Source of the DNA: Paraflavitalea soli
GTDB taxonomy: Bacteria; Bacteroidota; Bacteroidia; Chitinophagales; Chitinophagaceae
DNA length: 64,000 nucleotides
Direction of reading: 5' to 3'
Assembly (NCBI RefSeq): GCF_003555545.1
Contig: NZ_CP032157.1
Span: 4,592,546 to 4,656,545 of the forward strand
Below, in pieces: positions 1 to 64,000 of the stretch. The notes below the pieces were generated by a model. It saw only the letters and a program-made list of their open reading frames with translations. It had not been told where the DNA came from and ran no database searches. Within the stretch, counting starts at the first letter, position 1; each line of letters opens with the position of its first letter. The translations under genes and the position numbers were made by a program.

Positions 1-2249
1 TTATCAACAATGGCGAGGGAAGGGGAAGCTATGGAGTAATAACCATCTTTCCTGGCAGTTAATGTGATGGTCACCAGGATATCCTGGTTGTATTGGGAAT
101 CCATACGCCAGGTGGACCTTACACTCGCTTCCCTGGTTTCCTGCAGGAAGGACAATTCATCATTAGCAGATTGTACTGCTGCCGGATAAAAGCGGGTGGC
201 CTCGCCCACTGTGTTCATGGCAACGGGTGAGGTGGCTTCTGCCCAAACAGGAATGGTATAGCGATAGTGTGCCTCCGGAAATATTACTTGTTTTCCTGCG
301 GCATCATATATTGGCTGGGGTATAGAATCAGGCTTTTGCTGTGTAAATAAGATGGTATATTCTCCACTGGCGCCGGTCATAGGGATCCAGGCGGCACCTT
401 TCTTTACAGACAGTTGTTGCAGTTGCCATCCGCTGGCGCTTTTGTTCCATTGTAATCGTACAGCAGCAGAAGAAAGGGTTGCTTTGTTACCCGTGATCTT
501 TTGTGCGGTGGCCTTGTTGGTTGGCAACATGCATCCCAAGACTAAGCACAGTAGCAAGGCAGCAGCAGGCAGCTTCACTTTCCTGGCTGCGCTGAAGGGG
601 ATCAGTGCACATACGAGGATAACAGCAGCAATGCCTGCCACTACCCCTCCGCCTGAAGCGGTGAGCAAACTCAATATGAACAGCAATACGGCTATAAAGG
701 CCAGGGAGAAGGCGATGACCTGCAGGCCAAATTTATTTTGCTTCTTTATTTCGAATGTCTCTTCTTCGGTAGCTTGTAAGGCATTCTCTTTTCGTTGGAT
801 CTTGCGTTGTTGATACAATGCATAATCCTCATTGTGTAGTCCTTTGTAGCGCGCGTACAGTTCATACGCTGCCAACATGAGGAAGGGCAAGCCTACGCCT
901 ACCAGCATTTCTGTAGCACGGCTGAGTTTATATCCCATGGTGAGTGGCAATATCACCTTGCAAACGATGTTGACAGAAAGGCTGACGAGGGTGATAAAAA
1001 TAGTGGCCTTGCCGGTGAGCCGTTTGGAAAACAATGCCCAGATGGGTGGAGCCAGGAGGGGACCTCCTGTAATGGCGCCAATGCTTAAAGTAAATTCTAC
1101 GATGCCGCCAATATAAGGAACGATCAGGGCGATGCCGATCATACCCAGTCCAAAGAACCAGGAAGAGATGCGGGCCACGCTCATTAATTTTTTATCAGAC
1201 GCTCTGGGATTAACGGAGCCCTTATAAATATCATTGGTAAATACAGCGGATACTACGTTGAGGGCCGTATTGGCGGAAGCGGAAGTGGAGAAATACATAC
1301 CTGTAAGGATAAGGCCCATGAGGCCAGCCGGCAATACGTGCTTACAGATCATGAGGTAGGCATTCTCTGTATCCAGCCCGGATAAGGAGGGGTTGATGGT
1401 CTTGTATACCATGGGCGGCAGCATCCATAAAATGGGACTGATGATGTAGAGACCAGCAAAGAGGTAAGCTACTTTCGATGCAGACTTTGGTGTGTCTACA
1501 CTGGTGTATCGTTGTACAAAAGTCCAGTTGCCGCCAATATAAAAGATATGGTAGAGTGCAAAAGCCAGTATAAACCCCCAGGTATATTCTCCATTGACGA
1601 GTTTGAAAAATCCCTGTGGCGCTTGTTCCAGGAAGTGATTGGCACCACCGGCGGCTTTAAATGCCAATGGCAATATAATGAGGATGGCGGCGGTAAGGAT
1701 CACAAACTGCAGGATATCGGTCACCATTACAGCCCACAGACCGCCAACAGCGGTATAGGCAATCATGAATAAACCAAGTACAATGGTAACAGGTATCAAC
1801 GGAAATCCTAATGAGGAGCCTACCAGCTTAGCTACGGAATACAATACAGAACCCTTGATGAACAAGGATACCAACATAAAGATGTAGATATAACTTTTTT
1901 GCACCCCGGCGCCGAGCCTTTCGCGGATAAACTCAGCGGCAGTCAGATTGCCGGTAGCTTTCCATTTGGGTGCCAGGTAGAGGCCAGTGATGAGGCCACC
2001 GATACACATGGTCCATTGAATGGTGATGGCCACCCAGCCATGTTGGTAAGCAATAGATCCCCAGGCGACAAAAGTGCCTGCGGAAAAGAAACTCATGAAT
2101 AAAGACAATCCACCTATGAACCAGGGTACGGCTTCACCACCGGCAAAGAATGATTTCAGGTTCCTGCCTGTGCGGGCAAACAGGAAACCGATCACCATGA
2201 TGAAGATCGAGAAAACTACAATGACGGTTGTATCTATGGTTGAGTTCAT
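1..2249 (-). CDS. Sodium:solute symporter with C-terminal extracytoplasmic domain (3' end outside window)
   Basis: The frame opens with ATG at 2249 and stays open to base 1, giving at least 749 residues; the stop lies outside. Residues 1 to about 550 are a multi-helix sodium:solute symporter (SSS family), recognisable by the N-terminal SFFSAGTFVAWGS segment and repeated Gly-rich helices. Such proteins couple sodium entry to uptake of a sugar or similar solute across the inner membrane. Around residues 555-577 comes another hydrophobic stretch ending in LVLGC and then ATAQ, which looks like an internal signal or anchor segment. About 170 further residues are soluble and beta-rich with many aromatics (for example SGEYTILFTQQ and DILVTITLTA). 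I do not recognise that domain. Last visible gene of the SusC-SusD-DUF5017 operon, 38 bases after the DUF5017 gene, so it probably imports the product of that surface system. Confidence 0.85.
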   Translation of the reverse strand, partial: MNSTIDTTVIVVFSIFIMVIGFLFARTGRNLKSFFAGGEAVPWFIGGLSLFMSFFSAGTFVAWGSIAYQHGWVAITIQWTMCIGGLITGLYLAPKWKATGNLTAAEFIRERLGAGVQKSYIYIFMLVSLFIKGSVLYSVAKLVGSSLGFPLIPVTIVLGLFMIAYTAVGGLWAVMVTDILQFVILTAAILIILPLAFKAAGGANHFLEQAPQGFFKLVNGEYTWGFILAFALYHIFYIGGNWTFVQRYTSVDTPKSASKVAYLFAGLYIISPILWMLPPMVYKTINPSLSGLDTENAYLMICKHVLPAGLMGLILTGMYFSTSASANTALNVVSAVFTNDIYKGSVNPRASDKKLMSVARISSWFFGLGMIGIALIVPYIGGIVEFTLSIGAITGGPLLAPPIWALFSKRLTGKATIFITLVSLSVNIVCKVILPLTMGYKLSRATEMLVGVGLPFLMLAAYELYARYKGLHNEDYALYQQRKIQRKENALQATEEETFEIKKQNKFGLQVIAFSLAFIAVLLFILSLLTASGGGVVAGIAAVILVCALIPFSAARKVKLPAAALLLCLVLGCMLPTNKATAQKITGNKATLSSAAVRLQWNKSASGWQLQQLSVKKGAAWIPMTGASGEYTILFTQQKPDSIPQPIYDAAGKQVIFPEAHYRYTIPVWAEATSPVAMNTVGEATRFYPAAVQSANDELSFLQETREASVRSTWRMDSQYNQDILVTITLTARKDGYYSIASPSLAIVD

Positions 2250-2287
2250 GGTATGATTATAAGAAGCAAGTGGTGGGTGATGAGCAG

Positions 2288-3190
2288 TTAAGGTGTTATT
2301 GTTAACGTAATTTCTTTCAGCGCACTTTCTACTTTATCATTGGCATAGGATGCGTTGGTAGCCTCAAATACGACTTTATAGGTACCGGGGGTGGTAAAAA
2401 TTCCCACAGCCGCATATTTGCTCAGATTGGTAGTGATGTTCTTGATAGGTATGCCCTTGTCTGGCGAGGCGGTATTGGGATTAAAGCTCATGGAAAGCAC
2501 CCAATCATCGTCCAGCGCGTTGGCGCTTCCCTGCAACAGCAACTGTGCGCTGGTGATTGACCATACTGCTGCGGGATTCTGGAAGCTCACTGCCTTCCAG
2601 TTTGCAGTAGACATAACAGCCATTGGCGTGAGCGTACCATCAGGCGCCTGCTTATCTGCATTGAAGGTACGGATCACCCACCTATTCTGGGTCATGATAC
2701 TGGTAGTAATATAGCGAAAGGCAATGGTGGCTGATTTGTTGCCATCTGTAAACTCCGACATATCGACTGTACCAGACTGCACCTGATCGGCGCCCTGGGA
2801 GAGTGTTACCCTGCTGGTGATGTCGGTCCAGGTGGCGGCTTTCACATTGGTCGTATCGTAGGTACCGTTAAAATTGTTGGATACCAGTACGGTCAGGTTG
2901 TTGCGTACGCCGAATTGCTGATAGGTATTAAATTTTACCAGCAGCTTGTTGCCAACGGTAAACAACCTGTCGCGGTATTCATATACACGACCTTGTGTGC
3001 CTGGCCAGAAAACAATATTCTGTGGGTCGCCGGAAAAGTTGAAAGTAATGGTATCTCCCACTTTATAAGTAGTGGAACTGGTGGTCACATCAAAAGCAGG
3101 TGTCTTTATCTCGTCCCGCTTGGTACAGGATATGGCCAGGAGGCATATGCTGAAAAAGGAAATGATCTTATTCATAGCCATTGTGTTCAT
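2288..3190 (-). CDS. DUF5017-type surface lipoprotein
   Basis: A 300-residue lipoprotein. The N-terminus has a hydrophobic stretch and the lipobox LAISC (Cys about residue 22), followed by an Ig-like beta region beginning VTTSSTTYKVGDTITFNFSG. The motif order matches the DUF5017 family of Bacteroidota, which usually sits next to SusC/SusD pairs and probably forms an accessory surface glycan-binding protein, as SusE/SusF do. Three in-frame ATGs lie within the first six codons (3190, 3181, 3175), so the exact start is uncertain. It follows the SusD gene by 138 bases that contain a REP-like palindrome, and precedes the symporter gene, so it is probably part of the same transcript. The bound ligand cannot be deduced. 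Confidence 0.75.
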   Translation of the reverse strand: MNTMAMNKIISFFSICLLAISCTKRDEIKTPAFDVTTSSTTYKVGDTITFNFSGDPQNIVFWPGTQGRVYEYRDRLFTVGNKLLVKFNTYQQFGVRNNLTVLVSNNFNGTYDTTNVKAATWTDITSRVTLSQGADQVQSGTVDMSEFTDGNKSATIAFRYITTSIMTQNRWVIRTFNADKQAPDGTLTPMAVMSTANWKAVSFQNPAAVWSITSAQLLLQGSANALDDDWVLSMSFNPNTASPDKGIPIKNITTNLSKYAAVGIFTTPGTYKVVFEATNASYANDKVESALKEITLTITP

Positions 3191-3222
3191 ATTAATATTG
3201 ATGGTGTGTTGAGTTTACCAAG

Positions 3223-3315
3223 TCCGCCTTCGACAGGCTTCTTTAGATCAGGGTGAGCCGCCCCGAAAGGGCGACCCACCCTTTAGACGCCTTCGACAGG
3301 CTCAGGCTGACAGTT
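3223..3315. repeat. REP-like palindromic element, copy A
   Basis: Contains agggtgagccgcc, a short loop, and ggcgacccaccct, an imperfect inverted repeat able to form a hairpin. This is flanked by gccttcgacaggct on the left and gccttcgacaggctcagg on the right. Related copies are at 12078-12165 and 18322-18398. It lies between the SusD stop and the DUF5017 start, so it could tune the relative amounts of the two proteins by folding in the mRNA; that role is inference. Confidence 0.7.
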
Positions 3316-3328
3316 AAATTCAACGACA

Positions 3329-5008
3329 TTACCAACCGGGGTTTTGTGAAATATTAGGGTTCACTGCTATTTCGCTGTTGGGAATGGGAAATAACACGCT
3401 CCGGGATGTTATCCTGCTTGCCTGTCCTATAGCAGCAGGTGAAAGTGCGGTTGGCATGTTGGTCTGGTATTCCGTCAGCATTTGTTGCATGGTAAAGACA
3501 TAGTTGCCCCAACGGAGGAGGTCATGCTTTCTGATGCCCTCATAAGACAGCTCCCGGAAACGTTCTTTCTGGATAGCTTCAAAGAAATCAACCTTTGCCA
3601 GTCCGGCAGTGAGGTCGGCAACAGGATCAGCTATGTCAACTGGCTTTCCAAAACCTCTTCTCCGCACCATATTAATGGCATCATAGGCTGCCTGGGTAGG
3701 GCCATTGACCTGGTTCTCTGCCTCTGCAAACATGAGCAATACATCTGAGTATCGCAGCATCGGGAAATTGATGGTGGTAAAATCCTGGTCCCTTGGCTTG
3801 AAGGTTTCATATTCTCTTCTATACTTCCCGGCACTTCGTTCGTAGATCTCTGTGGCGCTCCAATTGGTTCTTGTTACCTTAACCAGGTTACCTCCCGTGC
3901 CGCTGGGCGCAAAGCGGTAAGGCGCAATGGTCCAGTCTCTCCTGAGGTCACCGGCTTCATAGGTGTCGTATAACCTGCGGGTAGCATGTACATAATCGTA
4001 CGCAAAACCGGTATCCACGTTGGGACAGTACAGACCCATCCAGGATCCTACATAACCACCTTCGCGTACGATACCCTGGTTGTTGCCATAATATTCCACT
4101 TCCCACAAACATTCTTTGATATCGTATTTATCCTGTGCGAGGTTGATGAATATCTGTGAGAAGCTGGGATTTAAAGCATGCATATTTGATTGTATCACCT
4201 TCTCTGCATAAGCACGTGCATCAGCATATTTCGCCTCATCATGCAAAGGATAACCTGCCATGGTCAGGTACACCCTTGCCAGCATGGCCTGTACGGCTGT
4301 TTTGGAAATACGGCCATTGTATCCATAATAAGTAATATCCCTCACCAGGCCCTCTGCCTCTTTCAGATCTTTTACTATCTGTGCGTATAGGTCTGCTACG
4401 GGTGTACGGGGGAGGGCGGGTTCTGTGGGTGATTTGGTAGAGGTGAGTTTCAGGGGTATTGCGCCGAAATTATCTACCAGGGTAAAGTAGTAGAAGGCCC
4501 TTAAAAACAGGGCTTGTCCTTTTACTTCATTCTTTGAAGAGTCGCTTACTGCAGCGCCATCCACATAGTCCAGCAACATATTGGCACGTTCGACCCCCAC
4601 ATACAATGCCTCCCAGCAACGGTTGAGCTCCAACATAGATGGATCGATGGTATTAGACATATAACCTGTTAACTGGCCTTTCAGGTAAAACTCATCACTA
4701 AATGCCAGGTAACCATACAGGGCGCTGCCATAGGTGCGGCGGTCGCCCAGCCTGTCATACACGGCTGCAAGGGCCCTGTTGAGGTCTTCCTGCGTTTTAT
4801 AATATGTATCTGGTGTAATAGAATCTGTAGGTTTGGTATCGAGAAATTTGTTGCAGGAATTAAGTAGTATGCCTGCTATGATCAGCAGTGTAAAAGCTGC
4901 GAGCTGTGAGCTACGAGCTGCGAGCGTTGACGATTGCACCTGCTGTTTGGCCGATTGAGTTCCCGACTTTTTATTTACTATCATAGATCCACGGTTCACG
5001 ATTTTCAT
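3329..5008 (-). CDS. SusD/RagB-family outer-membrane lipoprotein
   Basis: 559 residues. Lipobox LLNSC (Cys52) is followed by KFLDTKPTDSITPDTYY, the classical SusD start. TPR-like helices follow (GQALFLRAFYYFTLVDNFG), as does the C-terminal SusD block with LRYSDVLLMFAEAEN and the terminal NPNISQNPGW. SusD proteins form the lid of the SusC TonB-dependent pore and bind the glycan or peptide. The distance from the annotated start to the Cys is unusually long; ATG at 4984 is an alternative start. Residues about 26-39, just before the hydrophobic core of the signal peptide, are encoded by a GAGCT-rich dispersed repeat also found near 19048, so the leader seems to have been lengthened by repeat insertion. 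It lies 18 bases after SusC and is co-transcribed with it. Confidence 0.92.
   Translation of the reverse strand: MKIVNRGSMIVNKKSGTQSAKQQVQSSTLAARSSQLAAFTLLIIAGILLNSCNKFLDTKPTDSITPDTYYKTQEDLNRALAAVYDRLGDRRTYGSALYGYLAFSDEFYLKGQLTGYMSNTIDPSMLELNRCWEALYVGVERANMLLDYVDGAAVSDSSKNEVKGQALFLRAFYYFTLVDNFGAIPLKLTSTKSPTEPALPRTPVADLYAQIVKDLKEAEGLVRDITYYGYNGRISKTAVQAMLARVYLTMAGYPLHDEAKYADARAYAEKVIQSNMHALNPSFSQIFINLAQDKYDIKECLWEVEYYGNNQGIVREGGYVGSWMGLYCPNVDTGFAYDYVHATRRLYDTYEAGDLRRDWTIAPYRFAPSGTGGNLVKVTRTNWSATEIYERSAGKYRREYETFKPRDQDFTTINFPMLRYSDVLLMFAEAENQVNGPTQAAYDAINMVRRRGFGKPVDIADPVADLTAGLAKVDFFEAIQKERFRELSYEGIRKHDLLRWGNYVFTMQQMLTEYQTNMPTALSPAAIGQASRITSRSVLFPIPNSEIAVNPNISQNPGW
4892..4933. repeat. GAGCT-rich dispersed repeat inside the SusD signal-peptide region
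   Basis: Tandem-like units of the form gagctgYgagctacgagc occupy this stretch and are translated as part of the leader of the SusD gene. A related run (gctacgagctttgagcctcg and following) lies at 19048-19083 in non-coding DNA. Seen directly; family name unknown. Confidence 0.6.
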
Positions 5009-5026
5009 ATACTAGGCATTTATTCG

Positions 5027-8000
5027 TTAGAATGTTACATTAAGTCCCAGGGTAAGAGTTCTCGCTTTGGGGTAAGCCGACCAATCGAAGCCCGGGGTAA
5101 GGGCGGAATTCCTTACAGATACTTCCGGGTCTACGCCTGAGTAGTTGGTCCAGGTAACCAGGTTCTGTGCGGCGGCATATACGCGGATACCCTGAATTTT
5201 TATGCGTTTCAATACCGGTGCCGGCAGGTTATAGCCCAGTGAAACGGTTTTCAGCCGCAGGAAAGAACCATCTTCTATCACGCGGGTAGAATATACATTG
5301 GGGCTGGTTACACCGGCAACAGGCATATTGGTATGGGGATTTTCAGGGGTCCACCGGTTTTCAAAGGACTTAAACATATTGAGGTATTGCCTTCCCTCAT
5401 AGCCTTCAAAGACCAGTCGGTTGCCATTGAGGATGTCATTACCATATGACCATTGAAAAAAGACATTCAGGTCGAAGTTATGGTAGCGGAAGTTGTTGGA
5501 GAAACCGCCTGTATGAACAGGCAGGGGATTACCAATCACGGTCTGATCATCGGCATTCACTACCCCATCGCCGTTAATATCCACATATTTAATGTAGCCG
5601 GGTTTGATAACGGCTCTGTCCTGGCCATTATTGGGAACATCTTCCCGCAACACATAAGCGCCATTGGGCAGTCTGTTAAAATCATCTACCTGGTATAAAC
5701 CATCTGCGATGTATCCTAAAAATAAAGCTACAGGCATGCCAGGCTTGGCCAGGTAAGGCAGGGAGTTGTTGAAGTTATCATTCCAGCCCTGCAACCGGGT
5801 AGTAATGCTTGGCTGATCATAATTCAACTCCAATATCTTATTACGGTTGAAAGAAATATTAAAGTTGGTGCTCCAGGTAAAATTCTTACTGTTAACATTA
5901 ACGGTATTCAGGGTAAATTCAAGTCCCTGGTTAGATACTTTACCGATGTTCTTATACCCGGTGAGGTAACCTGTGGAAGAAGCGAGGTTAGCATTGAGCA
6001 ACAGATCGCTGGTCTTTTTATAATAATAATCTACGCTAAGACCTATGCGGTTATTGAAGAATCCAAGATCGAGCCCCACATCTGTTTGTGCGGTACGTTC
6101 CCATTTCAGGTCCTTATTACCTACTTCTACGGGTGCAGAACCGGGTACCAGTATATTATTAAAGTAGTAACCCGGGGTGGTATTGCCACTACCATTGGTG
6201 AAACCGGTTTGTCTTAACACGGAAAGATAAGAGAAGTCGCTAACACGGTTATTGCCAGTAATGCCATAGCTCACGCGGAGTTTGGCATCTGACACAAACG
6301 GCAACTTCTTCATGAAACTCTCTTCACTGATACGCCAGGCGACAGAGCCTGAAGGGAAATATCCCCATCTGTTGCCATCGGCAAACTTGGATGAACCGTC
6401 GGCACGGAATGAAGCGGTGAAGAGGTATTTACCAAACAGGGTGTAGTTGACCCTTCCCAAAAAAGAAGCCTGGGCGGCCTCGGACTCGGAGGAGACATTT
6501 ACCAGGGGGGTACCCTCATCCAGGCCACTGATACCTAAGGACTCGTTGGGCACTTTGTTGGCTGAGAAACCATCAATGAGGGTCTTTGTTTTCTGTAAGG
6601 TAAAGCCACCCACTACATTTAGTATATGGTCTTTATTAAAACGCTGGTTCCAGGTAAGGGTGTTTTCATTGAGCCAGCTACTGAGTACATTATTGTTAAC
6701 AGATCCGTTCACGCCATTGGTAGCGCCATATACGGTACGTGGGTTGCCAGCGGCTGTTTTTGTATTGTAGAAAATCTCCCTGCGCACTGCATTCCTCGTT
6801 ATACCACCAGTTACACGCAAGGTTAAATTCTTCATAACCTTGTATTCGAGGTAGGCATTGGCAAAAAGGGCATTGGTGAAAGCCACATTGTAAGCATTTT
6901 TAGCTGAAATGATGGGATTTACGCGCAGGTCGGAGGCGTTGGTAATATCAGGGTCAAAAGCTGCATCAGCAAAATTCAGGTCGCCCAGTGAATCGCCCAT
7001 AATCGGGCGGTATCCCCAGGCGCTGTAAAACAAATAAGAAGAGGCATTGATACCATTGTCACCACCATTGGTAGCGATCTGTCCTGTGGTCTTCAATGAT
7101 GAATAGTTGATATTCACGCCTACTTTTAATTTTGTATTGACTGTTTGATCCAGTACGATCCTTCCCTGGTACCGTTGAAATCCGCTGTTGATAAGAATAC
7201 CATCCTGGTCCAGTATATTACCAGACAGGGCATATCGTGTTCCGGCATTACCACCGCTCACCGCCACGCTGTGGCTTTGCATGGGTGCTGTACGGAATAT
7301 CTCATCCTGCCAGTTGACGCCCTTGACATTCCTGTAGTAGTCGAGCGTTTTTCCATTGTCGAGGTACAGGGCTGTAGACTGTGCAGGCAGTAATTCCAAT
7401 TGGTATTTTACAAATTCATAAGGACTCATTACCTCCTGGCGGTTGATCTCTTTTTGTAAACCATACCAGGCATTATAAGTTACCACGGGGGCACCGGCTT
7501 TGCCTTTTTTAGTAGTAATGATAATAACACCATTAGCACCCCGGGCGCCATAGATAGCGGTAGCGGAAGCATCTTTCAATACTTCGATGGATTCAAGATC
7601 GTCGGGGTTGAAAGTATTATTACTGGGATTCTCGACGGGGAAGCCATCAATAACATATAAGGGAGCATTGCTTTGGGTAATGGAGTTGCCACCACGGATG
7701 GTAATGAGGTTACTGCTGCCTGGCTGGCCATCTACGGCGCCTACCTGCACACCGGCCACACGCCCTCCGAGTGCATCTTCAAATGAGGCTACGGGGGCTT
7801 TTTTAATATCGCCTACTTTTACCTGACCTACCGATCCGGTAAGGTCTTTCTTACGCACGGTTCCATAACCAATGACCACCACATCTTCCATATCCTTCAG
7901 ATTGGTCTCCAGCTTTACATTGTAGATGGTGGTAGTGGTATTCAGCTTTACTTCTTTCTCTGTATATCCTACAAATGAAAATACAAGGATGGCTCCTTGT

Positions 8001-8233
8001 ACATTGTCCACGCTAATGCTGTAGATACCTTGTTCGTTGGTGACGGCAGTGACGGACTTTCCTTTTAGTTGAACGGTCACCTCTTCCAGTGGTTCATTGG
8101 TAGTAGCGTTGGTGATCTTACCGGTAATAACTTTGGGTGTTGTAGGAGCTTTCTGGGCCCGGGAGCCGGTAGCAATCAATAATAATACAATAGTCAACAG
8201 GGCAAGATGAATTGCAGGCGGTGTTTTTTTCAT
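5027..8233 (-). CDS. SusC/RagA-family TonB-dependent transporter
   Basis: From ATG 8233 the protein has 1068 residues with a signal peptide ending ATGSRAQ. The frame extends to 8281, but the first 16 codons give no signal-like sequence, so 8233 is preferred. Domains in order are a CarboxypepD_reg-like fold (about 35-110, VITGKITNATTNEPLEEVTV), the SusC linker DVVVIGYGTVRKKDLTGSV, a TonB plug (VIDGFPVENPSNN and VLKDASATAIYGARGANG), and a 22-strand barrel ending RTLTLGLNVTF. SusC pumps import oligosaccharides or peptides across the outer membrane using TonB energy together with SusD. It lacks the N-terminal STN domain, so signalling through an anti-sigma factor is not expected. Instead it diverges from a LacI-family gene with operator-like palindromes between them. 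Confidence 0.95.
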   Translation of the reverse strand: MKKTPPAIHLALLTIVLLLIATGSRAQKAPTTPKVITGKITNATTNEPLEEVTVQLKGKSVTAVTNEQGIYSISVDNVQGAILVFSFVGYTEKEVKLNTTTTIYNVKLETNLKDMEDVVVIGYGTVRKKDLTGSVGQVKVGDIKKAPVASFEDALGGRVAGVQVGAVDGQPGSSNLITIRGGNSITQSNAPLYVIDGFPVENPSNNTFNPDDLESIEVLKDASATAIYGARGANGVIIITTKKGKAGAPVVTYNAWYGLQKEINRQEVMSPYEFVKYQLELLPAQSTALYLDNGKTLDYYRNVKGVNWQDEIFRTAPMQSHSVAVSGGNAGTRYALSGNILDQDGILINSGFQRYQGRIVLDQTVNTKLKVGVNINYSSLKTTGQIATNGGDNGINASSYLFYSAWGYRPIMGDSLGDLNFADAAFDPDITNASDLRVNPIISAKNAYNVAFTNALFANAYLEYKVMKNLTLRVTGGITRNAVRREIFYNTKTAAGNPRTVYGATNGVNGSVNNNVLSSWLNENTLTWNQRFNKDHILNVVGGFTLQKTKTLIDGFSANKVPNESLGISGLDEGTPLVNVSSESEAAQASFLGRVNYTLFGKYLFTASFRADGSSKFADGNRWGYFPSGSVAWRISEESFMKKLPFVSDAKLRVSYGITGNNRVSDFSYLSVLRQTGFTNGSGNTTPGYYFNNILVPGSAPVEVGNKDLKWERTAQTDVGLDLGFFNNRIGLSVDYYYKKTSDLLLNANLASSTGYLTGYKNIGKVSNQGLEFTLNTVNVNSKNFTWSTNFNISFNRNKILELNYDQPSITTRLQGWNDNFNNSLPYLAKPGMPVALFLGYIADGLYQVDDFNRLPNGAYVLREDVPNNGQDRAVIKPGYIKYVDINGDGVVNADDQTVIGNPLPVHTGGFSNNFRYHNFDLNVFFQWSYGNDILNGNRLVFEGYEGRQYLNMFKSFENRWTPENPHTNMPVAGVTSPNVYSTRVIEDGSFLRLKTVSLGYNLPAPVLKRIKIQGIRVYAAAQNLVTWTNYSGVDPEVSVRNSALTPGFDWSAYPKARTLTLGLNVTF

Positions 8234-8304
8234 ACGGCGTAACTTCTGTAACAAAAATGCCAAATACGGACAGGAAGACAAAAAAAGTACCGGTCTATTT
8301 ATTG

Positions 8305-8337
8305 TGGGAACATTCCCATTTTACGGGAACATTCCCA
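8305..8337. promoter_or_regulatory. Two operator-like palindromes between SusC and LacI genes
   Basis: Two copies of GGGAACATTCCC lie at 8306-8317 and 8325-8336, centre to centre 19 bases (about two helical turns). The first is flanked by T and A, making the 14-mer TGGGAACATTCCCA with 6-base inverted arms and a 2-base centre. They sit between the SusC start (8233) and the LacI-type start (8407). LacI-family proteins bind such dyads as dimers; assignment to the adjacent regulator is inference from position. Confidence 0.65.
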
Positions 8338-8406
8338 TTGTGATGCAAATTATCGTTTCTTTGTATCCGGATAATTAAAATATCATTAATAGTCAAAACC
8401 CCATTA

Positions 8407-9420
8407 ATGAAGCGCCACCAGATAACGATTGTAGACATTGCCCAAAAACTCAACCTCTCCAAATCTACGGTATCACGTGTATTAACGGGCCATCCCAGTG
8501 TAAGTGAAAAGACACGCAAAGCTGTGCTGGAACTGGCAGATCAGCTGGACTACTCGCGGAACATGCTTTCGATCAGCCTGCTGAATAAAAAGAGCAACAC
8601 GATTGGCATCATTGTTCCTGAGTTTATCAGTTCTTATTTCCCACAGGTGATCATGGGCGCCCAGGAAGTAGCAGCCCAGGAAGGATACAATGTGATCATC
8701 GGGCATTCGAATGAAACCTATGAAACGGAAGTAGCCAATACAAAACTCATGCTGGCCAACCAGGTAGACGGCCTGCTGATATCGATCACAAAAGAGACGA
8801 GGAACTTCGATCACCTGAAAGTTTTTGAACGGAAGGGTATTCCCATTGTCTTTTTCAACCGGGTATGTGAAGACATGAATGTGCCGAAGGTAGTGGTAGA
8901 TGATTATGAAGGGGCATTCCGCGCCGTTGAGCATCTCATTAAGCGGAAGAAAAAAAGGATTGCTCACCTGGCTGGTCCTGATACTTTATCGATCAGTGTA
9001 AAAAGATTAAGGGGGTACCGGGATGCATTGAAGAAATACAATATTCCCATTGATGAGGAGCTGATCATTCCCTACGATCTCACCATTGCCAAGGTGAAGA
9101 TTTATGTAAATCACCTGTTGCGGCTGGACAATCCGCCTGATGCCATCTTTGCCATCAATGACCCCACGGCTATTGAAGCGCTGCAGATCGTGAAGAAGAA
9201 AGGGCTGCAGGTACCCAGGGATATTGCGATCGTAGGTTTTAGCAATGATAATATTTCGGGATTGATAGAACCGGCGCTCACCACAGTTTCGCAACCGGTA
9301 AGAGAAATGGGCAATACAGCGGCGCAGTTGCTTGTAGACCAGATCAACCGTGATATATCGGAATGGAAATCGATTATCCGTGTATTGAAAACGGAATTGA
9401 TCGTACGAAAATCGAGCTGA
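8407..9420 (+). CDS. LacI-family transcriptional regulator
   Basis: 337 residues. The N-terminal helix-turn-helix is clear (ITIVDIAQKLNLSKSTVSRV at about residues 6-25, followed by the hinge region near LDYSRNMLS). The rest is a periplasmic-binding-protein-like effector domain (GIIVPEFISSYFPQVIMGAQ, PDAIFAINDPTAIEAL, VGFSNDNISGLIEPALTTV). Such regulators bind palindromic operators and release or activate on binding a sugar. The gene is transcribed away from the SusC operon, and the only strong dyads in the intergenic region are the twin GGGAACATTCCC sites, so it probably controls the SusCD-DUF5017-symporter operon and itself. The effector sugar cannot be read from the sequence. Confidence 0.92.
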   Translation: MKRHQITIVDIAQKLNLSKSTVSRVLTGHPSVSEKTRKAVLELADQLDYSRNMLSISLLNKKSNTIGIIVPEFISSYFPQVIMGAQEVAAQEGYNVIIGHSNETYETEVANTKLMLANQVDGLLISITKETRNFDHLKVFERKGIPIVFFNRVCEDMNVPKVVVDDYEGAFRAVEHLIKRKKKRIAHLAGPDTLSISVKRLRGYRDALKKYNIPIDEELIIPYDLTIAKVKIYVNHLLRLDNPPDAIFAINDPTAIEALQIVKKKGLQVPRDIAIVGFSNDNISGLIEPALTTVSQPVREMGNTAAQLLVDQINRDISEWKSIIRVLKTELIVRKSS

Positions 9421-9429
9421 TTGAGGGTT

Positions 9430-9512
9430 GCCCCTAAAGGGGCAAAATACACCTTTGATACGTACCACCTGCTACAAAGCGGCAGCCCCTAAAGGGGCAA
9501 ATACACCTCCAT
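9430..9512. repeat. Pair of GCCCCTAAAGGGGC palindromes
   Basis: The palindrome gcccctaaaggggc followed by aaa(a)tacacct occurs twice, starting near 9431 and 9485. It lies in the gap between the convergent LacI and GT25 genes. The hairpins may end transcription from either side or belong to a REP-type family. Confidence 0.55.
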
Positions 9513-9537
9513 ACGAAATGTTACAAAATTGAGAATA

Positions 9538-10296
9538 CTAGGATGTAAGGGAACGAATTTCGTACCTGGCGGTGCGCTGGTTAAATAATTTGGGCATGGT
9601 GATATATCCCTTTATTTTTTCCAAGGCGATGGCATAGGACAGGAGGTTATCGGCGTTGTAAACTACAGGAGTTTGCTGTTGCAATAGTTTTTTGGCCCCT
9701 TCGAGGGTAACACCATAAGCATGGGTACAATCATGAAAACCAGCTTTGGCAATATGCTTTGACAAAGGACGGGGATAATAGTTGGAAAAAATAGCCCTGG
9801 ACAAACGCAACGAAGTATGGAAAGGGAATGTCATATAGTACAACCGCTTGACGGTTTGCTTCCAACCGAAGATCTCGTTGCCTTCATAACCGAGGTAAAA
9901 TACTTCCCAATCGTCCGGCAGTTCCTGGGTGAGTTGTGGGAAAAGGGGCAGGTTTTCTGCTACTGGAAAAACATCGTCTTCCAGGATCAGCACCCTGTTG
10001 TATTGATTGGCAATAATTGATTCATAAATTTTTACATGTCCCAATGAACAGCAAAGCATGCCGGGATTCATTTCGGGTTGTTTCTTATAAATACCTGTAT
10101 ACGCAGCCGAATCGTATATGCCTTGTTGCTTCATCGATTCCATGCTGATCTCTTCCTTATCTATTCCATAAAAAATTTCGTAGTTCAAGCCGTTTAGTTC
10201 GCGCGTAAAAAGCTCAATCCTGTCTTTCAGACGGGGCAAGGTGAGTATATAAATCTTTTCGAAATAGGAGTTAAAAGCAGAAAAGTCTCGATCCAT
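9538..10296 (-). CDS. Glycosyltransferase family 25 (LPS-type)
   Basis: 252 residues, the usual GT25 size. It shows the family N-terminus (KIYILTLPRLKDRIELFTRE), the CCSLGHVKIYESI segment, and the acidic motif LILEDDVFP expected to bind metal and nucleotide sugar. The C-terminal half contains FHDCTHAYGVTLEGAKKLL, also typical. GT25 enzymes transfer galactose or other sugars onto lipopolysaccharide or surface glycans in the cytoplasm; the exact donor is not predictable. It is the third gene of a leftward run (GT2, NodB deacetylase, GT25), only 9 bases after the deacetylase gene, so the three are probably one transcript for envelope polysaccharide assembly or modification. Confidence 0.87.
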   Translation of the reverse strand: MDRDFSAFNSYFEKIYILTLPRLKDRIELFTRELNGLNYEIFYGIDKEEISMESMKQQGIYDSAAYTGIYKKQPEMNPGMLCCSLGHVKIYESIIANQYNRVLILEDDVFPVAENLPLFPQLTQELPDDWEVFYLGYEGNEIFGWKQTVKRLYYMTFPFHTSLRLSRAIFSNYYPRPLSKHIAKAGFHDCTHAYGVTLEGAKKLLQQQTPVVYNADNLLSYAIALEKIKGYITMPKLFNQRTARYEIRSLTS

Positions 10297-10305
10297 CGGC
10301 TAAAG

Positions 10306-11049
10306 TTACCCAAACAAGGTCTTTCCTTTGCGCAGAAGGCGTGTAAATTTTTTAAAATTGTTTCCACCCTGTATATCAAGCCGTTGAATAAGCAAAGGAT
10401 GTCTGAGGGGAAGGGCATTCAAGCGGTTGCCGATGCGGAATGCAGCCACGATCTGGCTATTGGCCAGGGTTAAGAGGAACTGCCGGCGCTTTGCTTCATC
10501 TTTTTTGGGGTAAGCGCCATAGGGAAAAGCCAGGCAGGGCTGGAAAGAGATGCCCATTTCGGTGAGGGCATTTTTGCATTGGAGCAGGTCGGCTGTGATG
10601 GCATCATTATCGAGGATCTTGTAGCTTTTGTGGTCAAAGGAGTGCAGGCCATACTCTACCAAACCGGGATCCATGGCCTGGATATCTTCCAGGCGCAGGT
10701 AGGTGGAAGCTTCGTGGCCGGCCCGGGTGGCTTCCTGGCGAAGGAAAGCCGGCACCAGGAAAATATTGGCTTTTATGCCATATTTTTCAAAAAGAGGGTA
10801 TGCGGTGGTAAAATTATCGCGGTAACCATCATCAAAACTGATCAAAATGGGTTTTTCAGGCAGGGGTGTACTTATCAGGATATGGTTTACCAGGTCACTC
10901 AGGCCGATGGAATGATAGCCTTCCTGTTTCAAATATTGCAACTGGGCTTCCAGGCTATTGACGGGAACAGTAAGGGGGTCGGCATTTCCATGAGCACAGA
11001 CCTTATGATACATTAAAACTCTCAAGGGATGCGGAGCAGCGAAATCCAA
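10306..11049 (-). CDS. Polysaccharide deacetylase (NodB domain, CE4)
   Basis: 247 residues. The CE4 landmarks are visible: VLMYHKV near the N-terminus, SFDDGYRDN with the catalytic and metal-binding aspartates, and the zinc-ligand region YGLHSFDHKSY. CE4 enzymes remove N- or O-acetyl groups from polysaccharides. No signal peptide is evident, so it may act in the cytoplasm on a glycan precursor, as some LPS- or capsule-associated members do. It lies between two glycosyltransferase genes on the same strand. The substrate is unknown. Confidence 0.88.
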   Translation of the reverse strand: MDFAAPHPLRVLMYHKVCAHGNADPLTVPVNSLEAQLQYLKQEGYHSIGLSDLVNHILISTPLPEKPILISFDDGYRDNFTTAYPLFEKYGIKANIFLVPAFLRQEATRAGHEASTYLRLEDIQAMDPGLVEYGLHSFDHKSYKILDNDAITADLLQCKNALTEMGISFQPCLAFPYGAYPKKDEAKRRQFLLTLANSQIVAAFRIGNRLNALPLRHPLLIQRLDIQGGNNFKKFTRLLRKGKTLFG

Positions 11050-11087
11050 AGTTCTTCTTTTGAATGTGGGATAAGTTGTTCAACTAA

Positions 11088-11948
11088 TCAGGCGTACACG
11101 GTATCCGGTATTATGACAGGTCTCTTTTCCGGCTGCTTCAATTCCTTCAATTTTACATATTTCAAAAAATGATAGTAGGAAGCAAAGACTGACCAATAGA
11201 ATCCCTTCATTCCGTTGAGGCAGTTGCGTTCCAGGAGGTAATATTTAAGGAAGTTAAAAGGCAGGCCGAACAATACAGCCAAGGCTGATTTATTTTTGCC
11301 TTTACTATAGGATATCCCGGAAGACAGGGTTGAGTAGCGGTTAAGCTTTTCAATACATTGATGGATGCTGGTATAGCTATAATGCAGAATTGTATGTTCC
11401 AACTTTTTGATGGGTCCATCCACATGAAAGCTTTCATGCACCCTATCGGCTGTGACGCCGCCTTTTTCCCTGTTAAATAACCGTATAAAATGGCGACCGC
11501 TTTCTTTTCCGTAGTGGAACTCTTTGTCCAGGAAAACCATGTTCATGGGGAACGAAAAACCGGCGTAGGCAGTATTGGGATTAATACTTCTTATTTCCCT
11601 GATCAAATTATCGGTAGGAATTTCATCGGCGTCGATACAAAGCACCCAGTCGTTGGTAGCCCTCGAGATGGCGAATTGTTTTTGGGAACCATATCCGTCG
11701 AAAGTGCGGGAATATACATCGGCTCCGAATTCCCGGCAAATGGCCACGGTATTGTCGGTGCTATAGCTGTCTACTACCACAATTTCATCACACCAATACA
11801 GTTGTGACAAGGTTTTGCGAATGATCTTCTCTTCATTATAGGTGATGATGACGGCACTTATTTTAAGTTCTGTGGGAGTGGGGGTTTGCACCTGCACTAC
11901 AATTCCCGGAATACTTCCGGCTACCGGCGAAAGCTGAGAATAGTTCAT
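11088..11948 (-). CDS. Glycosyltransferase family 2 (WaaE/KdtX-like)
   Basis: 286 residues. A GT-A fold of family 2 begins at about residue 30 (ISAVIITYNEEKIIRKTLSQ), followed by DEIVVVDSYSTDNTVAICRE and the DXD-like CIDADEIP. The GRHFIRLFNREKGG and HESFHVDG segments are typical of the WaaE/KdtX subgroup that adds a glucose or heptose to the LPS inner core. The first 28 residues before the fold are Pro/Thr/Val-rich and not typical, so a later start is possible. First gene of the three-gene envelope glycan run, 38 bases before the deacetylase gene. Confidence 0.88.
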   Translation of the reverse strand: MNYSQLSPVAGSIPGIVVQVQTPTPTELKISAVIITYNEEKIIRKTLSQLYWCDEIVVVDSYSTDNTVAICREFGADVYSRTFDGYGSQKQFAISRATNDWVLCIDADEIPTDNLIREIRSINPNTAYAGFSFPMNMVFLDKEFHYGKESGRHFIRLFNREKGGVTADRVHESFHVDGPIKKLEHTILHYSYTSIHQCIEKLNRYSTLSSGISYSKGKNKSALAVLFGLPFNFLKYYLLERNCLNGMKGFYWSVFASYYHFLKYVKLKELKQPEKRPVIIPDTVYA

Positions 11949-12077
11949 AAAAGAATAAAATTTAGGACTTACGGTAGTAAAACAGGCGTTAAGAGGATAC
12001 CCCTATGGGAGGGGGAAAAAATAATTTGGGGAAGGTAAAAAGGCAACGAGGCAGCAAGGCAAAAAGGCATCGAGAAT

Positions 12078-12165
12078 GCTTCGATGGGCTTTGGTAGATC
12101 AGGGTGAGCCGCCCTTTGAAGGCGACCCACGCTTTAGACGCCTTCGACAAGCTCAGGCTAACATT
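12078..12165. repeat. REP-like palindromic element, copy B
   Basis: Same element as at 3223-3315: gatcagggtgagccgccc, a short loop, then ggcgacccacgctttagacg, followed by ccttcgacaagctcagg. It lies just past the DUF4249 stop codon (12174, leftward) and upstream of the GT2 gene. Confidence 0.7.
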
Positions 12166-12173
12166 AGCAACGC

Positions 12174-13250
12174 TTACCAAAGCTTGTCGAAATAGTAGAT
12201 ACGTTCGCGCCTGGCCGATCCGCCAAAAATACCCAGGCCTTTGCTGATATTGCCTGTGGGGGATGGTAGCTGATTGGCAGGAATAGCACCAAAATCGGAC
12301 TTGTATTTCTCATATTCCAGTAGGTAATCAAACAATTCTTTGCTGGCAGCCTTGAATTGAATGCGAACACGCCCTTTTTGAAGGGGTTCGGTGGCCACAA
12401 AGAATTGCTGATCCACATAGAATTTTATGGTATATGACTGTCCGTTGAAGGTTTTGTCTGTTAAGAACAGGCGGCGGAATGGGTTGTTGATGTTGTCGAT
12501 CCGGGCATTTTCGGTATTGGCATCCTGGGTAAAGAGTTCCAGGCGCAAGAATTTGTTGATCGATATGGTGTCATTCAATAGTTGTACGCCGGGTGTATTT
12601 TTGACAGTTTCGTATAGGCTTTTTCCCTGAGGTGTATTATAATCATACCGCACCCCGCGGTAGTAAAAATAACGTCCCTGTTTCAGGAGTTCCTTGACGC
12701 CTTCCACAATGTAATAGTCATCTTTATCTGCCTGATCCTGAAACGTGATGCTGACGGCCAATACCTTTTTGCCCTGGTGGGTTTCATAGCTGGTATCCAC
12801 CACTGTCCATTTGGGCAATGGTGGAATATAGGTGGAGCCGGTTACCACGCCCATAGTAGGATGCTTGACCTCAATGGAATAATGGGTGTTGGTCTTAAAC
12901 CGCTTCCTGTTGGTGAATATGGTGGTGGGATTGGAGGCATATTGCCAGGCATAGCTGGGTTGCAATATCCAGGTACGGCTTTTTTCCTCGGTGAGGGTAA
13001 CGGTAGCATCGTTTACTTTTTCAAACCTTATGAGGCTGCCACTGCCTACCTTAATAGTTTTCCCCACGGGTACTTTAACAGAATCGCCCGCAGATATTTC
13101 GGCCAATACCACCAGGTGATCATCTTCAAACTGGCTGGATGTAAAACCTTTTTTGCAGGCAACAGCAGCCAATAGCAATACGATCATCAGCCACCAACAG
13201 TTTTTGCCGGGTATCTGATTGAAACGAACTGGTGATTGGCTTGTATGCAT
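12174..13250 (-). CDS. DUF4249-family lipoprotein
   Basis: 358 residues with a signal sequence ending in the lipobox AAVAC, placing it in a membrane, probably on the outer membrane. The motif order (LVVLAEISAGDSVKVPVGKT, then DATVTLTEE, then HPTMGVVTGSTYIPPLP) fits DUF4249, a Bacteroidota family almost always encoded beside a TonB-dependent receptor with a carboxypeptidase-regulatory domain. Function is not established; it is presumably an accessory surface subunit of the receptor. It starts only 6 bases after the receptor gene ends, so the two are translationally linked, and it ends the sigma/FecR/receptor operon. Confidence 0.8.
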   Translation of the reverse strand: MHTSQSPVRFNQIPGKNCWWLMIVLLLAAVACKKGFTSSQFEDDHLVVLAEISAGDSVKVPVGKTIKVGSGSLIRFEKVNDATVTLTEEKSRTWILQPSYAWQYASNPTTIFTNRKRFKTNTHYSIEVKHPTMGVVTGSTYIPPLPKWTVVDTSYETHQGKKVLAVSITFQDQADKDDYYIVEGVKELLKQGRYFYYRGVRYDYNTPQGKSLYETVKNTPGVQLLNDTISINKFLRLELFTQDANTENARIDNINNPFRRLFLTDKTFNGQSYTIKFYVDQQFFVATEPLQKGRVRIQFKAASKELFDYLLEYEKYKSDFGAIPANQLPSPTGNISKGLGIFGGSARRERIYYFDKLW

Positions 13251-13256
13251 ATTGTT

Positions 13257-15836
13257 TTAAAAAGCGAATGTATAAGAAATATAAGGGGTGATCTTAAAGA
13301 ACTGGTATTGGGTGGTTACCACCAGCGAACGTTTTCCCATGGTACCTTCCAGGTCATACACGTATTGATTGGGCGATCCATAGATATTGTAAATACCCAT
13401 GGTGATCCTTGATATTAACCGGGCGGTATGCTGTTGTTCATAGGTAGCCGCGAAATCCAGGCGATGATAAGGCAAGGTACGGTATTGATTGATGGCAGAT
13501 GAATGGTAAATGAGCCGGTATTCTTTGGGTGAAAGGGGATTAAAGATCTGCTGGGCGTCGTCAAAATCAGGATAACCCCTGTCTGGCAAGGTAAATACAT
13601 CTCCTGTAGAGAATGTCCAGAGTGTGGAGAAGTTCCAATGCTTGTTAAGGTGGTAGGTAGCAGCCGCATTGAGGCTATGCCTGCGATCGTATTTAAAGGG
13701 AAACTTCTCATCATTGTTGATGCCTTTGAACTTACGCCAATTCCAGGAAAGGGTATATCCCATTTGAAAGTACCAATCGTCGGCCGTTTTCTCCAGTTTA
13801 GCTTCCAGGCCATAACACCATCCTTTGCCTGTTTGAACATTTTGTTCCCAGTCGGCGGTATTTAAGAAGAGGTTTTTGCCTTCCACATAATTGGTCACAT
13901 TTCTCAGTTCTTTGTAATACACTTCGGCTGACAGGATCAGCTTTTTCTTGTTGCGGAAGGTGTATCCCAGGTTTACCATATCAGATTCCTCCGGCCCGAG
14001 GGAACTGGTACTGGGCACCCAGGCATCGCCATTGATACCCAGGTAGGGGTTGGTGACCAGGTGGAGGTATTGGGTCATGTGGTTGTAGGAAAAATTAAGC
14101 TGGTGCTGTTTATCCAACCTGTAGGTGGCGTACAAGCGGGGCTGCCAGGAAGTATAATCAAAACCATTGTTGGTGAAATGGGATACGTGTATACCTGGCC
14201 GCACGAAGAATTCCTTATCAGGCCTGATCTCATTTTCAAGAAAGAAGACGAGCTCGCGGAATGAGATGGGCGGAAAATCGGTGAAATCTTCGGGCTTGTC
14301 AAAAAACTCGGTGGATATATTGGAATCGAAGGGCCTCACTTTTGTAAAGTTGGCTTTAGCGCCGGTAATAAACCGCAGGGTGTTGGAAGCGGTGAACTCC
14401 AGCCGGGTCTGTGCATTGATCTGCTCAATGGATGAGTACGTGTTGTAGACCCTGTTTTGCATGGAAGCGCCGGTACTATCGTATAAATTGTAGCGGAAGC
14501 CTGCGATATTCTTGTATTCGCTATAATTGACAGAGGTATTGATGAATGCTTTAGGCCCCAATAACCTGTTCCATCCCAGGGAGGCGGTACGGTTTCCCCA
14601 GCGTTGTACATTGTTGGTATAATCGCGGTGAAGGGTAAGATCATCCTGGCCCGCATATACATGGAGCATCAGTTTGTCTTTCTTTCCCAGCCATTGGGTG
14701 TATTTAACATTCAGGTCATAAAAGTTGACGCCAATACCCGAGTTCATTACATGCAATAAAGGGTTGATCCAGCTATGCCTGAAAGAAAGCATGATGGCAG
14801 CACGGTCTTTTTTGATAGGTCCTTCGAGGGTGAAAGATCCTGCCAGTACACCTGCATTGGCTTCACCTTTCCATTGCTGCATATTGCCATCCTTGGTAAC
14901 TACGTCGATAACGGAAGATAATCCACCACCATACCTGGCAGGGAAATTACTTTTATAGAGATTGAGTGTTTTAACAGCAGATTTATTGATGATAAACAGG
15001 GTACCCAGGAGGTGGGTAGGGTTGAATACTTTATTACCATCGAGCAGGAAAACATTCTGATCGGGACTGCCGCCTCTCACGAGGAGGCCATTGGTTATTT
15101 CCGGAATGTTTTTAATGCCGGGTTGCATGTAGAGAGAACGGATGGCATCGGGCTCACCCAGGAACATATCCTGCACTGCTTCTGCACCATGGGATATGTT
15201 CTCGGCACTTTGACCAGGCTTGCTTTCGGCAGAAATAGTAACAGCCTGGATATTGCTTTTGGGTTCGAGGGTAAGGTCGATCCTGGTATTTTCGCTCAGG
15301 TCTACTTCCAGTTTCCGGGTATTGTATCCTGCGTAGGAGATGAACAGTACCTGTTTTCCTTCGGGCAACACTAAAGTATAATGACCAAATGTATTGGAAA
15401 GGCTGCCTTTTTGGAGGGAAGGATGCCAGATGGTAGCGTCTGCCAGGGGCTCTCCACTTATGGCCTCTTTGATAAGGCCATATATTGAATAGTGGGTAAT
15501 GAAGAAGTCGGCCGGCAGGGGGACCGGTGAGGGAATCAATATGATCTTATTGTTTTTCTCCAGTATGCTTACATTCTGGTCTTTGAGCACCTGCTGCAGG
15601 ACGGCGCCCAGTGTATTGGGAAAACCTGTAAGGGATATTACTTTTGCGGTATCGAGGTTATTGGAGGCATATTCAATGACAACTTTACCGCTGTGGTTGA
15701 TATCATCCAGAAAATCTTTAACAGTAGCTTTTTGAAAAGAAGGAATATAGGAACGTATGGCAAAAACAGACTTCTGCGCCCATGCCATATGCATACAGCA
15801 GCATAGCAAGACAAGTATGCAAATGGCTCTTTTCAT
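13257..15836 (-). CDS. TonB-dependent receptor with N-terminal STN signalling domain
   Basis: 859 residues with a signal peptide ending MAWAQ. Residues about 25-100 form an STN (secretin/TonB N-terminal) domain (KATVKDFLDDINHSGKVVIE), the part that touches a FecR-type anti-sigma factor. A CarboxypepD_reg-like domain follows (SIYGLIKEAISGEPLADATI), then a plug (RSLYMQPGIKNIPEITNGLL, LVRGGSPDQNVFLLDGNKV) and the barrel ending FFKITPYISYTFAF. It belongs to the FecA-like receptors associated with DUF4249, not to SusC. Ligand binding would signal through FecR (15900-16898) to the ECF sigma factor (16951-17499). All four genes run leftward in the order sigma, FecR, receptor, DUF4249. Confidence 0.92.
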   Translation of the reverse strand: MKRAICILVLLCCCMHMAWAQKSVFAIRSYIPSFQKATVKDFLDDINHSGKVVIEYASNNLDTAKVISLTGFPNTLGAVLQQVLKDQNVSILEKNNKIILIPSPVPLPADFFITHYSIYGLIKEAISGEPLADATIWHPSLQKGSLSNTFGHYTLVLPEGKQVLFISYAGYNTRKLEVDLSENTRIDLTLEPKSNIQAVTISAESKPGQSAENISHGAEAVQDMFLGEPDAIRSLYMQPGIKNIPEITNGLLVRGGSPDQNVFLLDGNKVFNPTHLLGTLFIINKSAVKTLNLYKSNFPARYGGGLSSVIDVVTKDGNMQQWKGEANAGVLAGSFTLEGPIKKDRAAIMLSFRHSWINPLLHVMNSGIGVNFYDLNVKYTQWLGKKDKLMLHVYAGQDDLTLHRDYTNNVQRWGNRTASLGWNRLLGPKAFINTSVNYSEYKNIAGFRYNLYDSTGASMQNRVYNTYSSIEQINAQTRLEFTASNTLRFITGAKANFTKVRPFDSNISTEFFDKPEDFTDFPPISFRELVFFLENEIRPDKEFFVRPGIHVSHFTNNGFDYTSWQPRLYATYRLDKQHQLNFSYNHMTQYLHLVTNPYLGINGDAWVPSTSSLGPEESDMVNLGYTFRNKKKLILSAEVYYKELRNVTNYVEGKNLFLNTADWEQNVQTGKGWCYGLEAKLEKTADDWYFQMGYTLSWNWRKFKGINNDEKFPFKYDRRHSLNAAATYHLNKHWNFSTLWTFSTGDVFTLPDRGYPDFDDAQQIFNPLSPKEYRLIYHSSAINQYRTLPYHRLDFAATYEQQHTARLISRITMGIYNIYGSPNQYVYDLEGTMGKRSLVVTTQYQFFKITPYISYTFAF

Positions 15837-15899
15837 TCAGTAGTTCCTGTGCAATTCAAATGGTTGGGGCGTGTGCAGAAAACCCAACAAAGGAACTAT

Positions 15900-16898
15900 T
15901 TATTTCATATAAAATACAACTTTGCCGTCTTCTTTTTTCATGGCCAAACCCGTAATCAGCCTGATCTCTTCCAGGGCCTGTTCTACTGGTTGGTTGTTGA
16001 AGCGAACGGTAACTGTAAGGGCGGAGATGGCTGCTTTCTGTTGAGTGTCAATTTCCAGTGGCACTTCATAGTAATCCTGCATCTCCCGGAGCACTTTTTC
16101 CAGGGGGGTATGATTAAAGTCAAGGAGGCCTGTATTCCAGGCAATAAAATTGGAATCGGAGACCTGGCTTTGCAGGAATTGATCATTTTGTAACAGGGTA
16201 CGCTGCCCGGCAGAGAGCTCGACCTGTCTGCCGGCCTTGTGTTTGCTGCTAACGCTCACTTTTCCGGACATTACGATCACTTCGTCGCTTGCGTTGTTGG
16301 CTTTTACTACGAAAGTGGTACCCAAGACTCTTACGGCAGCCTGGCCGGTAACTATAACAAAAGGTTGATGTTCATTTCTTTGCACCTTAAAATAGGCTTC
16401 TCCCGACAAGCGGACAAGGCGTTCTTCGCCATCAAAATGAAGGGGGTAACGGATGGTAGCGCCTTTCCGGAGCAGGACGGTGGAGCCATCGGGCAGCTGT
16501 AGTGACTGGTTATTATTGGCTGCTGCCAGTTCCTGCCAGGAAGTACGGTAGTGATTCCACAGGTAACCTCCTATAATAAAGATGGCTAAAACGGCGGCCG
16601 CTACGGCGAGGCGCTTGCGGTAGAGGGAAGAGAAAAGGGTGATGGTGCGGGCGGGCGCCGGGTTTTGCCCGACAGGCTGCATACCTGCTTCCACCTTGCT
16701 CCAAGCCCGGGAGGTATCAAAGGACTGGTCGGCGGTGAGGCGCATACTTTCCTTCCACATGGTAACCAATTCTTCATATTCCTGCCTGTTGGAAGGGTCC
16801 AATGCCTGCCATTGCTGTAACTGCTGTTTTTCTTCGGCAGTAGCCCGGCCACCAAGCTCTTTGGCAATAAGGTTTAGTATGTGATCACCTGGACTCAT
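15900..16898 (-). CDS. FecR-family anti-sigma factor
   Basis: From ATG 16898 (MSPGDHILNLIAKELGG) the protein has 332 residues. The frame is open further upstream, but that extension would run into the sigma factor gene and has no family resemblance. Residues about 1-60 are the cytoplasmic sigma-binding region. One transmembrane helix (about 90-110, LAVAAAVLAIFIIGGYLW) follows. The periplasmic FecR domain has GSTVLLRKGATIRYPLHFDG and VLGTTFVVKANN. The C-terminal DUF4974-type domain (TPLEKVLREMQDYYEVPLEI) faces the STN domain of the receptor. It should hold the neighbouring sigma factor inactive until the receptor is loaded. Confidence 0.92.
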   Translation of the reverse strand: MSPGDHILNLIAKELGGRATAEEKQQLQQWQALDPSNRQEYEELVTMWKESMRLTADQSFDTSRAWSKVEAGMQPVGQNPAPARTITLFSSLYRKRLAVAAAVLAIFIIGGYLWNHYRTSWQELAAANNNQSLQLPDGSTVLLRKGATIRYPLHFDGEERLVRLSGEAYFKVQRNEHQPFVIVTGQAAVRVLGTTFVVKANNASDEVIVMSGKVSVSSKHKAGRQVELSAGQRTLLQNDQFLQSQVSDSNFIAWNTGLLDFNHTPLEKVLREMQDYYEVPLEIDTQQKAAISALTVTVRFNNQPVEQALEEIRLITGLAMKKEDGKVVFYMK

Positions 16899-16950
16899 TG
16901 TTGTGGTTATTGTTAAGATAACATAAAAATGCCGTATACCCCTACCCTGC

Positions 16951-17499
16951 TCAGAAAAGAAATAATAAAGCAAGGGCTGCCAGGCAAACCTGCTTACCCC
17001 TGATATAGGACCGTAATATCCTGAGTGCTTTGCCCATGTGGTTCTCTACAGTCTTGACAGATATATCCAGGGCTTCACTAATTTGTTGATAGGTGAGGTC
17101 GCTTACACGGCTCAGTACAAACACTTCCCGGCACTTGGGGGGCAGGTTTTCCATCGCCTCCTGCAACAGGGCATGGTAATCCTTTCCGGTATCCATTGCA
17201 GGGTTTTTCTCTATGGGCATTTCTGCCACTTCTTCGCCCCGCAGTTCACTTATTATGTGCTTTTGTCTTTTTTCGAGGAAACTCAGGCAATTGTTGCGCA
17301 CGGCGCCAAACAAATAGAAATTCAGGCTGTCTGTACCGATCAAATCCTGTTTTTTCTCCCAAACCCGCAGAAAAGTCTCCTGCACGATGTCTTCACAGGA
17401 GTCATACTCCTTTACCAGGGTATACGCATACCGGCATAGCGGTTCGTAGTACTGATAGAAAGCCTGTTGAAATAACTGGTATTTATTCGGGTCTTGCAT
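16951..17499 (-). CDS. ECF RNA polymerase sigma factor (FecI-like)
   Basis: 182 residues. Region 2 is visible near the N-terminus (YEPLCRYAYTLVKEYDSCEDIVQETFLRVWEKK) and region 4 at the C-terminal half (LPPKCREVFVLSRVSDLTYQ, then SVKTVENHMGKALRILRSYI). This is the standard Bacteroidota sigma-70 family member paired with FecR. It directs RNA polymerase to promoters of the linked receptor genes when released. It is first in the leftward operon, with 52 bases to the FecR start. The last residues (VCLAALALLFLF) are unusually hydrophobic and might give weak membrane contact; that is inference. Confidence 0.93.
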   Translation of the reverse strand: MQDPNKYQLFQQAFYQYYEPLCRYAYTLVKEYDSCEDIVQETFLRVWEKKQDLIGTDSLNFYLFGAVRNNCLSFLEKRQKHIISELRGEEVAEMPIEKNPAMDTGKDYHALLQEAMENLPPKCREVFVLSRVSDLTYQQISEALDISVKTVENHMGKALRILRSYIRGKQVCLAALALLFLF

Positions 17500-17590
17500 G
17501 CAACCGTAAATAGGAATGCCTGCGTGAAAATACCATAAATGGGGGAAATGTAATTTATAAATTGGTATACGTAAAAATAGCTATGCCTAT

Positions 17591-18319
17591 TTGCAATTGA
17601 CCATTTATTTTGGTTCCCTGCCTGCACAAGAGTGGCTATTGCTGCGTACGCCCCGGGTAACGCAACAAGAAACTTACTCCTTTATTGAAGGACTGCTGTC
17701 GGCCAAGGCTGACCTGCAGGCAGCCAACCTTATCAGCCACCGATCTAAAATATCTGTAGCAGGTTGCCAGGCATTACTGGCACGTTTGAACCTGCAACAA
17801 GGAAGTTTTCAGAAAGCGCTTGATCTTTCCAGCAGCGCCATTAATGATTATAATAGCTCGCTGGGCAGCGGCAACACAGTATTTACAAATACGACCAGCC
17901 CGGAAGTGATCTGGGCCTCCTCGAATCAATTGAACAGTCCGGAAGTGGGTTTCACTTTCAATAAGGGAACTATTCTGCCTGAAATCCGCCTGGCGGAAAT
18001 GTTGTTGATCAATGCAGAAGGGGCGGTGGAACTTGGACAGCTATCTTCGGTTGTCAGGGACCGTATCAATCCGCTTCGCGCCCGTGCAGGATTGGCTGCT
18101 ATTACGGCCACGGACCAACCCACCTTGCGTACGGCGGTGCAGGAGGAATGGAAACGTGAAATGGCCCGTGAAGGAATGCGCTTCTCTTCGCTGGCACGCT
18201 GGCATAAGACGATGCCGGAACTGGGACCGTTGGGATTTGCACAAAAAAACCGGTACCTGCCGATACCACAGGGTGTGCTGGACTGGAATTTTAACCTGCA
18301 ACAAAATCCAGGTTACTGA
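17591..18319 (+). pseudogene. SusD-family remnant, 5'-truncated and internally deleted
   Basis: An open frame of about 242 codons with clear SusD features: FGSLPAQEWLLLRTPRV at the point where normal SusDs reach residue about 160, then the helical block AGCQALLARLNLQQGSFQKA, LPEIRLAEMLLINAEGAVEL, and the C-terminal IPQGVLDWNFNLQQNPGY. There is no ATG, no signal peptide and no lipobox. The roughly 100 residues normally found between the helical block and RxAEMLL are almost absent, although the frame is kept. No SusC partner is next to it. I read it as a decayed gene whose frame has survived two deletions. Confidence 0.8.
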
Positions 18320-18321
18320 TG

Positions 18322-18398
18322 AACTTCGAGAAGCTACTCTGCTCAGGGTGAGCCGCCTTTGAAAGGCGACCCACCCTGAGCATAAGGCGGCCCACCCC
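18322..18398. repeat. REP-like palindromic element, copy C
   Basis: Contains cagggtgagccgcc, tttgaaa, ggcgacccaccctgagc, the same inverted repeat as at 3223 and 12078, followed here by an extra ggcggcccacccc half-unit. It begins directly after the stop codon of the SusD remnant. Confidence 0.7.
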
Positions 18399-18462
18399 GG
18401 CCCCCTGGCTTCAATAAGTGTCGTAATACAATCAAGCCTGGTCTTAATAAAGATCCTTTAAT

Positions 18463-18498
18463 AAACAAGGTGCTTCCACAGTAAGGGGCACCTTGTTT
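18463..18498 (+). terminator. Hairpin, possible terminator
   Basis: Perfect 11-base stem aaacaaggtgc (18463-18473) with gcaccttgttt (18488-18498), loop 14 bases, followed by cgtttt. It would end a transcript coming from the SusD remnant side. Confidence 0.55.
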
Positions 18499-18932
18499 CG
18501 TTTTAAGGTACTTCTGTGTTTTTGTATCAGGGGCGCCAGCTGCCCTCCCAGTCTCGGCGAAAAGTGGCTGTTTTGGCGTTTGTCGCTATTAGCATACTCT
18601 ATCCATACTGAAGGTATACTGAAGCTATGGAGAAGCCATACTGAAGGGATGCGGATTTAGGATTTGGGATTTAGAATTTAGGATTACTCCGTGCGTTGTA
18701 CTTTCCTTCCTGTTGGTAACTGGCTGATCTTTTTGTTGGTTTGGCATTGCCAGGCTTCCTTCTCTGTCATCACAGCCTTCAATAGCTCATAGCAAACATA
18801 AAACATAGGCTTAGGCAAATGCAAATTTGATTTTGCTGCTCCGGTAATTTTAATAACAAGATTAAAAATGTGTAGAAAAACAACCGTTTCACGCCAAAAC
18901 AACCACAATCAGCCAACAGCAGACATTTTAAA

Positions 18933-18965
18933 TTTGGAAACGGGTATACCGGTGTTGTATGTTTG
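18933..18965 (+). promoter_or_regulatory. Bacteroidota-type promoter (TTTG-N21-TATGTTTG)
   Basis: TTTG at 18933-18936 and TATGTTTG at 18958-18965 match the -33 (TTTG) and -7 (TAnnTTTG) boxes of the Bacteroidota housekeeping sigma factor, with a 21-base spacer. The next gene downstream is the propeller kinase, over 480 bases away, so the transcript would have a long leader or be an independent RNA. Confidence 0.5.
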
Positions 18966-19047
18966 TTGTGAACAGATCGACTGTGTGGACGGGGCCTCTA
19001 AGCATGGTTGATAGAAGAAGAAGTGTTGTGCAACACTTGGGAATACA

Positions 19048-19083
19048 GGCTACGAGCTTTGAGCCTCGAGCTTCGAGCGATGA
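19048..19083. repeat. GAGC-rich dispersed repeat, non-coding copy
   Basis: Run of units gctacgagctttgagcctcg and agcttcgagcgatgag, similar to the coding copy in the SusD leader at 4892-4933. Such simple modular repeats spread between loci; mechanism not visible. Confidence 0.5.
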
Positions 19084-19368
19084 GTTTTGTTCCGTTGTTT
19101 TGTGAGTTATTGGTTGGCTGATGGTTATACTATCAGCTGAGGGCTATTGCCACTGGCTATTATTGTTTCTGTACCGATTGACATCTCCGGTGAACGCCAG
19201 CCACCTATTACAGTGAGATGGAGATCGGAATACGAAGAGAGACGATGGTCAGGATTTGGAGGGTAGTTTTAGCGATCAGCCGTCGGCCGGTAACCTTGTT
19301 CATTCAACTCTAATTTTTAAAACTTTAAAATTGATCATATAGGATAGAAAAAGCAATCCTACCACGAT

Positions 19369-19415
19369 AAAGAGGCTGTCTCTCTTGTTTGCAAAACAAG
19401 GAGATGGCCTCTTTT
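19369..19415 (+). terminator. Long hairpin before the propeller kinase, terminator-like
   Basis: Stem segments aaagaggc/gcctcttt, tctc/gaga and cttgttt/aaacaag stack into one long, slightly bulged hairpin, followed by TTTTATT. It includes the TTG (19389) and ATG (19404) codons that could open the kinase frame, which argues that the real kinase start is further in, at ATG 19467. Confidence 0.55.
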
Positions 19416-19466
19416 ATTAGCACTTGCCAGCTGTCAGCTTCTTTTCTGTACATTTGGCAGGTATAT

Positions 19467-22457
19467 ATGCATCCATTATCGACCGCTGCCTTATTGTATG
19501 ATCGGGGAAGAGACGTTGCCTACCGCCTGTGGGTAGCTGCCAGGAAGCCCTGCTTACAACTCCTGCTCTATTTCCTTTTATACTATTGCTGCTTTTGCGC
19601 GGGGGCAGTTGCCCAGGATTATAATTACCGTAATTATGATGTGCAGCACGGCCTGGCAGGCTCCACGGTTTACAATATGTACCAGGACACAGAAGGGTTT
19701 ATCTGGTTTGCTACCGAAACAGGTGTCAGCCGGTTTGATGGTACCCATTTTAAAAACTTTACGGTTAAAGATGGCTTGCCCGATAATACTATCGTACGCA
19801 TCTTTGAGGACTCCCGGGGAAGAATATGGCTGGCGCCATTTACCAATTCTATTTGCTATTACTACAAAGGGAAAATTTATACATCCCAGAATACGCCTTT
19901 ATTAAAGCGAATTGTGTTGGATGATTATGTGGGCCCCCTATTTGAGAATAAAAAGGGAGAGGTCATTGTCTATGACGGTTCTCATATCTATCGTATCGAC
20001 ATAAATGATTCGTTACATCTTATTCCCTATGCTGCTGGATTTCCCCCAAGATCCCTGATCAAAGTAAGCGAAAGCAGTTCGGGCGGTTACTTTGCCATGT
20101 ACACGCATAACTTGTACAAAACCAATACCCAATCCTATACATTCCTGGCTAATCTTGCCACCAGCTATGGTGGCGTCGATAACACTATCTTTACTGATAA
20201 GTGGTGGTGCTGGCAGAGAACCCGGGATAGTCTGCATGTACAGTCAGCCTTCTATCACCTCAATTACAACATGGCAGTTCCTTCTGTCAATTCACTCTAT
20301 TGTGTCAATGACAGCATTATTTGCATTAATACGGCAAAAGGTACCTACCTCCTTAATTTAATGCAGGGAAAGGTTGAAAAAAGGTACCTCCCCAACAAAA
20401 ATATCAGCAGGTTCCTGATGGACAAAGATGGGGGACTATGGTTCTCCACCTTTAATGATGGTGTATATTACCTTAGTTCTACCGCATTCAGGAATATGCA
20501 ATATGAAGTGGCCAAAGGGCAAAACCTGGGCGTTCATGATCTCGAAATTGGCCCGGAAGGGATCTGGGCTGCTTCGGACATGGGTTATCTGCAATGGCTG
20601 CGGAGGGACTCGCTGCAGGCACTATGGCTCAGCAAGGCATTTAAGCAGGCATTTCAAGGATCCGCTTATTGCATCGCCCGCAAAAACAATGTAATGGCAG
20701 TAGGTGTGGAATTCTATGTATTCCTGTTCGACGGCTTTTCACCCATCAAAAAGGTGACCGGGATCAATACTGTCAAGGATTTGGCCTTTATAAATGACCA
20801 GGAACTGATGGTGGCGGGCTCCAATAGCCTCTATTCCCTGCGGCTGGATAATGATACATTTGAGCGATATTGGATGGGAAGAACCACCAGTTTGCTGTAC
20901 AGGAACGATTCCACCTGGTTTGGTGCTTCCGATGGCCTGTATTTGCTGAAACCCGACAAATCGATATTCTATTTTGGTTCCATTTCCCCCCTCTTAAAAA
21001 ATCGCATTGCTGCTATTAAGGAGGGGGCGGACGGCACTATCTGGATAGCCACCTATAGCAAAGGACTGGTAGGGTTAAGGAACAATCAGGTAAAATACCA
21101 CATCACCGTAGAAGATGGCCTCAGCAACGATGCCAGCCGGTGCCTGGCCATGGATGGAAAGTACATATGGGCCGGAACAGCGAATGGCCTGAACAGAATC
21201 CGGGTTGATGCCGGCCTGGCCAGGGTTGACAACTTCCTGGCGGATGGGGTAGCATCGGACATGATCAATGCCGTACTGGTGGTGGGCGATACCGTGTATG
21301 CAGGCACGCCGCAAGGGATCACTGTTTTTGATAAAAACAACGCCTTGCCTGCGTCTGTATGCGATCTTAAAATGCTTGGCATTAGCCTGAACGGAAAAGA
21401 AACAGCCCTTACAGATAATATCCAGCTGGATTACGGCAACAACAATATTCGACTGAATTTTGTGGCGATTTCTTTTTCTTCGGCCGGCAATGTGGTGTAC
21501 AACTACCGGTTAAAGAATTTAGATACTACCTGGAAGACAACTAGCCAAACCTCCCTGGAGTTCGTATCCTTGCCACCAGGGCAACATGAACTGGAAATAT
21601 ATGCCACCAATAAATTCGGCATCAACAGTAGTATCCACAGGCAGTTGTTCAGCATATTGCCGCCTTTCTGGCAAACAGCCTGGTTTGTTATTAGCTGTAT
21701 TATAACGATTGTTACAGCTACCTGGCTGGTGGTTGCTTACAGGAACCGCCAGGCTCGTAAAAAAGAAGCTGCCAGGCTGGTGGTAGAAAAACAACTGCAT
21801 GAATTGGAACAAAAGGCCTTGCGGTCCCAAATGAATCCACACTTTATTTTCAACTGCATGAACTCCGTGCAGGAATTTATTATTGACAAGGATATCGCCA
21901 GCGCCAATAAATACCTTACCAAATTTGCCAGCCTGATCCGCCAGACCCTCGACAACTCCTTTCATTCGTCCACCACATTGGCCAGTGAAATTCAATACCT
22001 TACTACCTACCTGGGCCTCGAACAAATGCGCCATAAAAACATGTTCAGCTATAGTTTACAAATTAGCCCGGAACTTCAACCCGAACTCGTTACCCTGCCG
22101 GTAATGCTGCTCCAACCCTACGTAGAAAATGCTACCTGGCATGGTATGCGGAGCGGCGATAACCCGGATGGACAAATTGACATTCACTTTTCCACAACGA
22201 ATAACGTGCTATATTGCACGATAACCGATAATGGAATAGGCAGGGAAGCTGCCCTGGTAGCCAAAAAGGACAGCCAGGTGCAATATCAGTCAAGAGGAAT
22301 GCAATTGACCAATGAAAGGATCAATTTGATCAACAGCCATGCGGGGGTTGCAATTACAATCGATATAAAAGACCTCAGAGACGAAGCAGGTAATGCTGCA
22401 GGCACAGCTGTAACCATTGGAATCCCATTTACCAGTAACCGACATGAAACATCATGA
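19467..22457 (+). CDS. Propeller-type sensor histidine kinase, LytS/His_kinase class
   Basis: From ATG 19467, 996 residues. The frame extends to TTG 19389, but that start lies in a hairpin. A hydrophobic export signal ends CAGAVAQ. Two-component-regulator propeller repeats follow (EGFIWFATETGVSRFDG, DGTIWIATYSKGLVGLRN, YIWAGTANGLNRIRV), then a Y_Y_Y domain (YNYRLKNLDTTWKTTSQ) and a transmembrane helix at about 738-760. The cytoplasmic His_kinase domain (SQMNPHFIFNCMNSVQEF, phospho-acceptor His792) and a GHKL ATPase (PYVENATWHGM, ITDNGIGREAA) complete it. It should sense a periplasmic ligand and phosphorylate the LytTR regulator whose start overlaps its stop by 4 bases. Confidence 0.93.
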   Translation: MHPLSTAALLYDRGRDVAYRLWVAARKPCLQLLLYFLLYYCCFCAGAVAQDYNYRNYDVQHGLAGSTVYNMYQDTEGFIWFATETGVSRFDGTHFKNFTVKDGLPDNTIVRIFEDSRGRIWLAPFTNSICYYYKGKIYTSQNTPLLKRIVLDDYVGPLFENKKGEVIVYDGSHIYRIDINDSLHLIPYAAGFPPRSLIKVSESSSGGYFAMYTHNLYKTNTQSYTFLANLATSYGGVDNTIFTDKWWCWQRTRDSLHVQSAFYHLNYNMAVPSVNSLYCVNDSIICINTAKGTYLLNLMQGKVEKRYLPNKNISRFLMDKDGGLWFSTFNDGVYYLSSTAFRNMQYEVAKGQNLGVHDLEIGPEGIWAASDMGYLQWLRRDSLQALWLSKAFKQAFQGSAYCIARKNNVMAVGVEFYVFLFDGFSPIKKVTGINTVKDLAFINDQELMVAGSNSLYSLRLDNDTFERYWMGRTTSLLYRNDSTWFGASDGLYLLKPDKSIFYFGSISPLLKNRIAAIKEGADGTIWIATYSKGLVGLRNNQVKYHITVEDGLSNDASRCLAMDGKYIWAGTANGLNRIRVDAGLARVDNFLADGVASDMINAVLVVGDTVYAGTPQGITVFDKNNALPASVCDLKMLGISLNGKETALTDNIQLDYGNNNIRLNFVAISFSSAGNVVYNYRLKNLDTTWKTTSQTSLEFVSLPPGQHELEIYATNKFGINSSIHRQLFSILPPFWQTAWFVISCIITIVTATWLVVAYRNRQARKKEAARLVVEKQLHELEQKALRSQMNPHFIFNCMNSVQEFIIDKDIASANKYLTKFASLIRQTLDNSFHSSTTLASEIQYLTTYLGLEQMRHKNMFSYSLQISPELQPELVTLPVMLLQPYVENATWHGMRSGDNPDGQIDIHFSTTNNVLYCTITDNGIGREAALVAKKDSQVQYQSRGMQLTNERINLINSHAGVAITIDIKDLRDEAGNAAGTAVTIGIPFTSNRHETS

Positions 22458-23209
22458 ACAAGATCAGCTGTATCATAATTGATGACGAGGCGCGTAATAT
22501 AGCCGTGCTAAAAAAGCTGATCGGCGAATATTGCCCCTTATTGATCGTCGAAGGTGAAGCCACCAATGGCGCATCAGCCCTGAAGATGATCCAACAACTG
22601 CAGCCACCCCTGGTATTCCTGGATGTTGAACTGTATAAGACCAATGCTTTTGAGGTACTTAACCAGCTGCCGGAAATTGATTTTGAGATCATTTTTGTTA
22701 CTGCTTTTGAAAAGTATGCCCACAAAGCATTTCGGGTCAATGCCGTGGATTATCTGTTAAAACCCATAGACATTGATGATCTCCAGGCCGCTGTCAAAAA
22801 AGCGATTGAAAGGATACAGGGAAAACAGGGCAGTGGAAACGCCAACATCATTATCACACCTCACCTCAACCATGCTGTTTTTTCCAAAATAGCATTGCCT
22901 ACCCAGCAGGGATTATCTCTCTACAATGTGGATGATATTGTTACCTGCACCGCGAAAGGAAGGTATACCTACATCGATTTCATTAAAGATAAAAGCATAA
23001 CCGTAACCGGCACACTGAAAGATATAGAGGGGAAATTACCACCCGCCATTTTTTTCAGGATTCATAATTCACACCTGATCAACCTGAACTATGTAAAAAA
23101 ATACTACAAAGGAAAGGGTGGTTACGTAGAAATGATCAATGGCCAAAGCCTGGAAGTCTCATTCCGCAAACGGGATGAATTCCTCGACCGCATCCGGCCT
23201 CAATCTTAA
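22454..23209 (+). CDS. LytTR-family response regulator
   Basis: 251 residues. A receiver domain (CIIIDDEARNIAVLKKLIGE, phospho-acceptor Asp57 in LVFLDVELYKTN, Lys in YLLKPIDIDDLQ) is followed by a LytTR DNA-binding domain from about 140 (GLSLYNVDDIVTCTAKGRYT, FFRIHNSHLINLNYVKKYYK). Its ATG overlaps the TGA of the upstream kinase (ATGA), so the pair is translationally coupled and is a cognate LytS/LytR-type system. The residues after Asp57 (VELYKTN) differ from the usual IQMPGMNG turn but spacing is kept. The target promoter is not visible; the downstream T9SS protein is one candidate. Confidence 0.93.
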   Translation: MNKISCIIIDDEARNIAVLKKLIGEYCPLLIVEGEATNGASALKMIQQLQPPLVFLDVELYKTNAFEVLNQLPEIDFEIIFVTAFEKYAHKAFRVNAVDYLLKPIDIDDLQAAVKKAIERIQGKQGSGNANIIITPHLNHAVFSKIALPTQQGLSLYNVDDIVTCTAKGRYTYIDFIKDKSITVTGTLKDIEGKLPPAIFFRIHNSHLINLNYVKKYYKGKGGYVEMINGQSLEVSFRKRDEFLDRIRPQS

Positions 23210-23346
23210 AGCACTTATTACCCAAAATACAGCAGTTATTCCTGAAAAGGGTACGCCTATTAACTATACATTTTATCTACTATCAGCTATCTCTATTTTA
23301 GCATTCGTTTTAGGTAACCTTATCAAAAAAAATAAAACTGAATTGT

Positions 23347-24417
23347 ATGAGTAATTTATTACGCACTCGTGCTATTATCTGCCTGTTTGCATTGCAAGCA
23401 GCAGCCCTTCCTCTACTAGCCCAAAACTGGTCACTTACGGGCAATGCAGGCACCAACCCAGCCACTAACTTTATTGGAACAACGGATAATACACCCTTGC
23501 TATTCAGGAGCAATAATATACCTCGGGTGTCTCTTACTTCCTGGCAATATGGTGGCCTGGAAGTGGGCTCTACTACTATACCAAGCTATCTCACAATTGC
23601 AGGAAAAGATGTAGTAGACACGATAATACCTTTCACCATTAACGGTAATATACTTAATCAAACCTGGGGAAATTCTGCAGGGCAGACGATGGGAAGATTA
23701 TTGCGTTTTAACCAGGGCCCATCTATGGCATCAGGCTGGATAAATTTCTATGATGCGGGTATCGGACAAGACACCTGCTTTTTCATTACTAATCATTCTG
23801 TTCCTCCTGCTTTTGGCAATGGCGTGATCCGCAAGAGAATGATCGTTATAAGCCCTCAGGACAGGGTGGGTATCAACCTCGCCGGAGATGCTATAGGAAA
23901 TGGCGCCGTACCCACGGCGAATTTTCATACCAATGGTACGGTTCGTTTACAAAATCTCCCTTCGGGCACAGGCGACCAGTTGTTGATTGACAAGGATGGA
24001 AATGTTTATCGCGGTAGTGGACGAAAAGAAGATAGTTCGGCTTTCTCCATCAACAATCTCTTAGCAGAAATTGTATTGCTGAAGGAAGAGCTGGCTGCAT
24101 TAAAAAACCAGGTAAATGGTATCAAAAACGGAGGTATCAGCCTGATCATACCAGACGATAAATCCTTATCGCAAAACAGCCCCAATCCTTTTAGCAAATC
24201 GACAACGATCAAGTATTACCAACCTGTGGCTGCCACATCAGTGATCCTGATCATTGCTAATCTGCAAGGCAAAATGGTACAGCAATATAATTTAACGGGC
24301 AAAACAGATCAACAAGTAGTCATTTCTGCAGGGGATCTGCCTTCAGGTACTTACCTGTACAGCCTCCTCGTAGACGGCAAGGTAACGGATACCAAAAAAA
24401 TGATATTGGCCCGCTAG
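23347..24417 (+). CDS. Secreted T9SS cargo protein, tail-fibre-like N-terminal region
   Basis: 356 residues with a signal peptide ending LPLLAQ. The mature N-terminus (NWSLTGNAGTNPATNFIGTT, DNTPLLFRSNN) matches a motif common in Bacteroidota cell-surface proteins resembling phage tail-fibre or shufflon proteins. Around residues 235-260 there is a short coiled coil (LLAEIVLLKEELAALKNQVN), where such proteins usually trimerise. The C-terminal 80 residues are a type A T9SS sorting domain (NSPNPFSKSTTIKYYQP, SGTYLYSLLVDGKVTDTKKM), so it crosses the outer membrane and is attached or released. No catalytic motif is seen. It follows the kinase/regulator pair by 137 bases on the same strand and may be its target. 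Confidence 0.75.
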   Translation: MSNLLRTRAIICLFALQAAALPLLAQNWSLTGNAGTNPATNFIGTTDNTPLLFRSNNIPRVSLTSWQYGGLEVGSTTIPSYLTIAGKDVVDTIIPFTINGNILNQTWGNSAGQTMGRLLRFNQGPSMASGWINFYDAGIGQDTCFFITNHSVPPAFGNGVIRKRMIVISPQDRVGINLAGDAIGNGAVPTANFHTNGTVRLQNLPSGTGDQLLIDKDGNVYRGSGRKEDSSAFSINNLLAEIVLLKEELAALKNQVNGIKNGGISLIIPDDKSLSQNSPNPFSKSTTIKYYQPVAATSVILIIANLQGKMVQQYNLTGKTDQQVVISAGDLPSGTYLYSLLVDGKVTDTKKMILAR

Positions 24418-24440
24418 CAACTGTTGGGTACGAACATGTA

Positions 24441-24471
24441 AAAATGGGTTGCCTGACCGGCAACCCATTTT
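24441..24471. terminator. Bidirectional intrinsic terminator
   Basis: Perfect 13-base stem aaaatgggttgcc (24441-24453) with ggcaacccatttt (24459-24471), 5-base loop, A-run before and T-run after. It lies between the convergent T9SS gene and the leftward propeller kinase and can serve both. Confidence 0.85.
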
Positions 24472-24493
24472 GGGTTAAAGAGGAAATCTTACA

Positions 24494-27400
24494 TTAATGA
24501 TCGGGACCGGGAGGAAAAACAATGGTCACGGTAGTTCCTTTTTGAAAGATACTTTCGACAGCAATATGGCCTTTAAGCTGGGCCACAAAATCGCGTACGA
24601 TCCTGTATCCCAGGTTGCCGGTGCTATCTGTTGCAAAGAGGTTCTTTTCATCTTCCAGCCGGCTTTGCAGCACCTGCAATTCTGTATAGGTCATGCCTTC
24701 TCCGGTGTCTGCCACTTTAATGACCAATCGATCGGACGCATCCAGGTACCCCTTTAAACTGATCTGGCCATTCTCTGTGTGTTTATTGGCGTTATCTACC
24801 AAGTTGTGCAATATTATTTTCAACAATTGCTTGTCTGTCCACGCACTGATATCGGCTGTTATCTCCATTTCCAGGGAGTTCTTATTCCAGTTGAGCACAT
24901 TACGGAAAAATGTTTCAGCCTCCTGGAACAGCTCCTTCACATATACATGTTCATAGCGCATCCTGAACCCCTCCTGCTGGGTGGTGAGCCATATAAGGAA
25001 CTCTTTGGTAAAGGTATCGAGTTGGTCGGACGACTTTTTCAATTCCGCGGTAAGGCTGGTAAGCGACTGATTGTTGCCCGCTATCAGGGCATTGTGTAAC
25101 TGGTTGCTGAGCATATTCATAAACCGCAGGGGAGAACGAATATCGTGCAGGATCACAGAAGTGAGTTTATCTTTCAACAGGTTGCTCTGGTGAAGGCTTT
25201 CTTGCGACACTTTTAATTCTCCCACGGTGTGTTCCAATTGCTGCACAGTAATGGCCTGCTCCTGTGTTCTTTGTTGTACCTGCTGCTCCAGGTATAGTTC
25301 TCTTTCCTTTGCTTTTTTGGCCTTCTGCTTGTGGAGGGAATAAATACCCGCTGTGATGAGCAGGATCAGCATCAGCAATAGCAATAACCTGAAAGCCACG
25401 GTTTCATAAAAATGGGGAGTTATGAAAAATGGCAGTGTGGCGCTGGTATAATCATGGGCACCAAATCCACTGCGCAGACGGACCTCCAGGGCATAGTTAC
25501 CAGGTGGAAGAAAATTGATAACGATGGTGTTGTCTGCAGGAACGGGCGCCCATAGTTTATCGACTCCGGCGATCCTGTATTCGGGAAAGAAATTGTCGCT
25601 ATTGCCAAAGAATGGGGAAGATATGCGGAAACTCATTTTGTTGGAGCCGGCCCGGAATACGAGTTTATCCTGGTAGCTGATCTCGCGGGCATCTTCCATG
25701 ATCTTGTCGATGTGAATGGCTTGTACGGGTAAAATGGGCTTTACCAGGCGGGGATCGAACCATACCAGGCCTTTCATGGAGGGAAGGGAAAACCTGCCAT
25801 CCTGCAAGCGGATGCCTACGGGGCTGCTGCCGCCATTAAATTCATTGGTGCCAAATCCATCATTCTTATCATAATAATGATAGTATACCTGCAGCTCATT
25901 GTTACGCACCCAGGCTTCCAGTGAGGCTTTTGACGCCTGAAACAATCCTTTGTTGGTTGGGATCCAGAAAAAACCGTTGTCGTCTTCCATAAAACAATGG
26001 GCAGTAGCCAGGTTGTGGTTCCTGTCCTGGGGCAAGGCAATAAAACGTCCATTCCTGTAGGTATAGAACCCCTGGCCATAGGTACCGATCCAGACAGAGC
26101 TGTCCTTAGCGCGGTATATATGGCGTACATAGTTTTTGGCCATTTCGGGAATGGCGGTCAGGGAATTGGTTCTTTTATTGTAGGCAAAAAGACCTACAGT
26201 AGTACCGATCCAGATGCAGGTATCATTTAAAAAGAACATGCACTGGGAACGATCCAACGGGGTATAATCTGCATACAGCACTTTCAGGCGCCCACTGTCT
26301 ATCCTGGCAAGGCCATTGTTGGTGCACAACCAGATGGTGCCCTTATCATCCTGCTGCAGGCTTTTGAGGTGTGTATCCTTCACCAGCCATCGTTTCTGCT
26401 CCTGTAGCTGGTTGTTCATACAAAAGAGGGTATCCCCTCCCATAAACCAGATGTGCTGATCCCTGTCTTTCAACATGGTATTAAATACCTGGAGATTGTA
26501 ATTATAGACCCTTTGGACTGTATCCTTTGAGAACAGCAAACCATTGGAAGTAAATACCTGACCTGGTTGTATTTCGAGGGTGGCTGCAAAACTATTTTCC
26601 ATCCCCTCTTTGTAGCTCCTTACAACAAAGGGTTGTTCCCGGATGATATAAAATCCATTGGTACTGGTTAGAAAGAAGTATAGTTTATACCTCTCTGAAT
26701 AACAGATATGCCTGGCCAGGGGCAATGGCAGGTCCTTCAACAGCAGGGAGGCTGTTACAGTCTGGCCATCAAACTGAAGCGCGTATAACTTATTGTTACA
26801 TTGGAGGAAAGTACCTGATCTGTCGGAACAAAACCTGAGCTGGTTTAAGTCTATGTGTTTTTTCCCTGCAAAGGCAGGCAATATTTTTTGCAGAGAGAGG
26901 GTAATAGCCGTCTTTTTTCCATGCTGATAAACGCGTATTCCACCTATGGAATCGATTGCAAAGAGGGTGTTTTGAATATAGAAATGGGCCCTGTCTTCCA
27001 GGTCGTAGTAATCTACCGGTGAGAAATAACCATCCTTAAACCAGGAGATATCGTGCCCGCTTACAAACCAGGCTGCCCCATTGGCGTCGCTGTAAAATTC
27101 GTGCATGGGCAAGTAATGCTTTGAAGCACGCACCTCTGTTATTATCCTGGTAGAATCCTCTTTGCTTGCAAAATATTTCCGCAGGTCGAGGATATAGCCA
27201 TGCTGGCTCATCAGGAAATTATGACGGGCTTTGAGCCCTGGCACAGGTAGTATAGCGCCATTGCTGTCAATAACGTGAACGCCTGCACTTTCATCGGCAA
27301 AAAATACTTTGTCTTGGGATACTGCATTGAGTGAATACAGTCTGTCGGAGGTAAGGGAAGGCACATTGCCTGTATAGAAATGCCGGAAATCCCTCCCATC

Positions 27401-27628
27401 AAATTTTATCAAGCCGAACTGAGTGGTAAACCAGCAATATCCTTTCAGGTCTTCAAAAAAGCCGGTCACATCGTTGGAGGGTAAACCGTTTTCATCATTG
27501 TAAGGCATTACATAATAGCCTTTGAAGGATGGGGGTAACTGCTGCCGGGCCATGACGCCGGCGGGGAGTACCATGAAAAGGTATAATGTGACAAGCTGGC
27601 AAAGCCGCTGAAATAATTCCATAGGCAT
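24494..27628 (-). CDS. Propeller-type sensor histidine kinase (paralogue 2), HisKA type
   Basis: 1044 residues. A signal peptide (ends GVMARQ) is followed by propeller repeats (KGYCWFTTQFGLIKFDGRDF, GTIWLCTNNGLARID, SSVWIGTYGQGFYTYRNGRF), a Y_Y_Y domain (PEYRIAGVDKLWAPVPADNT), and a transmembrane helix near 745-768. A coiled coil, a HisKA-like dimerisation segment with SVILHDIRSPLRFMNML (His828) and an HATPase domain (HNLVDNANKHTENG, VADTGEGM, GYRIVRDFV) follow. It ends FPPGPDH. No receiver domain is attached, so it needs a separate partner; the NarL-type regulator at 30858 is the only one in the run. It is strongly similar along its whole length to the kinase at 27668, 39 bases away, so the two arose by tandem duplication. 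Confidence 0.93.
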   Translation of the reverse strand: MPMELFQRLCQLVTLYLFMVLPAGVMARQQLPPSFKGYYVMPYNDENGLPSNDVTGFFEDLKGYCWFTTQFGLIKFDGRDFRHFYTGNVPSLTSDRLYSLNAVSQDKVFFADESAGVHVIDSNGAILPVPGLKARHNFLMSQHGYILDLRKYFASKEDSTRIITEVRASKHYLPMHEFYSDANGAAWFVSGHDISWFKDGYFSPVDYYDLEDRAHFYIQNTLFAIDSIGGIRVYQHGKKTAITLSLQKILPAFAGKKHIDLNQLRFCSDRSGTFLQCNNKLYALQFDGQTVTASLLLKDLPLPLARHICYSERYKLYFFLTSTNGFYIIREQPFVVRSYKEGMENSFAATLEIQPGQVFTSNGLLFSKDTVQRVYNYNLQVFNTMLKDRDQHIWFMGGDTLFCMNNQLQEQKRWLVKDTHLKSLQQDDKGTIWLCTNNGLARIDSGRLKVLYADYTPLDRSQCMFFLNDTCIWIGTTVGLFAYNKRTNSLTAIPEMAKNYVRHIYRAKDSSVWIGTYGQGFYTYRNGRFIALPQDRNHNLATAHCFMEDDNGFFWIPTNKGLFQASKASLEAWVRNNELQVYYHYYDKNDGFGTNEFNGGSSPVGIRLQDGRFSLPSMKGLVWFDPRLVKPILPVQAIHIDKIMEDAREISYQDKLVFRAGSNKMSFRISSPFFGNSDNFFPEYRIAGVDKLWAPVPADNTIVINFLPPGNYALEVRLRSGFGAHDYTSATLPFFITPHFYETVAFRLLLLLMLILLITAGIYSLHKQKAKKAKERELYLEQQVQQRTQEQAITVQQLEHTVGELKVSQESLHQSNLLKDKLTSVILHDIRSPLRFMNMLSNQLHNALIAGNNQSLTSLTAELKKSSDQLDTFTKEFLIWLTTQQEGFRMRYEHVYVKELFQEAETFFRNVLNWNKNSLEMEITADISAWTDKQLLKIILHNLVDNANKHTENGQISLKGYLDASDRLVIKVADTGEGMTYTELQVLQSRLEDEKNLFATDSTGNLGYRIVRDFVAQLKGHIAVESIFQKGTTVTIVFPPGPDH

Positions 27629-27667
27629 TGGTTGGTATAAATATAATTCAAAGCCCGGAAAAACGGG

Positions 27668-30600
27668 TTATAATATGGGAAGCAGGATGGTAACTGTGGT
27701 TCCCGTCTCCAACGCACTCTCTACTATAATATGGCCATTTAATCTGGCAATAAAATCCCGGATGATCCGATAGCCGAGGTTGCCGGCCCCATCGGTTACG
27801 CCCAGGCTGCTTTCATCTTCCAAACCTTTTTGCAAAGTGTGTAATTCGGAGGTGGTCATACCCCTTCCGGAATCGGCCACTTTGATGGACACCTGATCTT
27901 TATCAATGGCTGTTACGCTTAATCGAATAGTACCATTGTCAGTATGTTTATTGGCGTTGTCGATGAGGTTGTGCAATATGATCTTTAACAGCTGCCGGTC
28001 GGTCCAGGCACTGATATCTTCTTTTCCTTCTATTTCCAGGGTATTGTTGTTTCCGCTAAGGACATTGCGGTAAAACTCTTTGGCCTCGCGGAACAACTGA
28101 AAGATATCTATGTACTCCTTTCGCAGTTTGAATCCGGTTTGCTGGGTGGTGAGCCATACCAGGAATTCGCGGGTGAATACGTCCAGCTGATCAGAGGATT
28201 TTTTAAGTTCGGCGGTCATAGCAGCAAGGGCCTGGGTATCGCCGGCGGCAAGGGCCCCGTTCAATTGGTTACACAGCATGTTCATAAATCGCAGGGGCGA
28301 CCGGATATCATGGAGGATGATGGTGGTAAGCCTGTCTTTCAGCAGGTTGCTCTTGTGCAGGTTTTCTTCCAGTTCTTTCAGTTCGGTTACCGTACGTTTG
28401 AGTACCTGTGTCCTGTCTGCGACCTGCTGTTCCAATATTTGGGCTCTTTCCTGTTCGTCCCTGATACGGTTCTTATGGTACCTGGAAATAACAACTGCGA
28501 TCAATGCAAGGGCGATCAGGGTAGCTGCCAATTTGAATACCAGTGTTTGATAAATATAGGGGGCAATGGAAAATGATTGTTCCTGGGTTGTATAGGCGCC
28601 TGGCCCAAATCCATTGCGCAGGCGAATTTCGAGGGTATATTTCCCGGGCGACAGGTAATTGATTGGGATTGAATTATCAGCTGCTACGGGTGTCCATGAC
28701 TGATCCACTCCTTTGACCTTGAATTCAGGGACGAAATTGGCTGTATTGCCAAAGAAAGGGGAGGAAATATGGAACCTGAACCTATGGGAACCAGCAGGCA
28801 GCCTGATAGGACCGGTAAATTTTATTTCCTGTGTATCGAGGGCTACCCGGTCTACCTGGATCTTTGCCATTGGCATGGCGGGCTTTACCTGCTGCGGCCT
28901 GAACCATACCATGCCTTTCATGGAAGGAAGGGAGAAGGTGCCATTCTGCAGGCGGATACCCACTGGACTGGAGCCACCGTTAAACTCATTGGAGGCAAAG
29001 CCATCGAATTTGTTGTAATAATGGTAATAGACTTCCTGCTCTTTATTACTCAGCCAGCCCTCCAGGGCTGATCTGGCCACCTGGAACAATCCTTTATTGG
29101 TGGGTATCCAGAAAAAACCGCTGCTATCTTCCATAAAGCAATGGGCTGTTGCCAGGTAATGGTTTTTATCCTGCGGCATTGCTATAAAGTGACCGTTCCT
29201 CCAGGTATAAAATCCTTGCCCATAGGTGCCGATCCAAATGGTGCCATCTGTTGCCCGATACACGTGCCGCACATAAACGCCACGCATTTCACGGTGGGGG
29301 GTAATGGTATTTCTTTGGAGATTATAAGTAAAAAGGCCGATGGTAGTACCAAGCCAGAAAGAGGTATCATTTAGCATGAACAGGCATTGGGTACGTCGGA
29401 GGGCTTTATTATCACGGTACACGAAACGCATCTCACCGTTATCAATCCTGGCCAGGCTGTTGCTTGTACAATACCAGATTGTTCCTTTGCTGTCCTGCAG
29501 GATGCTGGCCAGGTCAGTATAAGGTACCACCCAATAATTCAATGGCTGTAACCGGTTATCCATACAAAAAAGGGTATCCTTCAACAGTATCCAGATGTGT
29601 TGATCCTTATCTTTTAGCAAAGCATTGCTGCCTACATAATCCAATGGATAACGACGGAAGGCAGTGTCTTTTGAAAAGATCACGCCATTGGTTGTCAATA
29701 CCTGCATGGGTTGTATTTCTACAGCGGCAGTAAAATTATTTTGAATACCCTCCTTATCCAGGAAGCTACGAACGGTAAATGGTTGTTCCCTTACGAGGTA
29801 AAAACCATTGGTCATGGTTCGAAATATATAAAGCCTGTGGCGCTGGGAATAGTAGGCTTCTGTGGACAGGGGGATGCGCAGATCGTGCAGGAGTAAACTG
29901 GAGTGCAGGTTTTGTCCATCAAAACTGAGGGCCCAAAGCTGTCGCTGGTATTGCAGAAAGGTACCTGTTGGGTTGGAGCTGAACTTCAGTTGATGGAGAT
30001 CGGGCTGTTTGTCTCCTTTCAGCGCGGGCAACAGCGTCTTGAGGAAAAAGGTGGCTGCTGATCTTTTACCCGCCTCATATAGGGTGATCATTCCTGCGGG
30101 GTTTACTGTAAACAAGCTCTTCTTTATCCGGAAATGGGCTTCCCGTTCAACATCATAGGCATCTACGGGCAGAAAATGTCCTTGTTGAAAATAGCTGAGG
30201 TGCTTCCTGCTCAGGAACCAGGCATTTCCGTTGGTATCGGGGTAGAACTCATGCATGGCGTGGAGGTATTCAGGGTCTGTCAATACCTTCATGATCCTGA
30301 CTGAATCTTCGGCCTTCCTGAAATAGGGGCGCAGGTCAAGGATAAAGCTGTGTTGGCTCATCAGGAAATTCTGGCCTGCGCGCAGGCCCGGCATTGGTTT
30401 TACCTGGCCTGCTGCATCTATCATATGAACGGCCTTGCTCTCATCGCTAAAGAACAGGCTGTCGGTGGAGCGGCCGTTGAGTGAATAAAGCCTGTTGAAG
30501 GTGAGGGTAGGTACATTGCCTGTATACCAGGTCCTGAACTCTCTTCCATCAAATCTTACCAGACCAAACTGGGTGGTAAACCACAAATAGCCCTGGTGGT

Positions 30601-30778
30601 CTTCAAAAAACCCGGTGATGTCATTGGAAGGCAATCCTTGCTCATCATCATAATGGGTGCAGTGGTGGGTATCAAAAGATGGAAGTGGCTGCTGGCGGGC
30701 TGAAAGGCGGCCAGGGCATAGCAGAAAAAGGTATAATGTGGCAAACAAGCCATGCCAGGGCAATGATCTCATAGGCAC
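27668..30778 (-). CDS. Propeller-type sensor histidine kinase (paralogue 1), HisKA type
   Basis: 1036 residues with the same architecture as the next gene: signal peptide ending RLSARQ, propeller (QGYLWFTTQFGLVRFDGREF, GTIWIGTYGQGFYTWRNGHF), Y_Y_Y domain (PEFKVKGVDQSWTPVAADNS), membrane helix near 750-770, coiled coil, HisKA-like segment TTIILHDIRSPLRFMNML with His823, and ATPase motifs HNLIDNANKHTDNG, VADSGRGM and GYRIIRDFI. Differences from its twin are spread along the length and include the linker and the sensing propeller, so the two may read different ligands while sharing output. It starts 79 bases after the NarL-type regulator stop and is probably in that operon. Confidence 0.93.
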   Translation of the reverse strand: MPMRSLPWHGLFATLYLFLLCPGRLSARQQPLPSFDTHHCTHYDDEQGLPSNDITGFFEDHQGYLWFTTQFGLVRFDGREFRTWYTGNVPTLTFNRLYSLNGRSTDSLFFSDESKAVHMIDAAGQVKPMPGLRAGQNFLMSQHSFILDLRPYFRKAEDSVRIMKVLTDPEYLHAMHEFYPDTNGNAWFLSRKHLSYFQQGHFLPVDAYDVEREAHFRIKKSLFTVNPAGMITLYEAGKRSAATFFLKTLLPALKGDKQPDLHQLKFSSNPTGTFLQYQRQLWALSFDGQNLHSSLLLHDLRIPLSTEAYYSQRHRLYIFRTMTNGFYLVREQPFTVRSFLDKEGIQNNFTAAVEIQPMQVLTTNGVIFSKDTAFRRYPLDYVGSNALLKDKDQHIWILLKDTLFCMDNRLQPLNYWVVPYTDLASILQDSKGTIWYCTSNSLARIDNGEMRFVYRDNKALRRTQCLFMLNDTSFWLGTTIGLFTYNLQRNTITPHREMRGVYVRHVYRATDGTIWIGTYGQGFYTWRNGHFIAMPQDKNHYLATAHCFMEDSSGFFWIPTNKGLFQVARSALEGWLSNKEQEVYYHYYNKFDGFASNEFNGGSSPVGIRLQNGTFSLPSMKGMVWFRPQQVKPAMPMAKIQVDRVALDTQEIKFTGPIRLPAGSHRFRFHISSPFFGNTANFVPEFKVKGVDQSWTPVAADNSIPINYLSPGKYTLEIRLRNGFGPGAYTTQEQSFSIAPYIYQTLVFKLAATLIALALIAVVISRYHKNRIRDEQERAQILEQQVADRTQVLKRTVTELKELEENLHKSNLLKDRLTTIILHDIRSPLRFMNMLCNQLNGALAAGDTQALAAMTAELKKSSDQLDVFTREFLVWLTTQQTGFKLRKEYIDIFQLFREAKEFYRNVLSGNNNTLEIEGKEDISAWTDRQLLKIILHNLIDNANKHTDNGTIRLSVTAIDKDQVSIKVADSGRGMTTSELHTLQKGLEDESSLGVTDGAGNLGYRIIRDFIARLNGHIIVESALETGTTVTILLPIL

Positions 30779-30857
30779 CAGGATGCATCAATAAAAATTA
30801 AGGCTTACATAAAAAGGATTGGGCTACGAAATGCCTGTTTGGCAGAATGGTTGACTG

Positions 30858-31508
30858 TTAACTTTTAGCGCCTGAACTGGCATTGGCATCATACAACCGG
30901 GCCAGGTCTGCCAACTGAATAATATTCTGCACGCCCAGCTTTTCAAAGATATGTGCTTTATGGGTACCAACGGTTGAGGCGTGCAAATTGAGTGATTCAG
31001 CGATGACGGATACAGAATCGCCCCGGGTAAGCCGCATGGCCACATCAAATTCCCTGTTGCTGAGTTCATCAAAAGGATTTTCTTTCTTTTTCTCCAGGGC
31101 GTCCATGGAAATGATCTGGGCCAGTGCAGGACTGATATAGCGGTTGCCTTTCAATACGGTCCAGATGGCTTTTTTGATCTCCTCTTCGGGTGATTCTTTA
31201 TTGAGGAAACCTTTGACACCCATTTTTAGAAATCTCCTGCCATACCATTCTTCGGGATTCATGGTAAAGATGAGGATGTTGAGATGGGGAATGGCTGTTG
31301 ACAGGTAGCTGATGAAGTCAATGGTATCGGTACCAGGGATGTTTACATCGAGAATTACGAGGTCGTAGGTATTTTTTTTAAGCAATGCCACGGCTATCTC
31401 TCCGCTTTTTGCTTCATCGATGGCGGCCGATGGAATTTCCTGGCGAATAAGAAAAGCAATGCCCACTCTGATAATCGAATGGTCGTCAATGATTAGAATT
31501 TTAGCCAT
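30858..31508 (-). CDS. NarL/FixJ-type response regulator
   Basis: 216 residues. The receiver domain has ILIIDDHSIIRVG, phospho-acceptor Asp54 (LVILDVNIPGTD), a T/S-containing IFTMNPEEW strand and Lys in GFLNKESPEEE. The C-terminal LuxR-type helix-turn-helix (PFDELSNREFDVAMRLTRGD, ASTVGTHKAHIFEKLGVQNI) binds DNA. It is the promoter-proximal gene of a leftward run with the two propeller kinases, which makes them its probable partners. NarL-type regulators usually pair with HisKA_3 kinases, whereas these kinases carry an HDIRSPL-type box, so the pairing is an inference from position. A TATTTTTG -7-like box on the same strand lies at 31529-31536, without a good -33 box. Confidence 0.92.
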   Translation of the reverse strand: MAKILIIDDHSIIRVGIAFLIRQEIPSAAIDEAKSGEIAVALLKKNTYDLVILDVNIPGTDTIDFISYLSTAIPHLNILIFTMNPEEWYGRRFLKMGVKGFLNKESPEEEIKKAIWTVLKGNRYISPALAQIISMDALEKKKENPFDELSNREFDVAMRLTRGDSVSVIAESLNLHASTVGTHKAHIFEKLGVQNIIQLADLARLYDANASSGAKS

Positions 31509-32222
31509 GGTACTTAGGTAATGCTATACAAAAATATGTAATGCAAGAGGGTTTTTAGTGGAAATATCAGCATTTATAGGTCAAATAACAACGAAATTTA
31601 TGTAGTGTTTTTTCTATTACTTCAATAAATGATGGTTATTTCTCTTAAAATTGTAGCGGTCCTAAATTGTCATTAGCTCTAAATCAAGCGTTCTAAACCT
31701 AATTTAACCGGCGATCTAAGAGTTTACCCTATAGTGTATTTTCTAAATAATAGTAGTGATCATACGATGCTGATGAAAACTGTACAAACTGCTTTACATT
31801 TGCACCTGACCGTTTGAATTGCACCCCGGCAACTGCCCTTTATCTGTTCCTTTCCTTTTACCCCTGAAAGCTTTTACAGCTCCAGGCGGGTTGGTTCACA
31901 AAAAAATAGTAGCATTCCAAAGCATTAAGTTATTCGATGAATAAACACGGCAGTGCATTGCCGATAAGTTTTTTGCACAGGCGATGAGAACAATGGGAAA
32001 TCAGAAAGACTTCCGCGGGGACGGTTGGGTACGGGTGATATTTCACATCCATGGGGGATCGTTGGGAAGGTCAACTGTATACGGCCTATCTGTTGGGAGT
32101 CTTTTCTGTTCTTTTCAGCGCCTTTAAGAAGTTTTTTTAGTTGTTTGATCACTGACAAATCCAGTATTCACTTTCCGCATCCGTGCACTATGAACAACTA
32201 AATCCGTACCCTATTAATTAAC
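31509..32222. other. Long intergenic stretch, nothing recognised
   Basis: About 710 bases, A+T-rich near the regulator, with no convincing gene, RNA or terminator. It carries the promoter region of the leftward NarL-type regulator. A 77-codon leftward frame at 31925-32158 starts with a basic helix-like stretch but ends in non-descript sequence; I do not call it a gene. Confidence 0.5.
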
Positions 32223-32471
32223 TCAGGCAAGTGCATCGTGCAGCACCATTGCCACGGCCTGCAGTAAAGCAGGATCTATCTTATGGGCAACGCCAGCCTG
32301 TTCCGGCGGTATTACAGCCCGGTAATTCCTTTCTTCATCTGGTTCAAAGAATACTTCTACTTCATTTATCGATGCTTTGAAACGATGGGTATACCCCATG
32401 GGTTGCCATTGCACTTCAATATTTTTTTCTTCGCCCTTATAAGGCACAGTTATAATAATGGGATCTTCCAT
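32223..32471 (-). CDS. Small conserved-looking protein of unknown function
   Basis: 82 residues, no signal peptide, acidic. The sequence (VPYKGEEKNIEVQWQPMGYT, VEVFFEPDEERNYRAVIPPE) suggests one small beta-sheet followed by a C-terminal helix (PALLQAVAMVLHDALA). It starts 42 bases after the PAS kinase gene on the same strand and is probably its last operon partner. I do not recognise a named family and assign no function. Composition and frame use are like its neighbours, and the sequence is protein-like throughout, so it is likely real. Confidence 0.65.
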   Translation of the reverse strand: MEDPIIITVPYKGEEKNIEVQWQPMGYTHRFKASINEVEVFFEPDEERNYRAVIPPEQAGVAHKIDPALLQAVAMVLHDALA

Positions 32472-32513
32472 GGGTAGCGTAAAGATAAGGTTGTTGAGTG
32501 TAACATTGATCGC

Positions 32514-34112
32514 TCAGTCAACCGGCAGCTGGATGGTAAAGGTAGTCCCCTTTCCCAACTCACTGCTGGCGCTGATGGTACCACCATGTCTTTCGACAAT
32601 CCTTTTGCACAAGGCTAGTCCTATACCGGTACCGCTATAGAACTGCCGGTTATTGAGGCGTTTAAAGACTACGAATACCTGGTCGGCATATTTTTGATCA
32701 AAGCCAATACCCTTGTCTTTAAAAGTAATCTGCGCATATTGTACAGGGATATGGCTTTCGCTGTCTTTACGGGGAGGCAACTCTATAAGGGAGAATTGAA
32801 CATCTATTTCTGGTGGGTGATTGCTAAATTTCAGGGCATTGCTCAGGAGATTGCCAAAAAGCTGGCGGAGCTGTTGGAGATCACCTCTGATGACTGGCAA
32901 TGGACTGATGGAAATGATGGCTTTCTTTTGTTCGATCATTAACTCAAAATCATTCTTTACATCCTGCAATACCTGGTTGAGGTCGACCTGGCCAAATACA
33001 TTGTCTGATTTGGAAAGCCTGGAGTAGTTGAGCACATCTTTGATGAGACTGGCCATTCGCTTTGCAGACACGTTTATTTTATCATAGTAATTTTCGACGG
33101 CCGCTTCATCGTGCGCATTCGTTTTCAACAGTTCTGCGAAAGTCTGGATCTTGCGCAAGGGTTCCTGGAGATCATGGCTGGCAATATAGGCGTATTGCTC
33201 GAGCTCATGGTTGGATCTTTCCAGGTCTTCATTGGTGCGCACCAGTTCAGCCGTTCTTTCTTCGACTACTCTCTCCAATTGCTCTTTAAAAAGCTTTTCG
33301 CCATCCCTGATGATACGTTCGGTTTCCCGCTGTTGTGTAATGTCGCGTAATATTTTGGAAGCACCTATGATCCTGCCATCACGGGCTTTTACCGGCGAGA
33401 TGGTAAGGGATACATCCAATATCTTACCGTTTTTGGTAATACGTTTTGTTTCGAAATGGTCTACACGCTCCCCTCTTTTAAGGCGCTCCACTATTTTGGG
33501 TTCTTCATCCTGGCGGTCGGGCGGAATAAGCATCGTAATGGAGCAGCCGATGGCTTCAGCGGCCTTGTAACCAAATATCCGCTCTGCGGCTTCATTCCAG
33601 CTGGTAATAACACCGTCGAGCGTTTTGCTGATGATGGCGTCATCCGAAGAATCTACTATAGCAGCCAGGTGGGCCATTTTTTCCTCCACTATCCTGCGCT
33701 CGGTAATATCGCTGAGCATGTTAACTGCGCCTACGAGTTTGCCCGCTGCATCAAAAACCAACTGTGGGGAAGGCATTACCCGGCGTTTACTGCCATCGGG
33801 CCGGCGGATCACTATTTCCTGTCCATGTACCGCTCTTCCCTCTTTTAAGGCAATGGCCATAGGGCATTCCTCCAGCGGCATCAGCGCGCCATCTGTGCGG
33901 TATATTTCCCAGGAACCGCACCAAAGCTCCTTGCCAGGCTCGGGTTTCCGTCCCCAAAGTTCCACAGCCGCTTCATTAAAGAATAGTATATGCCCATCTT
34001 TATCACAAGTGTAGAGGGCAATAGGCAGTTTACTGAGGAGGCTTTTATAAAAGTTATCTCCTTCCAATAGTGCATTTGTATCGATCTGACTCATACTGAC
34101 TTCATCATTCAT
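32514..34112 (-). CDS. PAS-domain sensor histidine kinase (cytoplasmic)
   Basis: 532 residues with no membrane helix. A first PAS (about 20-135, LPIALYTCDKDGHILFFNEA) and a second PAS/PAC (about 148-260, SSDDAIISKTLDGVITSWNE, ASKILRDITQQRETE) are followed by a coiled coil. HisKA follows with YIASHDLQEPLRKIQTF (His313), then HATPase (FGNLLSNALKFSN, FKDKGIGFD, GTGIGLALCKRIVERHGG). The DLQEPLRKI form of the H-box is that of kinases working with single-domain response regulators. The regulator gene at 34159, 46 bases upstream in the same direction, is such a protein, so they are probably partners. No chromophore Cys or heme-binding motif was recognised. Start could also be ATG 34094. Confidence 0.93.
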   Translation of the reverse strand: MNDEVSMSQIDTNALLEGDNFYKSLLSKLPIALYTCDKDGHILFFNEAAVELWGRKPEPGKELWCGSWEIYRTDGALMPLEECPMAIALKEGRAVHGQEIVIRRPDGSKRRVMPSPQLVFDAAGKLVGAVNMLSDITERRIVEEKMAHLAAIVDSSDDAIISKTLDGVITSWNEAAERIFGYKAAEAIGCSITMLIPPDRQDEEPKIVERLKRGERVDHFETKRITKNGKILDVSLTISPVKARDGRIIGASKILRDITQQRETERIIRDGEKLFKEQLERVVEERTAELVRTNEDLERSNHELEQYAYIASHDLQEPLRKIQTFAELLKTNAHDEAAVENYYDKINVSAKRMASLIKDVLNYSRLSKSDNVFGQVDLNQVLQDVKNDFELMIEQKKAIISISPLPVIRGDLQQLRQLFGNLLSNALKFSNHPPEIDVQFSLIELPPRKDSESHIPVQYAQITFKDKGIGFDQKYADQVFVVFKRLNNRQFYSGTGIGLALCKRIVERHGGTISASSELGKGTTFTIQLPVD

Positions 34113-34158
34113 AAGAACGGCTTTGTTACCTGCGTTCTGCTTACGTGTATGATGGACA

Positions 34159-34545
34159 TCATTTAAAATAATGTGCCAGCCTGTTTTTGAGCTCCACTAT
34201 ACTGGATTGTTTCTCCAGGTAATCGCTGGCGCCCAGGGCCCTGGTCTCGAGCATATCTTTTTGCTCGGAAGAGGTAGAATATATAATGACGGGTATTTCT
34301 TTTAAACGGTCTATTTTTTTGATCTCCTGCAGGCACTCTTTGCCGCTCATGCGTGGCATATTGAGGTCAAGGAATATATAATCCGGATTAAATGTTTCTT
34401 CTGTAGTGAGTTTTTGAACCGCTTCAATGCTATCACTGGCAGTAATACAAGTGATGGAAGGGTTGACACTTTCCAGCACCAGGGTAAAGATCTCCTGGTC
34501 GTCGATGTCATCATCAATCAGAAAGCAGATTTTGCCATTTTTCAT
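34159..34545 (-). CDS. Single-domain response regulator (Rcp1/CheY-like)
   Basis: 128 residues, a receiver domain only: acidic cluster LIDDDIDDQEIF, phospho-acceptor Asp60 in YIFLDLNMPRMSG, Ser/Thr in VIIYSTSSEQKD and Lys in DYLEKQSS. The subgroup resembles Rcp1-like regulators that exchange phosphate with PAS or phytochrome-type kinases and act by protein contact, not by DNA binding. It heads the small leftward operon with the PAS kinase and the 82-residue protein. Confidence 0.93.
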   Translation of the reverse strand: MKNGKICFLIDDDIDDQEIFTLVLESVNPSITCITASDSIEAVQKLTTEETFNPDYIFLDLNMPRMSGKECLQEIKKIDRLKEIPVIIYSTSSEQKDMLETRALGASDYLEKQSSIVELKNRLAHYFK

Positions 34546-34718
34546 CCGGTAAGTGTTGTATACAAATGGTAATCAGGGAGAACCTCCGTTAAAAGATGGA
34601 ACCAAAGATAAGGCAAAAAGTTAAACACAAATAAGATCACCTGCCGCGGCCAGGGCCTTACCCATACAGCAATAGCGGTGCCATCAGCACCGCTATCGAC
34701 ATATATTACCAGATTTTT

Positions 34719-37442
34719 TTATTCGCTCCGCAGGGCCTTTACCGGGTTGGAAAGGGCAGCTTTCAATGCCTGGTAACTAACTGTTGCGATGGCTATAAAG
34801 ACGGATACAAGGCCTGTAAGACCAAAGACCCACCAGCCGATATCAATACGGTAGGCAAAATGCTGCAGCCAGCTATGCATCATCCACCAGGCAAGGGGGG
34901 ATGCCACCAGGAAGGCAATAAAGACCAGTTTTAAAAATCCTGTTGACAACAGGGTTACGATGGCTGCTACAGAGGCACCCAATACTTTGCGCACACCCAC
35001 TTCTTTGATCCGGTTTTCGGCCATGTAGGTGGCCAGTGCAAACAGGCCCATGCAGGAGATCAGGATGGTAAGACCGGCGAAAACAGCCGCCAGTTCACCG
35101 GTACTCTGCTGGCCACGGAATTTATTGGTATGGGCCTCTTTGGTGAAGTGGTACTCAAAGGGGTAATCGGGATTGTATTTCTTAAATACCTGCCCCACTT
35201 TTTCCAGGACATCCGGTGTCTCTTTTTTCAGGCGGAAAGAGACAGCGCCAAACCAATCTTTATCGGGTCCCTGCAATACGATGGGGGCTACGGGCTGAAA
35301 AGGGGAGCCGGGAATAAAATCGCTGATCACGCCTACCACATGCCAGTCCTTGAATTCGCCTTTTATCACCATTCCCAGCGGTTGTTGCAGGCCCATCTGC
35401 TTTACGGCGGATTCGGTCAATAACATGGCGGTAGAATCGGTAGGATAGAGATTGGTATTGATATCACGGCCTGCCAATACTTTCAGGCCCATGGTTTGGG
35501 TAAAATCATCATCGCTCAGGAATTGTACAAACCTCATCCGCGTCTGCGGGTCTTTGCCTTCCCAGGTGTACCTGTCGGTATCCGCCCAGATATCGGTAAC
35601 GGGTGAATTGGTACGGGTAACGGAGGTAACCAGGCCACTGCTGAGCAACTCATTTTTTATGAGTCGGTAATTTTTCGACATATTGCCTTTCACGTATACA
35701 AATGCCAGCTTATCCATGTTAATACCTACATCTCTATGCTGCACATGCAGTATTTGCCGGTAAATGATGACGGTGCAGATAATGAAAATGATAGCAAAAG
35801 TAAACTGGACAACCACCAGTACTTTACGGGGTGTAACCATCGCATGGACTGCCTTAAAAGTACCTTTCAATACTTTCACGGGTCTGAAGGCGGACAGGTA
35901 AAAGGCGGGATAACTACCGGCGAGTATACCTGTAAACACTACAAAGCCCAAGGCCGCCAGCCAGAAGCCGGTATGATGATAAGGAATAGTGATGGCAACA
36001 TCTGTCAAGCTGTTGAACCATCCCAGGACCGACTGTGCGATCAGGAGTGCCAGGATGCCAGCCACCAGGGCAATGATCAGGGATTCGCTGATAAACTGAA
36101 AAACGAGGGAATGCCTGCCTGCACCGGCCACTTTACGGATGCCTACTTCTTTGGCCCGCTTTTCACTGCGGGCAGTACTCATATTCATATAATTGATGCA
36201 GGCTATCAGCAGAATAAAAGCGGCAATAATGCCAAATAAACGTACGATGTCAATACCGCCACCCACAATTTTCCCATTTTCAAAGTGGCTCCACAACTGC
36301 CATTTGGCCATGGGATGGAGGAATATTTCAGTAGTTGCCTTTGCATTCTTTTTGATCAGGTTGCCAATAAGGGCATTGGCCTTTGCTTCGGTTACGCCTG
36401 GCTTCAGCAATACATAAGTAGCAATGGAAGTGTTGGTCCAATCGTCATTTTCCCATCCTATTTCTTTCATATAACTCCAGGGCACGAGGTAATCAAACCC
36501 AAAACGGGTATTGTTGGGCAATTGCTTAAGGACACCCGTAACCGTAAAATTAATATTGCTGTCGATCCTGATGACCTTACCCATGGCCTCTTCTTTTCCG
36601 AAAAGCCGGGCGGCGGTTTTCTCTGTGAGCACAATGGAATGCGGTCTATTCAAAGCGGTATGTGGATCGCCTTTAAGCAAAGGGAGGTCGAACAGGGAGA
36701 AAAAGCCGGGATCGGTGAGGAAGCCTTGTGTTTGCAATTGTGTATCTCCCTTCTTCAGGATAAAAGCGCCTACCCATACCATTCGCACAGTTTCTTCCAC
36801 CTGTGGCCAGCCAGCCTTCAACCCGGGCCCAACCGGATGGGAAGTACCACCCCACACTTCAATTTGCCCGGCAGATTTATCGCGGCTGTACACCTGGTAA
36901 ATTCGATCCTTTTTAGTATGGAACTGATCAAAGCTGTATATATTCTGAATCCACAGCAACAACAGGATGGCGCCGGCCATACCTATAGCGAGGCCAATAA
37001 TATTGATGGCTGAGAAGGTCTTATTGCGCAATAAGGTACGGCAGGAAGTTTTGACGTAATTGTTGATCCTGTCTCCGCTGTTCATAAAGGAATTGACCAG
37101 GCGGGTTGCCCTGGAGGGCCGCTTTTTCCAGGTAACGCGGCCTGCAACAGAGGAAGGTGTTTGACGTGTAATTTTCTGTGCTTCCTTCACGGCCATGCGC
37201 TGCACGAGGCGCTCAAAAGCTTCTTCTGCTTCTTCGTTCTCGGGTGGCTTTTCCTGTGCCCAAAGGTTCAGGAGCATTTCCACGGTATAGGTCATGTCCG
37301 GATACTTGTGCAAGAGCTGTTCCAGCTCTTTGCGTTCATCCCGGGTAGCTTCACCGGCCAGTTTGCGGGCCACCAGTGTCCATATACGATCTTGTTCTTG
37401 CATGGCTATATGGCTTTGATCGTTATCATTTTTGTTTCCCAC
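34719..37442 (-). CDS. FtsX/MacB-type ABC permease with FecR-like N-terminus
   Basis: 907 residues. ATG 37442 is preferred because ggaggagg lies just before it; ATG 37403 is an alternative. Residues about 15-65 (IWTLVARKLAGEATRDERKE, LLHKYPDMTYTVEMLLNLW) resemble the cytoplasmic N-terminus of FecR anti-sigma factors such as the one at 15900 (LIAKELGGRATAEEKQQLQQ). The rest is a MacB-type permease: first membrane helix at about 143-164, a large periplasmic MacB_PCD domain, two FtsX blocks (EKRAKEVGIRKVAGAGRHSL and NRIKEVGVRKVLGASVAAIV), and a second periplasmic domain. Such permeases move lipoproteins, peptides or signals with a separate ATPase; none is encoded next to it. The leader may bind a sigma factor, but this is inference. 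Confidence 0.9.
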   Translation of the reverse strand: MGNKNDNDQSHIAMQEQDRIWTLVARKLAGEATRDERKELEQLLHKYPDMTYTVEMLLNLWAQEKPPENEEAEEAFERLVQRMAVKEAQKITRQTPSSVAGRVTWKKRPSRATRLVNSFMNSGDRINNYVKTSCRTLLRNKTFSAINIIGLAIGMAGAILLLLWIQNIYSFDQFHTKKDRIYQVYSRDKSAGQIEVWGGTSHPVGPGLKAGWPQVEETVRMVWVGAFILKKGDTQLQTQGFLTDPGFFSLFDLPLLKGDPHTALNRPHSIVLTEKTAARLFGKEEAMGKVIRIDSNINFTVTGVLKQLPNNTRFGFDYLVPWSYMKEIGWENDDWTNTSIATYVLLKPGVTEAKANALIGNLIKKNAKATTEIFLHPMAKWQLWSHFENGKIVGGGIDIVRLFGIIAAFILLIACINYMNMSTARSEKRAKEVGIRKVAGAGRHSLVFQFISESLIIALVAGILALLIAQSVLGWFNSLTDVAITIPYHHTGFWLAALGFVVFTGILAGSYPAFYLSAFRPVKVLKGTFKAVHAMVTPRKVLVVVQFTFAIIFIICTVIIYRQILHVQHRDVGINMDKLAFVYVKGNMSKNYRLIKNELLSSGLVTSVTRTNSPVTDIWADTDRYTWEGKDPQTRMRFVQFLSDDDFTQTMGLKVLAGRDINTNLYPTDSTAMLLTESAVKQMGLQQPLGMVIKGEFKDWHVVGVISDFIPGSPFQPVAPIVLQGPDKDWFGAVSFRLKKETPDVLEKVGQVFKKYNPDYPFEYHFTKEAHTNKFRGQQSTGELAAVFAGLTILISCMGLFALATYMAENRIKEVGVRKVLGASVAAIVTLLSTGFLKLVFIAFLVASPLAWWMMHSWLQHFAYRIDIGWWVFGLTGLVSVFIAIATVSYQALKAALSNPVKALRSE

Positions 37443-37640
37443 ATAACCTCCTCCATCGGTATGCCAATATACAGTTTTTTGATAACCAGCCTATTGAAAG
37501 TCTATTAAAGTGGGCTTAATGTTCGCTTTTGGTACAACCTGTCCGGTCGGCCGTACAGCCATGACACGCATTAAACAAAGTTCGCAAGAACCGGGTCTGC
37601 CCGGAATTGCCAGGAACGTAATTTTGACCAAACCGATACT

Positions 37641-37910
37641 GTGTACCATCATGATCGATTAGGAAAAGATGCTGGGGAAAGGCGCCTGTTGCTTCGGAGA
37701 TATATCCGGTCCGGAGAAATTTCATTGGGCGGTTATAAAAAGGCAAAGATCTATGGCCTGCTTACCTGTTCTTCAGGCAAAAAGATGAAGGTAGCAAACC
37801 GGGTATTCTTTAGGGATGAAGTGGAAGCTTTACAACATGGATACCGGCCATGTGGACATTGTATGCCCGAAAAGTATAAACAATGGAAAGGACAGTTGTT
37901 GCAGAAATAA
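37641..37910 (+). CDS. Stand-alone Ada-type zinc-binding domain protein
   Basis: 89 residues from a GTG start; no in-frame ATG precedes the domain. The core IYGLLTCSSGKKMKVANRVF and then EALQHGYRPCGHC corresponds to the N-terminal metal domain of the DNA-repair protein Ada, where four Cys hold zinc and one accepts methyl groups from phosphotriesters. Here Cys43, Cys71 and Cys74 are present but the second Cys of the first pair is absent, and His73 lies in the last motif. Small proteins of this type are common in Bacteroidota without proven function; a DNA- or metal-related role is plausible. The protein is basic. It is transcribed towards the DUF4861 gene, with palindromic repeats between them. 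Confidence 0.75.
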   Translation: MYHHDRLGKDAGERRLLLRRYIRSGEISLGGYKKAKIYGLLTCSSGKKMKVANRVFFRDEVEALQHGYRPCGHCMPEKYKQWKGQLLQK

Positions 37911-38270
37911 AGATGATGGTCATTGCACTTTTGAGGGTTTATTGTTCGTACCTTATGTATTCTACTCATTATTCACTGTCCGACCCTTCTTCCGCACCCA
38001 TTTGTTTTAGCAATCCTCCCCCACCTTATCTGCTATGATGCTTTGCACCATCTGTGCTTATTAAAATTATGGCCCATAAACAATCTGGGAGAGTTATAGC
38101 CATACTTACACAACACTAAACGGTCTCGGTTTTTTCAAGGATTCAGCGGCAAGGTTTCCGGGGTGGCGCCTTTTTGTAAAAAGGTGTCACCTCCTTTTTT
38201 AGTGGTCTTTTTAGAGGTGACACCTTTCTTTTTTCGACGCAAACGGAAGGTGTCACCTCTTTTAAAGTAT
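37911..38270. other. Convergent intergenic region with palindromes
   Basis: 360 bases between the Ada-type gene (rightward) and the DUF4861 gene (leftward). The right part carries the AGGTGTCACCT repeats listed separately. The left part shows nothing recognisable. Confidence 0.5.
38181..38260. repeat. Three AGGTGTCACCT-type palindromes forming hairpins
   Basis: AGGTGTCACCT near 38182-38192, its reverse complement AGGTGACACCT near 38214-38224, and AGGTGTCACCT again near 38247-38257, each flanked by A- or T-runs. Copy 1 can pair with copy 2, or copy 2 with copy 3, giving alternative stems followed by T-runs in either direction. The same module forms the hairpin at 63284-63330. Both places lie between convergent genes, so they look like shared terminators. 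Confidence 0.7.
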
Positions 38271-39557
38271 CTATTTCCATGAAATAGTAACCGGTGAACT
38301 GCGTTTTATTTCCTGTGACAGGAAGTTTCGAAATGCGGCTTCGCTGGCAAACTGTGGATCGCTGGGTTGCCATCCCGCATAAAACCGGTAAGTCACGGGC
38401 TCATTGCCGGTATTAAGGGCTACCGCATAGGTATTCTGCACATCGGTATTGGCATTGGGCGTGGTGATAAAACTATCAAACAGTTTTTTCGAGACCAGCA
38501 GGGCCATACCCAGGTTGTCTTTGTTCTCACTTTGTGCATCATAAGTATACAGCACTTCGCAGCCTGCAGTATCTATAGTTTTAGAGGCGTGGCTGTGCAG
38601 GTTTACGATACCCGTTACGAGTTTGGACCCGGCCGGCGCGCCGGTGAGGTATACATTGCTTTCATAAAAATATTGTCCGCCCCATATGCTGATCTCTTCG
38701 GCAACAGCTACCACATTGGTGCTATCCAATGGTTTCCAGGCAGGATATTGCAAGCGGAAAATAGCCCGTACCGGACCATCGGCTATTTTTTGATACACAA
38801 TGCTTCCCATATTTGCACCGCCCAGGCGCACGAGGGTGTCTTTACCGCCGGCATCTTTCATCTGCAGGGCCAATGAACCTGCTCCGAGTGATTTACCCAC
38901 CTTCAGCACATCCATACCCCAATCGGCCTGTGCATGGTAATTTTTTGAGGTATCTGTTCCTACTTCATCAAGGACCATGCGACTGGTGGTTTTACCCCAA
39001 ATATCTTTCCCGTTGCGCACATCAAAGTACAGGCGGAAACCTACTTTATCATTTTCCCAGGCGGGTCCTTCCGTTAAAAAGGGCGGCAGGGGTTGCTTGC
39101 TGAAATCAGTAGCTGGCTGACCTGCCGGAACGGTATCGCCTGGCAGGTCATCACCAAATGTATTGTCGGCATGCTTTCTTTTGTGGCGCACATGTGCCAG
39201 CACAGCCGCTTTGATGGTGGCCGGCGCATCGGAAACTTCTATATCCAGCACCTTTTTTTCGCCGGGCTGCAAAGGCACCAGGAAAGCGATCTCATCCCAG
39301 GCTCCATCACCATCACGGTCATCGTGCTGCACCACCAATGGACGCCCCTCCTGTTTGAGGATAATGTATTTACCGGCGGGCAGGCTATCCAGCCTGGTTT
39401 CCAATACACTTCTTTTTACCACTACCAATTCATGCGGTCTTTCAATGTCTGTATTCCCGATTACCAATTGGGAGGCTTTTTTATCACTGCAGGAGGTAGC
39501 TGTAATGGCGAGGACCATTGCCCATACTGCCACGCTTTTCAAAGGGAACAATTTCAT
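38271..39557 (-). CDS. DUF4861-family lipoprotein
   Basis: 428 residues from ATG 39557; the open frame extends 20 codons further without signal-like sequence. Lipobox-like ITATSC lies at the end of a typical signal peptide. The body has the DUF4861 landmarks QHDDRDGDGAWDEIAFLVPL, AWENDKVGFRLYFDVRNGKD and HAQADWGMDVLKVGKSLGAG. DUF4861 proteins are frequent in Bacteroidota loci for uronic-acid-rich or plant polysaccharides, and a sugar-active or binding role has been suggested, but I cannot assign an activity. No carbohydrate gene is next to it here. Its stop codon is only about 13 bases from the third palindrome of the convergent repeat region. Confidence 0.8.
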   Translation of the reverse strand: MKLFPLKSVAVWAMVLAITATSCSDKKASQLVIGNTDIERPHELVVVKRSVLETRLDSLPAGKYIILKQEGRPLVVQHDDRDGDGAWDEIAFLVPLQPGEKKVLDIEVSDAPATIKAAVLAHVRHKRKHADNTFGDDLPGDTVPAGQPATDFSKQPLPPFLTEGPAWENDKVGFRLYFDVRNGKDIWGKTTSRMVLDEVGTDTSKNYHAQADWGMDVLKVGKSLGAGSLALQMKDAGGKDTLVRLGGANMGSIVYQKIADGPVRAIFRLQYPAWKPLDSTNVVAVAEEISIWGGQYFYESNVYLTGAPAGSKLVTGIVNLHSHASKTIDTAGCEVLYTYDAQSENKDNLGMALLVSKKLFDSFITTPNANTDVQNTYAVALNTGNEPVTYRFYAGWQPSDPQFASEAAFRNFLSQEIKRSSPVTISWK

Positions 39558-39617
39558 AATACTTATTTTATAGCTTGCTGTTTGGAGCACAATATAAAAG
39601 CTTTGCGCCACACGCAC

Positions 39618-39998
39618 TTACTTGATCTATATCAAATAATTGCCAGCACTTGCCAAATAGGGTAGTTTATTACCTCACTGCCCGGCTACAATGTCCGATT
39701 CGGGGATGATCAATACATTATCGAGGCTGTGGTTTAGCATTTATTTTGTAATCTTGCACAGCACAGAACCCGTATAATAAGGCATATACAGGTACTTTGC
39801 AGTCCGGCAATTTTCCGGTTCCATTTAGCATCCTCTCCCCTTATCAAATGAACTGTTTTGCCGGGGTTTGATTTTTGTGGATCACTATCTTCCCTGCACA
39901 GGTAAGCCTTATCTTTTTCTGCATTGCCATAACTGGCAAGCGGGCAATCTATTTATTTATTAAACAATCAAAAGAAGCGCCTACAGCCGCGTATCCCG
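39618..39998. other. Divergent promoter region, no gene seen
   Basis: 380 bases between the leftward DUF4861 gene and the rightward ECF sigma gene. No perfect TAnnTTTG box, hairpin or small gene was found; it must hold both promoters. Confidence 0.45.
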
Positions 39999-40670
39999 AT
40001 GACCCCAAAGTTCCAGGATAAAGCATATTGGATGACAGCCTTCCGGGAAGGAAAAGGGGGAACTTTTGAACAGGTGTTCAAAGAGCACCACCGGTCATTG
40101 TGTTACCTGGCGGTGAAATATGGCCTGGATACTGAAGAAGCCGAGGATATAGTAGCAGATACTTTTACCAAACTATGGCATGGCCGGGCGCAATTCAGCG
40201 ACGAAGGGCATATTAAAGGCTTTCTGCTCACGACTACCCGGAATGCCTGCGTAAACCTGGTGAAACAGAAACAACGCAGGGTTGCCTCCAATAATGAATT
40301 GTCCTACCTGCTGGCCGACAGGGAGGAGGATTTTCTGCGCAAAATGGTAGAAACGGAGTTATTGAAAAAATTATATCCTTACATAGAAAAACTGCCGAAG
40401 AAATGCCGGGCGGTATTTGAGCAGGTTTATTTTGAAGGCGCCAGTACCGAAGAGGCTGCCAACAGACTGGGCATTTCACCCCGTAATGTATTGAACCAGA
40501 AGGCAAGGGCCATCCATTTGCTGAAAGGTAAAATTCTCCTGATCGCATTCATATATTGCCTGGTACATATATATAATGGTCATTCTACAGAGAAAATAAA
40601 AAAATCAGAAAATCTTTTTGTCAAAGAGTCCTCACTCGTTGTTTATATAAATGACTCAGCAACGAGTTAA
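39999..40670 (+). CDS. ECF RNA polymerase sigma factor
   Basis: 223 residues. Region 2 (EQVFKEHHRSLCYLAVKYGL, EEAEDIVADTFTKLWHG) and region 4 (LPKKCRAVFEQVYFEGASTE, LGISPRNVLNQKARAIHLLK) are clear. It is the sigma factor of the second FecR-type cassette, followed 33 bases later by the FecR gene and then by an STN-bearing SusC and a SusD. After region 4 there is a hydrophobic stretch (ILLIAFIYCLVHIYNG) and a hydrophilic tail, longer than usual, which might contact membrane or FecR; that is inference. Confidence 0.93.
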   Translation: MTPKFQDKAYWMTAFREGKGGTFEQVFKEHHRSLCYLAVKYGLDTEEAEDIVADTFTKLWHGRAQFSDEGHIKGFLLTTTRNACVNLVKQKQRRVASNNELSYLLADREEDFLRKMVETELLKKLYPYIEKLPKKCRAVFEQVYFEGASTEEAANRLGISPRNVLNQKARAIHLLKGKILLIAFIYCLVHIYNGHSTEKIKKSENLFVKESSLVVYINDSATS

Positions 40671-40703
40671 CGGCTCAAAACTCAAGTTATCACCTTATTA
40701 CTT

Positions 40704-41921
40704 ATGGAAAAAGTCGAAAAAATATTATACCTGATCAATAAGTATCGGGATCTGACTTTGAGCCAGGAGGAAGATGATGAGTTGCAGCGTTGGCTTGCTG
40801 AATCAGAAGAAAATCGCTCTTTGCTTGCTGAATTAACGGATCAATCGGTTTTAGCTGACAAACTGAAGGTGTATACCCAGATAGACAGCCAGGCCGTTTG
40901 GGAGAAAACACTCCAGCAGATAGATCCTGCCAATAAAGTAATTCCGCTTTATCCTGTTCAACGGGTGTGGCGGAAATATGCTACTGCCGCAGCTGCTGCT
41001 GTTGTGGTGCTCAGCCTGTCTGTAGCTGGTTGGTTATACTTCAAACCAGCAGTGAATCAGCCAATTGTTGAAAAACAACCTGCCAGTGAATCAAAAGAAG
41101 ATATCACCACAGGGCTTTCAAAAGTGACGCTGGTACTGAGCGATGGTAAAAAAGTAGTGCTTGATAATCCCGGTGATCAGCAAGTGATCACACAGGGGGA
41201 TGTTACTATATCAAGGGCCAATGGGCAGATCGCTTATAAAAGCCCGAATGGCCAGGATCCTGTTGGATCAACAGTTCTTTACAATACTGTATCTACCCCC
41301 CGGGGCGGACAGTTCCAGGTTATCCTTCCGGATGGAAGTATAGTTTGGCTCAATGCGGCTTCATCATTGCGTTTTCCTATAGCCTTCGCCGGTGGAGAAA
41401 GAAACGTTTCGCTCACCGGTGAGGCTTTTTTCGAAATTGCTCACATGACAAACAAGCCTTTCAAAGTGGCTGTTGAAGATGGTAGCACCGTAGAAGTATT
41501 GGGAACGCGGTTTAATATTAATGCCTATACAGATGATGCACTGGTGAGGACCACCTTGTTGCAAGGGTCTGTAAAACTGACCACTAAAGCGGCTGCTCAA
41601 CAGTTACTTACACCCGGTCAGGAAGCATTGGTTGATAAGAGTGGCAAAGTAGCAGGTGTAAAAGAGGTAGGTGTGGATATTACAAAAGCGGTTCCCTGGA
41701 GAGCTGGCTATATTAGCCTTGAAGGAGATATCAAGACAGTGATGCAGGAAATCGGACGCTGGTATAATCTCAAGATTGAATATGCCGGTAAGATCTCAAC
41801 AAAGTCATTAAAAGGTCAAATTTCCCGTGGGTACCCGATAAAAGATGTGTTGAGCATATTACAAGATCAGGGCATCAAATTGAAATTCGACGAAAAAGAT
41901 CAAAAGATCGTATTGATATAG
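40704..41921 (+). CDS. FecR-family anti-sigma factor
   Basis: 405 residues. The cytoplasmic N-terminal region (KILYLINKYRDLTLSQEEDD) is followed by a transmembrane helix at about 93-113 (AAAAAVVVLSLSVAGWLYF). The periplasmic FecR domain (TPRGGQFQVILPDGSIVWLN, GEAFFEIAHMTNKPFKVAVE, VLGTRFNINAYT) and a C-terminal DUF4974 domain (GDIKTVMQEIGRWYNLKIEY) complete it. It should receive the signal from the STN domain of the SusC at 42183 and control the sigma factor at 39999. The three genes are in the order sigma, FecR, SusC, the classical arrangement. Confidence 0.94.
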   Translation: MEKVEKILYLINKYRDLTLSQEEDDELQRWLAESEENRSLLAELTDQSVLADKLKVYTQIDSQAVWEKTLQQIDPANKVIPLYPVQRVWRKYATAAAAAVVVLSLSVAGWLYFKPAVNQPIVEKQPASESKEDITTGLSKVTLVLSDGKKVVLDNPGDQQVITQGDVTISRANGQIAYKSPNGQDPVGSTVLYNTVSTPRGGQFQVILPDGSIVWLNAASSLRFPIAFAGGERNVSLTGEAFFEIAHMTNKPFKVAVEDGSTVEVLGTRFNINAYTDDALVRTTLLQGSVKLTTKAAAQQLLTPGQEALVDKSGKVAGVKEVGVDITKAVPWRAGYISLEGDIKTVMQEIGRWYNLKIEYAGKISTKSLKGQISRGYPIKDVLSILQDQGIKLKFDEKDQKIVLI

Positions 41922-42002
41922 TTCAAATTCAACGAGTTAATCAAAAGGTCACTTAAAATATTAGGAATAACCAGATTTCCCATTAATCATTAAGCCATCC
42001 TG

Positions 42003-42036
42003 TGCTGCATGCACAAAACATGCAGCAATCTTTTTT
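42003..42036 (+). terminator. Intrinsic terminator-like hairpin 1 before susC
   Basis: Perfect 9-base stem tgctgcatg (42003-42011) with catgcagca (42019-42027), 7-base loop, then atc and six T (42031-42036). Confidence 0.75.
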
Positions 42037-42038
42037 CT

Positions 42039-42085
42039 ACTGCGAATCAAGAGCTTATATTTGCTCATGGTTCGCAGTTTTTTTT
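42039..42085 (+). terminator. Intrinsic terminator-like hairpin 2 before susC
   Basis: Stem actgcgaa (42039-42046) with ttcgcagt (42071-42078), containing an inner gagc/gctc stem, followed by an eight-base T-run to 42085. Confidence 0.7.
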
Positions 42086-42182
42086 ATATCCCTTTTGAAA
42101 GACCTACGCCTGGCAAAAACAGGGATGTGAAAAGTTTCCAAATAAGCGGGGAGACAGAGTAAACATAACAACAGGGTTTGGC

Positions 42183-45100
42183 GTGAAAAGAACCACTATT
42201 TTTTTATTAACCATTACTTGCTTGCTTTTGAGCGTCGCCGGATCAGCTCAACAGGTTCTTCCTTCCCAACAACGACTGATCACTATTTCCCGGAATAATG
42301 TACCGCTCGAAACTATCTTTTCAGCCATTGAAAGCAAAACAGTTTACCGGTTTATTTATGATCCTGCCCTACTCATTAATGCGAGAAGGGTGAGCCTGCA
42401 TGTAACAAAGGCCACCATAGAGGAAGTGACTGCCATTATTTTTGCTGACCAGCCTTTTAGCTATAAGTTTACGAATGAAAGCGTGCAGCTTTTACCAAAG
42501 AGTGCCGGCACCGTTGCCCCTCCTGCAACAATCGCGATCAAAGGAAGGATCATTACCAAAACGAGCGAACCCATTCCCAGCGCTACGATCATGGCGCTCC
42601 GTAGCAGGCAGCAAACCGCTACTGGTGAGGATGGAACATTCCAGCTTGAAAACCTGTTGCCTGGTGACAGCCTTATTGTGAGCAGTGTGAGTTATGAGAC
42701 CGGGGGGATCAGGCTAACCGGCAAACCCGATCTTTTGATCACCCTGGAACTACTGGCCAAGGAATTATCAGAAGTGGTAGCCACCGGCTACCAAAAACAA
42801 AAGGTGGGTGAATTCACAGGATCCTTTTCCAAAGTAAACAATGAATTGTTGAACTATAAGGTAGGCACCAATGTGCTGGACCGGCTCAATGGCATAGCCA
42901 GCGGCGTATTGTTCAATGCTAATATTCAACCCGGCGACCCTACCAATCCATCAAGCATCAGCATACGCGGCCGGAGCACCATTTTCGCCAATCCCGAACC
43001 ACTGATCATCCTGGATAATTTTCCCTATACAGGTGATGTAGGTAATATTAATCCCAACGATATTGAAAGCATCACCATACTAAAGGATGCAGCCGCTGCT
43101 TCCATCTGGGGAGCGCTCGCTGCCAATGGGGTAATTGTTATTACTTCCAAAACGGGCAAATACAACCAGGACATCAAACTTTCTTTCAACACCAATGTAA
43201 CGGTAGGCGAAAAACCAAACCTGTACTATGAGCCCATTATGAGCTCCAACGATTATATCGACGTAGAGCAGTTCCTGTTTAAGAACGATCATTACCTGGG
43301 GCGGGAAGCCAATCCCCAACATCCAGCTTTATCGCCCGCCGTAGAAATTATGATCCAGGAGCGGGATGGGCTGATCTCTTCTCCGAAAGCCACCAGCCTG
43401 CTGAATACTTTGCGGCAGCAGGACAGACGTAAAGATGAGGAACAATATTTATATCGCCACAGTATCAACCAGCAATATGCGCTGAGCGCCAGTGGAGGCG
43501 GCAAGCAGAACCAGTATTATTTTTCAGCCGGGTACGATAAAAACCTGAGCAGCCAGGTGGGCAACCAATACGATCGTATTACCCTGAATGCTAACAATAC
43601 CTATGCCTGGTGGAAGCGGAAATTGGAACTCACTACAGGGATCATTTTTTCGGCCACCCAGGGACGTAATACTACCATTAGTTTTGGAAGTCGCTATCCC
43701 TATAACCAACTGGCAGATGCCAACGGCCAACCCATGGCGCTTTATACTACCCTGCGCAAATCCTATATTGATACTGCCGGTGGTGGCCAACTGCTGGACT
43801 GGAATTACCGGCCACTGGATGAACTACGGCTGGCGAATGATAAAACGATCGTTACCGACTACCGCATCAATGCCGGGTTGAAATATTCCATTATCCCCGG
43901 CTTGAACGCCAATATACTCTATCAATACAATAAGGGGTTTTCAGAAGAGCGGAACCTGCATAGCCGGCAATCGTTTTTCACCCGCGACCTGATTAACCAA
44001 TATACACAAATCAATGGATCATCCATCACCACACCGATACCCTATGGTGATATCCTCGACAAGTATAATAACACTTACCAGGCACACAATGTACGGGTGC
44101 AGGCCGATTATACCCATCGTTGGAATGCACAACATGCCTTCAATGCTTTTGCGGGCGCAGAAGTAAGAAGCTTCGCCAATCAATTTACAAGTACTCGCAT
44201 GTATGGATACGATCCGGACCGGCTCACCAGCATACCGGTCAATTATACGGCCACCTTTCCACAGTATTCCAGCCCGTCGTCGGAAGCCAGGATACCCTAC
44301 CAGGACAAAACCCGCACTACTACCGACCGCTACCTCTCTTATTTTGTGAATGCCGCCTATACGCTTCACCAGCGTTATATCCTATCGGCCAGCGCCCGCA
44401 AAGATGAATCGAATATTTTTGGAGTAAAGGCCAACCAAAAGGGCGTGCCGCTCTGGAGCGCCGGCCTGAGCTGGGAGATCAGCAAGGAAGCTTTTTTTCA
44501 TCAGTCCCATTGGCTTCCCTATCTGCGACTACGCCTTACACATGGTTATAATGGCAATGTAGACAGAAAGGTATCAGCCTTTACCACTGCCATCATCCAG
44601 AATCAAAATAACTGGGGTGCTACCAGCGGAGACATTATCAACCCGCCCAACCCGGCCCTGCGCTGGGAGCAGGTGCGCATGAGTAATATTGGCATTGATT
44701 TTTCCAGCCTTCACAATACCATCGGTGGCAGTATTGAATATTATTCCCGCAAAGCCGAAGACCTGATCGGCAATAGTCCGCTTGACCCAACTACCGGCAA
44801 TCCGCTTTTTCGGGGTAATACGGCCAATATGAAGGGGCATGGCATTGACATAACCCTCCAAACACAAAACATCAACAAAAAAGACTGGAAGTGGATGAGC
44901 ACTATCCTCTTTAGCCATACGGTGGATGAAATAACAGAATACAAAGTTCAGCAAAACGTTATAGGTGTTTACCTGATTTCAGATCTTCTTAACCCGTTGA
45001 AAGGAAAGCCCGTATATGCCGTGTATAGTTTACAATGGATGGGGCTTGATACACTGGGCGATCCGCAGGGATGGCTAGGCGATAAAAAGAGCAAAGATTA

Positions 45101-45644
45101 TGGTGCCATCCGCAATTCTTCCGATTTCAACAACCTGCTATACAACGGTCCAGCCAATCCCACCTTCTTTGGCAGTGTACGTAATACCATTAATTGGAAG
45201 CAACTCCAACTTTCCTTTAATATTACCTGGAAGGCCGGTTATTATTTCAGGAGGACATCCATTAATTACAATGAGCTATTCAATTCAAGCGCCAGCGGTC
45301 ATACTGATTTTAGCTTGCGCTGGCAAAAGCCAGGTGACGAAAACAACACTTATGTTCCCTCCATGCAATATCCCAATAATATTTTACGCGATCTTTTTTA
45401 CCAATATTCCAGTATCCTGGTGGAAAAGGGAGATCATGTACGCCTGCAGGATATCAGGTTGAGCTATAATTGCAGTCAACAAATGCTCCAAAGGCTTCCC
45501 ATCCAGGATTTACAATTCTATCTATATGCCAATAACATCGGCATCTTGTGGAGGGCGAATCATCAGGATATTGATCCGGATAATATTGGCGGTTACCCTG
45601 CGCCACGCACCATTGCTGCTGGCATCAAAATAGATTTCAAATAA
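42183..45644 (+). CDS. SusC-family TonB-dependent transporter with STN domain
   Basis: 1153 residues from a GTG start (GTG AAA AGA ACC). A signal peptide ends LLSVAGSAQ. An STN domain at about 30-108 (RNNVPLETIFSAIESKTVYR) is followed by a CarboxypepD_reg-like domain (IAIKGRIITKTSEPIPSATI), the SusC linker EVVATGYQKQKVGEFTGSFS, a plug (SISIRGRSTIFANPEPLIIL, ILKDAAAASIWGALAANGVI), and the barrel ending TIAAGIKIDFK. The STN domain and the upstream FecR/sigma pair show that uptake is coupled to gene activation. The SusD partner begins 5 bases after the stop. The GKPVYAVYSLQW segment near the C-terminal part is common in peptide-type SusC proteins, but the ligand is unknown. Confidence 0.95.
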   Translation: MKRTTIFLLTITCLLLSVAGSAQQVLPSQQRLITISRNNVPLETIFSAIESKTVYRFIYDPALLINARRVSLHVTKATIEEVTAIIFADQPFSYKFTNESVQLLPKSAGTVAPPATIAIKGRIITKTSEPIPSATIMALRSRQQTATGEDGTFQLENLLPGDSLIVSSVSYETGGIRLTGKPDLLITLELLAKELSEVVATGYQKQKVGEFTGSFSKVNNELLNYKVGTNVLDRLNGIASGVLFNANIQPGDPTNPSSISIRGRSTIFANPEPLIILDNFPYTGDVGNINPNDIESITILKDAAAASIWGALAANGVIVITSKTGKYNQDIKLSFNTNVTVGEKPNLYYEPIMSSNDYIDVEQFLFKNDHYLGREANPQHPALSPAVEIMIQERDGLISSPKATSLLNTLRQQDRRKDEEQYLYRHSINQQYALSASGGGKQNQYYFSAGYDKNLSSQVGNQYDRITLNANNTYAWWKRKLELTTGIIFSATQGRNTTISFGSRYPYNQLADANGQPMALYTTLRKSYIDTAGGGQLLDWNYRPLDELRLANDKTIVTDYRINAGLKYSIIPGLNANILYQYNKGFSEERNLHSRQSFFTRDLINQYTQINGSSITTPIPYGDILDKYNNTYQAHNVRVQADYTHRWNAQHAFNAFAGAEVRSFANQFTSTRMYGYDPDRLTSIPVNYTATFPQYSSPSSEARIPYQDKTRTTTDRYLSYFVNAAYTLHQRYILSASARKDESNIFGVKANQKGVPLWSAGLSWEISKEAFFHQSHWLPYLRLRLTHGYNGNVDRKVSAFTTAIIQNQNNWGATSGDIINPPNPALRWEQVRMSNIGIDFSSLHNTIGGSIEYYSRKAEDLIGNSPLDPTTGNPLFRGNTANMKGHGIDITLQTQNINKKDWKWMSTILFSHTVDEITEYKVQQNVIGVYLISDLLNPLKGKPVYAVYSLQWMGLDTLGDPQGWLGDKKSKDYGAIRNSSDFNNLLYNGPANPTFFGSVRNTINWKQLQLSFNITWKAGYYFRRTSINYNELFNSSASGHTDFSLRWQKPGDENNTYVPSMQYPNNILRDLFYQYSSILVEKGDHVRLQDIRLSYNCSQQMLQRLPIQDLQFYLYANNIGILWRANHQDIDPDNIGGYPAPRTIAAGIKIDFK

Positions 45645-45649
45645 CGGTT

Positions 45650-47032
45650 ATGAATAGTATACAAAAGCTTTACCGGGTTCTTTGTATTGCTGCCCTGGCA
45701 ATGGCCATCAGTTGCCATAAAAAAGAGTTCCTGGAAGCCAAACCCGATAGTGACCTGTTTGTACCTACAACTTTGGAAGATTGCCAGGCCCTGCTGGACA
45801 ATGAGGACATTATGAATGAAACCCCGGTGCTGGGTGAACTCTCGGCCGACAATTTCTACTTACCTTATGCCTTCTGGCGTGGCCTGAATACCAAAGAAAA
45901 AAATGCTTATAGGTGGCTGCCTGCTACTTTTGATGGTTTAACAGGTGATATCAGCGACTGGAACGCTCCTTATAAACAGGTATTTTATGCCAATGTAATA
46001 CTGGAGGCCCTGAGTCACCTACCCATCACAGCTGCTAATGAAGGTAACTGGAGGGCTATTAAGGGCGCGGCGCTTTTTGCCCGGGCCCATGCTTTTTACC
46101 AGGTAGCGCAGGTCTTTGCCCCCGTCTATAACCCCAATAGCCCTGGCGAAAAACTGGGTATTCCCTTGCGGCTTACACCAGGCGTAGATGAAAAATCTGT
46201 GCGCTCTTCTGTACACCAAACCTATAGCAGGATCCTTACAGATCTGCTGGAAGCCGGCAGTCTGTTGCCCGCAGAAATTCCTTTCAATAACCGCAACAGA
46301 TCATCCAGGCCAGCTGCCTTTGCGTTGCTGGCCAGGACTTACCTGAGCATGGACAATTATCCCCGTGCCAAGGTGTATGCAGACAGTTGTTTGCTATTGC
46401 ACAATACCCTCATCAGGTATGATACCCTGAATACACAGATAAATAATCCCTTCAATAAATTCAATATAGAGACCATTTACCAAAGCAGGTTTGTGACCAC
46501 CAATGTGTTGCGGGGTATTACCGTAAGCAATTGTATTGTGGATACCAACCTGTATCGCTCCTATGCGGCCAATGACCTGCGCAGTGTTATTTTTTACCGC
46601 ATCCATAGTTCCGGCAATATTAATCCCAAGATCGGTTATACCGGCATCAATCAATTGTTTACCGGCCTGGCTACCGATGAAGTATACCTTATACGGGCAG
46701 AATGCCTGGCGCGCATGGGCCATGTACAGGAAGCTATGGATGATCTGAATGCCCTGCTGAAGAACCGGTGGAGGGCCAATAGCTTTGTACCCTTTGCTGC
46801 CGCTACTGCGGATATCGCCTTGCAGAAAATTATGGAGGAGAGAAGAAAAGAACTGCCTTTTCGCGGCCTGCGCTGGACGGACCTGCGGCGGCTCAATAAA
46901 AATGGGGCCAATATCACCTTGAAGCGTATGCTCGATAACCCTTATCAACTGGCTCCCGGCGATCTGCGCTATACTTTATTATTCCCACCAGATGTGATGA
47001 ATCTGAGCAATATGGAGCAAAATCCGCGGTAA
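45650..47032 (+). CDS. SusD/RagB-family outer-membrane lipoprotein
   Basis: 460 residues. Signal peptide with lipobox AMAISC (Cys about 22), then KKEFLEAKPDSDLFVPTTLE, an N-terminal SusD variant, TPR-like helices (IKGAALFARAHAFYQVAQVF, RPAAFALLARTYLSMDNYPR), and the C-terminal region (ATDEVYLIRAECLARMGHVQ, RGLRWTDLRRLNKNGANI, FPPDVMNLSNMEQNPR). It is the lid and binding subunit for the SusC encoded 5 bases upstream. It is shorter than the SusD at 3329 and belongs to a different subgroup. Last gene of the sigma-FecR-SusC-SusD cassette. Confidence 0.93.
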   Translation: MNSIQKLYRVLCIAALAMAISCHKKEFLEAKPDSDLFVPTTLEDCQALLDNEDIMNETPVLGELSADNFYLPYAFWRGLNTKEKNAYRWLPATFDGLTGDISDWNAPYKQVFYANVILEALSHLPITAANEGNWRAIKGAALFARAHAFYQVAQVFAPVYNPNSPGEKLGIPLRLTPGVDEKSVRSSVHQTYSRILTDLLEAGSLLPAEIPFNNRNRSSRPAAFALLARTYLSMDNYPRAKVYADSCLLLHNTLIRYDTLNTQINNPFNKFNIETIYQSRFVTTNVLRGITVSNCIVDTNLYRSYAANDLRSVIFYRIHSSGNINPKIGYTGINQLFTGLATDEVYLIRAECLARMGHVQEAMDDLNALLKNRWRANSFVPFAAATADIALQKIMEERRKELPFRGLRWTDLRRLNKNGANITLKRMLDNPYQLAPGDLRYTLLFPPDVMNLSNMEQNPR

Positions 47033-47369
47033 AAAAACGCTATTCAATGTATTGGGATACCCCCATAAAAAAAGGTCCCGCCAGAGGCGGGACCGCACTA
47101 ATCAAATACCATTAACCATTAAACCTTATCCTATGAAAACATGAATTTAGAACATTTTTTGATAAGGGGAAAATTTACGTATCAACAATTTGGCTAACAA
47201 CTGTTTACAACCTACATTATCGATTGATTAACATTTTGTTAGTTGCTAAACCGTTTTTTTTAGCGGTACATCAAAAAAACGCCAAAACCATTGATTTTCC
47301 GTATTTACACAGGTGATCCGGTGTTTTCAATAAGATTGTTACAGTGGTAATAATTGTTATATAAACGTT
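47033..47369. other. Convergent gap with terminator and leader-like motif
   Basis: 337 bases between the SusD stop and the leftward DUF6520 stop. It contains the hairpin at 47074-47094 and, on the + strand, CCATTAACCATTAAACC (47109-47125) followed by an 18-codon frame without family resemblance. The remainder is A+T-rich with no feature seen. Confidence 0.5.
47067..47094 (-). terminator. Intrinsic terminator (leftward reading)
   Basis: Stem ggtcccgcc (47074-47082) with ggcgggacc (47086-47094), loop aga. On the minus strand it is followed by a run of seven T, so it is a classic terminator for transcripts from the DUF6520 side; on the plus strand it could still stop SusD messages weakly. Confidence 0.75.
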
Positions 47370-47648
47370 TTATTTTGAAGCCCGGCTGCTGTGCATATCG
47401 ATCCAGATACCCATCCTGCAGGCTGCAAATACATTGGGTTGCCCCACAGGATGATAGTAGGTACAAATGATGGTATCAGGATCGCAATCATAATCCAATC
47501 CAAAAACTCCCTGCGCCTCATACACTCCATTATTCAAATGGTATTGCTGAGCAGTCTGACAGGTTAAACAATCTGGCCTTGTAGCAAAGGCGCTGGTAAG
47601 GGCGGCGACCAGGGCCAGCCCCATGAGCGAAAATTTCATCTTCTTCAT
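47370..47648 (-). CDS. DUF6520-family small exported Cys-rich protein
   Basis: 92 residues. A signal peptide (MKFSLMGLALVAALTSAFA) is followed by about 70 residues with five Cys: a CxxC pair (DCLTC) right after cleavage, then single Cys in DYDCDP, IICTYY and FAACRM. This is the pattern of DUF6520, a small Bacteroidota family without known function. The start may be the first or fourth codon (both ATG). The gene lies 87 bases after a MauE/DoxX-type membrane protein gene on the same strand, a likely operon. The CxxC and the redox-type neighbour suggest disulfide chemistry in the periplasm; this is inference. Confidence 0.75.
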   Translation of the reverse strand: MKKMKFSLMGLALVAALTSAFATRPDCLTCQTAQQYHLNNGVYEAQGVFGLDYDCDPDTIICTYYHPVGQPNVFAACRMGIWIDMHSSRASK

Positions 47649-47735
47649 AAATGGTTTTTTTAATTATTGCCTACTCTTTTGTACAGGTTTTCGGCTTCGC
47701 CTGAAAACGTTAAACTCTCAGCACATTGGTTCTGA

Positions 47736-48161
47736 TTATGAAATTTTCAGCTTCTCTTTTCTTTTGAGGATCATACCTGCCAGCGCTACCCCTACGAAGA
47801 AGAGGTTGAATACTAAATGCTGGGGCCATGACAGGTTTTCTATTACGCCGCCGCAGGAACAAGGAATTCTGCCAAATGTCTTTAGCAATACCAGCAATGT
47901 ATATAGTGTGAACAATAGCATTAGTACCAGTGACGCGCGGAAACCGATGAGTTGTGTTTTATCAAACATTAAAAAACCTGAAATAATGATCTCTACGGCG
48001 GGGAGCGTCCAGACGAGTATGGGTGTCATCCAGTTGGGCAAAGGCTGGTTGTTCATTTGCCCCGTAAAAGTTTTGAAGTCGAGCCACTTGCTTACACCCG
48101 TGTACACAAAAAGCAGGATCAACAAGGACGATAGTATCTCAATTACAATCTTTCGTTTCAT
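47736..48161 (-). CDS. MauE/DoxX-family redox-associated membrane protein
   Basis: 141 residues from ATG 48161 (MKRKIVIEILSSLLILLFVY); the frame is open 20 codons further but without family resemblance. Four transmembrane helices are apparent (about 8-27, 45-65, 75-93, 113-132). A loop carries GRIPCSCGGVIENLSWPQHL, with the CxCGG motif typical of Bacteroidota MauE/DoxX proteins. MauE proteins are needed for disulfide formation in methylamine dehydrogenase, and relatives accompany thiol-redox partners. Here the only partner is the Cys-rich DUF6520 protein downstream, so this may be a two-gene thiol relay or maturation unit of unknown output. Confidence 0.8.
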   Translation of the reverse strand: MKRKIVIEILSSLLILLFVYTGVSKWLDFKTFTGQMNNQPLPNWMTPILVWTLPAVEIIISGFLMFDKTQLIGFRASLVLMLLFTLYTLLVLLKTFGRIPCSCGGVIENLSWPQHLVFNLFFVGVALAGMILKRKEKLKIS

Positions 48162-48221
48162 ATTGATTAGAGGGATAGATAACAAAGCCTTACTACGGTT
48201 AAGCCGGACATACGAACACAA

Positions 48222-48913
48222 TGCCCTATGGACATGGTAATCCCATAGACGCGATCGTTCCGGATATCAGATCATTAGATTAAATAGCAAAAATCATTGG
48301 TGATTTATACCAATCGTCAGGGTTGATAAGGTAAATGGTGGGAAAAATAAACTGGTAAAAATGAAAGAATGCCTTAAAACAAATGTAAATAAAAACGCCA
48401 CAGATAATTGTAAAGCCTTCATAATCATTTAAACAATAAATGACTTCTGTCAAGTGCAAACAGCTGTTAGCGCCTGACAAGTGAAAGGGAGTTGAAAGAT
48501 AGGAGATGGTTGTAACGCATGAAAGTAGGAAAGGATGAGACGGGGGAAGAGAGCAAAGCCTGGGGGATTATCAGTTGGAAAAGATCTTATAACTTACTTG
48601 TGGGAACTAAACTGCGATGAAGGATTAATGATTATTAAAGATAATGTACAAGTACTTTGAAAACCAAATTTTTGTATGCAACGATTTTGCAAATCAACAG
48701 GTGTGAATCGATTTTGAAGGATTGGCTGGCATCACCCCCTGCATAGCCTGCAGGTAGTTGCGCGCATGGTTGTATGCGCAGACCGGCAGGCCTGGAACAG
48801 CCGCGCCTGCAGTGACCATTAATTTACACAGAAGGATTTCGTATAACCTTGTGCTGTAACAGTTAATAATAATTATCTTCGCCGATTTTAAAGGACATAT
48901 AAGCGATTATTGA
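48222..48913. other. Long divergent intergenic region, nothing recognised
   Basis: About 690 bases between the leftward MauE gene and the rightward SET gene. No gene, perfect promoter box or strong hairpin was found by eye. A 66-codon leftward frame (48280-48480) is aromatic-rich and unconvincing. Confidence 0.45.
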
Positions 48914-49459
48914 ATGGCACTACTTGACAAGCAACTAAGAGTTAAAACATCCACTATTCCCGGAGCAGGTAAAGGACTTTTCACGCAAAAACCTATCGCG
49001 AAAGGAACTCGTATTGTTGAATACAAAGGGAAAGCTTCCACATGGAAAGATGTGAACCATGATGAAGGCAACAACGGCTATATCTATTATGTAAGCCGCA
49101 ACTTTGTACTGGATGCACAACACGACAAAACAGCACTGGCACGCTATGCCAATGATGCCCGCGGCATTGGCCGGGTAAAAGGCATCACCAACAACTGCAC
49201 CTATGTGACTGAAGGCAACCGGGTATTTATTGAAGCTGCCAGGGACATTCCTGCCGGCGGAGAAATACTGGTGAGCTATGGCCCTGAATACTGGCAGGTA
49301 ATTAAACATAACATGAAGGTTGACGCGGATGCTGAAAAAGAGCGACTGAAAAAGGCGAAACGTGCAAAAGCAGGCAAAACCACTCCCACCAAAACGAAGG
49401 CTAAAAAGAAAACCACCAGCCGCACTACCAGGAGGTCTACATCGCTTGCTAACGCCTGA
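48914..49459 (+). CDS. SET-domain protein with lysine-rich tail
   Basis: 181 residues. Residues about 8-132 are a compact SET domain: the start TIPGAGKGLFTQKPIAKGTR binds S-adenosylmethionine, the NNCTYVTEGNRVFIEAARDI block stands where eukaryotic enzymes have NHSCxPN, and GEILVSYGPEYW is the closing tyrosine motif. SET enzymes methylate lysines. Residues about 145-181 are almost only Lys, Arg, Thr, Ser and Ala (LKKAKRAKAGKTTPTKTKAK), like a histone H1 or HU-like tail, suited to bind nucleic acid or to be modified. The substrate is unknown. The next small gene follows at 37 bases, so the SET gene may be in an operon with it and YdcF. Confidence 0.85.
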   Translation: MALLDKQLRVKTSTIPGAGKGLFTQKPIAKGTRIVEYKGKASTWKDVNHDEGNNGYIYYVSRNFVLDAQHDKTALARYANDARGIGRVKGITNNCTYVTEGNRVFIEAARDIPAGGEILVSYGPEYWQVIKHNMKVDADAEKERLKKAKRAKAGKTTPTKTKAKKKTTSRTTRRSTSLANA

Positions 49460-49496
49460 GCCATCGCTGAAACTGCCACCCACCACTTAATGAATT

Positions 49497-49727
49497 ATGG
49501 AAGATTATATCATTAATGTTGGCCAGATCGAAGACCTGCAAATGATCAATGATATTGCCGGACTGGACACTATTTTCCAGCGCGCCAAAAGGATCCTTGT
49601 TGGCGGCGGTATAGTTGCACTGGAAAGGCAACAGCGGGGAGGACAGGCAGACAGGTTTGAATCATTCTCCACCCTGGAAGACCTGGAAGTGTATCGAAAA
49701 AACGTATACAAGTACCTCTCTGTATGA
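49497..49727 (+). CDS. Small conserved-looking protein of unknown function
   Basis: 76 residues, soluble, no signal peptide. The sequence (IINVGQIEDLQMINDIAGLD, TIFQRAKRILVGGGIVALER, TLEDLEVYRKNVYKYLSV) looks like a compact alpha/beta fold and has the feel of a conserved Bacteroidota small protein; I do not know a name or function. Its last codons overlap the start of the YdcF-like gene by 4 bases (ATGA), so the two are translated together. Confidence 0.72.
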   Translation: MEDYIINVGQIEDLQMINDIAGLDTIFQRAKRILVGGGIVALERQQRGGQADRFESFSTLEDLEVYRKNVYKYLSV

Positions 49728-50371
49728 TCACCAACGAAGTCATAGCACTGGCGCAGGAGCTTTGGGACTACCACCATATGCAGCATGAACCCCAAAAGGC
49801 TGATTGCATTTTTGCCTTGGGCAGTCATGACCTGCGGGTGGCCAACAGGGCTGCCGAACTTTACCTGCAAGGATGGGCGCCCCTGCTCATCTTCTCCGGC
49901 GGCCTCGGCAATCTTACGAAGTCTATCTGGACGGAAACAGAGGCCGACCAGTTTGCCGCTATTGCCATAGAAATGGGGGTTCCTGCCGATGCGATTCTGG
50001 TAGAAAATGAATCGACCAATACGGGTGAGAATATCTTATTTACGCAGGAATTGCTGCAGGAGCGCGGATTGGATCCCCAATCTTTTATTGTGGTACAGAA
50101 ACCCTATATGGAACGCAGGAGTTATGCCACCTTTAAAAAGCACTGGCCTGATAAGCAACTGCTGGTAACCTCCCCTCAAATATCCTTCAAGGACTACCCT
50201 ACTGATGATATCCCTCTCGAAAGAGTGATCCATGTAATGGTGGGCGACCTGCAACGCATTAAAATATATCCTGCCAAAGGATTCCAGATCTACCAGGAAA
50301 TACCCGACAACATTTGGAAAGCCTATGAGCGCCTGGTAGAACTGGGATTTGACAAGCACCTGGCCAGGTAA
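49724..50371 (+). CDS. YdcF-family protein (DUF218/ElyC-SanA fold)
   Basis: 215 residues. The fold is recognised by CIFALGSHDLRVANRAAELY, LLIFSGGLGNLTKSIWTETE, GVPADAILVENESTNTGENI and FIVVQKPYMERRSYATFKKH. Unlike SanA or ElyC it has no membrane anchor and is therefore cytoplasmic, like E. coli YdcF, which binds S-adenosylmethionine though its role is not established. It begins inside the end of the upstream 76-residue gene (4-base overlap), so it is translationally coupled to it. Confidence 0.87.
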   Translation: MITNEVIALAQELWDYHHMQHEPQKADCIFALGSHDLRVANRAAELYLQGWAPLLIFSGGLGNLTKSIWTETEADQFAAIAIEMGVPADAILVENESTNTGENILFTQELLQERGLDPQSFIVVQKPYMERRSYATFKKHWPDKQLLVTSPQISFKDYPTDDIPLERVIHVMVGDLQRIKIYPAKGFQIYQEIPDNIWKAYERLVELGFDKHLAR

Positions 50372-50449
50372 ATTACGCTACAACAAGGGCAGTTTTGGCC
50401 TATAGGATGACTTTGGCAATCCTTATCTTTAGGAACCAAACTTATTCGC

Positions 50450-52393
50450 ATGAGACACCTGTGCCTTTCCTTTTTCTTTGGTGCTATTTATTGCTTTTCA
50501 TTTGCCCAGGAAACCCAAAAACCTCCCTTGCATGGTAAACACTGGATGGCTATCACAGGCAAACCGCTGGCTGCCACAGCCGGCAGCATGATCTTCCAAC
50601 GGGGTGGTAATGCAGTTGACGCAGCCTGCGCTATGCTGGCTGCCACCTGTACCATGTGGGATGTATTAAGCTGGGGTGGCGAAACACAGGCACTGATCTA
50701 TAATCCCAAAACAAAGAAAGTGATTGCCCTGAATGCCATGGGCGTAGCCCCCACCGGCGCTACCGCTGCATTCTTCAAAAGCAAAGGCTACAACTTTCCT
50801 CCTGAATATGGTCCGTTGGCCGCTACTACGCCTGGTACACCGGGCGGCATTTGTTACATGCTGGCGGCTTATGGCACCATGAGCCTGAAAGAGGTGTTGG
50901 CGCCGGCCATGCAGTTGGCAGCCGGCTATCCGATTGAAGCACAAACAGCGAATAGTATTGAAAGAGGTAAAGCACGCATCAAAGAATGGCCTTATAGTAA
51001 AGCCGTTTTTCTAACGCATGCTGGCGAAAACAGGGAGGCGCCGGAAGCCGGAGAAATATTTGTACAAAAGGACCTGCTGGCGACTTTACAAAAAATGGTG
51101 GATGCGGAGCAGGCCGCTCTGAAACAAAAGAAAAGCAGGCAGGAAGCCATCATGGCGGCTTATGACCGTTTCTACAAAGGAGATATCGCCAAAGAATTTG
51201 TAAGGGGCAGCCAGGAACAGGGAGGATTGATCACCCTGGAAGATCTGGCGCGGTGGAAACCGCTGTGGGAAGAGCCATTGCAAACAAGTTATAAAGGCAT
51301 CGACGTATACAAGCTGCAGCAATGGACACAAGGGCCGATGTTGTTGCAAAGCCTGAACATACTGGAGAATTTTGATCTGAAGAGCATGGGATACAACAGT
51401 ACCCAATACATCCATACCTTGTATCAGGCGATGAACCTGGCTTTTGCCGACCGGGATTTTTATTACGGCGATCCGTACAAAGCACCGGAAGAACCCATCA
51501 AAGGACTACTCAGCAAAGCCTATGCAAAAGAGCGCGCTAAGCTGATCAACCCCACTGCCAATAATGATAAAGCTGGCCCGGGAGATCCCTATCCCTTCGA
51601 AGGAAAAACAAATCCCTATATCGAATTGCTGAAACAAAGGGGCTTTCCCATCGATACCAATAGCAGCCGCAACTTTTTGCCGGCACATGATACAAGAACA
51701 GGCATGCCAACACCTGGTAGTGTACCTGCTAGTGATGTAGCAGCAGCCACTCCTCCACAGGAGGCTGTTGATGCAGACTACCTGGACCGCCTGTGGCGGG
51801 GCACTACTTCCGTAGAGGCTGCCGATGAACAGGGCTGGGTAGTGTCTATTACGCCCAGCGGAGGCTGGCTGCCAGCCTGTATTGCCGGAAAAACGGGTGT
51901 AGGCATGAGCCAGCGTATGCAAAGTTTTGTACTGGACGCCGACCTGAATCCTTTCAACGTAGTGCAACCGGGACAAAGACCCAGGGTCACACTCACTCCT
52001 TCCATAGCGCTGAAAGATGGTAAACCTTTTTTATCATTTGCTGTACAGGGAGGAGATACACAGGATCAAAACCTGCTGCAGTGTTTCCTCAATGTGGTAG
52101 AGTTTGGTATGACTGCCCAACAGGCATCGGAAGCAGCCAATATCAACAGCAATCAACTCTGGTTATCCCTGGGCGGTACCAAAACAGCAGACCGGCAACC
52201 TAAGCCGGGCCACCTGCTGCTCCATGACTCCACGCCGGCAGCAACACGCGAAGCACTCCGCAAAATGGGCTATACGCTCACCTTCGATGACCGTACCAGC
52301 GGCCCTATCAACCTGATCTTCTTCGATTGGAAGCATAGCAGTTTCTGGGGAGGAAGCAGTAATCATGGAGAGGATTATGGAATAGGATGGTAA
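50450..52393 (+). CDS. Gamma-glutamyltransferase-family protein, exported
   Basis: 647 residues with a signal peptide (ends YCFSFAQ). It is an N-terminal-nucleophile hydrolase of the gamma-glutamyltransferase family: AATAGSMIFQRGGNAVDAAC, PLAATTPGTPGGICYML, GPMLLQSLNILENFD and the autocleavage site LWRGTTSVEAAD with predicted nucleophile Thr452. In most relatives the residues after TT are H-x-S; here they are S-V-E, so the active-site wall is changed. An insertion of about 60 residues (PAHDTRTGMPTPGSVPASDV and around) precedes the cleavage site. It should process into two chains in the periplasm and act on gamma-glutamyl compounds or a related amide. It stands alone on its strand. Confidence 0.85.
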   Translation: MRHLCLSFFFGAIYCFSFAQETQKPPLHGKHWMAITGKPLAATAGSMIFQRGGNAVDAACAMLAATCTMWDVLSWGGETQALIYNPKTKKVIALNAMGVAPTGATAAFFKSKGYNFPPEYGPLAATTPGTPGGICYMLAAYGTMSLKEVLAPAMQLAAGYPIEAQTANSIERGKARIKEWPYSKAVFLTHAGENREAPEAGEIFVQKDLLATLQKMVDAEQAALKQKKSRQEAIMAAYDRFYKGDIAKEFVRGSQEQGGLITLEDLARWKPLWEEPLQTSYKGIDVYKLQQWTQGPMLLQSLNILENFDLKSMGYNSTQYIHTLYQAMNLAFADRDFYYGDPYKAPEEPIKGLLSKAYAKERAKLINPTANNDKAGPGDPYPFEGKTNPYIELLKQRGFPIDTNSSRNFLPAHDTRTGMPTPGSVPASDVAAATPPQEAVDADYLDRLWRGTTSVEAADEQGWVVSITPSGGWLPACIAGKTGVGMSQRMQSFVLDADLNPFNVVQPGQRPRVTLTPSIALKDGKPFLSFAVQGGDTQDQNLLQCFLNVVEFGMTAQQASEAANINSNQLWLSLGGTKTADRQPKPGHLLLHDSTPAATREALRKMGYTLTFDDRTSGPINLIFFDWKHSSFWGGSSNHGEDYGIGW

Positions 52394-52483
52394 ATGACCA
52401 AAATAGTCTGTCTAAGAAGACTTAAGTGAAGATTTTTTTCGCGCTATATTCGAATTACAACCAACTCTAACCCGCCATGTTGA

Positions 52484-52561
52484 ACAAACTATACTGCTTA
52501 CCCCTGGGCCTATATTGATACCAGCAGCAATAAGGAGTGGCAGGCTACGTTAAAGTTTTAA
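52484..52561 (+). pseudogene. Possible C-terminal scrap of an outer-membrane barrel gene
   Basis: A 25-codon frame directly after a TGA reads TNYTAYPWAYIDTSSNKEWQ then ATLKF and TAA. The pattern of aromatic and alternating residues ending in Phe resembles the last strand of beta-barrel proteins. No start or body precedes it. Weak evidence. Confidence 0.3.
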
Positions 52562-52575
52562 TAGGCTATTCCAAC

Positions 52576-53508
52576 TCAATAACCCCTTGACAACTCAATA
52601 GGATCAATCAATGACTGTTGGTTCAGAAAGCGTTGGAGATTATTAATAAATTGTTGGGCTATACCTATAAGCTCATCGGATTTTCCGCCGCCCGTGTGTT
52701 GGGTAAGTATCACATGCTCCATCTGCCACAAAGGGCTATCGGCAGGTAGCGGCTCTTCCTCCGTCACATCCAGCACCGCACCCGCTAGTTTGCCGGCACG
52801 CAAGGCGGCGATGAGCGCTTGTTCATCCGTCGTTTCCCCCCTACCCACACTGGCATATACAGCCTGCGGCGGCAGCGCTTCCAGCATATCGGCTGTTACA
52901 AATTGATCCGCACTGCCAGGCAGGGTATTGATCACCAGGGTGGTTTGCGGAAGGGCTTTCATCAACTCTTCCCTTGAATGTATTTCAGCCGAAGGATTGG
53001 TACGGGCCATCATCATCACCGGGCAGCCAAAGCCCAGCAACATTTCCTTTACACGCTTACCAATGGCGCCGGCTCCCAATACAATCGCCTGCTGATCGCC
53101 CAACAGCCGTAGCGAGGTCCTGAGTTTTTCGCCCTGCCAGTCCTTCTTTAACTGCAGCCTGGTAAGCTCGTGTATACCCCGATAAAAAGCCAGCACACCG
53201 CCCACGATGGTCTCGGCACAGGGGCGGGCAAAGAAGTCGCCCATATTGGCCGTAGGCACCGGAGCCGACATGCCTTCATATTCACTAAAACCAGCAGAAG
53301 AGAGCTGCCAGAATTTAAGCTGTTGAGGTAAGTTACTAAACCAGTCGCGGGGCGGATTGCCCAGTATAAAATCTGCCTGCCTGAACGCCTGCTGATATTC
53401 ATCCGGCTTGAGTGCCGTACGAAATACAGGTTGTATACCTTCCGGAAGATGGGCTGCCAGGTATCGGTTTGCATTGTCATTCAATTGCCTGTATACAAAA
53501 GCTATCAT
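52576..53508 (-). CDS. D-2-hydroxyacid dehydrogenase (NAD(P)-dependent)
   Basis: 310 residues. A short substrate domain is followed by a Rossmann NAD-binding site (AIVLGAGAIGKRVKEMLLGF). The catalytic residues are Arg in YASVGRGETTDEQAL, Glu in LDVTEEEPLP and His in VILTQHTGGG, the standard triad of the D-isomer-specific family. The enzyme reversibly reduces a 2-keto acid to a D-2-hydroxy acid in the cytoplasm. Compared with glyoxylate or phosphoglycerate enzymes the GxGxxG region reads GAGAIG, an accepted variant. The substrate is not deducible. It diverges from the lipoprotein gene at 53672. Confidence 0.9.
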   Translation of the reverse strand: MIAFVYRQLNDNANRYLAAHLPEGIQPVFRTALKPDEYQQAFRQADFILGNPPRDWFSNLPQQLKFWQLSSAGFSEYEGMSAPVPTANMGDFFARPCAETIVGGVLAFYRGIHELTRLQLKKDWQGEKLRTSLRLLGDQQAIVLGAGAIGKRVKEMLLGFGCPVMMMARTNPSAEIHSREELMKALPQTTLVINTLPGSADQFVTADMLEALPPQAVYASVGRGETTDEQALIAALRAGKLAGAVLDVTEEEPLPADSPLWQMEHVILTQHTGGGKSDELIGIAQQFINNLQRFLNQQSLIDPIELSRGY

Positions 53509-53671
53509 AGTTGCATCTGTTTTATTGGCCCCTCAGTTACACCAATTAATATGCCAGCACCGAATATACAACCTGTGCGCCAACAGGCAGCATCTAAATA
53601 AACCTGTTTCTTTTGGTAAAAGTTGGTTTTGCTGCATCTTAAAGAGAACCCTTTCACCTTCAACTTAGGCC

Positions 53672-54721
53672 ATGAGAGTCATCACATTATTGTTTATTCT
53701 ATTGACCCTGTATGGTTGTCATCGCAGTACCCCGTATCCATACGCCCTGACGCACTTTTCCGAAAAGACACAACCATACCTGCTTCGCATTGTCAATACA
53801 GGTTTTATTGGAGAAAAGAACTACGAATGCATCGGGATATTAGACAGTCTTTTGACCGATACCCAGGTATTAGACCTCACACGTTGTGAAATTCCCCTAC
53901 TCCGTTCTGTGGCATTGAACATCGTTACAAACCGTACCTCCATTGATCACTATGAGGTGCTCATGGATCACCTGAATGATACTGCCCGTGTAAACTGGTT
54001 TTTCCAGTGCGCCAGTTTTGAATGGACCTATGTAAGCGATTATATGCTTATCAACTACGAATGGAAATCGAAAGATAGCAGGGACAAAACACTACGCAAA
54101 GTATTAAAAGATCACAATTACCTTGAGCAGGCGTATTTAAAACTCGGTGAAGTTAAACAGGACACCACCTACTACAACATTATTAAGACCATGGCCCAAA
54201 GGGATATCCGGATGCGGGCAAAATCCCATGCCCTATATGCGCTGGCCGCTTATAAAAATCCTGCAGACACAGCTTTTTTGCTGGACGTACTAACAAGCGA
54301 AAGCTATTACCTGGATGAAGCTTGGTTTACATTGGTGAAAGATTATCCCATAGCCTCCTATCAACCAATCCTTGCACATTACCTCAGGACATTCTACAGG
54401 CGTATCTGCGACAAAGATTTGGCCCTTTATGACAATTCGGTAGAAATGTATTTCAATGCCATTGCAGGCTATAAAAACAAAGAAAGTGCTGCCTTGCTGA
54501 CCAAAATATTCTTTCGAAGCCCCATAGTTCCCTGTACCGAGGATACAGCTACCTATCGATCTTACCTCTACCGGGCAATTGTAAAAAATGATTGTCCCCT
54601 TTATTCGAAAATGACAAAAATTGCGCGCCCTTACCTGGAGGAACGGGAGAAACTGTACACCGGATTATCAGTTGACTCCATTTCAGTACAGGCCGACGGA
54701 CCTGTTGTCTTCCGATGGTAA
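53672..54721 (+). CDS. Putative HEAT-like helical lipoprotein of unknown function
   Basis: 349 residues with signal peptide and lipobox LTLYGC (Cys about 16). The mature protein appears all-helical with short repeating units (IPLLRSVALNIVTNRTSIDH, MRAKSHALYALAAYKNPADT, SAALLTKIFFRSPIVPC) reminiscent of HEAT-type repeats, and many Tyr/Trp. I do not recognise a named family and can give no activity; it is likely attached to a membrane and involved in protein contacts. Its end faces the leftward TonB-type receptor gene, only 10 bases between the stops. Confidence 0.65.
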   Translation: MRVITLLFILLTLYGCHRSTPYPYALTHFSEKTQPYLLRIVNTGFIGEKNYECIGILDSLLTDTQVLDLTRCEIPLLRSVALNIVTNRTSIDHYEVLMDHLNDTARVNWFFQCASFEWTYVSDYMLINYEWKSKDSRDKTLRKVLKDHNYLEQAYLKLGEVKQDTTYYNIIKTMAQRDIRMRAKSHALYALAAYKNPADTAFLLDVLTSESYYLDEAWFTLVKDYPIASYQPILAHYLRTFYRRICDKDLALYDNSVEMYFNAIAGYKNKESAALLTKIFFRSPIVPCTEDTATYRSYLYRAIVKNDCPLYSKMTKIARPYLEEREKLYTGLSVDSISVQADGPVVFRW

Positions 54722-54731
54722 TGATGCGTTC

Positions 54732-57179
54732 TTATATCCTTTGCGTTTCTGATTCTGCACTGCCATTGCTCCGTTTGCGCGTCTCAAAGGTTTTGCCGAA
54801 GTTCCAGGTAAAGTTAATACCTACCACGCGTGTATCACCCTGGTTGCGGTAATTGCCCTTGGCATTATGCAGGTTATTGATCTTACCATAATTGAGGCGG
54901 GTAAAGAAAATATCCTGTATGCTCAGTTTCACCGACCCTTTACCTTTGAGGACCTTCTTCTGTATCGCTCCGCTCAGCGTCCAGAAATCGCCCAATACAA
55001 ATTGGGTAGTGATGAAATCGCTCCGGAACAGCCCCAGCAGTTCCGCAGTCCATCCCTTGCCCAGACGAAACTGGCTGTTGAAATTGGTAATGAAATTAAT
55101 GCCGCTCGTATCGAGTTTATTATTGTACAGATCGGCCTTGAAACTGACATGCTGGGCCAGGCCAAACCAATTGATCGTAACCCAGGGTGCCGGTTCAATT
55201 GAAGCATTTACAGAAAGAGACAGGTACTGGCTTTTGCCCACATTGGCCGGGCGGCTGTAATACTGATGCCCCTGCAATTCAATCGTCTCATTAATGTCGC
55301 CATCATAATACTCATAACCCAGTTTGGTAGTGATCTTGTTATCGTAAATATGCGAAACCTCTATTTCATGGGCAATGGTGGGTTGCAGGAAAGGATTGCC
55401 TACATAGAAAGTGAATTTATCAAGCGGTGATATAAAGGGATTGAGGTTGCCGAAATTAGGCCGCTGGATACGTTTGCCATAGGAAAATACCAACTGATGT
55501 TTAGCTGCAGAATCCAGTTTATAGGAAAGATAAAAAGTAGGGAACAGGTTCACATAGTCCCTTTTGAAAGCCGAGTCCGGCTTCATCACATTACCCAATT
55601 GATGCCCACGCATAATCGTATTCTCTCCACGCAGGCCTGCCTGCACAGAAATACGGCCCCATTCCTTACTAAAATTTAAATAGGCAGCATTAATGTTTTC
55701 GCGGTAAGTAAAATGATTCGTTTTATCATAATCCGGCCTGGTAGTACCTCCCACTGTAACATCATAGACAGCAATATTATTGGTTTCAATCAGACTTCCT
55801 TTTACACCAGCTTCTGCTTTGATACCGTTGGATAAAGGATGGGAATAATCGGCCTTAAAAGAGTAGATATTGATATAAGAAGGGAGCTTGCCTGTCAGAT
55901 CATCTTTTCCTTTTACGGTATTATCTGCCCGGTAACTGGCATTTCTATAAAATTGGTCTGCATTCGATTCATTGTAAATATAATCCAGGTCAACACCCAG
56001 CTCCCGGCCCGTTTGCTTGTATTTATGCCGAAAGTTGAGCCCCGCACTTCCCCGGCCGAAAGTGCGTTTGTCCATATTATCGGCTGTAATGAGGGAGTCA
56101 AGTTCATTCCTGCCATCGTACAGGTAACTGTTATTATCTATCGCGCTCTCCCCTTTCCGGGTAGTACCATTCACCATCAATCCGATCGAATTGGCCTTAT
56201 CCATCGAATAATCAACCCCCAGCCTTAGTGACCCTGAGCGGTCCTGCCTTTTTATCCAGGTGTTTTGTGAGAACAAAGAATGCGGACTGCCGTCATCGTT
56301 TACATACCGGCGCTGGATCAGCAGATCACTGAAATTCTCACTGTAATTGTAGCCAACATTGGCAAAGTAATTAAAAGCGTTGTTGCGGAAGTTGAGATTG
56401 AGGCTATTATTGCTTTTCGGATAAGCACCTTGCATATATCCCGGCGCAATATTGCCATTGAACCCTTTCTGCTTCAGCTTTTTCGTCTTAATGTTAATAA
56501 CCCCCGCATTTCCGGCAGCATCGTATTTAGCAGGAGGATTCGTCATGATCTCAATGGATTCCAGCGTACCGGAAGGCAATGAGCGCAGGTAGGAAGCCAG
56601 GTCTGCCCCGGATAAGTAGGTAGGCTTGTCATCGATAAAGATCACTACACCCGATTTACCATTCATACTTACATTACCATCCTGGTCAACCAATATACCC
56701 GGTGATTTGTCCAACACTTCCAGGGCGTTGGTGCCTGCATTGGAGATGAGCGCATCCACATTAACAACCGTCCGATCTATTTTTCGTTCTACAAATGGTT
56801 TACGGGCTGTAACGGTAACAGCATTGAGCTGGCCTGCATCGGCCACAGACAATTCAATGAGCGGCAGGTTCCTGACCTCACCTTCCGCTGCAACATTGAT
56901 CGCTTCGCCGGAATAAGGCGCAAAGCCAACGGCCGTGATGGTAATACGGTAGGAGCCGGGCTTCAGGTTGTCAAATACAAAAGAGCCATTGTCTGTGGTG
57001 ACCGCTACTTTAACGAGGACTGAATCTGTGGCTTTCACGAGGTTGATGGTCGCAGCCACCACGGGCTTTTTATTTTTATCCTGTACTACGCCGTTAATGG
57101 AGGTCTTGCTTTGTGCCAGTAAACAAAAAGGTACAATTGCCATGCTGAAAACCAGCAGGAGGCCATAACATTTTTTCAT
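54732..57179 (-). CDS. TonB-dependent outer-membrane receptor (CarboxypepD_reg + OMP_b-brl_3 type)
   Basis: 815 residues. The signal peptide ends PFCLLAQ. A CarboxypepD_reg-like domain (SINGVVQDKNKKPVVAATIN, GSYRITITAVGFAPYSGEAI) is followed by a plug (ISNAGTNALEVLDKSPGILV, SLPSGTLESIEIMTNPPAKY, AAGNAGVINIKTKK) and a long barrel of the outer-membrane beta-barrel 3 type. The last strand (VVGINFTWNFGKTFET) is followed by a polar tail. These receptors differ from SusC, have no SusD partner, and often lie beside BlaI/M56 or other regulators. Here it follows the M56 peptidase gene in the same direction at 217 bases, so it may be regulated with or by it. The ligand is unknown. Confidence 0.92.
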   Translation of the reverse strand: MKKCYGLLLVFSMAIVPFCLLAQSKTSINGVVQDKNKKPVVAATINLVKATDSVLVKVAVTTDNGSFVFDNLKPGSYRITITAVGFAPYSGEAINVAAEGEVRNLPLIELSVADAGQLNAVTVTARKPFVERKIDRTVVNVDALISNAGTNALEVLDKSPGILVDQDGNVSMNGKSGVVIFIDDKPTYLSGADLASYLRSLPSGTLESIEIMTNPPAKYDAAGNAGVINIKTKKLKQKGFNGNIAPGYMQGAYPKSNNSLNLNFRNNAFNYFANVGYNYSENFSDLLIQRRYVNDDGSPHSLFSQNTWIKRQDRSGSLRLGVDYSMDKANSIGLMVNGTTRKGESAIDNNSYLYDGRNELDSLITADNMDKRTFGRGSAGLNFRHKYKQTGRELGVDLDYIYNESNADQFYRNASYRADNTVKGKDDLTGKLPSYINIYSFKADYSHPLSNGIKAEAGVKGSLIETNNIAVYDVTVGGTTRPDYDKTNHFTYRENINAAYLNFSKEWGRISVQAGLRGENTIMRGHQLGNVMKPDSAFKRDYVNLFPTFYLSYKLDSAAKHQLVFSYGKRIQRPNFGNLNPFISPLDKFTFYVGNPFLQPTIAHEIEVSHIYDNKITTKLGYEYYDGDINETIELQGHQYYSRPANVGKSQYLSLSVNASIEPAPWVTINWFGLAQHVSFKADLYNNKLDTSGINFITNFNSQFRLGKGWTAELLGLFRSDFITTQFVLGDFWTLSGAIQKKVLKGKGSVKLSIQDIFFTRLNYGKINNLHNAKGNYRNQGDTRVVGINFTWNFGKTFETRKRSNGSAESETQRI

Positions 57180-57396
57180 GTATATGCAGTTTTATACCAG
57201 GCAGGCACGAAATGGTGCCCGTATGCTGGTAACTATAATAATATGAGGGTGGAAGAACCTGAGAAGACAACCGAGTCATCCCGCTGTTTTATTTCCCGGC
57301 GACGTTCCAGATCATACGGGTGCTATAACGAGGCAGGGATGAATCGGTTGCAAAATACTTTATCCTGGTAATTATTGATTTCCGTTGGTCACAATT

Positions 57397-59349
57397 CTAC
57401 CTGTCAATTACGACTGTGCTGCTGGTAGTACCTCCCTGCTTCGTATATTGATAAGTATCTGAAGGATGTACTACATACTTTTCAAGGAACTGGCGCCGCA
57501 GGGATTCAGGTTGTGCCTGGTTATTCACCACAAACTCATGTTGGTTGATCCTGAACGACAGAGGGTTTGTCTGGGTAACGATACCAGCGCTCACGATATC
57601 ATCAACAATATCGTCTACCACCGTTCTATCTTTTTTCTTCAGCTCCAGGCGCCCATTCAACTTTCCTGTTGTATCCAATCTGATGGGCTCCCTGTTCAAC
57701 AAGCTTTTTTCCTTATCCAGTTTGAAAAGCCCTTTTTGCAGTTCAACCTGGTTATCCGCCAGCAGCTTGTTTTGAGCTGACAACCGCCTGGTTGATGCTG
57801 CATTTTCCTGCACACGCGCACCGTAAGCTTCCTCGGCCTGTCCCTGCATTCCCCGGAAAATATCCTGGATAAGATCCTTGTATTCCGGCAATTTTTCATC
57901 CGGCACTTGCACACCATCGATCATAAGACCTGTAGCCAGGTTTTTGTTGATGGTGATCTTATATTGCTTACCACCCAGATCATGCGTAATCGTCCCTGTC
58001 ATCACGGAGTTGCCCTTGCGTAATGCCGGCATGGTATCACTGGCAGCAACTGCTGAGGAAGGGGTATCATAAGGTTGATAAGTTGCTGTATAAGGTTTGT
58101 AAGCTACAGGATTGGCCCGGTAGGTTTGATCATAGCTCTTGTTGCCGCTTTGGTCTTTACTTTGATCCATGGCAGGCACTTTGTCCGAAGGCTGATGTTT
58201 AACCCTACCTTTCGCCTTCGTATTTGCAGGATTGGTCCCTTCCTGCTTTTGTGTAGCCAGTTCTTGCTTTACAGGTTCCTTTTTAGGAGCGGGCTGCGCA
58301 AATACCATGGTCAATATACCTATAAGGCTGAAGCAGAGTACCAGGAAAGAGCGCTCTGCAGTATTCAATGTCTTATTGCTGTTGTCAATAATGCGCTTAA
58401 CCCGGTTGAGGAGTTGATTTTTTTTGCCTGGGAAAGCCATGGCATAGGATGTAGTATTTTCCAGCTGGTATTCCTGAAAGGATACCAGTGCGTGGATGTA
58501 GCCTGTTTTACTTTGGGTAACTGCTATGGCCATGTCATCACAACAATGTTCCCGTTCTTCCCGCAACAAGGATGATAACCACAATACAGCAGGGTTGAAG
58601 AAAAAGAGTATTTCTGCAAAGCTCTGCACGAGGTTCACCACAAAATCACGCCGGCGGATATGAGCCAGTTCATGCAGCAGGATGGCTTCTACCTGTTCAG
58701 CTGGCAGATTGGCAATGAGCCCCACGGGCACCAATATGAAGGGCTTCAGCAACCCGGCTACCAGTGGCACTTTTACCAGTCCTGACTCCAGGAGACGCAC
58801 AGGCACTTTTACCCCCAACATAGCAGCCAGTTCGCTCATTCTATTGGTCCAGTATTCACCGGGAGACTGAACCTTGTGCTGTTTGATGCGCTGTATATAT
58901 ACGAGGCCGCTCATAAGTTTAACCGCTTTGGCCATGAATATCAAGAACCAAACGGCCACCAATAAAGAAGCATGCTGATTGAAATACCCGGTAAACCGGG
59001 CGATGTACCCTTCTTCCTGGTAAATTTCTACGGTCGGATTTTGCGGCAAAGAAAGCTGGTTGCTCCCCTCCTGTTTTGCCTGTACCGCAACCAGGTTGGC
59101 CATGGTATGGCCGGAAGCAGGGAGGTTGAACTCCCGCACAAAGGTAAATGCCACTACTCCCATGAATACAAAGAAAAGTCCTGCCAGCATATTGTACCGG
59201 AATGCGGCCGTATGCTTTCGGGTAAATAATACCAGGATACCAGCCAGGGCGGCCAGGATCAGCCCCTGCCAAAGAGAATGGATCAAAGTCCAGCAGATAG
59301 CCCGGATGGTGCTGTCGGACAGCCATTGGTTCATGAATAGTAGTTGCAT
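57397..59349 (-). CDS. M56-family membrane metallopeptidase (BlaR1/MecR1-like)
   Basis: 650 residues. Three or four N-terminal membrane helices (ICWTLIHSLWQGLILAALAG, YNMLAGLFFVFMGVVAF) lead to a cytosolic-facing zinc protease with VEAILLHELAHIRRRDFVVN (HExxH) and the third ligand in SSLLREEREHCCDDMAIAV. A further membrane helix (about 305-325) precedes a long hydrophilic periplasmic region rich in Lys, Gln, Tyr and Asp in place of a penicillin-binding sensor. BlaR1/MecR1 proteins cut the BlaI repressor on signal. The start lies 19 bases after the BlaI-type gene, as in classical pairs. What the non-penicillin sensor region detects is unknown. Confidence 0.92.
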   Translation of the reverse strand: MQLLFMNQWLSDSTIRAICWTLIHSLWQGLILAALAGILVLFTRKHTAAFRYNMLAGLFFVFMGVVAFTFVREFNLPASGHTMANLVAVQAKQEGSNQLSLPQNPTVEIYQEEGYIARFTGYFNQHASLLVAVWFLIFMAKAVKLMSGLVYIQRIKQHKVQSPGEYWTNRMSELAAMLGVKVPVRLLESGLVKVPLVAGLLKPFILVPVGLIANLPAEQVEAILLHELAHIRRRDFVVNLVQSFAEILFFFNPAVLWLSSLLREEREHCCDDMAIAVTQSKTGYIHALVSFQEYQLENTTSYAMAFPGKKNQLLNRVKRIIDNSNKTLNTAERSFLVLCFSLIGILTMVFAQPAPKKEPVKQELATQKQEGTNPANTKAKGRVKHQPSDKVPAMDQSKDQSGNKSYDQTYRANPVAYKPYTATYQPYDTPSSAVAASDTMPALRKGNSVMTGTITHDLGGKQYKITINKNLATGLMIDGVQVPDEKLPEYKDLIQDIFRGMQGQAEEAYGARVQENAASTRRLSAQNKLLADNQVELQKGLFKLDKEKSLLNREPIRLDTTGKLNGRLELKKKDRTVVDDIVDDIVSAGIVTQTNPLSFRINQHEFVVNNQAQPESLRRQFLEKYVVHPSDTYQYTKQGGTTSSTVVIDR

Positions 59350-59368
59350 ATAAGTACGTTTAATAAGG

Positions 59369-59773
59369 TTATTTCTTATCGTTCTCCATTTTGCTGAGCA
59401 GGTCCTTGATGGCCTGGAGTTCTTTTGCGGAAGTTTTTTTATTACCCAGCAATTGCATCAGGAGGCTGGAAGCGGAGCCATTGTACATGGACTCCACAAA
59501 GCGGTCGAGCAGGAATCCTTTGGTCTTTTGTTCTTCCAGTGCAGGGCTGTACACGTGCTTCATGCTGCTTTCATCGCGGTTGAGCATTTCTTTTTCTACC
59601 ATGATCTGCATGAGCTTGAGGGTAGAAGTATATTGTACAACTCTTTTTTGTTCATTGAGCTGGTCATTTACAAAACGCACCGTAGAAGGGCCATGCTGCC
59701 ACAGCACCTGGAGTATCTCCAACTCTGATTTGGTAGGTTCGGCCTGCTTATGGGAATGGTTCTCTGCTTTCAT
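59369..59773 (-). CDS. BlaI/MecI/CopY-family transcriptional repressor
   Basis: 134 residues. The winged helix is visible: PTKSELEILQVLWQHGPSTV and NDQLNEQKRVVQYTSTLKLM, followed by the C-terminal dimerisation helices (FLLDRFVESMYNGSASSLLM). The protein represses its own operon until cut by the M56 peptidase encoded next. It is the first gene of the leftward group BlaI, M56, receptor. The perfect palindrome TTCGTACGAA at 59794-59803 lies 20 bases before its start and is the best operator candidate. The usual TACAnnTGTA operator was not found there. Confidence 0.92.
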   Translation of the reverse strand: MKAENHSHKQAEPTKSELEILQVLWQHGPSTVRFVNDQLNEQKRVVQYTSTLKLMQIMVEKEMLNRDESSMKHVYSPALEEQKTKGFLLDRFVESMYNGSASSLLMQLLGNKKTSAKELQAIKDLLSKMENDKK

Positions 59774-59793
59774 GAACTAAAGGTAGGAAATAT

Positions 59794-59803
59794 TTCGTAC
59801 GAA
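59794..59803. promoter_or_regulatory. Candidate BlaI-type operator palindrome
   Basis: TTCGTACGAA, a perfect 10-base palindrome in the gap between the BlaI-type gene and DinB. Position fits an operator; sequence differs from the classical TACAnnTGTA, so the assignment is tentative. Confidence 0.45.
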
Positions 59804-59904
59804 TGAAGGATTACCTTATATATTTTTTAAAAATATAGTGACATGCTCCTGACATAGGGCTGTCACTACCCCTCATTTTCTTTGTGGTATTAAAACAACA
59901 AACT

Positions 59905-60402
59905 ATGTCACTCATTCAATCATTACTGAAGGAACTGAACCAGGAAGCTGAAACAACCCGTAAAATGCTGGCCCGTGTACCGGACAACAAATACGACTGG
60001 CAGCCCCATGAAAAAAGCATGACGATACGCCGGCTGGCTACCCATATCGCTGAATTGCCTGGCTGGGTGAGCATGACGCTGAACACCAGCGAGCTGGATT
60101 TTTCGAACAACCCTTATTCAGTACCCACTATTAATAATACAAAGGACCTTATGGCCTATTATGAAGAACGCCTGCAGGATGGCCGCGGCACGCTGGAAAA
60201 AGCCACGGATAAGGACCTGGAAGGAGACTGGACTTTGCGCAATGGCGATCAGGTGTATAGTGTAAGAAGCAAAACAGATGTACTACGCATGTCCTACAAC
60301 CAAACGGTTCATCACCGTGCACAACTGGGTGTGTACCTCCGCCTGCTTGATGTTCCGATCCCCGGTAGTTATGGACCCAGTGCAGACGAAATGAATTTTT
60401 GA
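59905..60402 (+). CDS. DinB-family putative metal-dependent hydrolase
   Basis: 165 residues from ATG 59905; a GTG seven codons upstream is in frame but less likely. It is a four-helix bundle of the DinB/YfiT type: LLKELNQEAETTRKMLARVP, the first metal His in RRLATHIAELPGWV, and the last pair in NQTVHHRAQLGVYLRLL. Many family members are thiol-dependent or detoxifying enzymes, most uncharacterised, so no reaction is assigned. It is divergent from the BlaI-type gene. A dyad (agtgaca ... tgtcact, 59836-59867) lies just upstream. Confidence 0.87.
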   Translation: MSLIQSLLKELNQEAETTRKMLARVPDNKYDWQPHEKSMTIRRLATHIAELPGWVSMTLNTSELDFSNNPYSVPTINNTKDLMAYYEERLQDGRGTLEKATDKDLEGDWTLRNGDQVYSVRSKTDVLRMSYNQTVHHRAQLGVYLRLLDVPIPGSYGPSADEMNF

Positions 60403-60415
60403 TCAAATAGCTGAT

Positions 60416-60451
60416 CGAAGGGATACCCAACATTTAGATGGCATCCCTTCG
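60416..60451 (+). terminator. Hairpin after DinB
   Basis: Stem cgaagggat (60416-60424) with atcccttcg (60443-60451), further inner GC pairs, then ctcattctt; weak T-run. Probably the DinB terminator. Confidence 0.5.
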
Positions 60452-60575
60452 CTCATTCTTATAATATCTCATTGACGCTTTGAGGTTTACTACAATCAGC
60501 GAGTGGATGCCAGGATATAGGTCTAAAAAAACGTACCGGAATCCAGGTAACCGGGCAAACTATAAATGAGTTTTT

Positions 60576-60583
60576 TACGTTTG
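60576..60583 (+). promoter_or_regulatory. -7 box upstream of the T9SS protease
   Basis: TACGTTTG is a perfect match to the Bacteroidota -7 box TAnnTTTG, about 30 bases before the ATG at 60614. No good -33 TTTG lies at the expected distance. Confidence 0.45.
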
Positions 60584-60613
60584 TACCAGTATCCAGCATC
60601 TTAACCCTCATTT

Positions 60614-63259
60614 ATGAAGAACCATTTACTCCCTGCTTTTATATTGGGCATACTTTTTTTAGGCCTCCAGCCTGATCTATCCGCTAATGAATTGTTTCCT
60701 GTACCGCTTACACAAAGGGTGAACAATTCCATCCTGATCGCCGAAGGAAAGGTGATCGCTCAAACCAGTTACCAGGAGCCTGGCAATGCCAAAGGCAATA
60801 TTTACACTTCCAACCTCATACAGGTATACCGGACATTCAAAGGCCAATTACAAGGTGAGCAAATAGAGATCATTACTGAAGGAGGAACTGTGGGCAGGTT
60901 GAAACAGGTCCATTCTTCCACCTTGACCTTGTCCATTGGAGAAACGGGCGTTTTCTTTTGTATGACGCCCCGGACAGGGATATCCGGTCGAAGGGCCCTG
61001 AATGGTAATACTTATATGGTATATAGCAGCCTGCAAGGATTTATTGCCTATGATGACAAAACCAATTCGGCAGCAGATCCTTTTACCAGGTATAACAGGA
61101 TCACCGAGGCCGGCCAGACCATCAGGCAGCTGACTGGTTATGAAAAACAGATCAGCACACTTCCTGCTGCCACCACCCATAAGGAAGTGGAGACCATGGG
61201 CACCCTGGCCACTCCGGTCATTACCAGCTGCTCGCCGCTCTCCATACCAGCGGGCACCGATGCTGTACTGACCATTACGGGCAGCAATTTTGGTATTGCA
61301 CAGGGCACGGGATTTGTGGAGTTCAGAAGTGCCAATAGCTCCAATCCTGCAGTACTTGTACAACCCTTACCTACCGACTATGTTTCCTGGACAGATACTG
61401 AAATAAAAGTGAAGGTTCCATCAACAACCATTACTGGCCCCTCTGCCGGCACCGGAACAATAAAAGTTACCAATAGCGACCCGGCTTCAGCTACAAGCAC
61501 TGATGTTGTAACCATTCCCTATGCCTATTCGAATATTCCCGACGGAACTTTGCCGGCAACAACCTCTGAGATCCCTACGCACGTTGACCTTGAAGGCACA
61601 GGCGGTTATACCTTTCAAATGGAAACCAGTTTTGCGGCGAATATACCCGCTAAAAATGCTTTTCTACGTGCCATGAAAACCTGGACCTGCAATACACGCA
61701 TGAACTGGACTTTGGGGGCTAATACCACCGTTAATACGGTGGCTTCGGAAGGAGTAAACGTAGTAAGGTTTGATATAGGCAGTGAATTACCTGCCGGTGT
61801 GTTGGGCAGGTGTACCAGCTGGTACGGCGGTTGTGGTGCAGCGAGCCCCTTTGTATGGATAGTGGCAGAAATAGATATGGTATTTGATGATGCAAGACCC
61901 TGGCAGTATGGCCCCGCCGCTGCCGCTCCCGGAGAGATAGACTTTGAATCCGTAGCCGTACATGAATTGGGGCATGGCCAGCAACTCAATCATATTATCA
62001 GCCCTGGTGCAGTGATGCATTTTGCTATAGCTGCTGGTGTAACATCGCGCGTATTGGGCGCAGGAGATATCACCGGCGGTAATGTGGTAACTGCCCGTGG
62101 ATTTCTGAACTTTGGTTGTGCACCAGCTATGACACCGGGCGATCCTTCTGTACTAAGTACACCGGCAGGAACAGCAGGCGGCGCACAGGTTTGCTTAAAT
62201 AGTGCAGTGTCAGGAGGAGGTACTACCTACTCAGACGCCAATTGTAATATTATTGCGCGTATCGTTCCTTCGGGCGCCTTGCCAGTGTCGGGCATTATCA
62301 ATGTTTGTACCAAATATGAATCAGGAGTGCCTGCTTTTAATAGTCAGGCCTATTGCGAAAGGCATTATGATATAATACCAGCTTCGGGCGCAGCCACCGC
62401 TACCGCCACCATTACTTTATATTATACACAAGCTGAGTTTACGGCATATAATGCTGCTAATGGTGTATTCCCCGATCTGCCAACAGGCCCTGCTGATGCG
62501 GCGGGAAAAGCCAACCTGCGGATCACGCAATACCATGGCACCAGTGGTACGGGACTGCCCGACACCTATTCCGGCGCCAAAGAACTAATCGATCCAGCAG
62601 ATGCCAATATCGTATGGAATGCAACAGTTTCACGGTGGGAAGTAACCTTTAACGTAACTGGCTTCAGTGGCTTTTTTGTGCATACCGGGTCTTTTGCCCT
62701 GCCGTTACGGCTATTAGAATTCAGCGGCACCATTTCGGGCAACAGCAATGTGTTGCGTTGGGCCACCACCGCTGAGCAACAATCGGCTTATTTCGATATC
62801 CAACGAAGCAGTGATGGTGTTAACTTTAGTACAGTTGGACAGGTAACAGCAGCTGGCTCCCATGCTGGTACTAATAACTACCAATATATTGATAACGTAA
62901 GCAACCATGCCCAGCCCACCTATTATTACCGCCTGAAAATGGTTGATAACAATGCACAATTTACCTATAGCAGCATGGTGAAGCTTAAACGAAGCAACCA
63001 GGAGTTATTCGTGAAAGTACTGCAAAACCCTTTCCGTCAACAATTGCTGATAGATGTTACTTCTCCGAAATTGCAGGAATGCGTATTGACCTTAACAGAC
63101 ATGAACGGGAGGAACATTTTGCAACGCACAGTAGTACTGCAAAATGGGAATACGATCATTGATGTACCTGGTGTACAAAAAGCCGGAACTGGCGCGCATG
63201 TGTTAACAGTAGTAACAACGACTGACAAACGGGTCTTCAAAGTAATGAAACAGCCATAA
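60614..63259 (+). CDS. Secreted metzincin-like metalloprotease with IPT/TIG domain and T9SS sorting signal
   Basis: 881 residues. Signal peptide (ends LQPDLSA), then an N-terminal region with RVNNSILIAEGKVIAQTSYQ, an IPT/TIG domain at about 200-300 (PVITSCSPLSIPAGTDAVLT, ITGSNFGIAQGTG), and a catalytic domain with the zinc motif VAVHELGHGQQLNH (His450, Glu451, His454, His460) and a following Met (AVMHF), the pattern of metzincins. A beta-rich region with several Cys follows, then a segment typical before T9SS tails (ILRWATTAEQQSAYFDIQRS-like), and a C-terminal sorting domain (VKVLQNPFRQQLLIDV, KRVFKVMKQP). It is exported by the type IX system and probably degrades outside proteins; the substrate is unknown. 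Confidence 0.82.
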   Translation: MKNHLLPAFILGILFLGLQPDLSANELFPVPLTQRVNNSILIAEGKVIAQTSYQEPGNAKGNIYTSNLIQVYRTFKGQLQGEQIEIITEGGTVGRLKQVHSSTLTLSIGETGVFFCMTPRTGISGRRALNGNTYMVYSSLQGFIAYDDKTNSAADPFTRYNRITEAGQTIRQLTGYEKQISTLPAATTHKEVETMGTLATPVITSCSPLSIPAGTDAVLTITGSNFGIAQGTGFVEFRSANSSNPAVLVQPLPTDYVSWTDTEIKVKVPSTTITGPSAGTGTIKVTNSDPASATSTDVVTIPYAYSNIPDGTLPATTSEIPTHVDLEGTGGYTFQMETSFAANIPAKNAFLRAMKTWTCNTRMNWTLGANTTVNTVASEGVNVVRFDIGSELPAGVLGRCTSWYGGCGAASPFVWIVAEIDMVFDDARPWQYGPAAAAPGEIDFESVAVHELGHGQQLNHIISPGAVMHFAIAAGVTSRVLGAGDITGGNVVTARGFLNFGCAPAMTPGDPSVLSTPAGTAGGAQVCLNSAVSGGGTTYSDANCNIIARIVPSGALPVSGIINVCTKYESGVPAFNSQAYCERHYDIIPASGAATATATITLYYTQAEFTAYNAANGVFPDLPTGPADAAGKANLRITQYHGTSGTGLPDTYSGAKELIDPADANIVWNATVSRWEVTFNVTGFSGFFVHTGSFALPLRLLEFSGTISGNSNVLRWATTAEQQSAYFDIQRSSDGVNFSTVGQVTAAGSHAGTNNYQYIDNVSNHAQPTYYYRLKMVDNNAQFTYSSMVKLKRSNQELFVKVLQNPFRQQLLIDVTSPKLQECVLTLTDMNGRNILQRTVVLQNGNTIIDVPGVQKAGTGAHVLTVVTTTDKRVFKVMKQP

Positions 63260-63283
63260 GCTGATCAACGTATATACATAAAA

Positions 63284-63335
63284 AAAGGTGACACCTTTCG
63301 CCCGCATCGCAAGGGAAAGGTGTCACCTTTTCTTT
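63284..63335. terminator. Bidirectional terminator from AAAGGTGTCACCTTT modules
   Basis: Perfect 15-base stem aaaggtgacaccttt (63284-63298) with aaaggtgtcaccttt (63316-63330), 17-base loop, A-run before and T-rich after. It sits between the convergent protease and exporter genes; the same module is at 38181-38260. Confidence 0.8.
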
Positions 63336-63353
63336 TTATACTTGCAATAAGTA

Positions 63354-63776
63354 TTATAATAATTTCATTCCAAAGTGGCCAATGGTGGTGAATATAGCGC
63401 ACCGTGTAAGAACACCTATACAGCACCAGGTGAGTAATCTTTTCAGGGGCACTTTAAAACCCACTCCTACTGCTATACTTACAGGAGCGCCTACCGTCAT
63501 GGTACCCAAAAAACCCAGTCCGACCACACCATATTTATCCCAAATGCGGTAAATGATCCCCGTCTTTGGTTTTTCTTCCTTTACGGGCTTGTTGCGGGTA
63601 AAGAAGGCACGGATCTTATCCCCCAGGAAAGCAGCTACGTATACACCTGTTAAACCACCAATTAAGCTGGCCAGGAAGATCACCAAGGGATGAAGACTGA
63701 AGGCAAATCCGGCTGGTATGGCTGCATATATTTCAAATGTAGCAAGGCCGGCAACGGTGAGTATCTTGTATACCAT
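63354..63776 (-). CDS. Small multidrug-export-family membrane protein
   Basis: 140 residues from ATG 63776; the frame can be read from TTG 63812 but that adds no recognisable sequence. Three or four hydrophobic helices are seen: LTVAGLATFEIYAAIPAGFA, PLVIFLASLIGGLTGVYVAA and the C-terminal LLTWCCIGVLTRCAIFTTIG, with a cytoplasmic basic loop (FFTRNKPVKEEKPKTG). GFLGTMTVGAPVSIAVGVGF is the conserved core of the small multidrug export (Pfam Sm_multidrug_ex) family, which is named from weak evidence; the transported compound is unknown. It is convergent with the protease gene and divergent from the partial gene at the right edge. Confidence 0.75.
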   Translation of the reverse strand: MVYKILTVAGLATFEIYAAIPAGFAFSLHPLVIFLASLIGGLTGVYVAAFLGDKIRAFFTRNKPVKEEKPKTGIIYRIWDKYGVVGLGFLGTMTVGAPVSIAVGVGFKVPLKRLLTWCCIGVLTRCAIFTTIGHFGMKLL

Positions 63777-63874
63777 AGTTCTGCAAGGGGTTTGAGCACG
63801 AATGTAAGCCAATTTTCGGCAGGTAGCCGTCTATTCCTGCTCGCACTACATAAATAACCCGCTGCATTAAAAAC

Positions 63875-63889
63875 TACCACAATGTGGTA
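63875..63889. promoter_or_regulatory. 15-base perfect palindrome, candidate operator
   Basis: TACCACAATGTGGTA is a perfect dyad with a single central A. It lies directly before a promoter-like TTG (63890-63892), 20-base spacer, TACCTTTA (63913-63920), read rightward. It could control the gene at the right edge, the leftward exporter gene, or both. Confidence 0.5.
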
Positions 63890-63965
63890 TTGCTTACAGG
63901 TCATTTAGCCATTACCTTTATACGGAGCAACCTTTAAAATAACCAACTTTTTATGCGTACAAAGA

Positions 63966-64000
63966 ATGATGCGCGAACGTGAGCATTTCATTCCGATTAT
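63966..64000 (+). CDS. Start of an unidentified gene (cut by window edge)
   Basis: ATG ATG CGC GAA CGT GAG opens a frame that stays open to base 64000 and reads MMREREHFIPI. An overlapping frame from ATG 63953 ends after nine codons. The start fits the promoter-like boxes at 63890-63920. Too short for any family assignment. Confidence 0.4.
   Translation, partial: MMREREHFIPI

Follow-up and report, generated by a model that had tools for sequence, protein, structure and literature searches.

A MauE-type membrane protein and its hypervariable exported neighbour at the convergent end of SusC/SusD loci in Chitinophagaceae: a possible maturation factor and transporter partner

MauE, which acts with MauD in methylamine utilisation, is needed to mature a disulfide-rich subunit, and the general disulfide oxidases of the DsbB and VKOR types carry two periplasmic cysteine pairs. 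Few outer-membrane importers of Bacteroidota are as numerous as the SusC/SusD (SusCD) transporters, most of which, to our knowledge, have no known substrate; those encoded in FecIR-SusCD loci are known mainly for nutrient uptake. According to passages of PMC7782687, transporters, SusCs among them, signal through their STN domains to anti-sigma factors. In the locus described here, a MauE-type protein and a small exported protein of the DUF6520 family, which we call the client, face such a SusCD system. A survey of the literature by titles and the beginnings of abstracts turned up no naming of a MauE-client partner at SusCD loci. The locus lies in a 64,000-nucleotide stretch of the Paraflavitalea soli genome, referred to below as the window, in which genes were called by simple open reading frame (ORF) rules and signal peptides were judged by hydrophobicity. 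Its features are:

39999-40670, plus strand: ECF sigma factor (Pfam Sigma70_r2 49.4 bits, Sigma70_r4_2 37.3 bits)
40704-41921, plus strand: FecR-type anti-sigma factor (Pfam FecR 62.3 bits, FecR_C 39.7 bits)
42183-45644, plus strand: SusC-type TonB-dependent transporter (Pfam Plug 45.2 bits, CarbopepD_reg_2 41 bits, STN 23 bits)
45650-47032, plus strand: SusD-type lipoprotein gene, from a clade with five members in its own genome (Pfam SusD-like_3 103 bits)
47074-47094, minus strand: terminator-like stem with a T-run in the direction of the client (pattern scan; 9 pairs, 8 of them G-C)
47370-47648, minus strand: small exported DUF6520 client, 92 aa (PF20130, alignments, AlphaFold)
47736-48161, minus strand: MauE/DoxX-type membrane protein with a PCSCGG loop between TM3 and TM4 (PF07291, AlphaFold)
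48914-49459, divergent from MauE: gene for a SET-domain protein

With sigma factor, FecR, SusC and SusD genes in one direction, the locus is of the ECF sigma/FecR-controlled SusCD type, with the qualification that the STN-like N-terminus of SusC, at 23 bits, falls below the Pfam cut-off of 28.4. It shares with known loci of this type the sigma factor, FecR, a SusC with plug and STN-like domain, and SusD; what is added here is MauE and a convergent, hypervariable exported client. The preliminary description of this DNA had regarded the pair as self-contained, with a terminator of its own and a long upstream region. The upstream region is indeed long (~750 nt up to the divergent SET-domain gene). 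The pair is not self-contained, however, since it faces the sigma-FecR-SusC-SusD locus and forms its convergent end. As to the terminator, a stem with a T-run in the client's direction does exist, but it lies ~275 nt beyond the client stop and ~40 nt beyond the SusD stop, between the two convergent genes, and is therefore not plainly the pair's own; the pattern scan of the region found 6 such sites where 4.1 were expected. No exact match to a Bacteroidota promoter-like pattern was found near the pair. Elsewhere, positions 24494-30778 of the window encode two tandem, similar-looking proteins of ~1040 aa each.

The MauE ORF of 141 aa scores 116.7 bits against PF07291 (gathering cut-off 27), which places it in the same Pfam family as the MauE of methylamine utilisation. 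The likeness to that system is the logic of a dedicated client. The differences are that the client here is small, mostly beta and tied to SusCD, and that the flanks scanned contain SusC, SusD, FecR, sigma and SET genes and no mau or methylamine dehydrogenase genes. C101 and C103, both in the PCSCGG loop, are the only cysteines of the window MauE, and all 119 MauE proteins of our Chitinophagaceae set carry this CxC motif. A single cysteine pair does not resemble DsbB or VKOR, and a general oxidase of that type was rejected on this count. The AlphaFold model (mean pLDDT 90.4) is helical throughout, and the order of the helices puts the TM3-TM4 and TM1-TM2 loops on one side of the membrane. To judge from the charged termini (MKRK at the N-terminus, RKEK at the C-terminus), this side would be the periplasmic one, the short loops not being decisive. 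A Foldseek search with the model gave no match at E 0.001 or better. The best structural match was NACHO/TMEM35A (Z 12.3, rmsd 2.3 over 117 residues, 20% identity; next row Z 9.4), which differs in being a human protein that assists the assembly of pentameric receptors, and Z values below about 13 among helical bundles may reflect a common arrangement only. VKOR-like chains reached only Z 6.8, among many helical bundles, and were left aside. At two loci of another family (L370 and L392), the MauE beside a two-Cys client reads PCGCGS where others have PCSCGG.

The client ORF lies 87 nt from that of MauE. Its score against PF20130 (28.6 bits) is slightly above the cut-off of 25.4 and assigns it to DUF6520, so that the juxtaposition of a CSCGG-loop MauE and a tiny, exported, Cys-rich DUF6520 protein reported in the preliminary description is real by both Pfam scores and ORFs. 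The protein has a signal-peptide-like N-terminus and, judged by hydrophobicity, a mature part of ~70 aa. Its AlphaFold model contains a block of pLDDT 90–94 over residues 31–80, composed mostly of beta strands. Five cysteines are present, at positions 27, 30, 55, 62 and 77, as had been noted, but the CxxC formed by the first two is a trait of one lineage: among the close relatives in a 26-row alignment, taken from a larger listed set, C55 and C62 occur in 26 of 26, C30 and C77 in 25 of 26, and C27 in 9 of 26. In a 77-row alignment, which omits 16 of the 89 clients adjacent to a MauE (many of these with extra cysteines), C55 and C62 are the only invariant cysteines. The C55-x6-C62 motif falls within the stretch 53–65 of the model, where a disulfide would staple a beta-hairpin. 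L356 lacks both outer cysteines, C30 and C77, a joint loss as expected for a second disulfide. Among the 89 clients, cysteine numbers are mostly even (2 in 69, 4 in 16, 5 in 3 and 8 in 1), and the spacing in the 69 two-Cys clients is x6 in 32, x7 in 29, and 5, 8, 9 or 11 residues in the other eight. The five-Cys clients leave one cysteine unpaired, which counts against the reading that we prefer below.

The preliminary description offered two roles for the DUF6520 protein, an oxidised client or an electron shuttle. In its fullest form the second would have MauE act as a general disulfide oxidase, with the small protein as its DsbA-like electron carrier, as the MauE-type loop and the CxxC of the window protein could suggest. 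We reject the shuttle: CxxC is conserved in just those 9 of 26 relatives, the model is mostly beta and has no thioredoxin fold, and the clients are hypervariable in their mature part and tied to individual SusCD loci, all of which makes this reading very improbable. Among solved structures, the client model gave a best Foldseek E of 3.4 and no Z of 2 or more over 73 aligned chains. Two candidate resemblances were discarded as evidence: a processed quorum-sensing protein at E 0.91, and a sub-cut-off NCBIfam match to a Phr N-terminus, each covering mainly the signal peptide.

How general the pairing is was assessed in 147 Chitinophagaceae genomes. PF20130 matches (E ≤0.01) occur in 56 and MauE matches (E ≤1e-5) in 144, fusions included. 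For 18 of the 27 DUF6520 matches of at least 25.3 bits, a MauE lies within 2.5 kb among the MauE matches listed, and 17 of these 18 genes stand behind MauE on the same strand; three further DUF6520 loci (L035, L036, L047) have an adjoining CxC MauE-like ORF. The co-occurrence that had been proposed is thus found. The link is stronger when taken from the MauE side, because the Pfam model misses many clients, the others scanned falling below the PF20130 cut-off or giving no match. For this purpose 119 MauE loci were kept of 122 places among the matches listed (118 with a frame below 250 aa and one of 345 aa; three with frames of 314–323 aa and the longer fusions listed were left out), and a client was defined as a small exported protein with C-x(3-12)-C, at most 600 nt downstream of MauE on the same strand. 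Such a protein was found at 89 of the 119 CxC MauE loci, compared with 18 of 1123 control tiles drawn from the same loci; the filter missed Pfam DUF6520 matches near L089 and L177. At the other 30 loci, the 600 nt downstream contained an exported thioredoxin-like ORF only (3 loci) or no candidate (26), or was cut by a contig end (1). A candidate client within 2.7 kb was found at 14 of these 30, that of L120 looking spurious and several being separated from MauE by another gene, in some cases thioredoxin-like or propeller-like. This leaves 16 of the 119 loci, including the one truncated by its contig, without a client within 2.7 kb, which again counts against our preferred reading.

Two side observations belong here. 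At L116, L121 and L181 a CxC MauE for which no client was found is followed by two other genes, one small and HTH-like, the other large, with more than 700 aa. At L089, L146, L165, L174 and L376, an exported, possibly propeller-like protein of ~350 aa lies between or beside MauE and client; one such protein, scanned against Pfam, showed no convincing family. Phylum-wide, 23 of 296 genomes gave a client-profile match, many of them weak. Among nine loci outside Chitinophagaceae, MauE adjoins the client in seven (five from one family) and does not in two, and at some of these loci convergent SusD- or TlpA-like genes were seen by eye.

We found nine MauE loci without CxC (L014, L021, L225, which is the same as L257, and L263 to L268), sought with Cys-less MauE queries; L264 is also L258, of Niastella caeni, and L267 is a close copy of L268. 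At eight of the nine the canonical cysteine pair is absent from the client as well. A lone cysteine is found in a second client of L263, and L264 has a client in which two cysteines lie far apart. L021, where a Cys-less MauE accompanies one client with the canonical pair and one without, counts against our preferred reading. At the 119 CxC loci only three adjacent exported proteins, all thioredoxin-like, lack the pair, a near-absence that is partly built in since the pair is part of the client definition. A tree of 126 MauE rows, in which the CxC columns were kept, the bootstrap had not converged and the branch of L014 is long, needs two losses of CxC, one in a clade of eight and one in L014. 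Fisher's test gives 6e-11 on loci and 2e-4 on the two independent losses, values that overstate the evidence because the sequences are related.

The covariation contradicts the notion that MauE and client do nothing together and are neighbours merely through gene order. MauE is common enough in the family, as the 144 of 147 genomes attest, for chance neighbours to arise; given the control tiles and the cysteines that are lost together, we consider that explanation barely credible. Conserved and covarying with those of MauE, as the invariance of C55 and C62 in both alignments and the absence of the pair at eight of the nine loci attest, the client cysteines make the oxidised client the better of the two earlier guesses. 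The retention of MauE in Cys-less pairs points to a role besides thiol chemistry, thiol-free and chaperone-like, which fits the NACHO match, itself possibly a common arrangement only; this retention, too, counts against our preferred reading. Some members of the MauE/DoxX group may, on our analysis, be maturation factors specific to one client.

The convergent SusCD genes of the window are a recurrent feature of the pair. A convergent SusD (opposite strand, within 3.5 kb) lies downstream in 71 of the 89 pairs and at 5 of the 30 other MauE loci, as detected with a SusD profile built from these same loci. In the same position, SusC was found in 36 pairs, a TlpA-like gene in 49, and any of SusC, SusD or TlpA-like in 80; a single pair (L157) has such a match in another position. 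The P. soli genome contains five SusD proteins of the window's clade at 290 bits or more, the next scoring 74, and a convergent client is present at all five loci, each with sigma-, FecR- and SusC-like ORFs ahead of SusD (Pfam was run on those of the window). At L322 a 2.6-kb metallopeptidase-like gene separates SusD from the client. MauE adjoins the client at three of the five, with CxC only in the window's protein and Cys-less forms at L322 and L323; L321 and L324 have a client without an adjoining MauE, which counts against our preferred reading. Fifteen other SusD genes were looked at (30 further matches listed). Beside one of another clade (L332, genome positions 3413500-3418500) we observed a convincing convergent small exported protein with four cysteines, so that clients may serve more SusCD types; L334 has a convergent Cys-less exported protein. 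The ORFs that a loose filter also flagged at L326, the second SusD of L327, L336, L337 and L338 were judged spurious by eye.

A TlpA/thioredoxin-like gene was detected at none of the nine Cys-less loci, five of which are visible only over short flanks, and none was seen at the window locus. The TlpA-like proteins of the L403 and L404 cassettes have a weak or no Pfam score and no clear CxxC by eye, while their clients keep the cysteine pair. The lack of a clear active-site motif in these two and of such a gene in the window locus counts against our preferred reading.

Distance correlations of the Mantel type were calculated over 67 loci for mature client, SusD and MauE. Across all locus pairs the correlation is 0.155 for client and SusD (0 of 300 permutations) and 0.098 for client and MauE (6 of 300); the partial values are 0.137 for client and SusD with MauE fixed (0 of 500) and 0.064 for client and MauE with SusD fixed (35 of 500). 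Over all locus pairs, then, the mature client weakly follows SusD better than MauE, and the effects are small. Within genomes, by contrast, the client-MauE correlation of 0.571 (69 of 2000) is no smaller than the client-SusD value of 0.437 (26 of 2000), which counts against our preferred reading. In the 10 locus pairs whose mature clients are at least 50% identical, SusD identities are 45–99% and MauE identities 40–92%; the background for SusD has a median of 36% and a 95th percentile of 49%, which nine of the ten pairs exceed. Among 11 locus pairs with clients at 42–49%, two (clients 45%) have SusD proteins only 31–32% identical, again an observation on the other side.

Two groups show exchange of the cassette in their DNA. 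The first lies within genome G067, where three loci (L398, L399 and L400) share 2.9–3.1 kb at 95.5–96.7% DNA identity, a block that spans the FecR, sigma and MauE genes as well as the client signal peptide and to which different SusCD genes are attached. The long identity ends at client codon 30, that is, at the end of the signal peptide. Past this break the mature clients are 24–31% identical, alongside MauE proteins at 95–99%, and SusD falls to 39–43%, the TlpA-like protein to 26% (one pair compared) and SusC to short stretches at 69–77%. Between L399 and L400 similarity returns over the first ~130 SusC residues and the DNA upstream of SusC; in the comparison with L398 it returns over hardly more than the first gene's signal peptide and upstream DNA. 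The second group consists of genomes G091 and G021, which are labelled as different genera despite 97% identical flanks. They share 4787 bp at 97.5%, ending 5 nt past the MauE stop, and 3364 bp at 87.5%, from the first ~410 SusC residues and FecR; they differ in the client, the TlpA-like gene, SusD and the C-terminal three fifths of SusC. Constant flanks around a differing client, TlpA-like protein, SusD and SusC are the pattern expected of specificity cassette exchange; the client and its transporter appear to move as a single unit of specificity. G067 also contains a 9.4-kb duplicate of a client-SusCD locus (L401 and L402, 97% identity) at distant places.

What the client does for SusCD can be read in several ways. 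It could belong to SusCD as a subunit, in the periplasm or the outer membrane, or help to assemble it, with a disulfide for stability only. The frequent convergent SusD (71 of 89 pairs) and the covariation of client with SusD are consistent with this, as is the result that no lipobox or release signal was noticed by eye in the client sequences inspected. A mature part so variable beside a nearly invariant MauE is unusual for a mere structural subunit, however, and some loci carry tandem, differing clients; we regard this reading as a possibility to be taken seriously, at somewhat less than even odds.

Alternatively, the client could be a self-produced ligand, released and recognised by the strain's own SusCD, with the STN domain reporting to FecR and the ECF sigma factor as a kin signal or pherotype. 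The constant frame of regulators and client leader (the latter in one group), with variation confined between them to the mature client, SusD and a large part of SusC, resembles the polymorphism of agr and ComQXPA, in which a variable ligand-like gene and receptor part also lie between constant frames. The sigma factor, FecR and an STN-like domain are all in the locus, and signalling from STN to anti-sigma factors is stated for SusCs too in the passages of PMC7782687 cited above. Against this stand the sub-cut-off STN score in the window, the G067 SusC proteins, whose starts show no STN domain by eye, and the association of FecIR-SusCD loci mostly with nutrient uptake. A further difference from agr and ComQXPA is that the receptor here would be an outer-membrane transporter, the client being a hypothetical signal. 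On balance we think this reading doubtful, though worth weighing. Its extension, in which such SusC/SusD-FecR-sigma loci serve polymorphic cell-to-cell recognition, each strain exporting a MauE-matured, disulfide-stapled protein as the specific ligand of its own SusCD and switching type by swapping a client-SusD-SusC cassette, is rather unlikely.

A hypervariable mature part behind a constant leader, as in the first group, could also belong to a small antibacterial protein, the rest of the cassette serving uptake, release or protection. No immunity-like family was found among the 25 listed of the 65 Pfam families that 80 of the 204 neighbours matched, and joint exchange with an importer is not typical of such proteins, which renders this alternative improbable.

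The explanation that we prefer, to which we assign a probability of roughly 0.6, is that MauE matures a hypervariable, SusCD-specific exported protein and that this client acts as the cognate partner of the convergent SusC/SusD. MauE would be a dedicated inner-membrane maturation factor that uses its CxC loop to act on the disulfide of the client encoded behind it, probably by oxidising (or isomerising) the C-x6/7-C pair, and that aids its folding; the client disulfide and the direction of electron flow are inferred here. The mature client would then become the partner, presumably in physical contact, of a SusC/SusD transporter-transducer under its own ECF sigma/FecR pair. The exchangeable specificity cassette would comprise the client, SusD, the greater part of the SusC barrel and, at loci that encode one, the thioredoxin-like protein, and the constant frame MauE, the client signal peptide (in one group), the SusC start and the regulators.

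These observations hint at an undescribed ligand or subunit for the very common SusCD transporters. If our explanation is true, an exported partner that travels with the specificity part would offer a handle on the whole SusCD class, and the undescribed DUF6520 family, together with the many relatives that Pfam misses, would gain a concrete, testable role.
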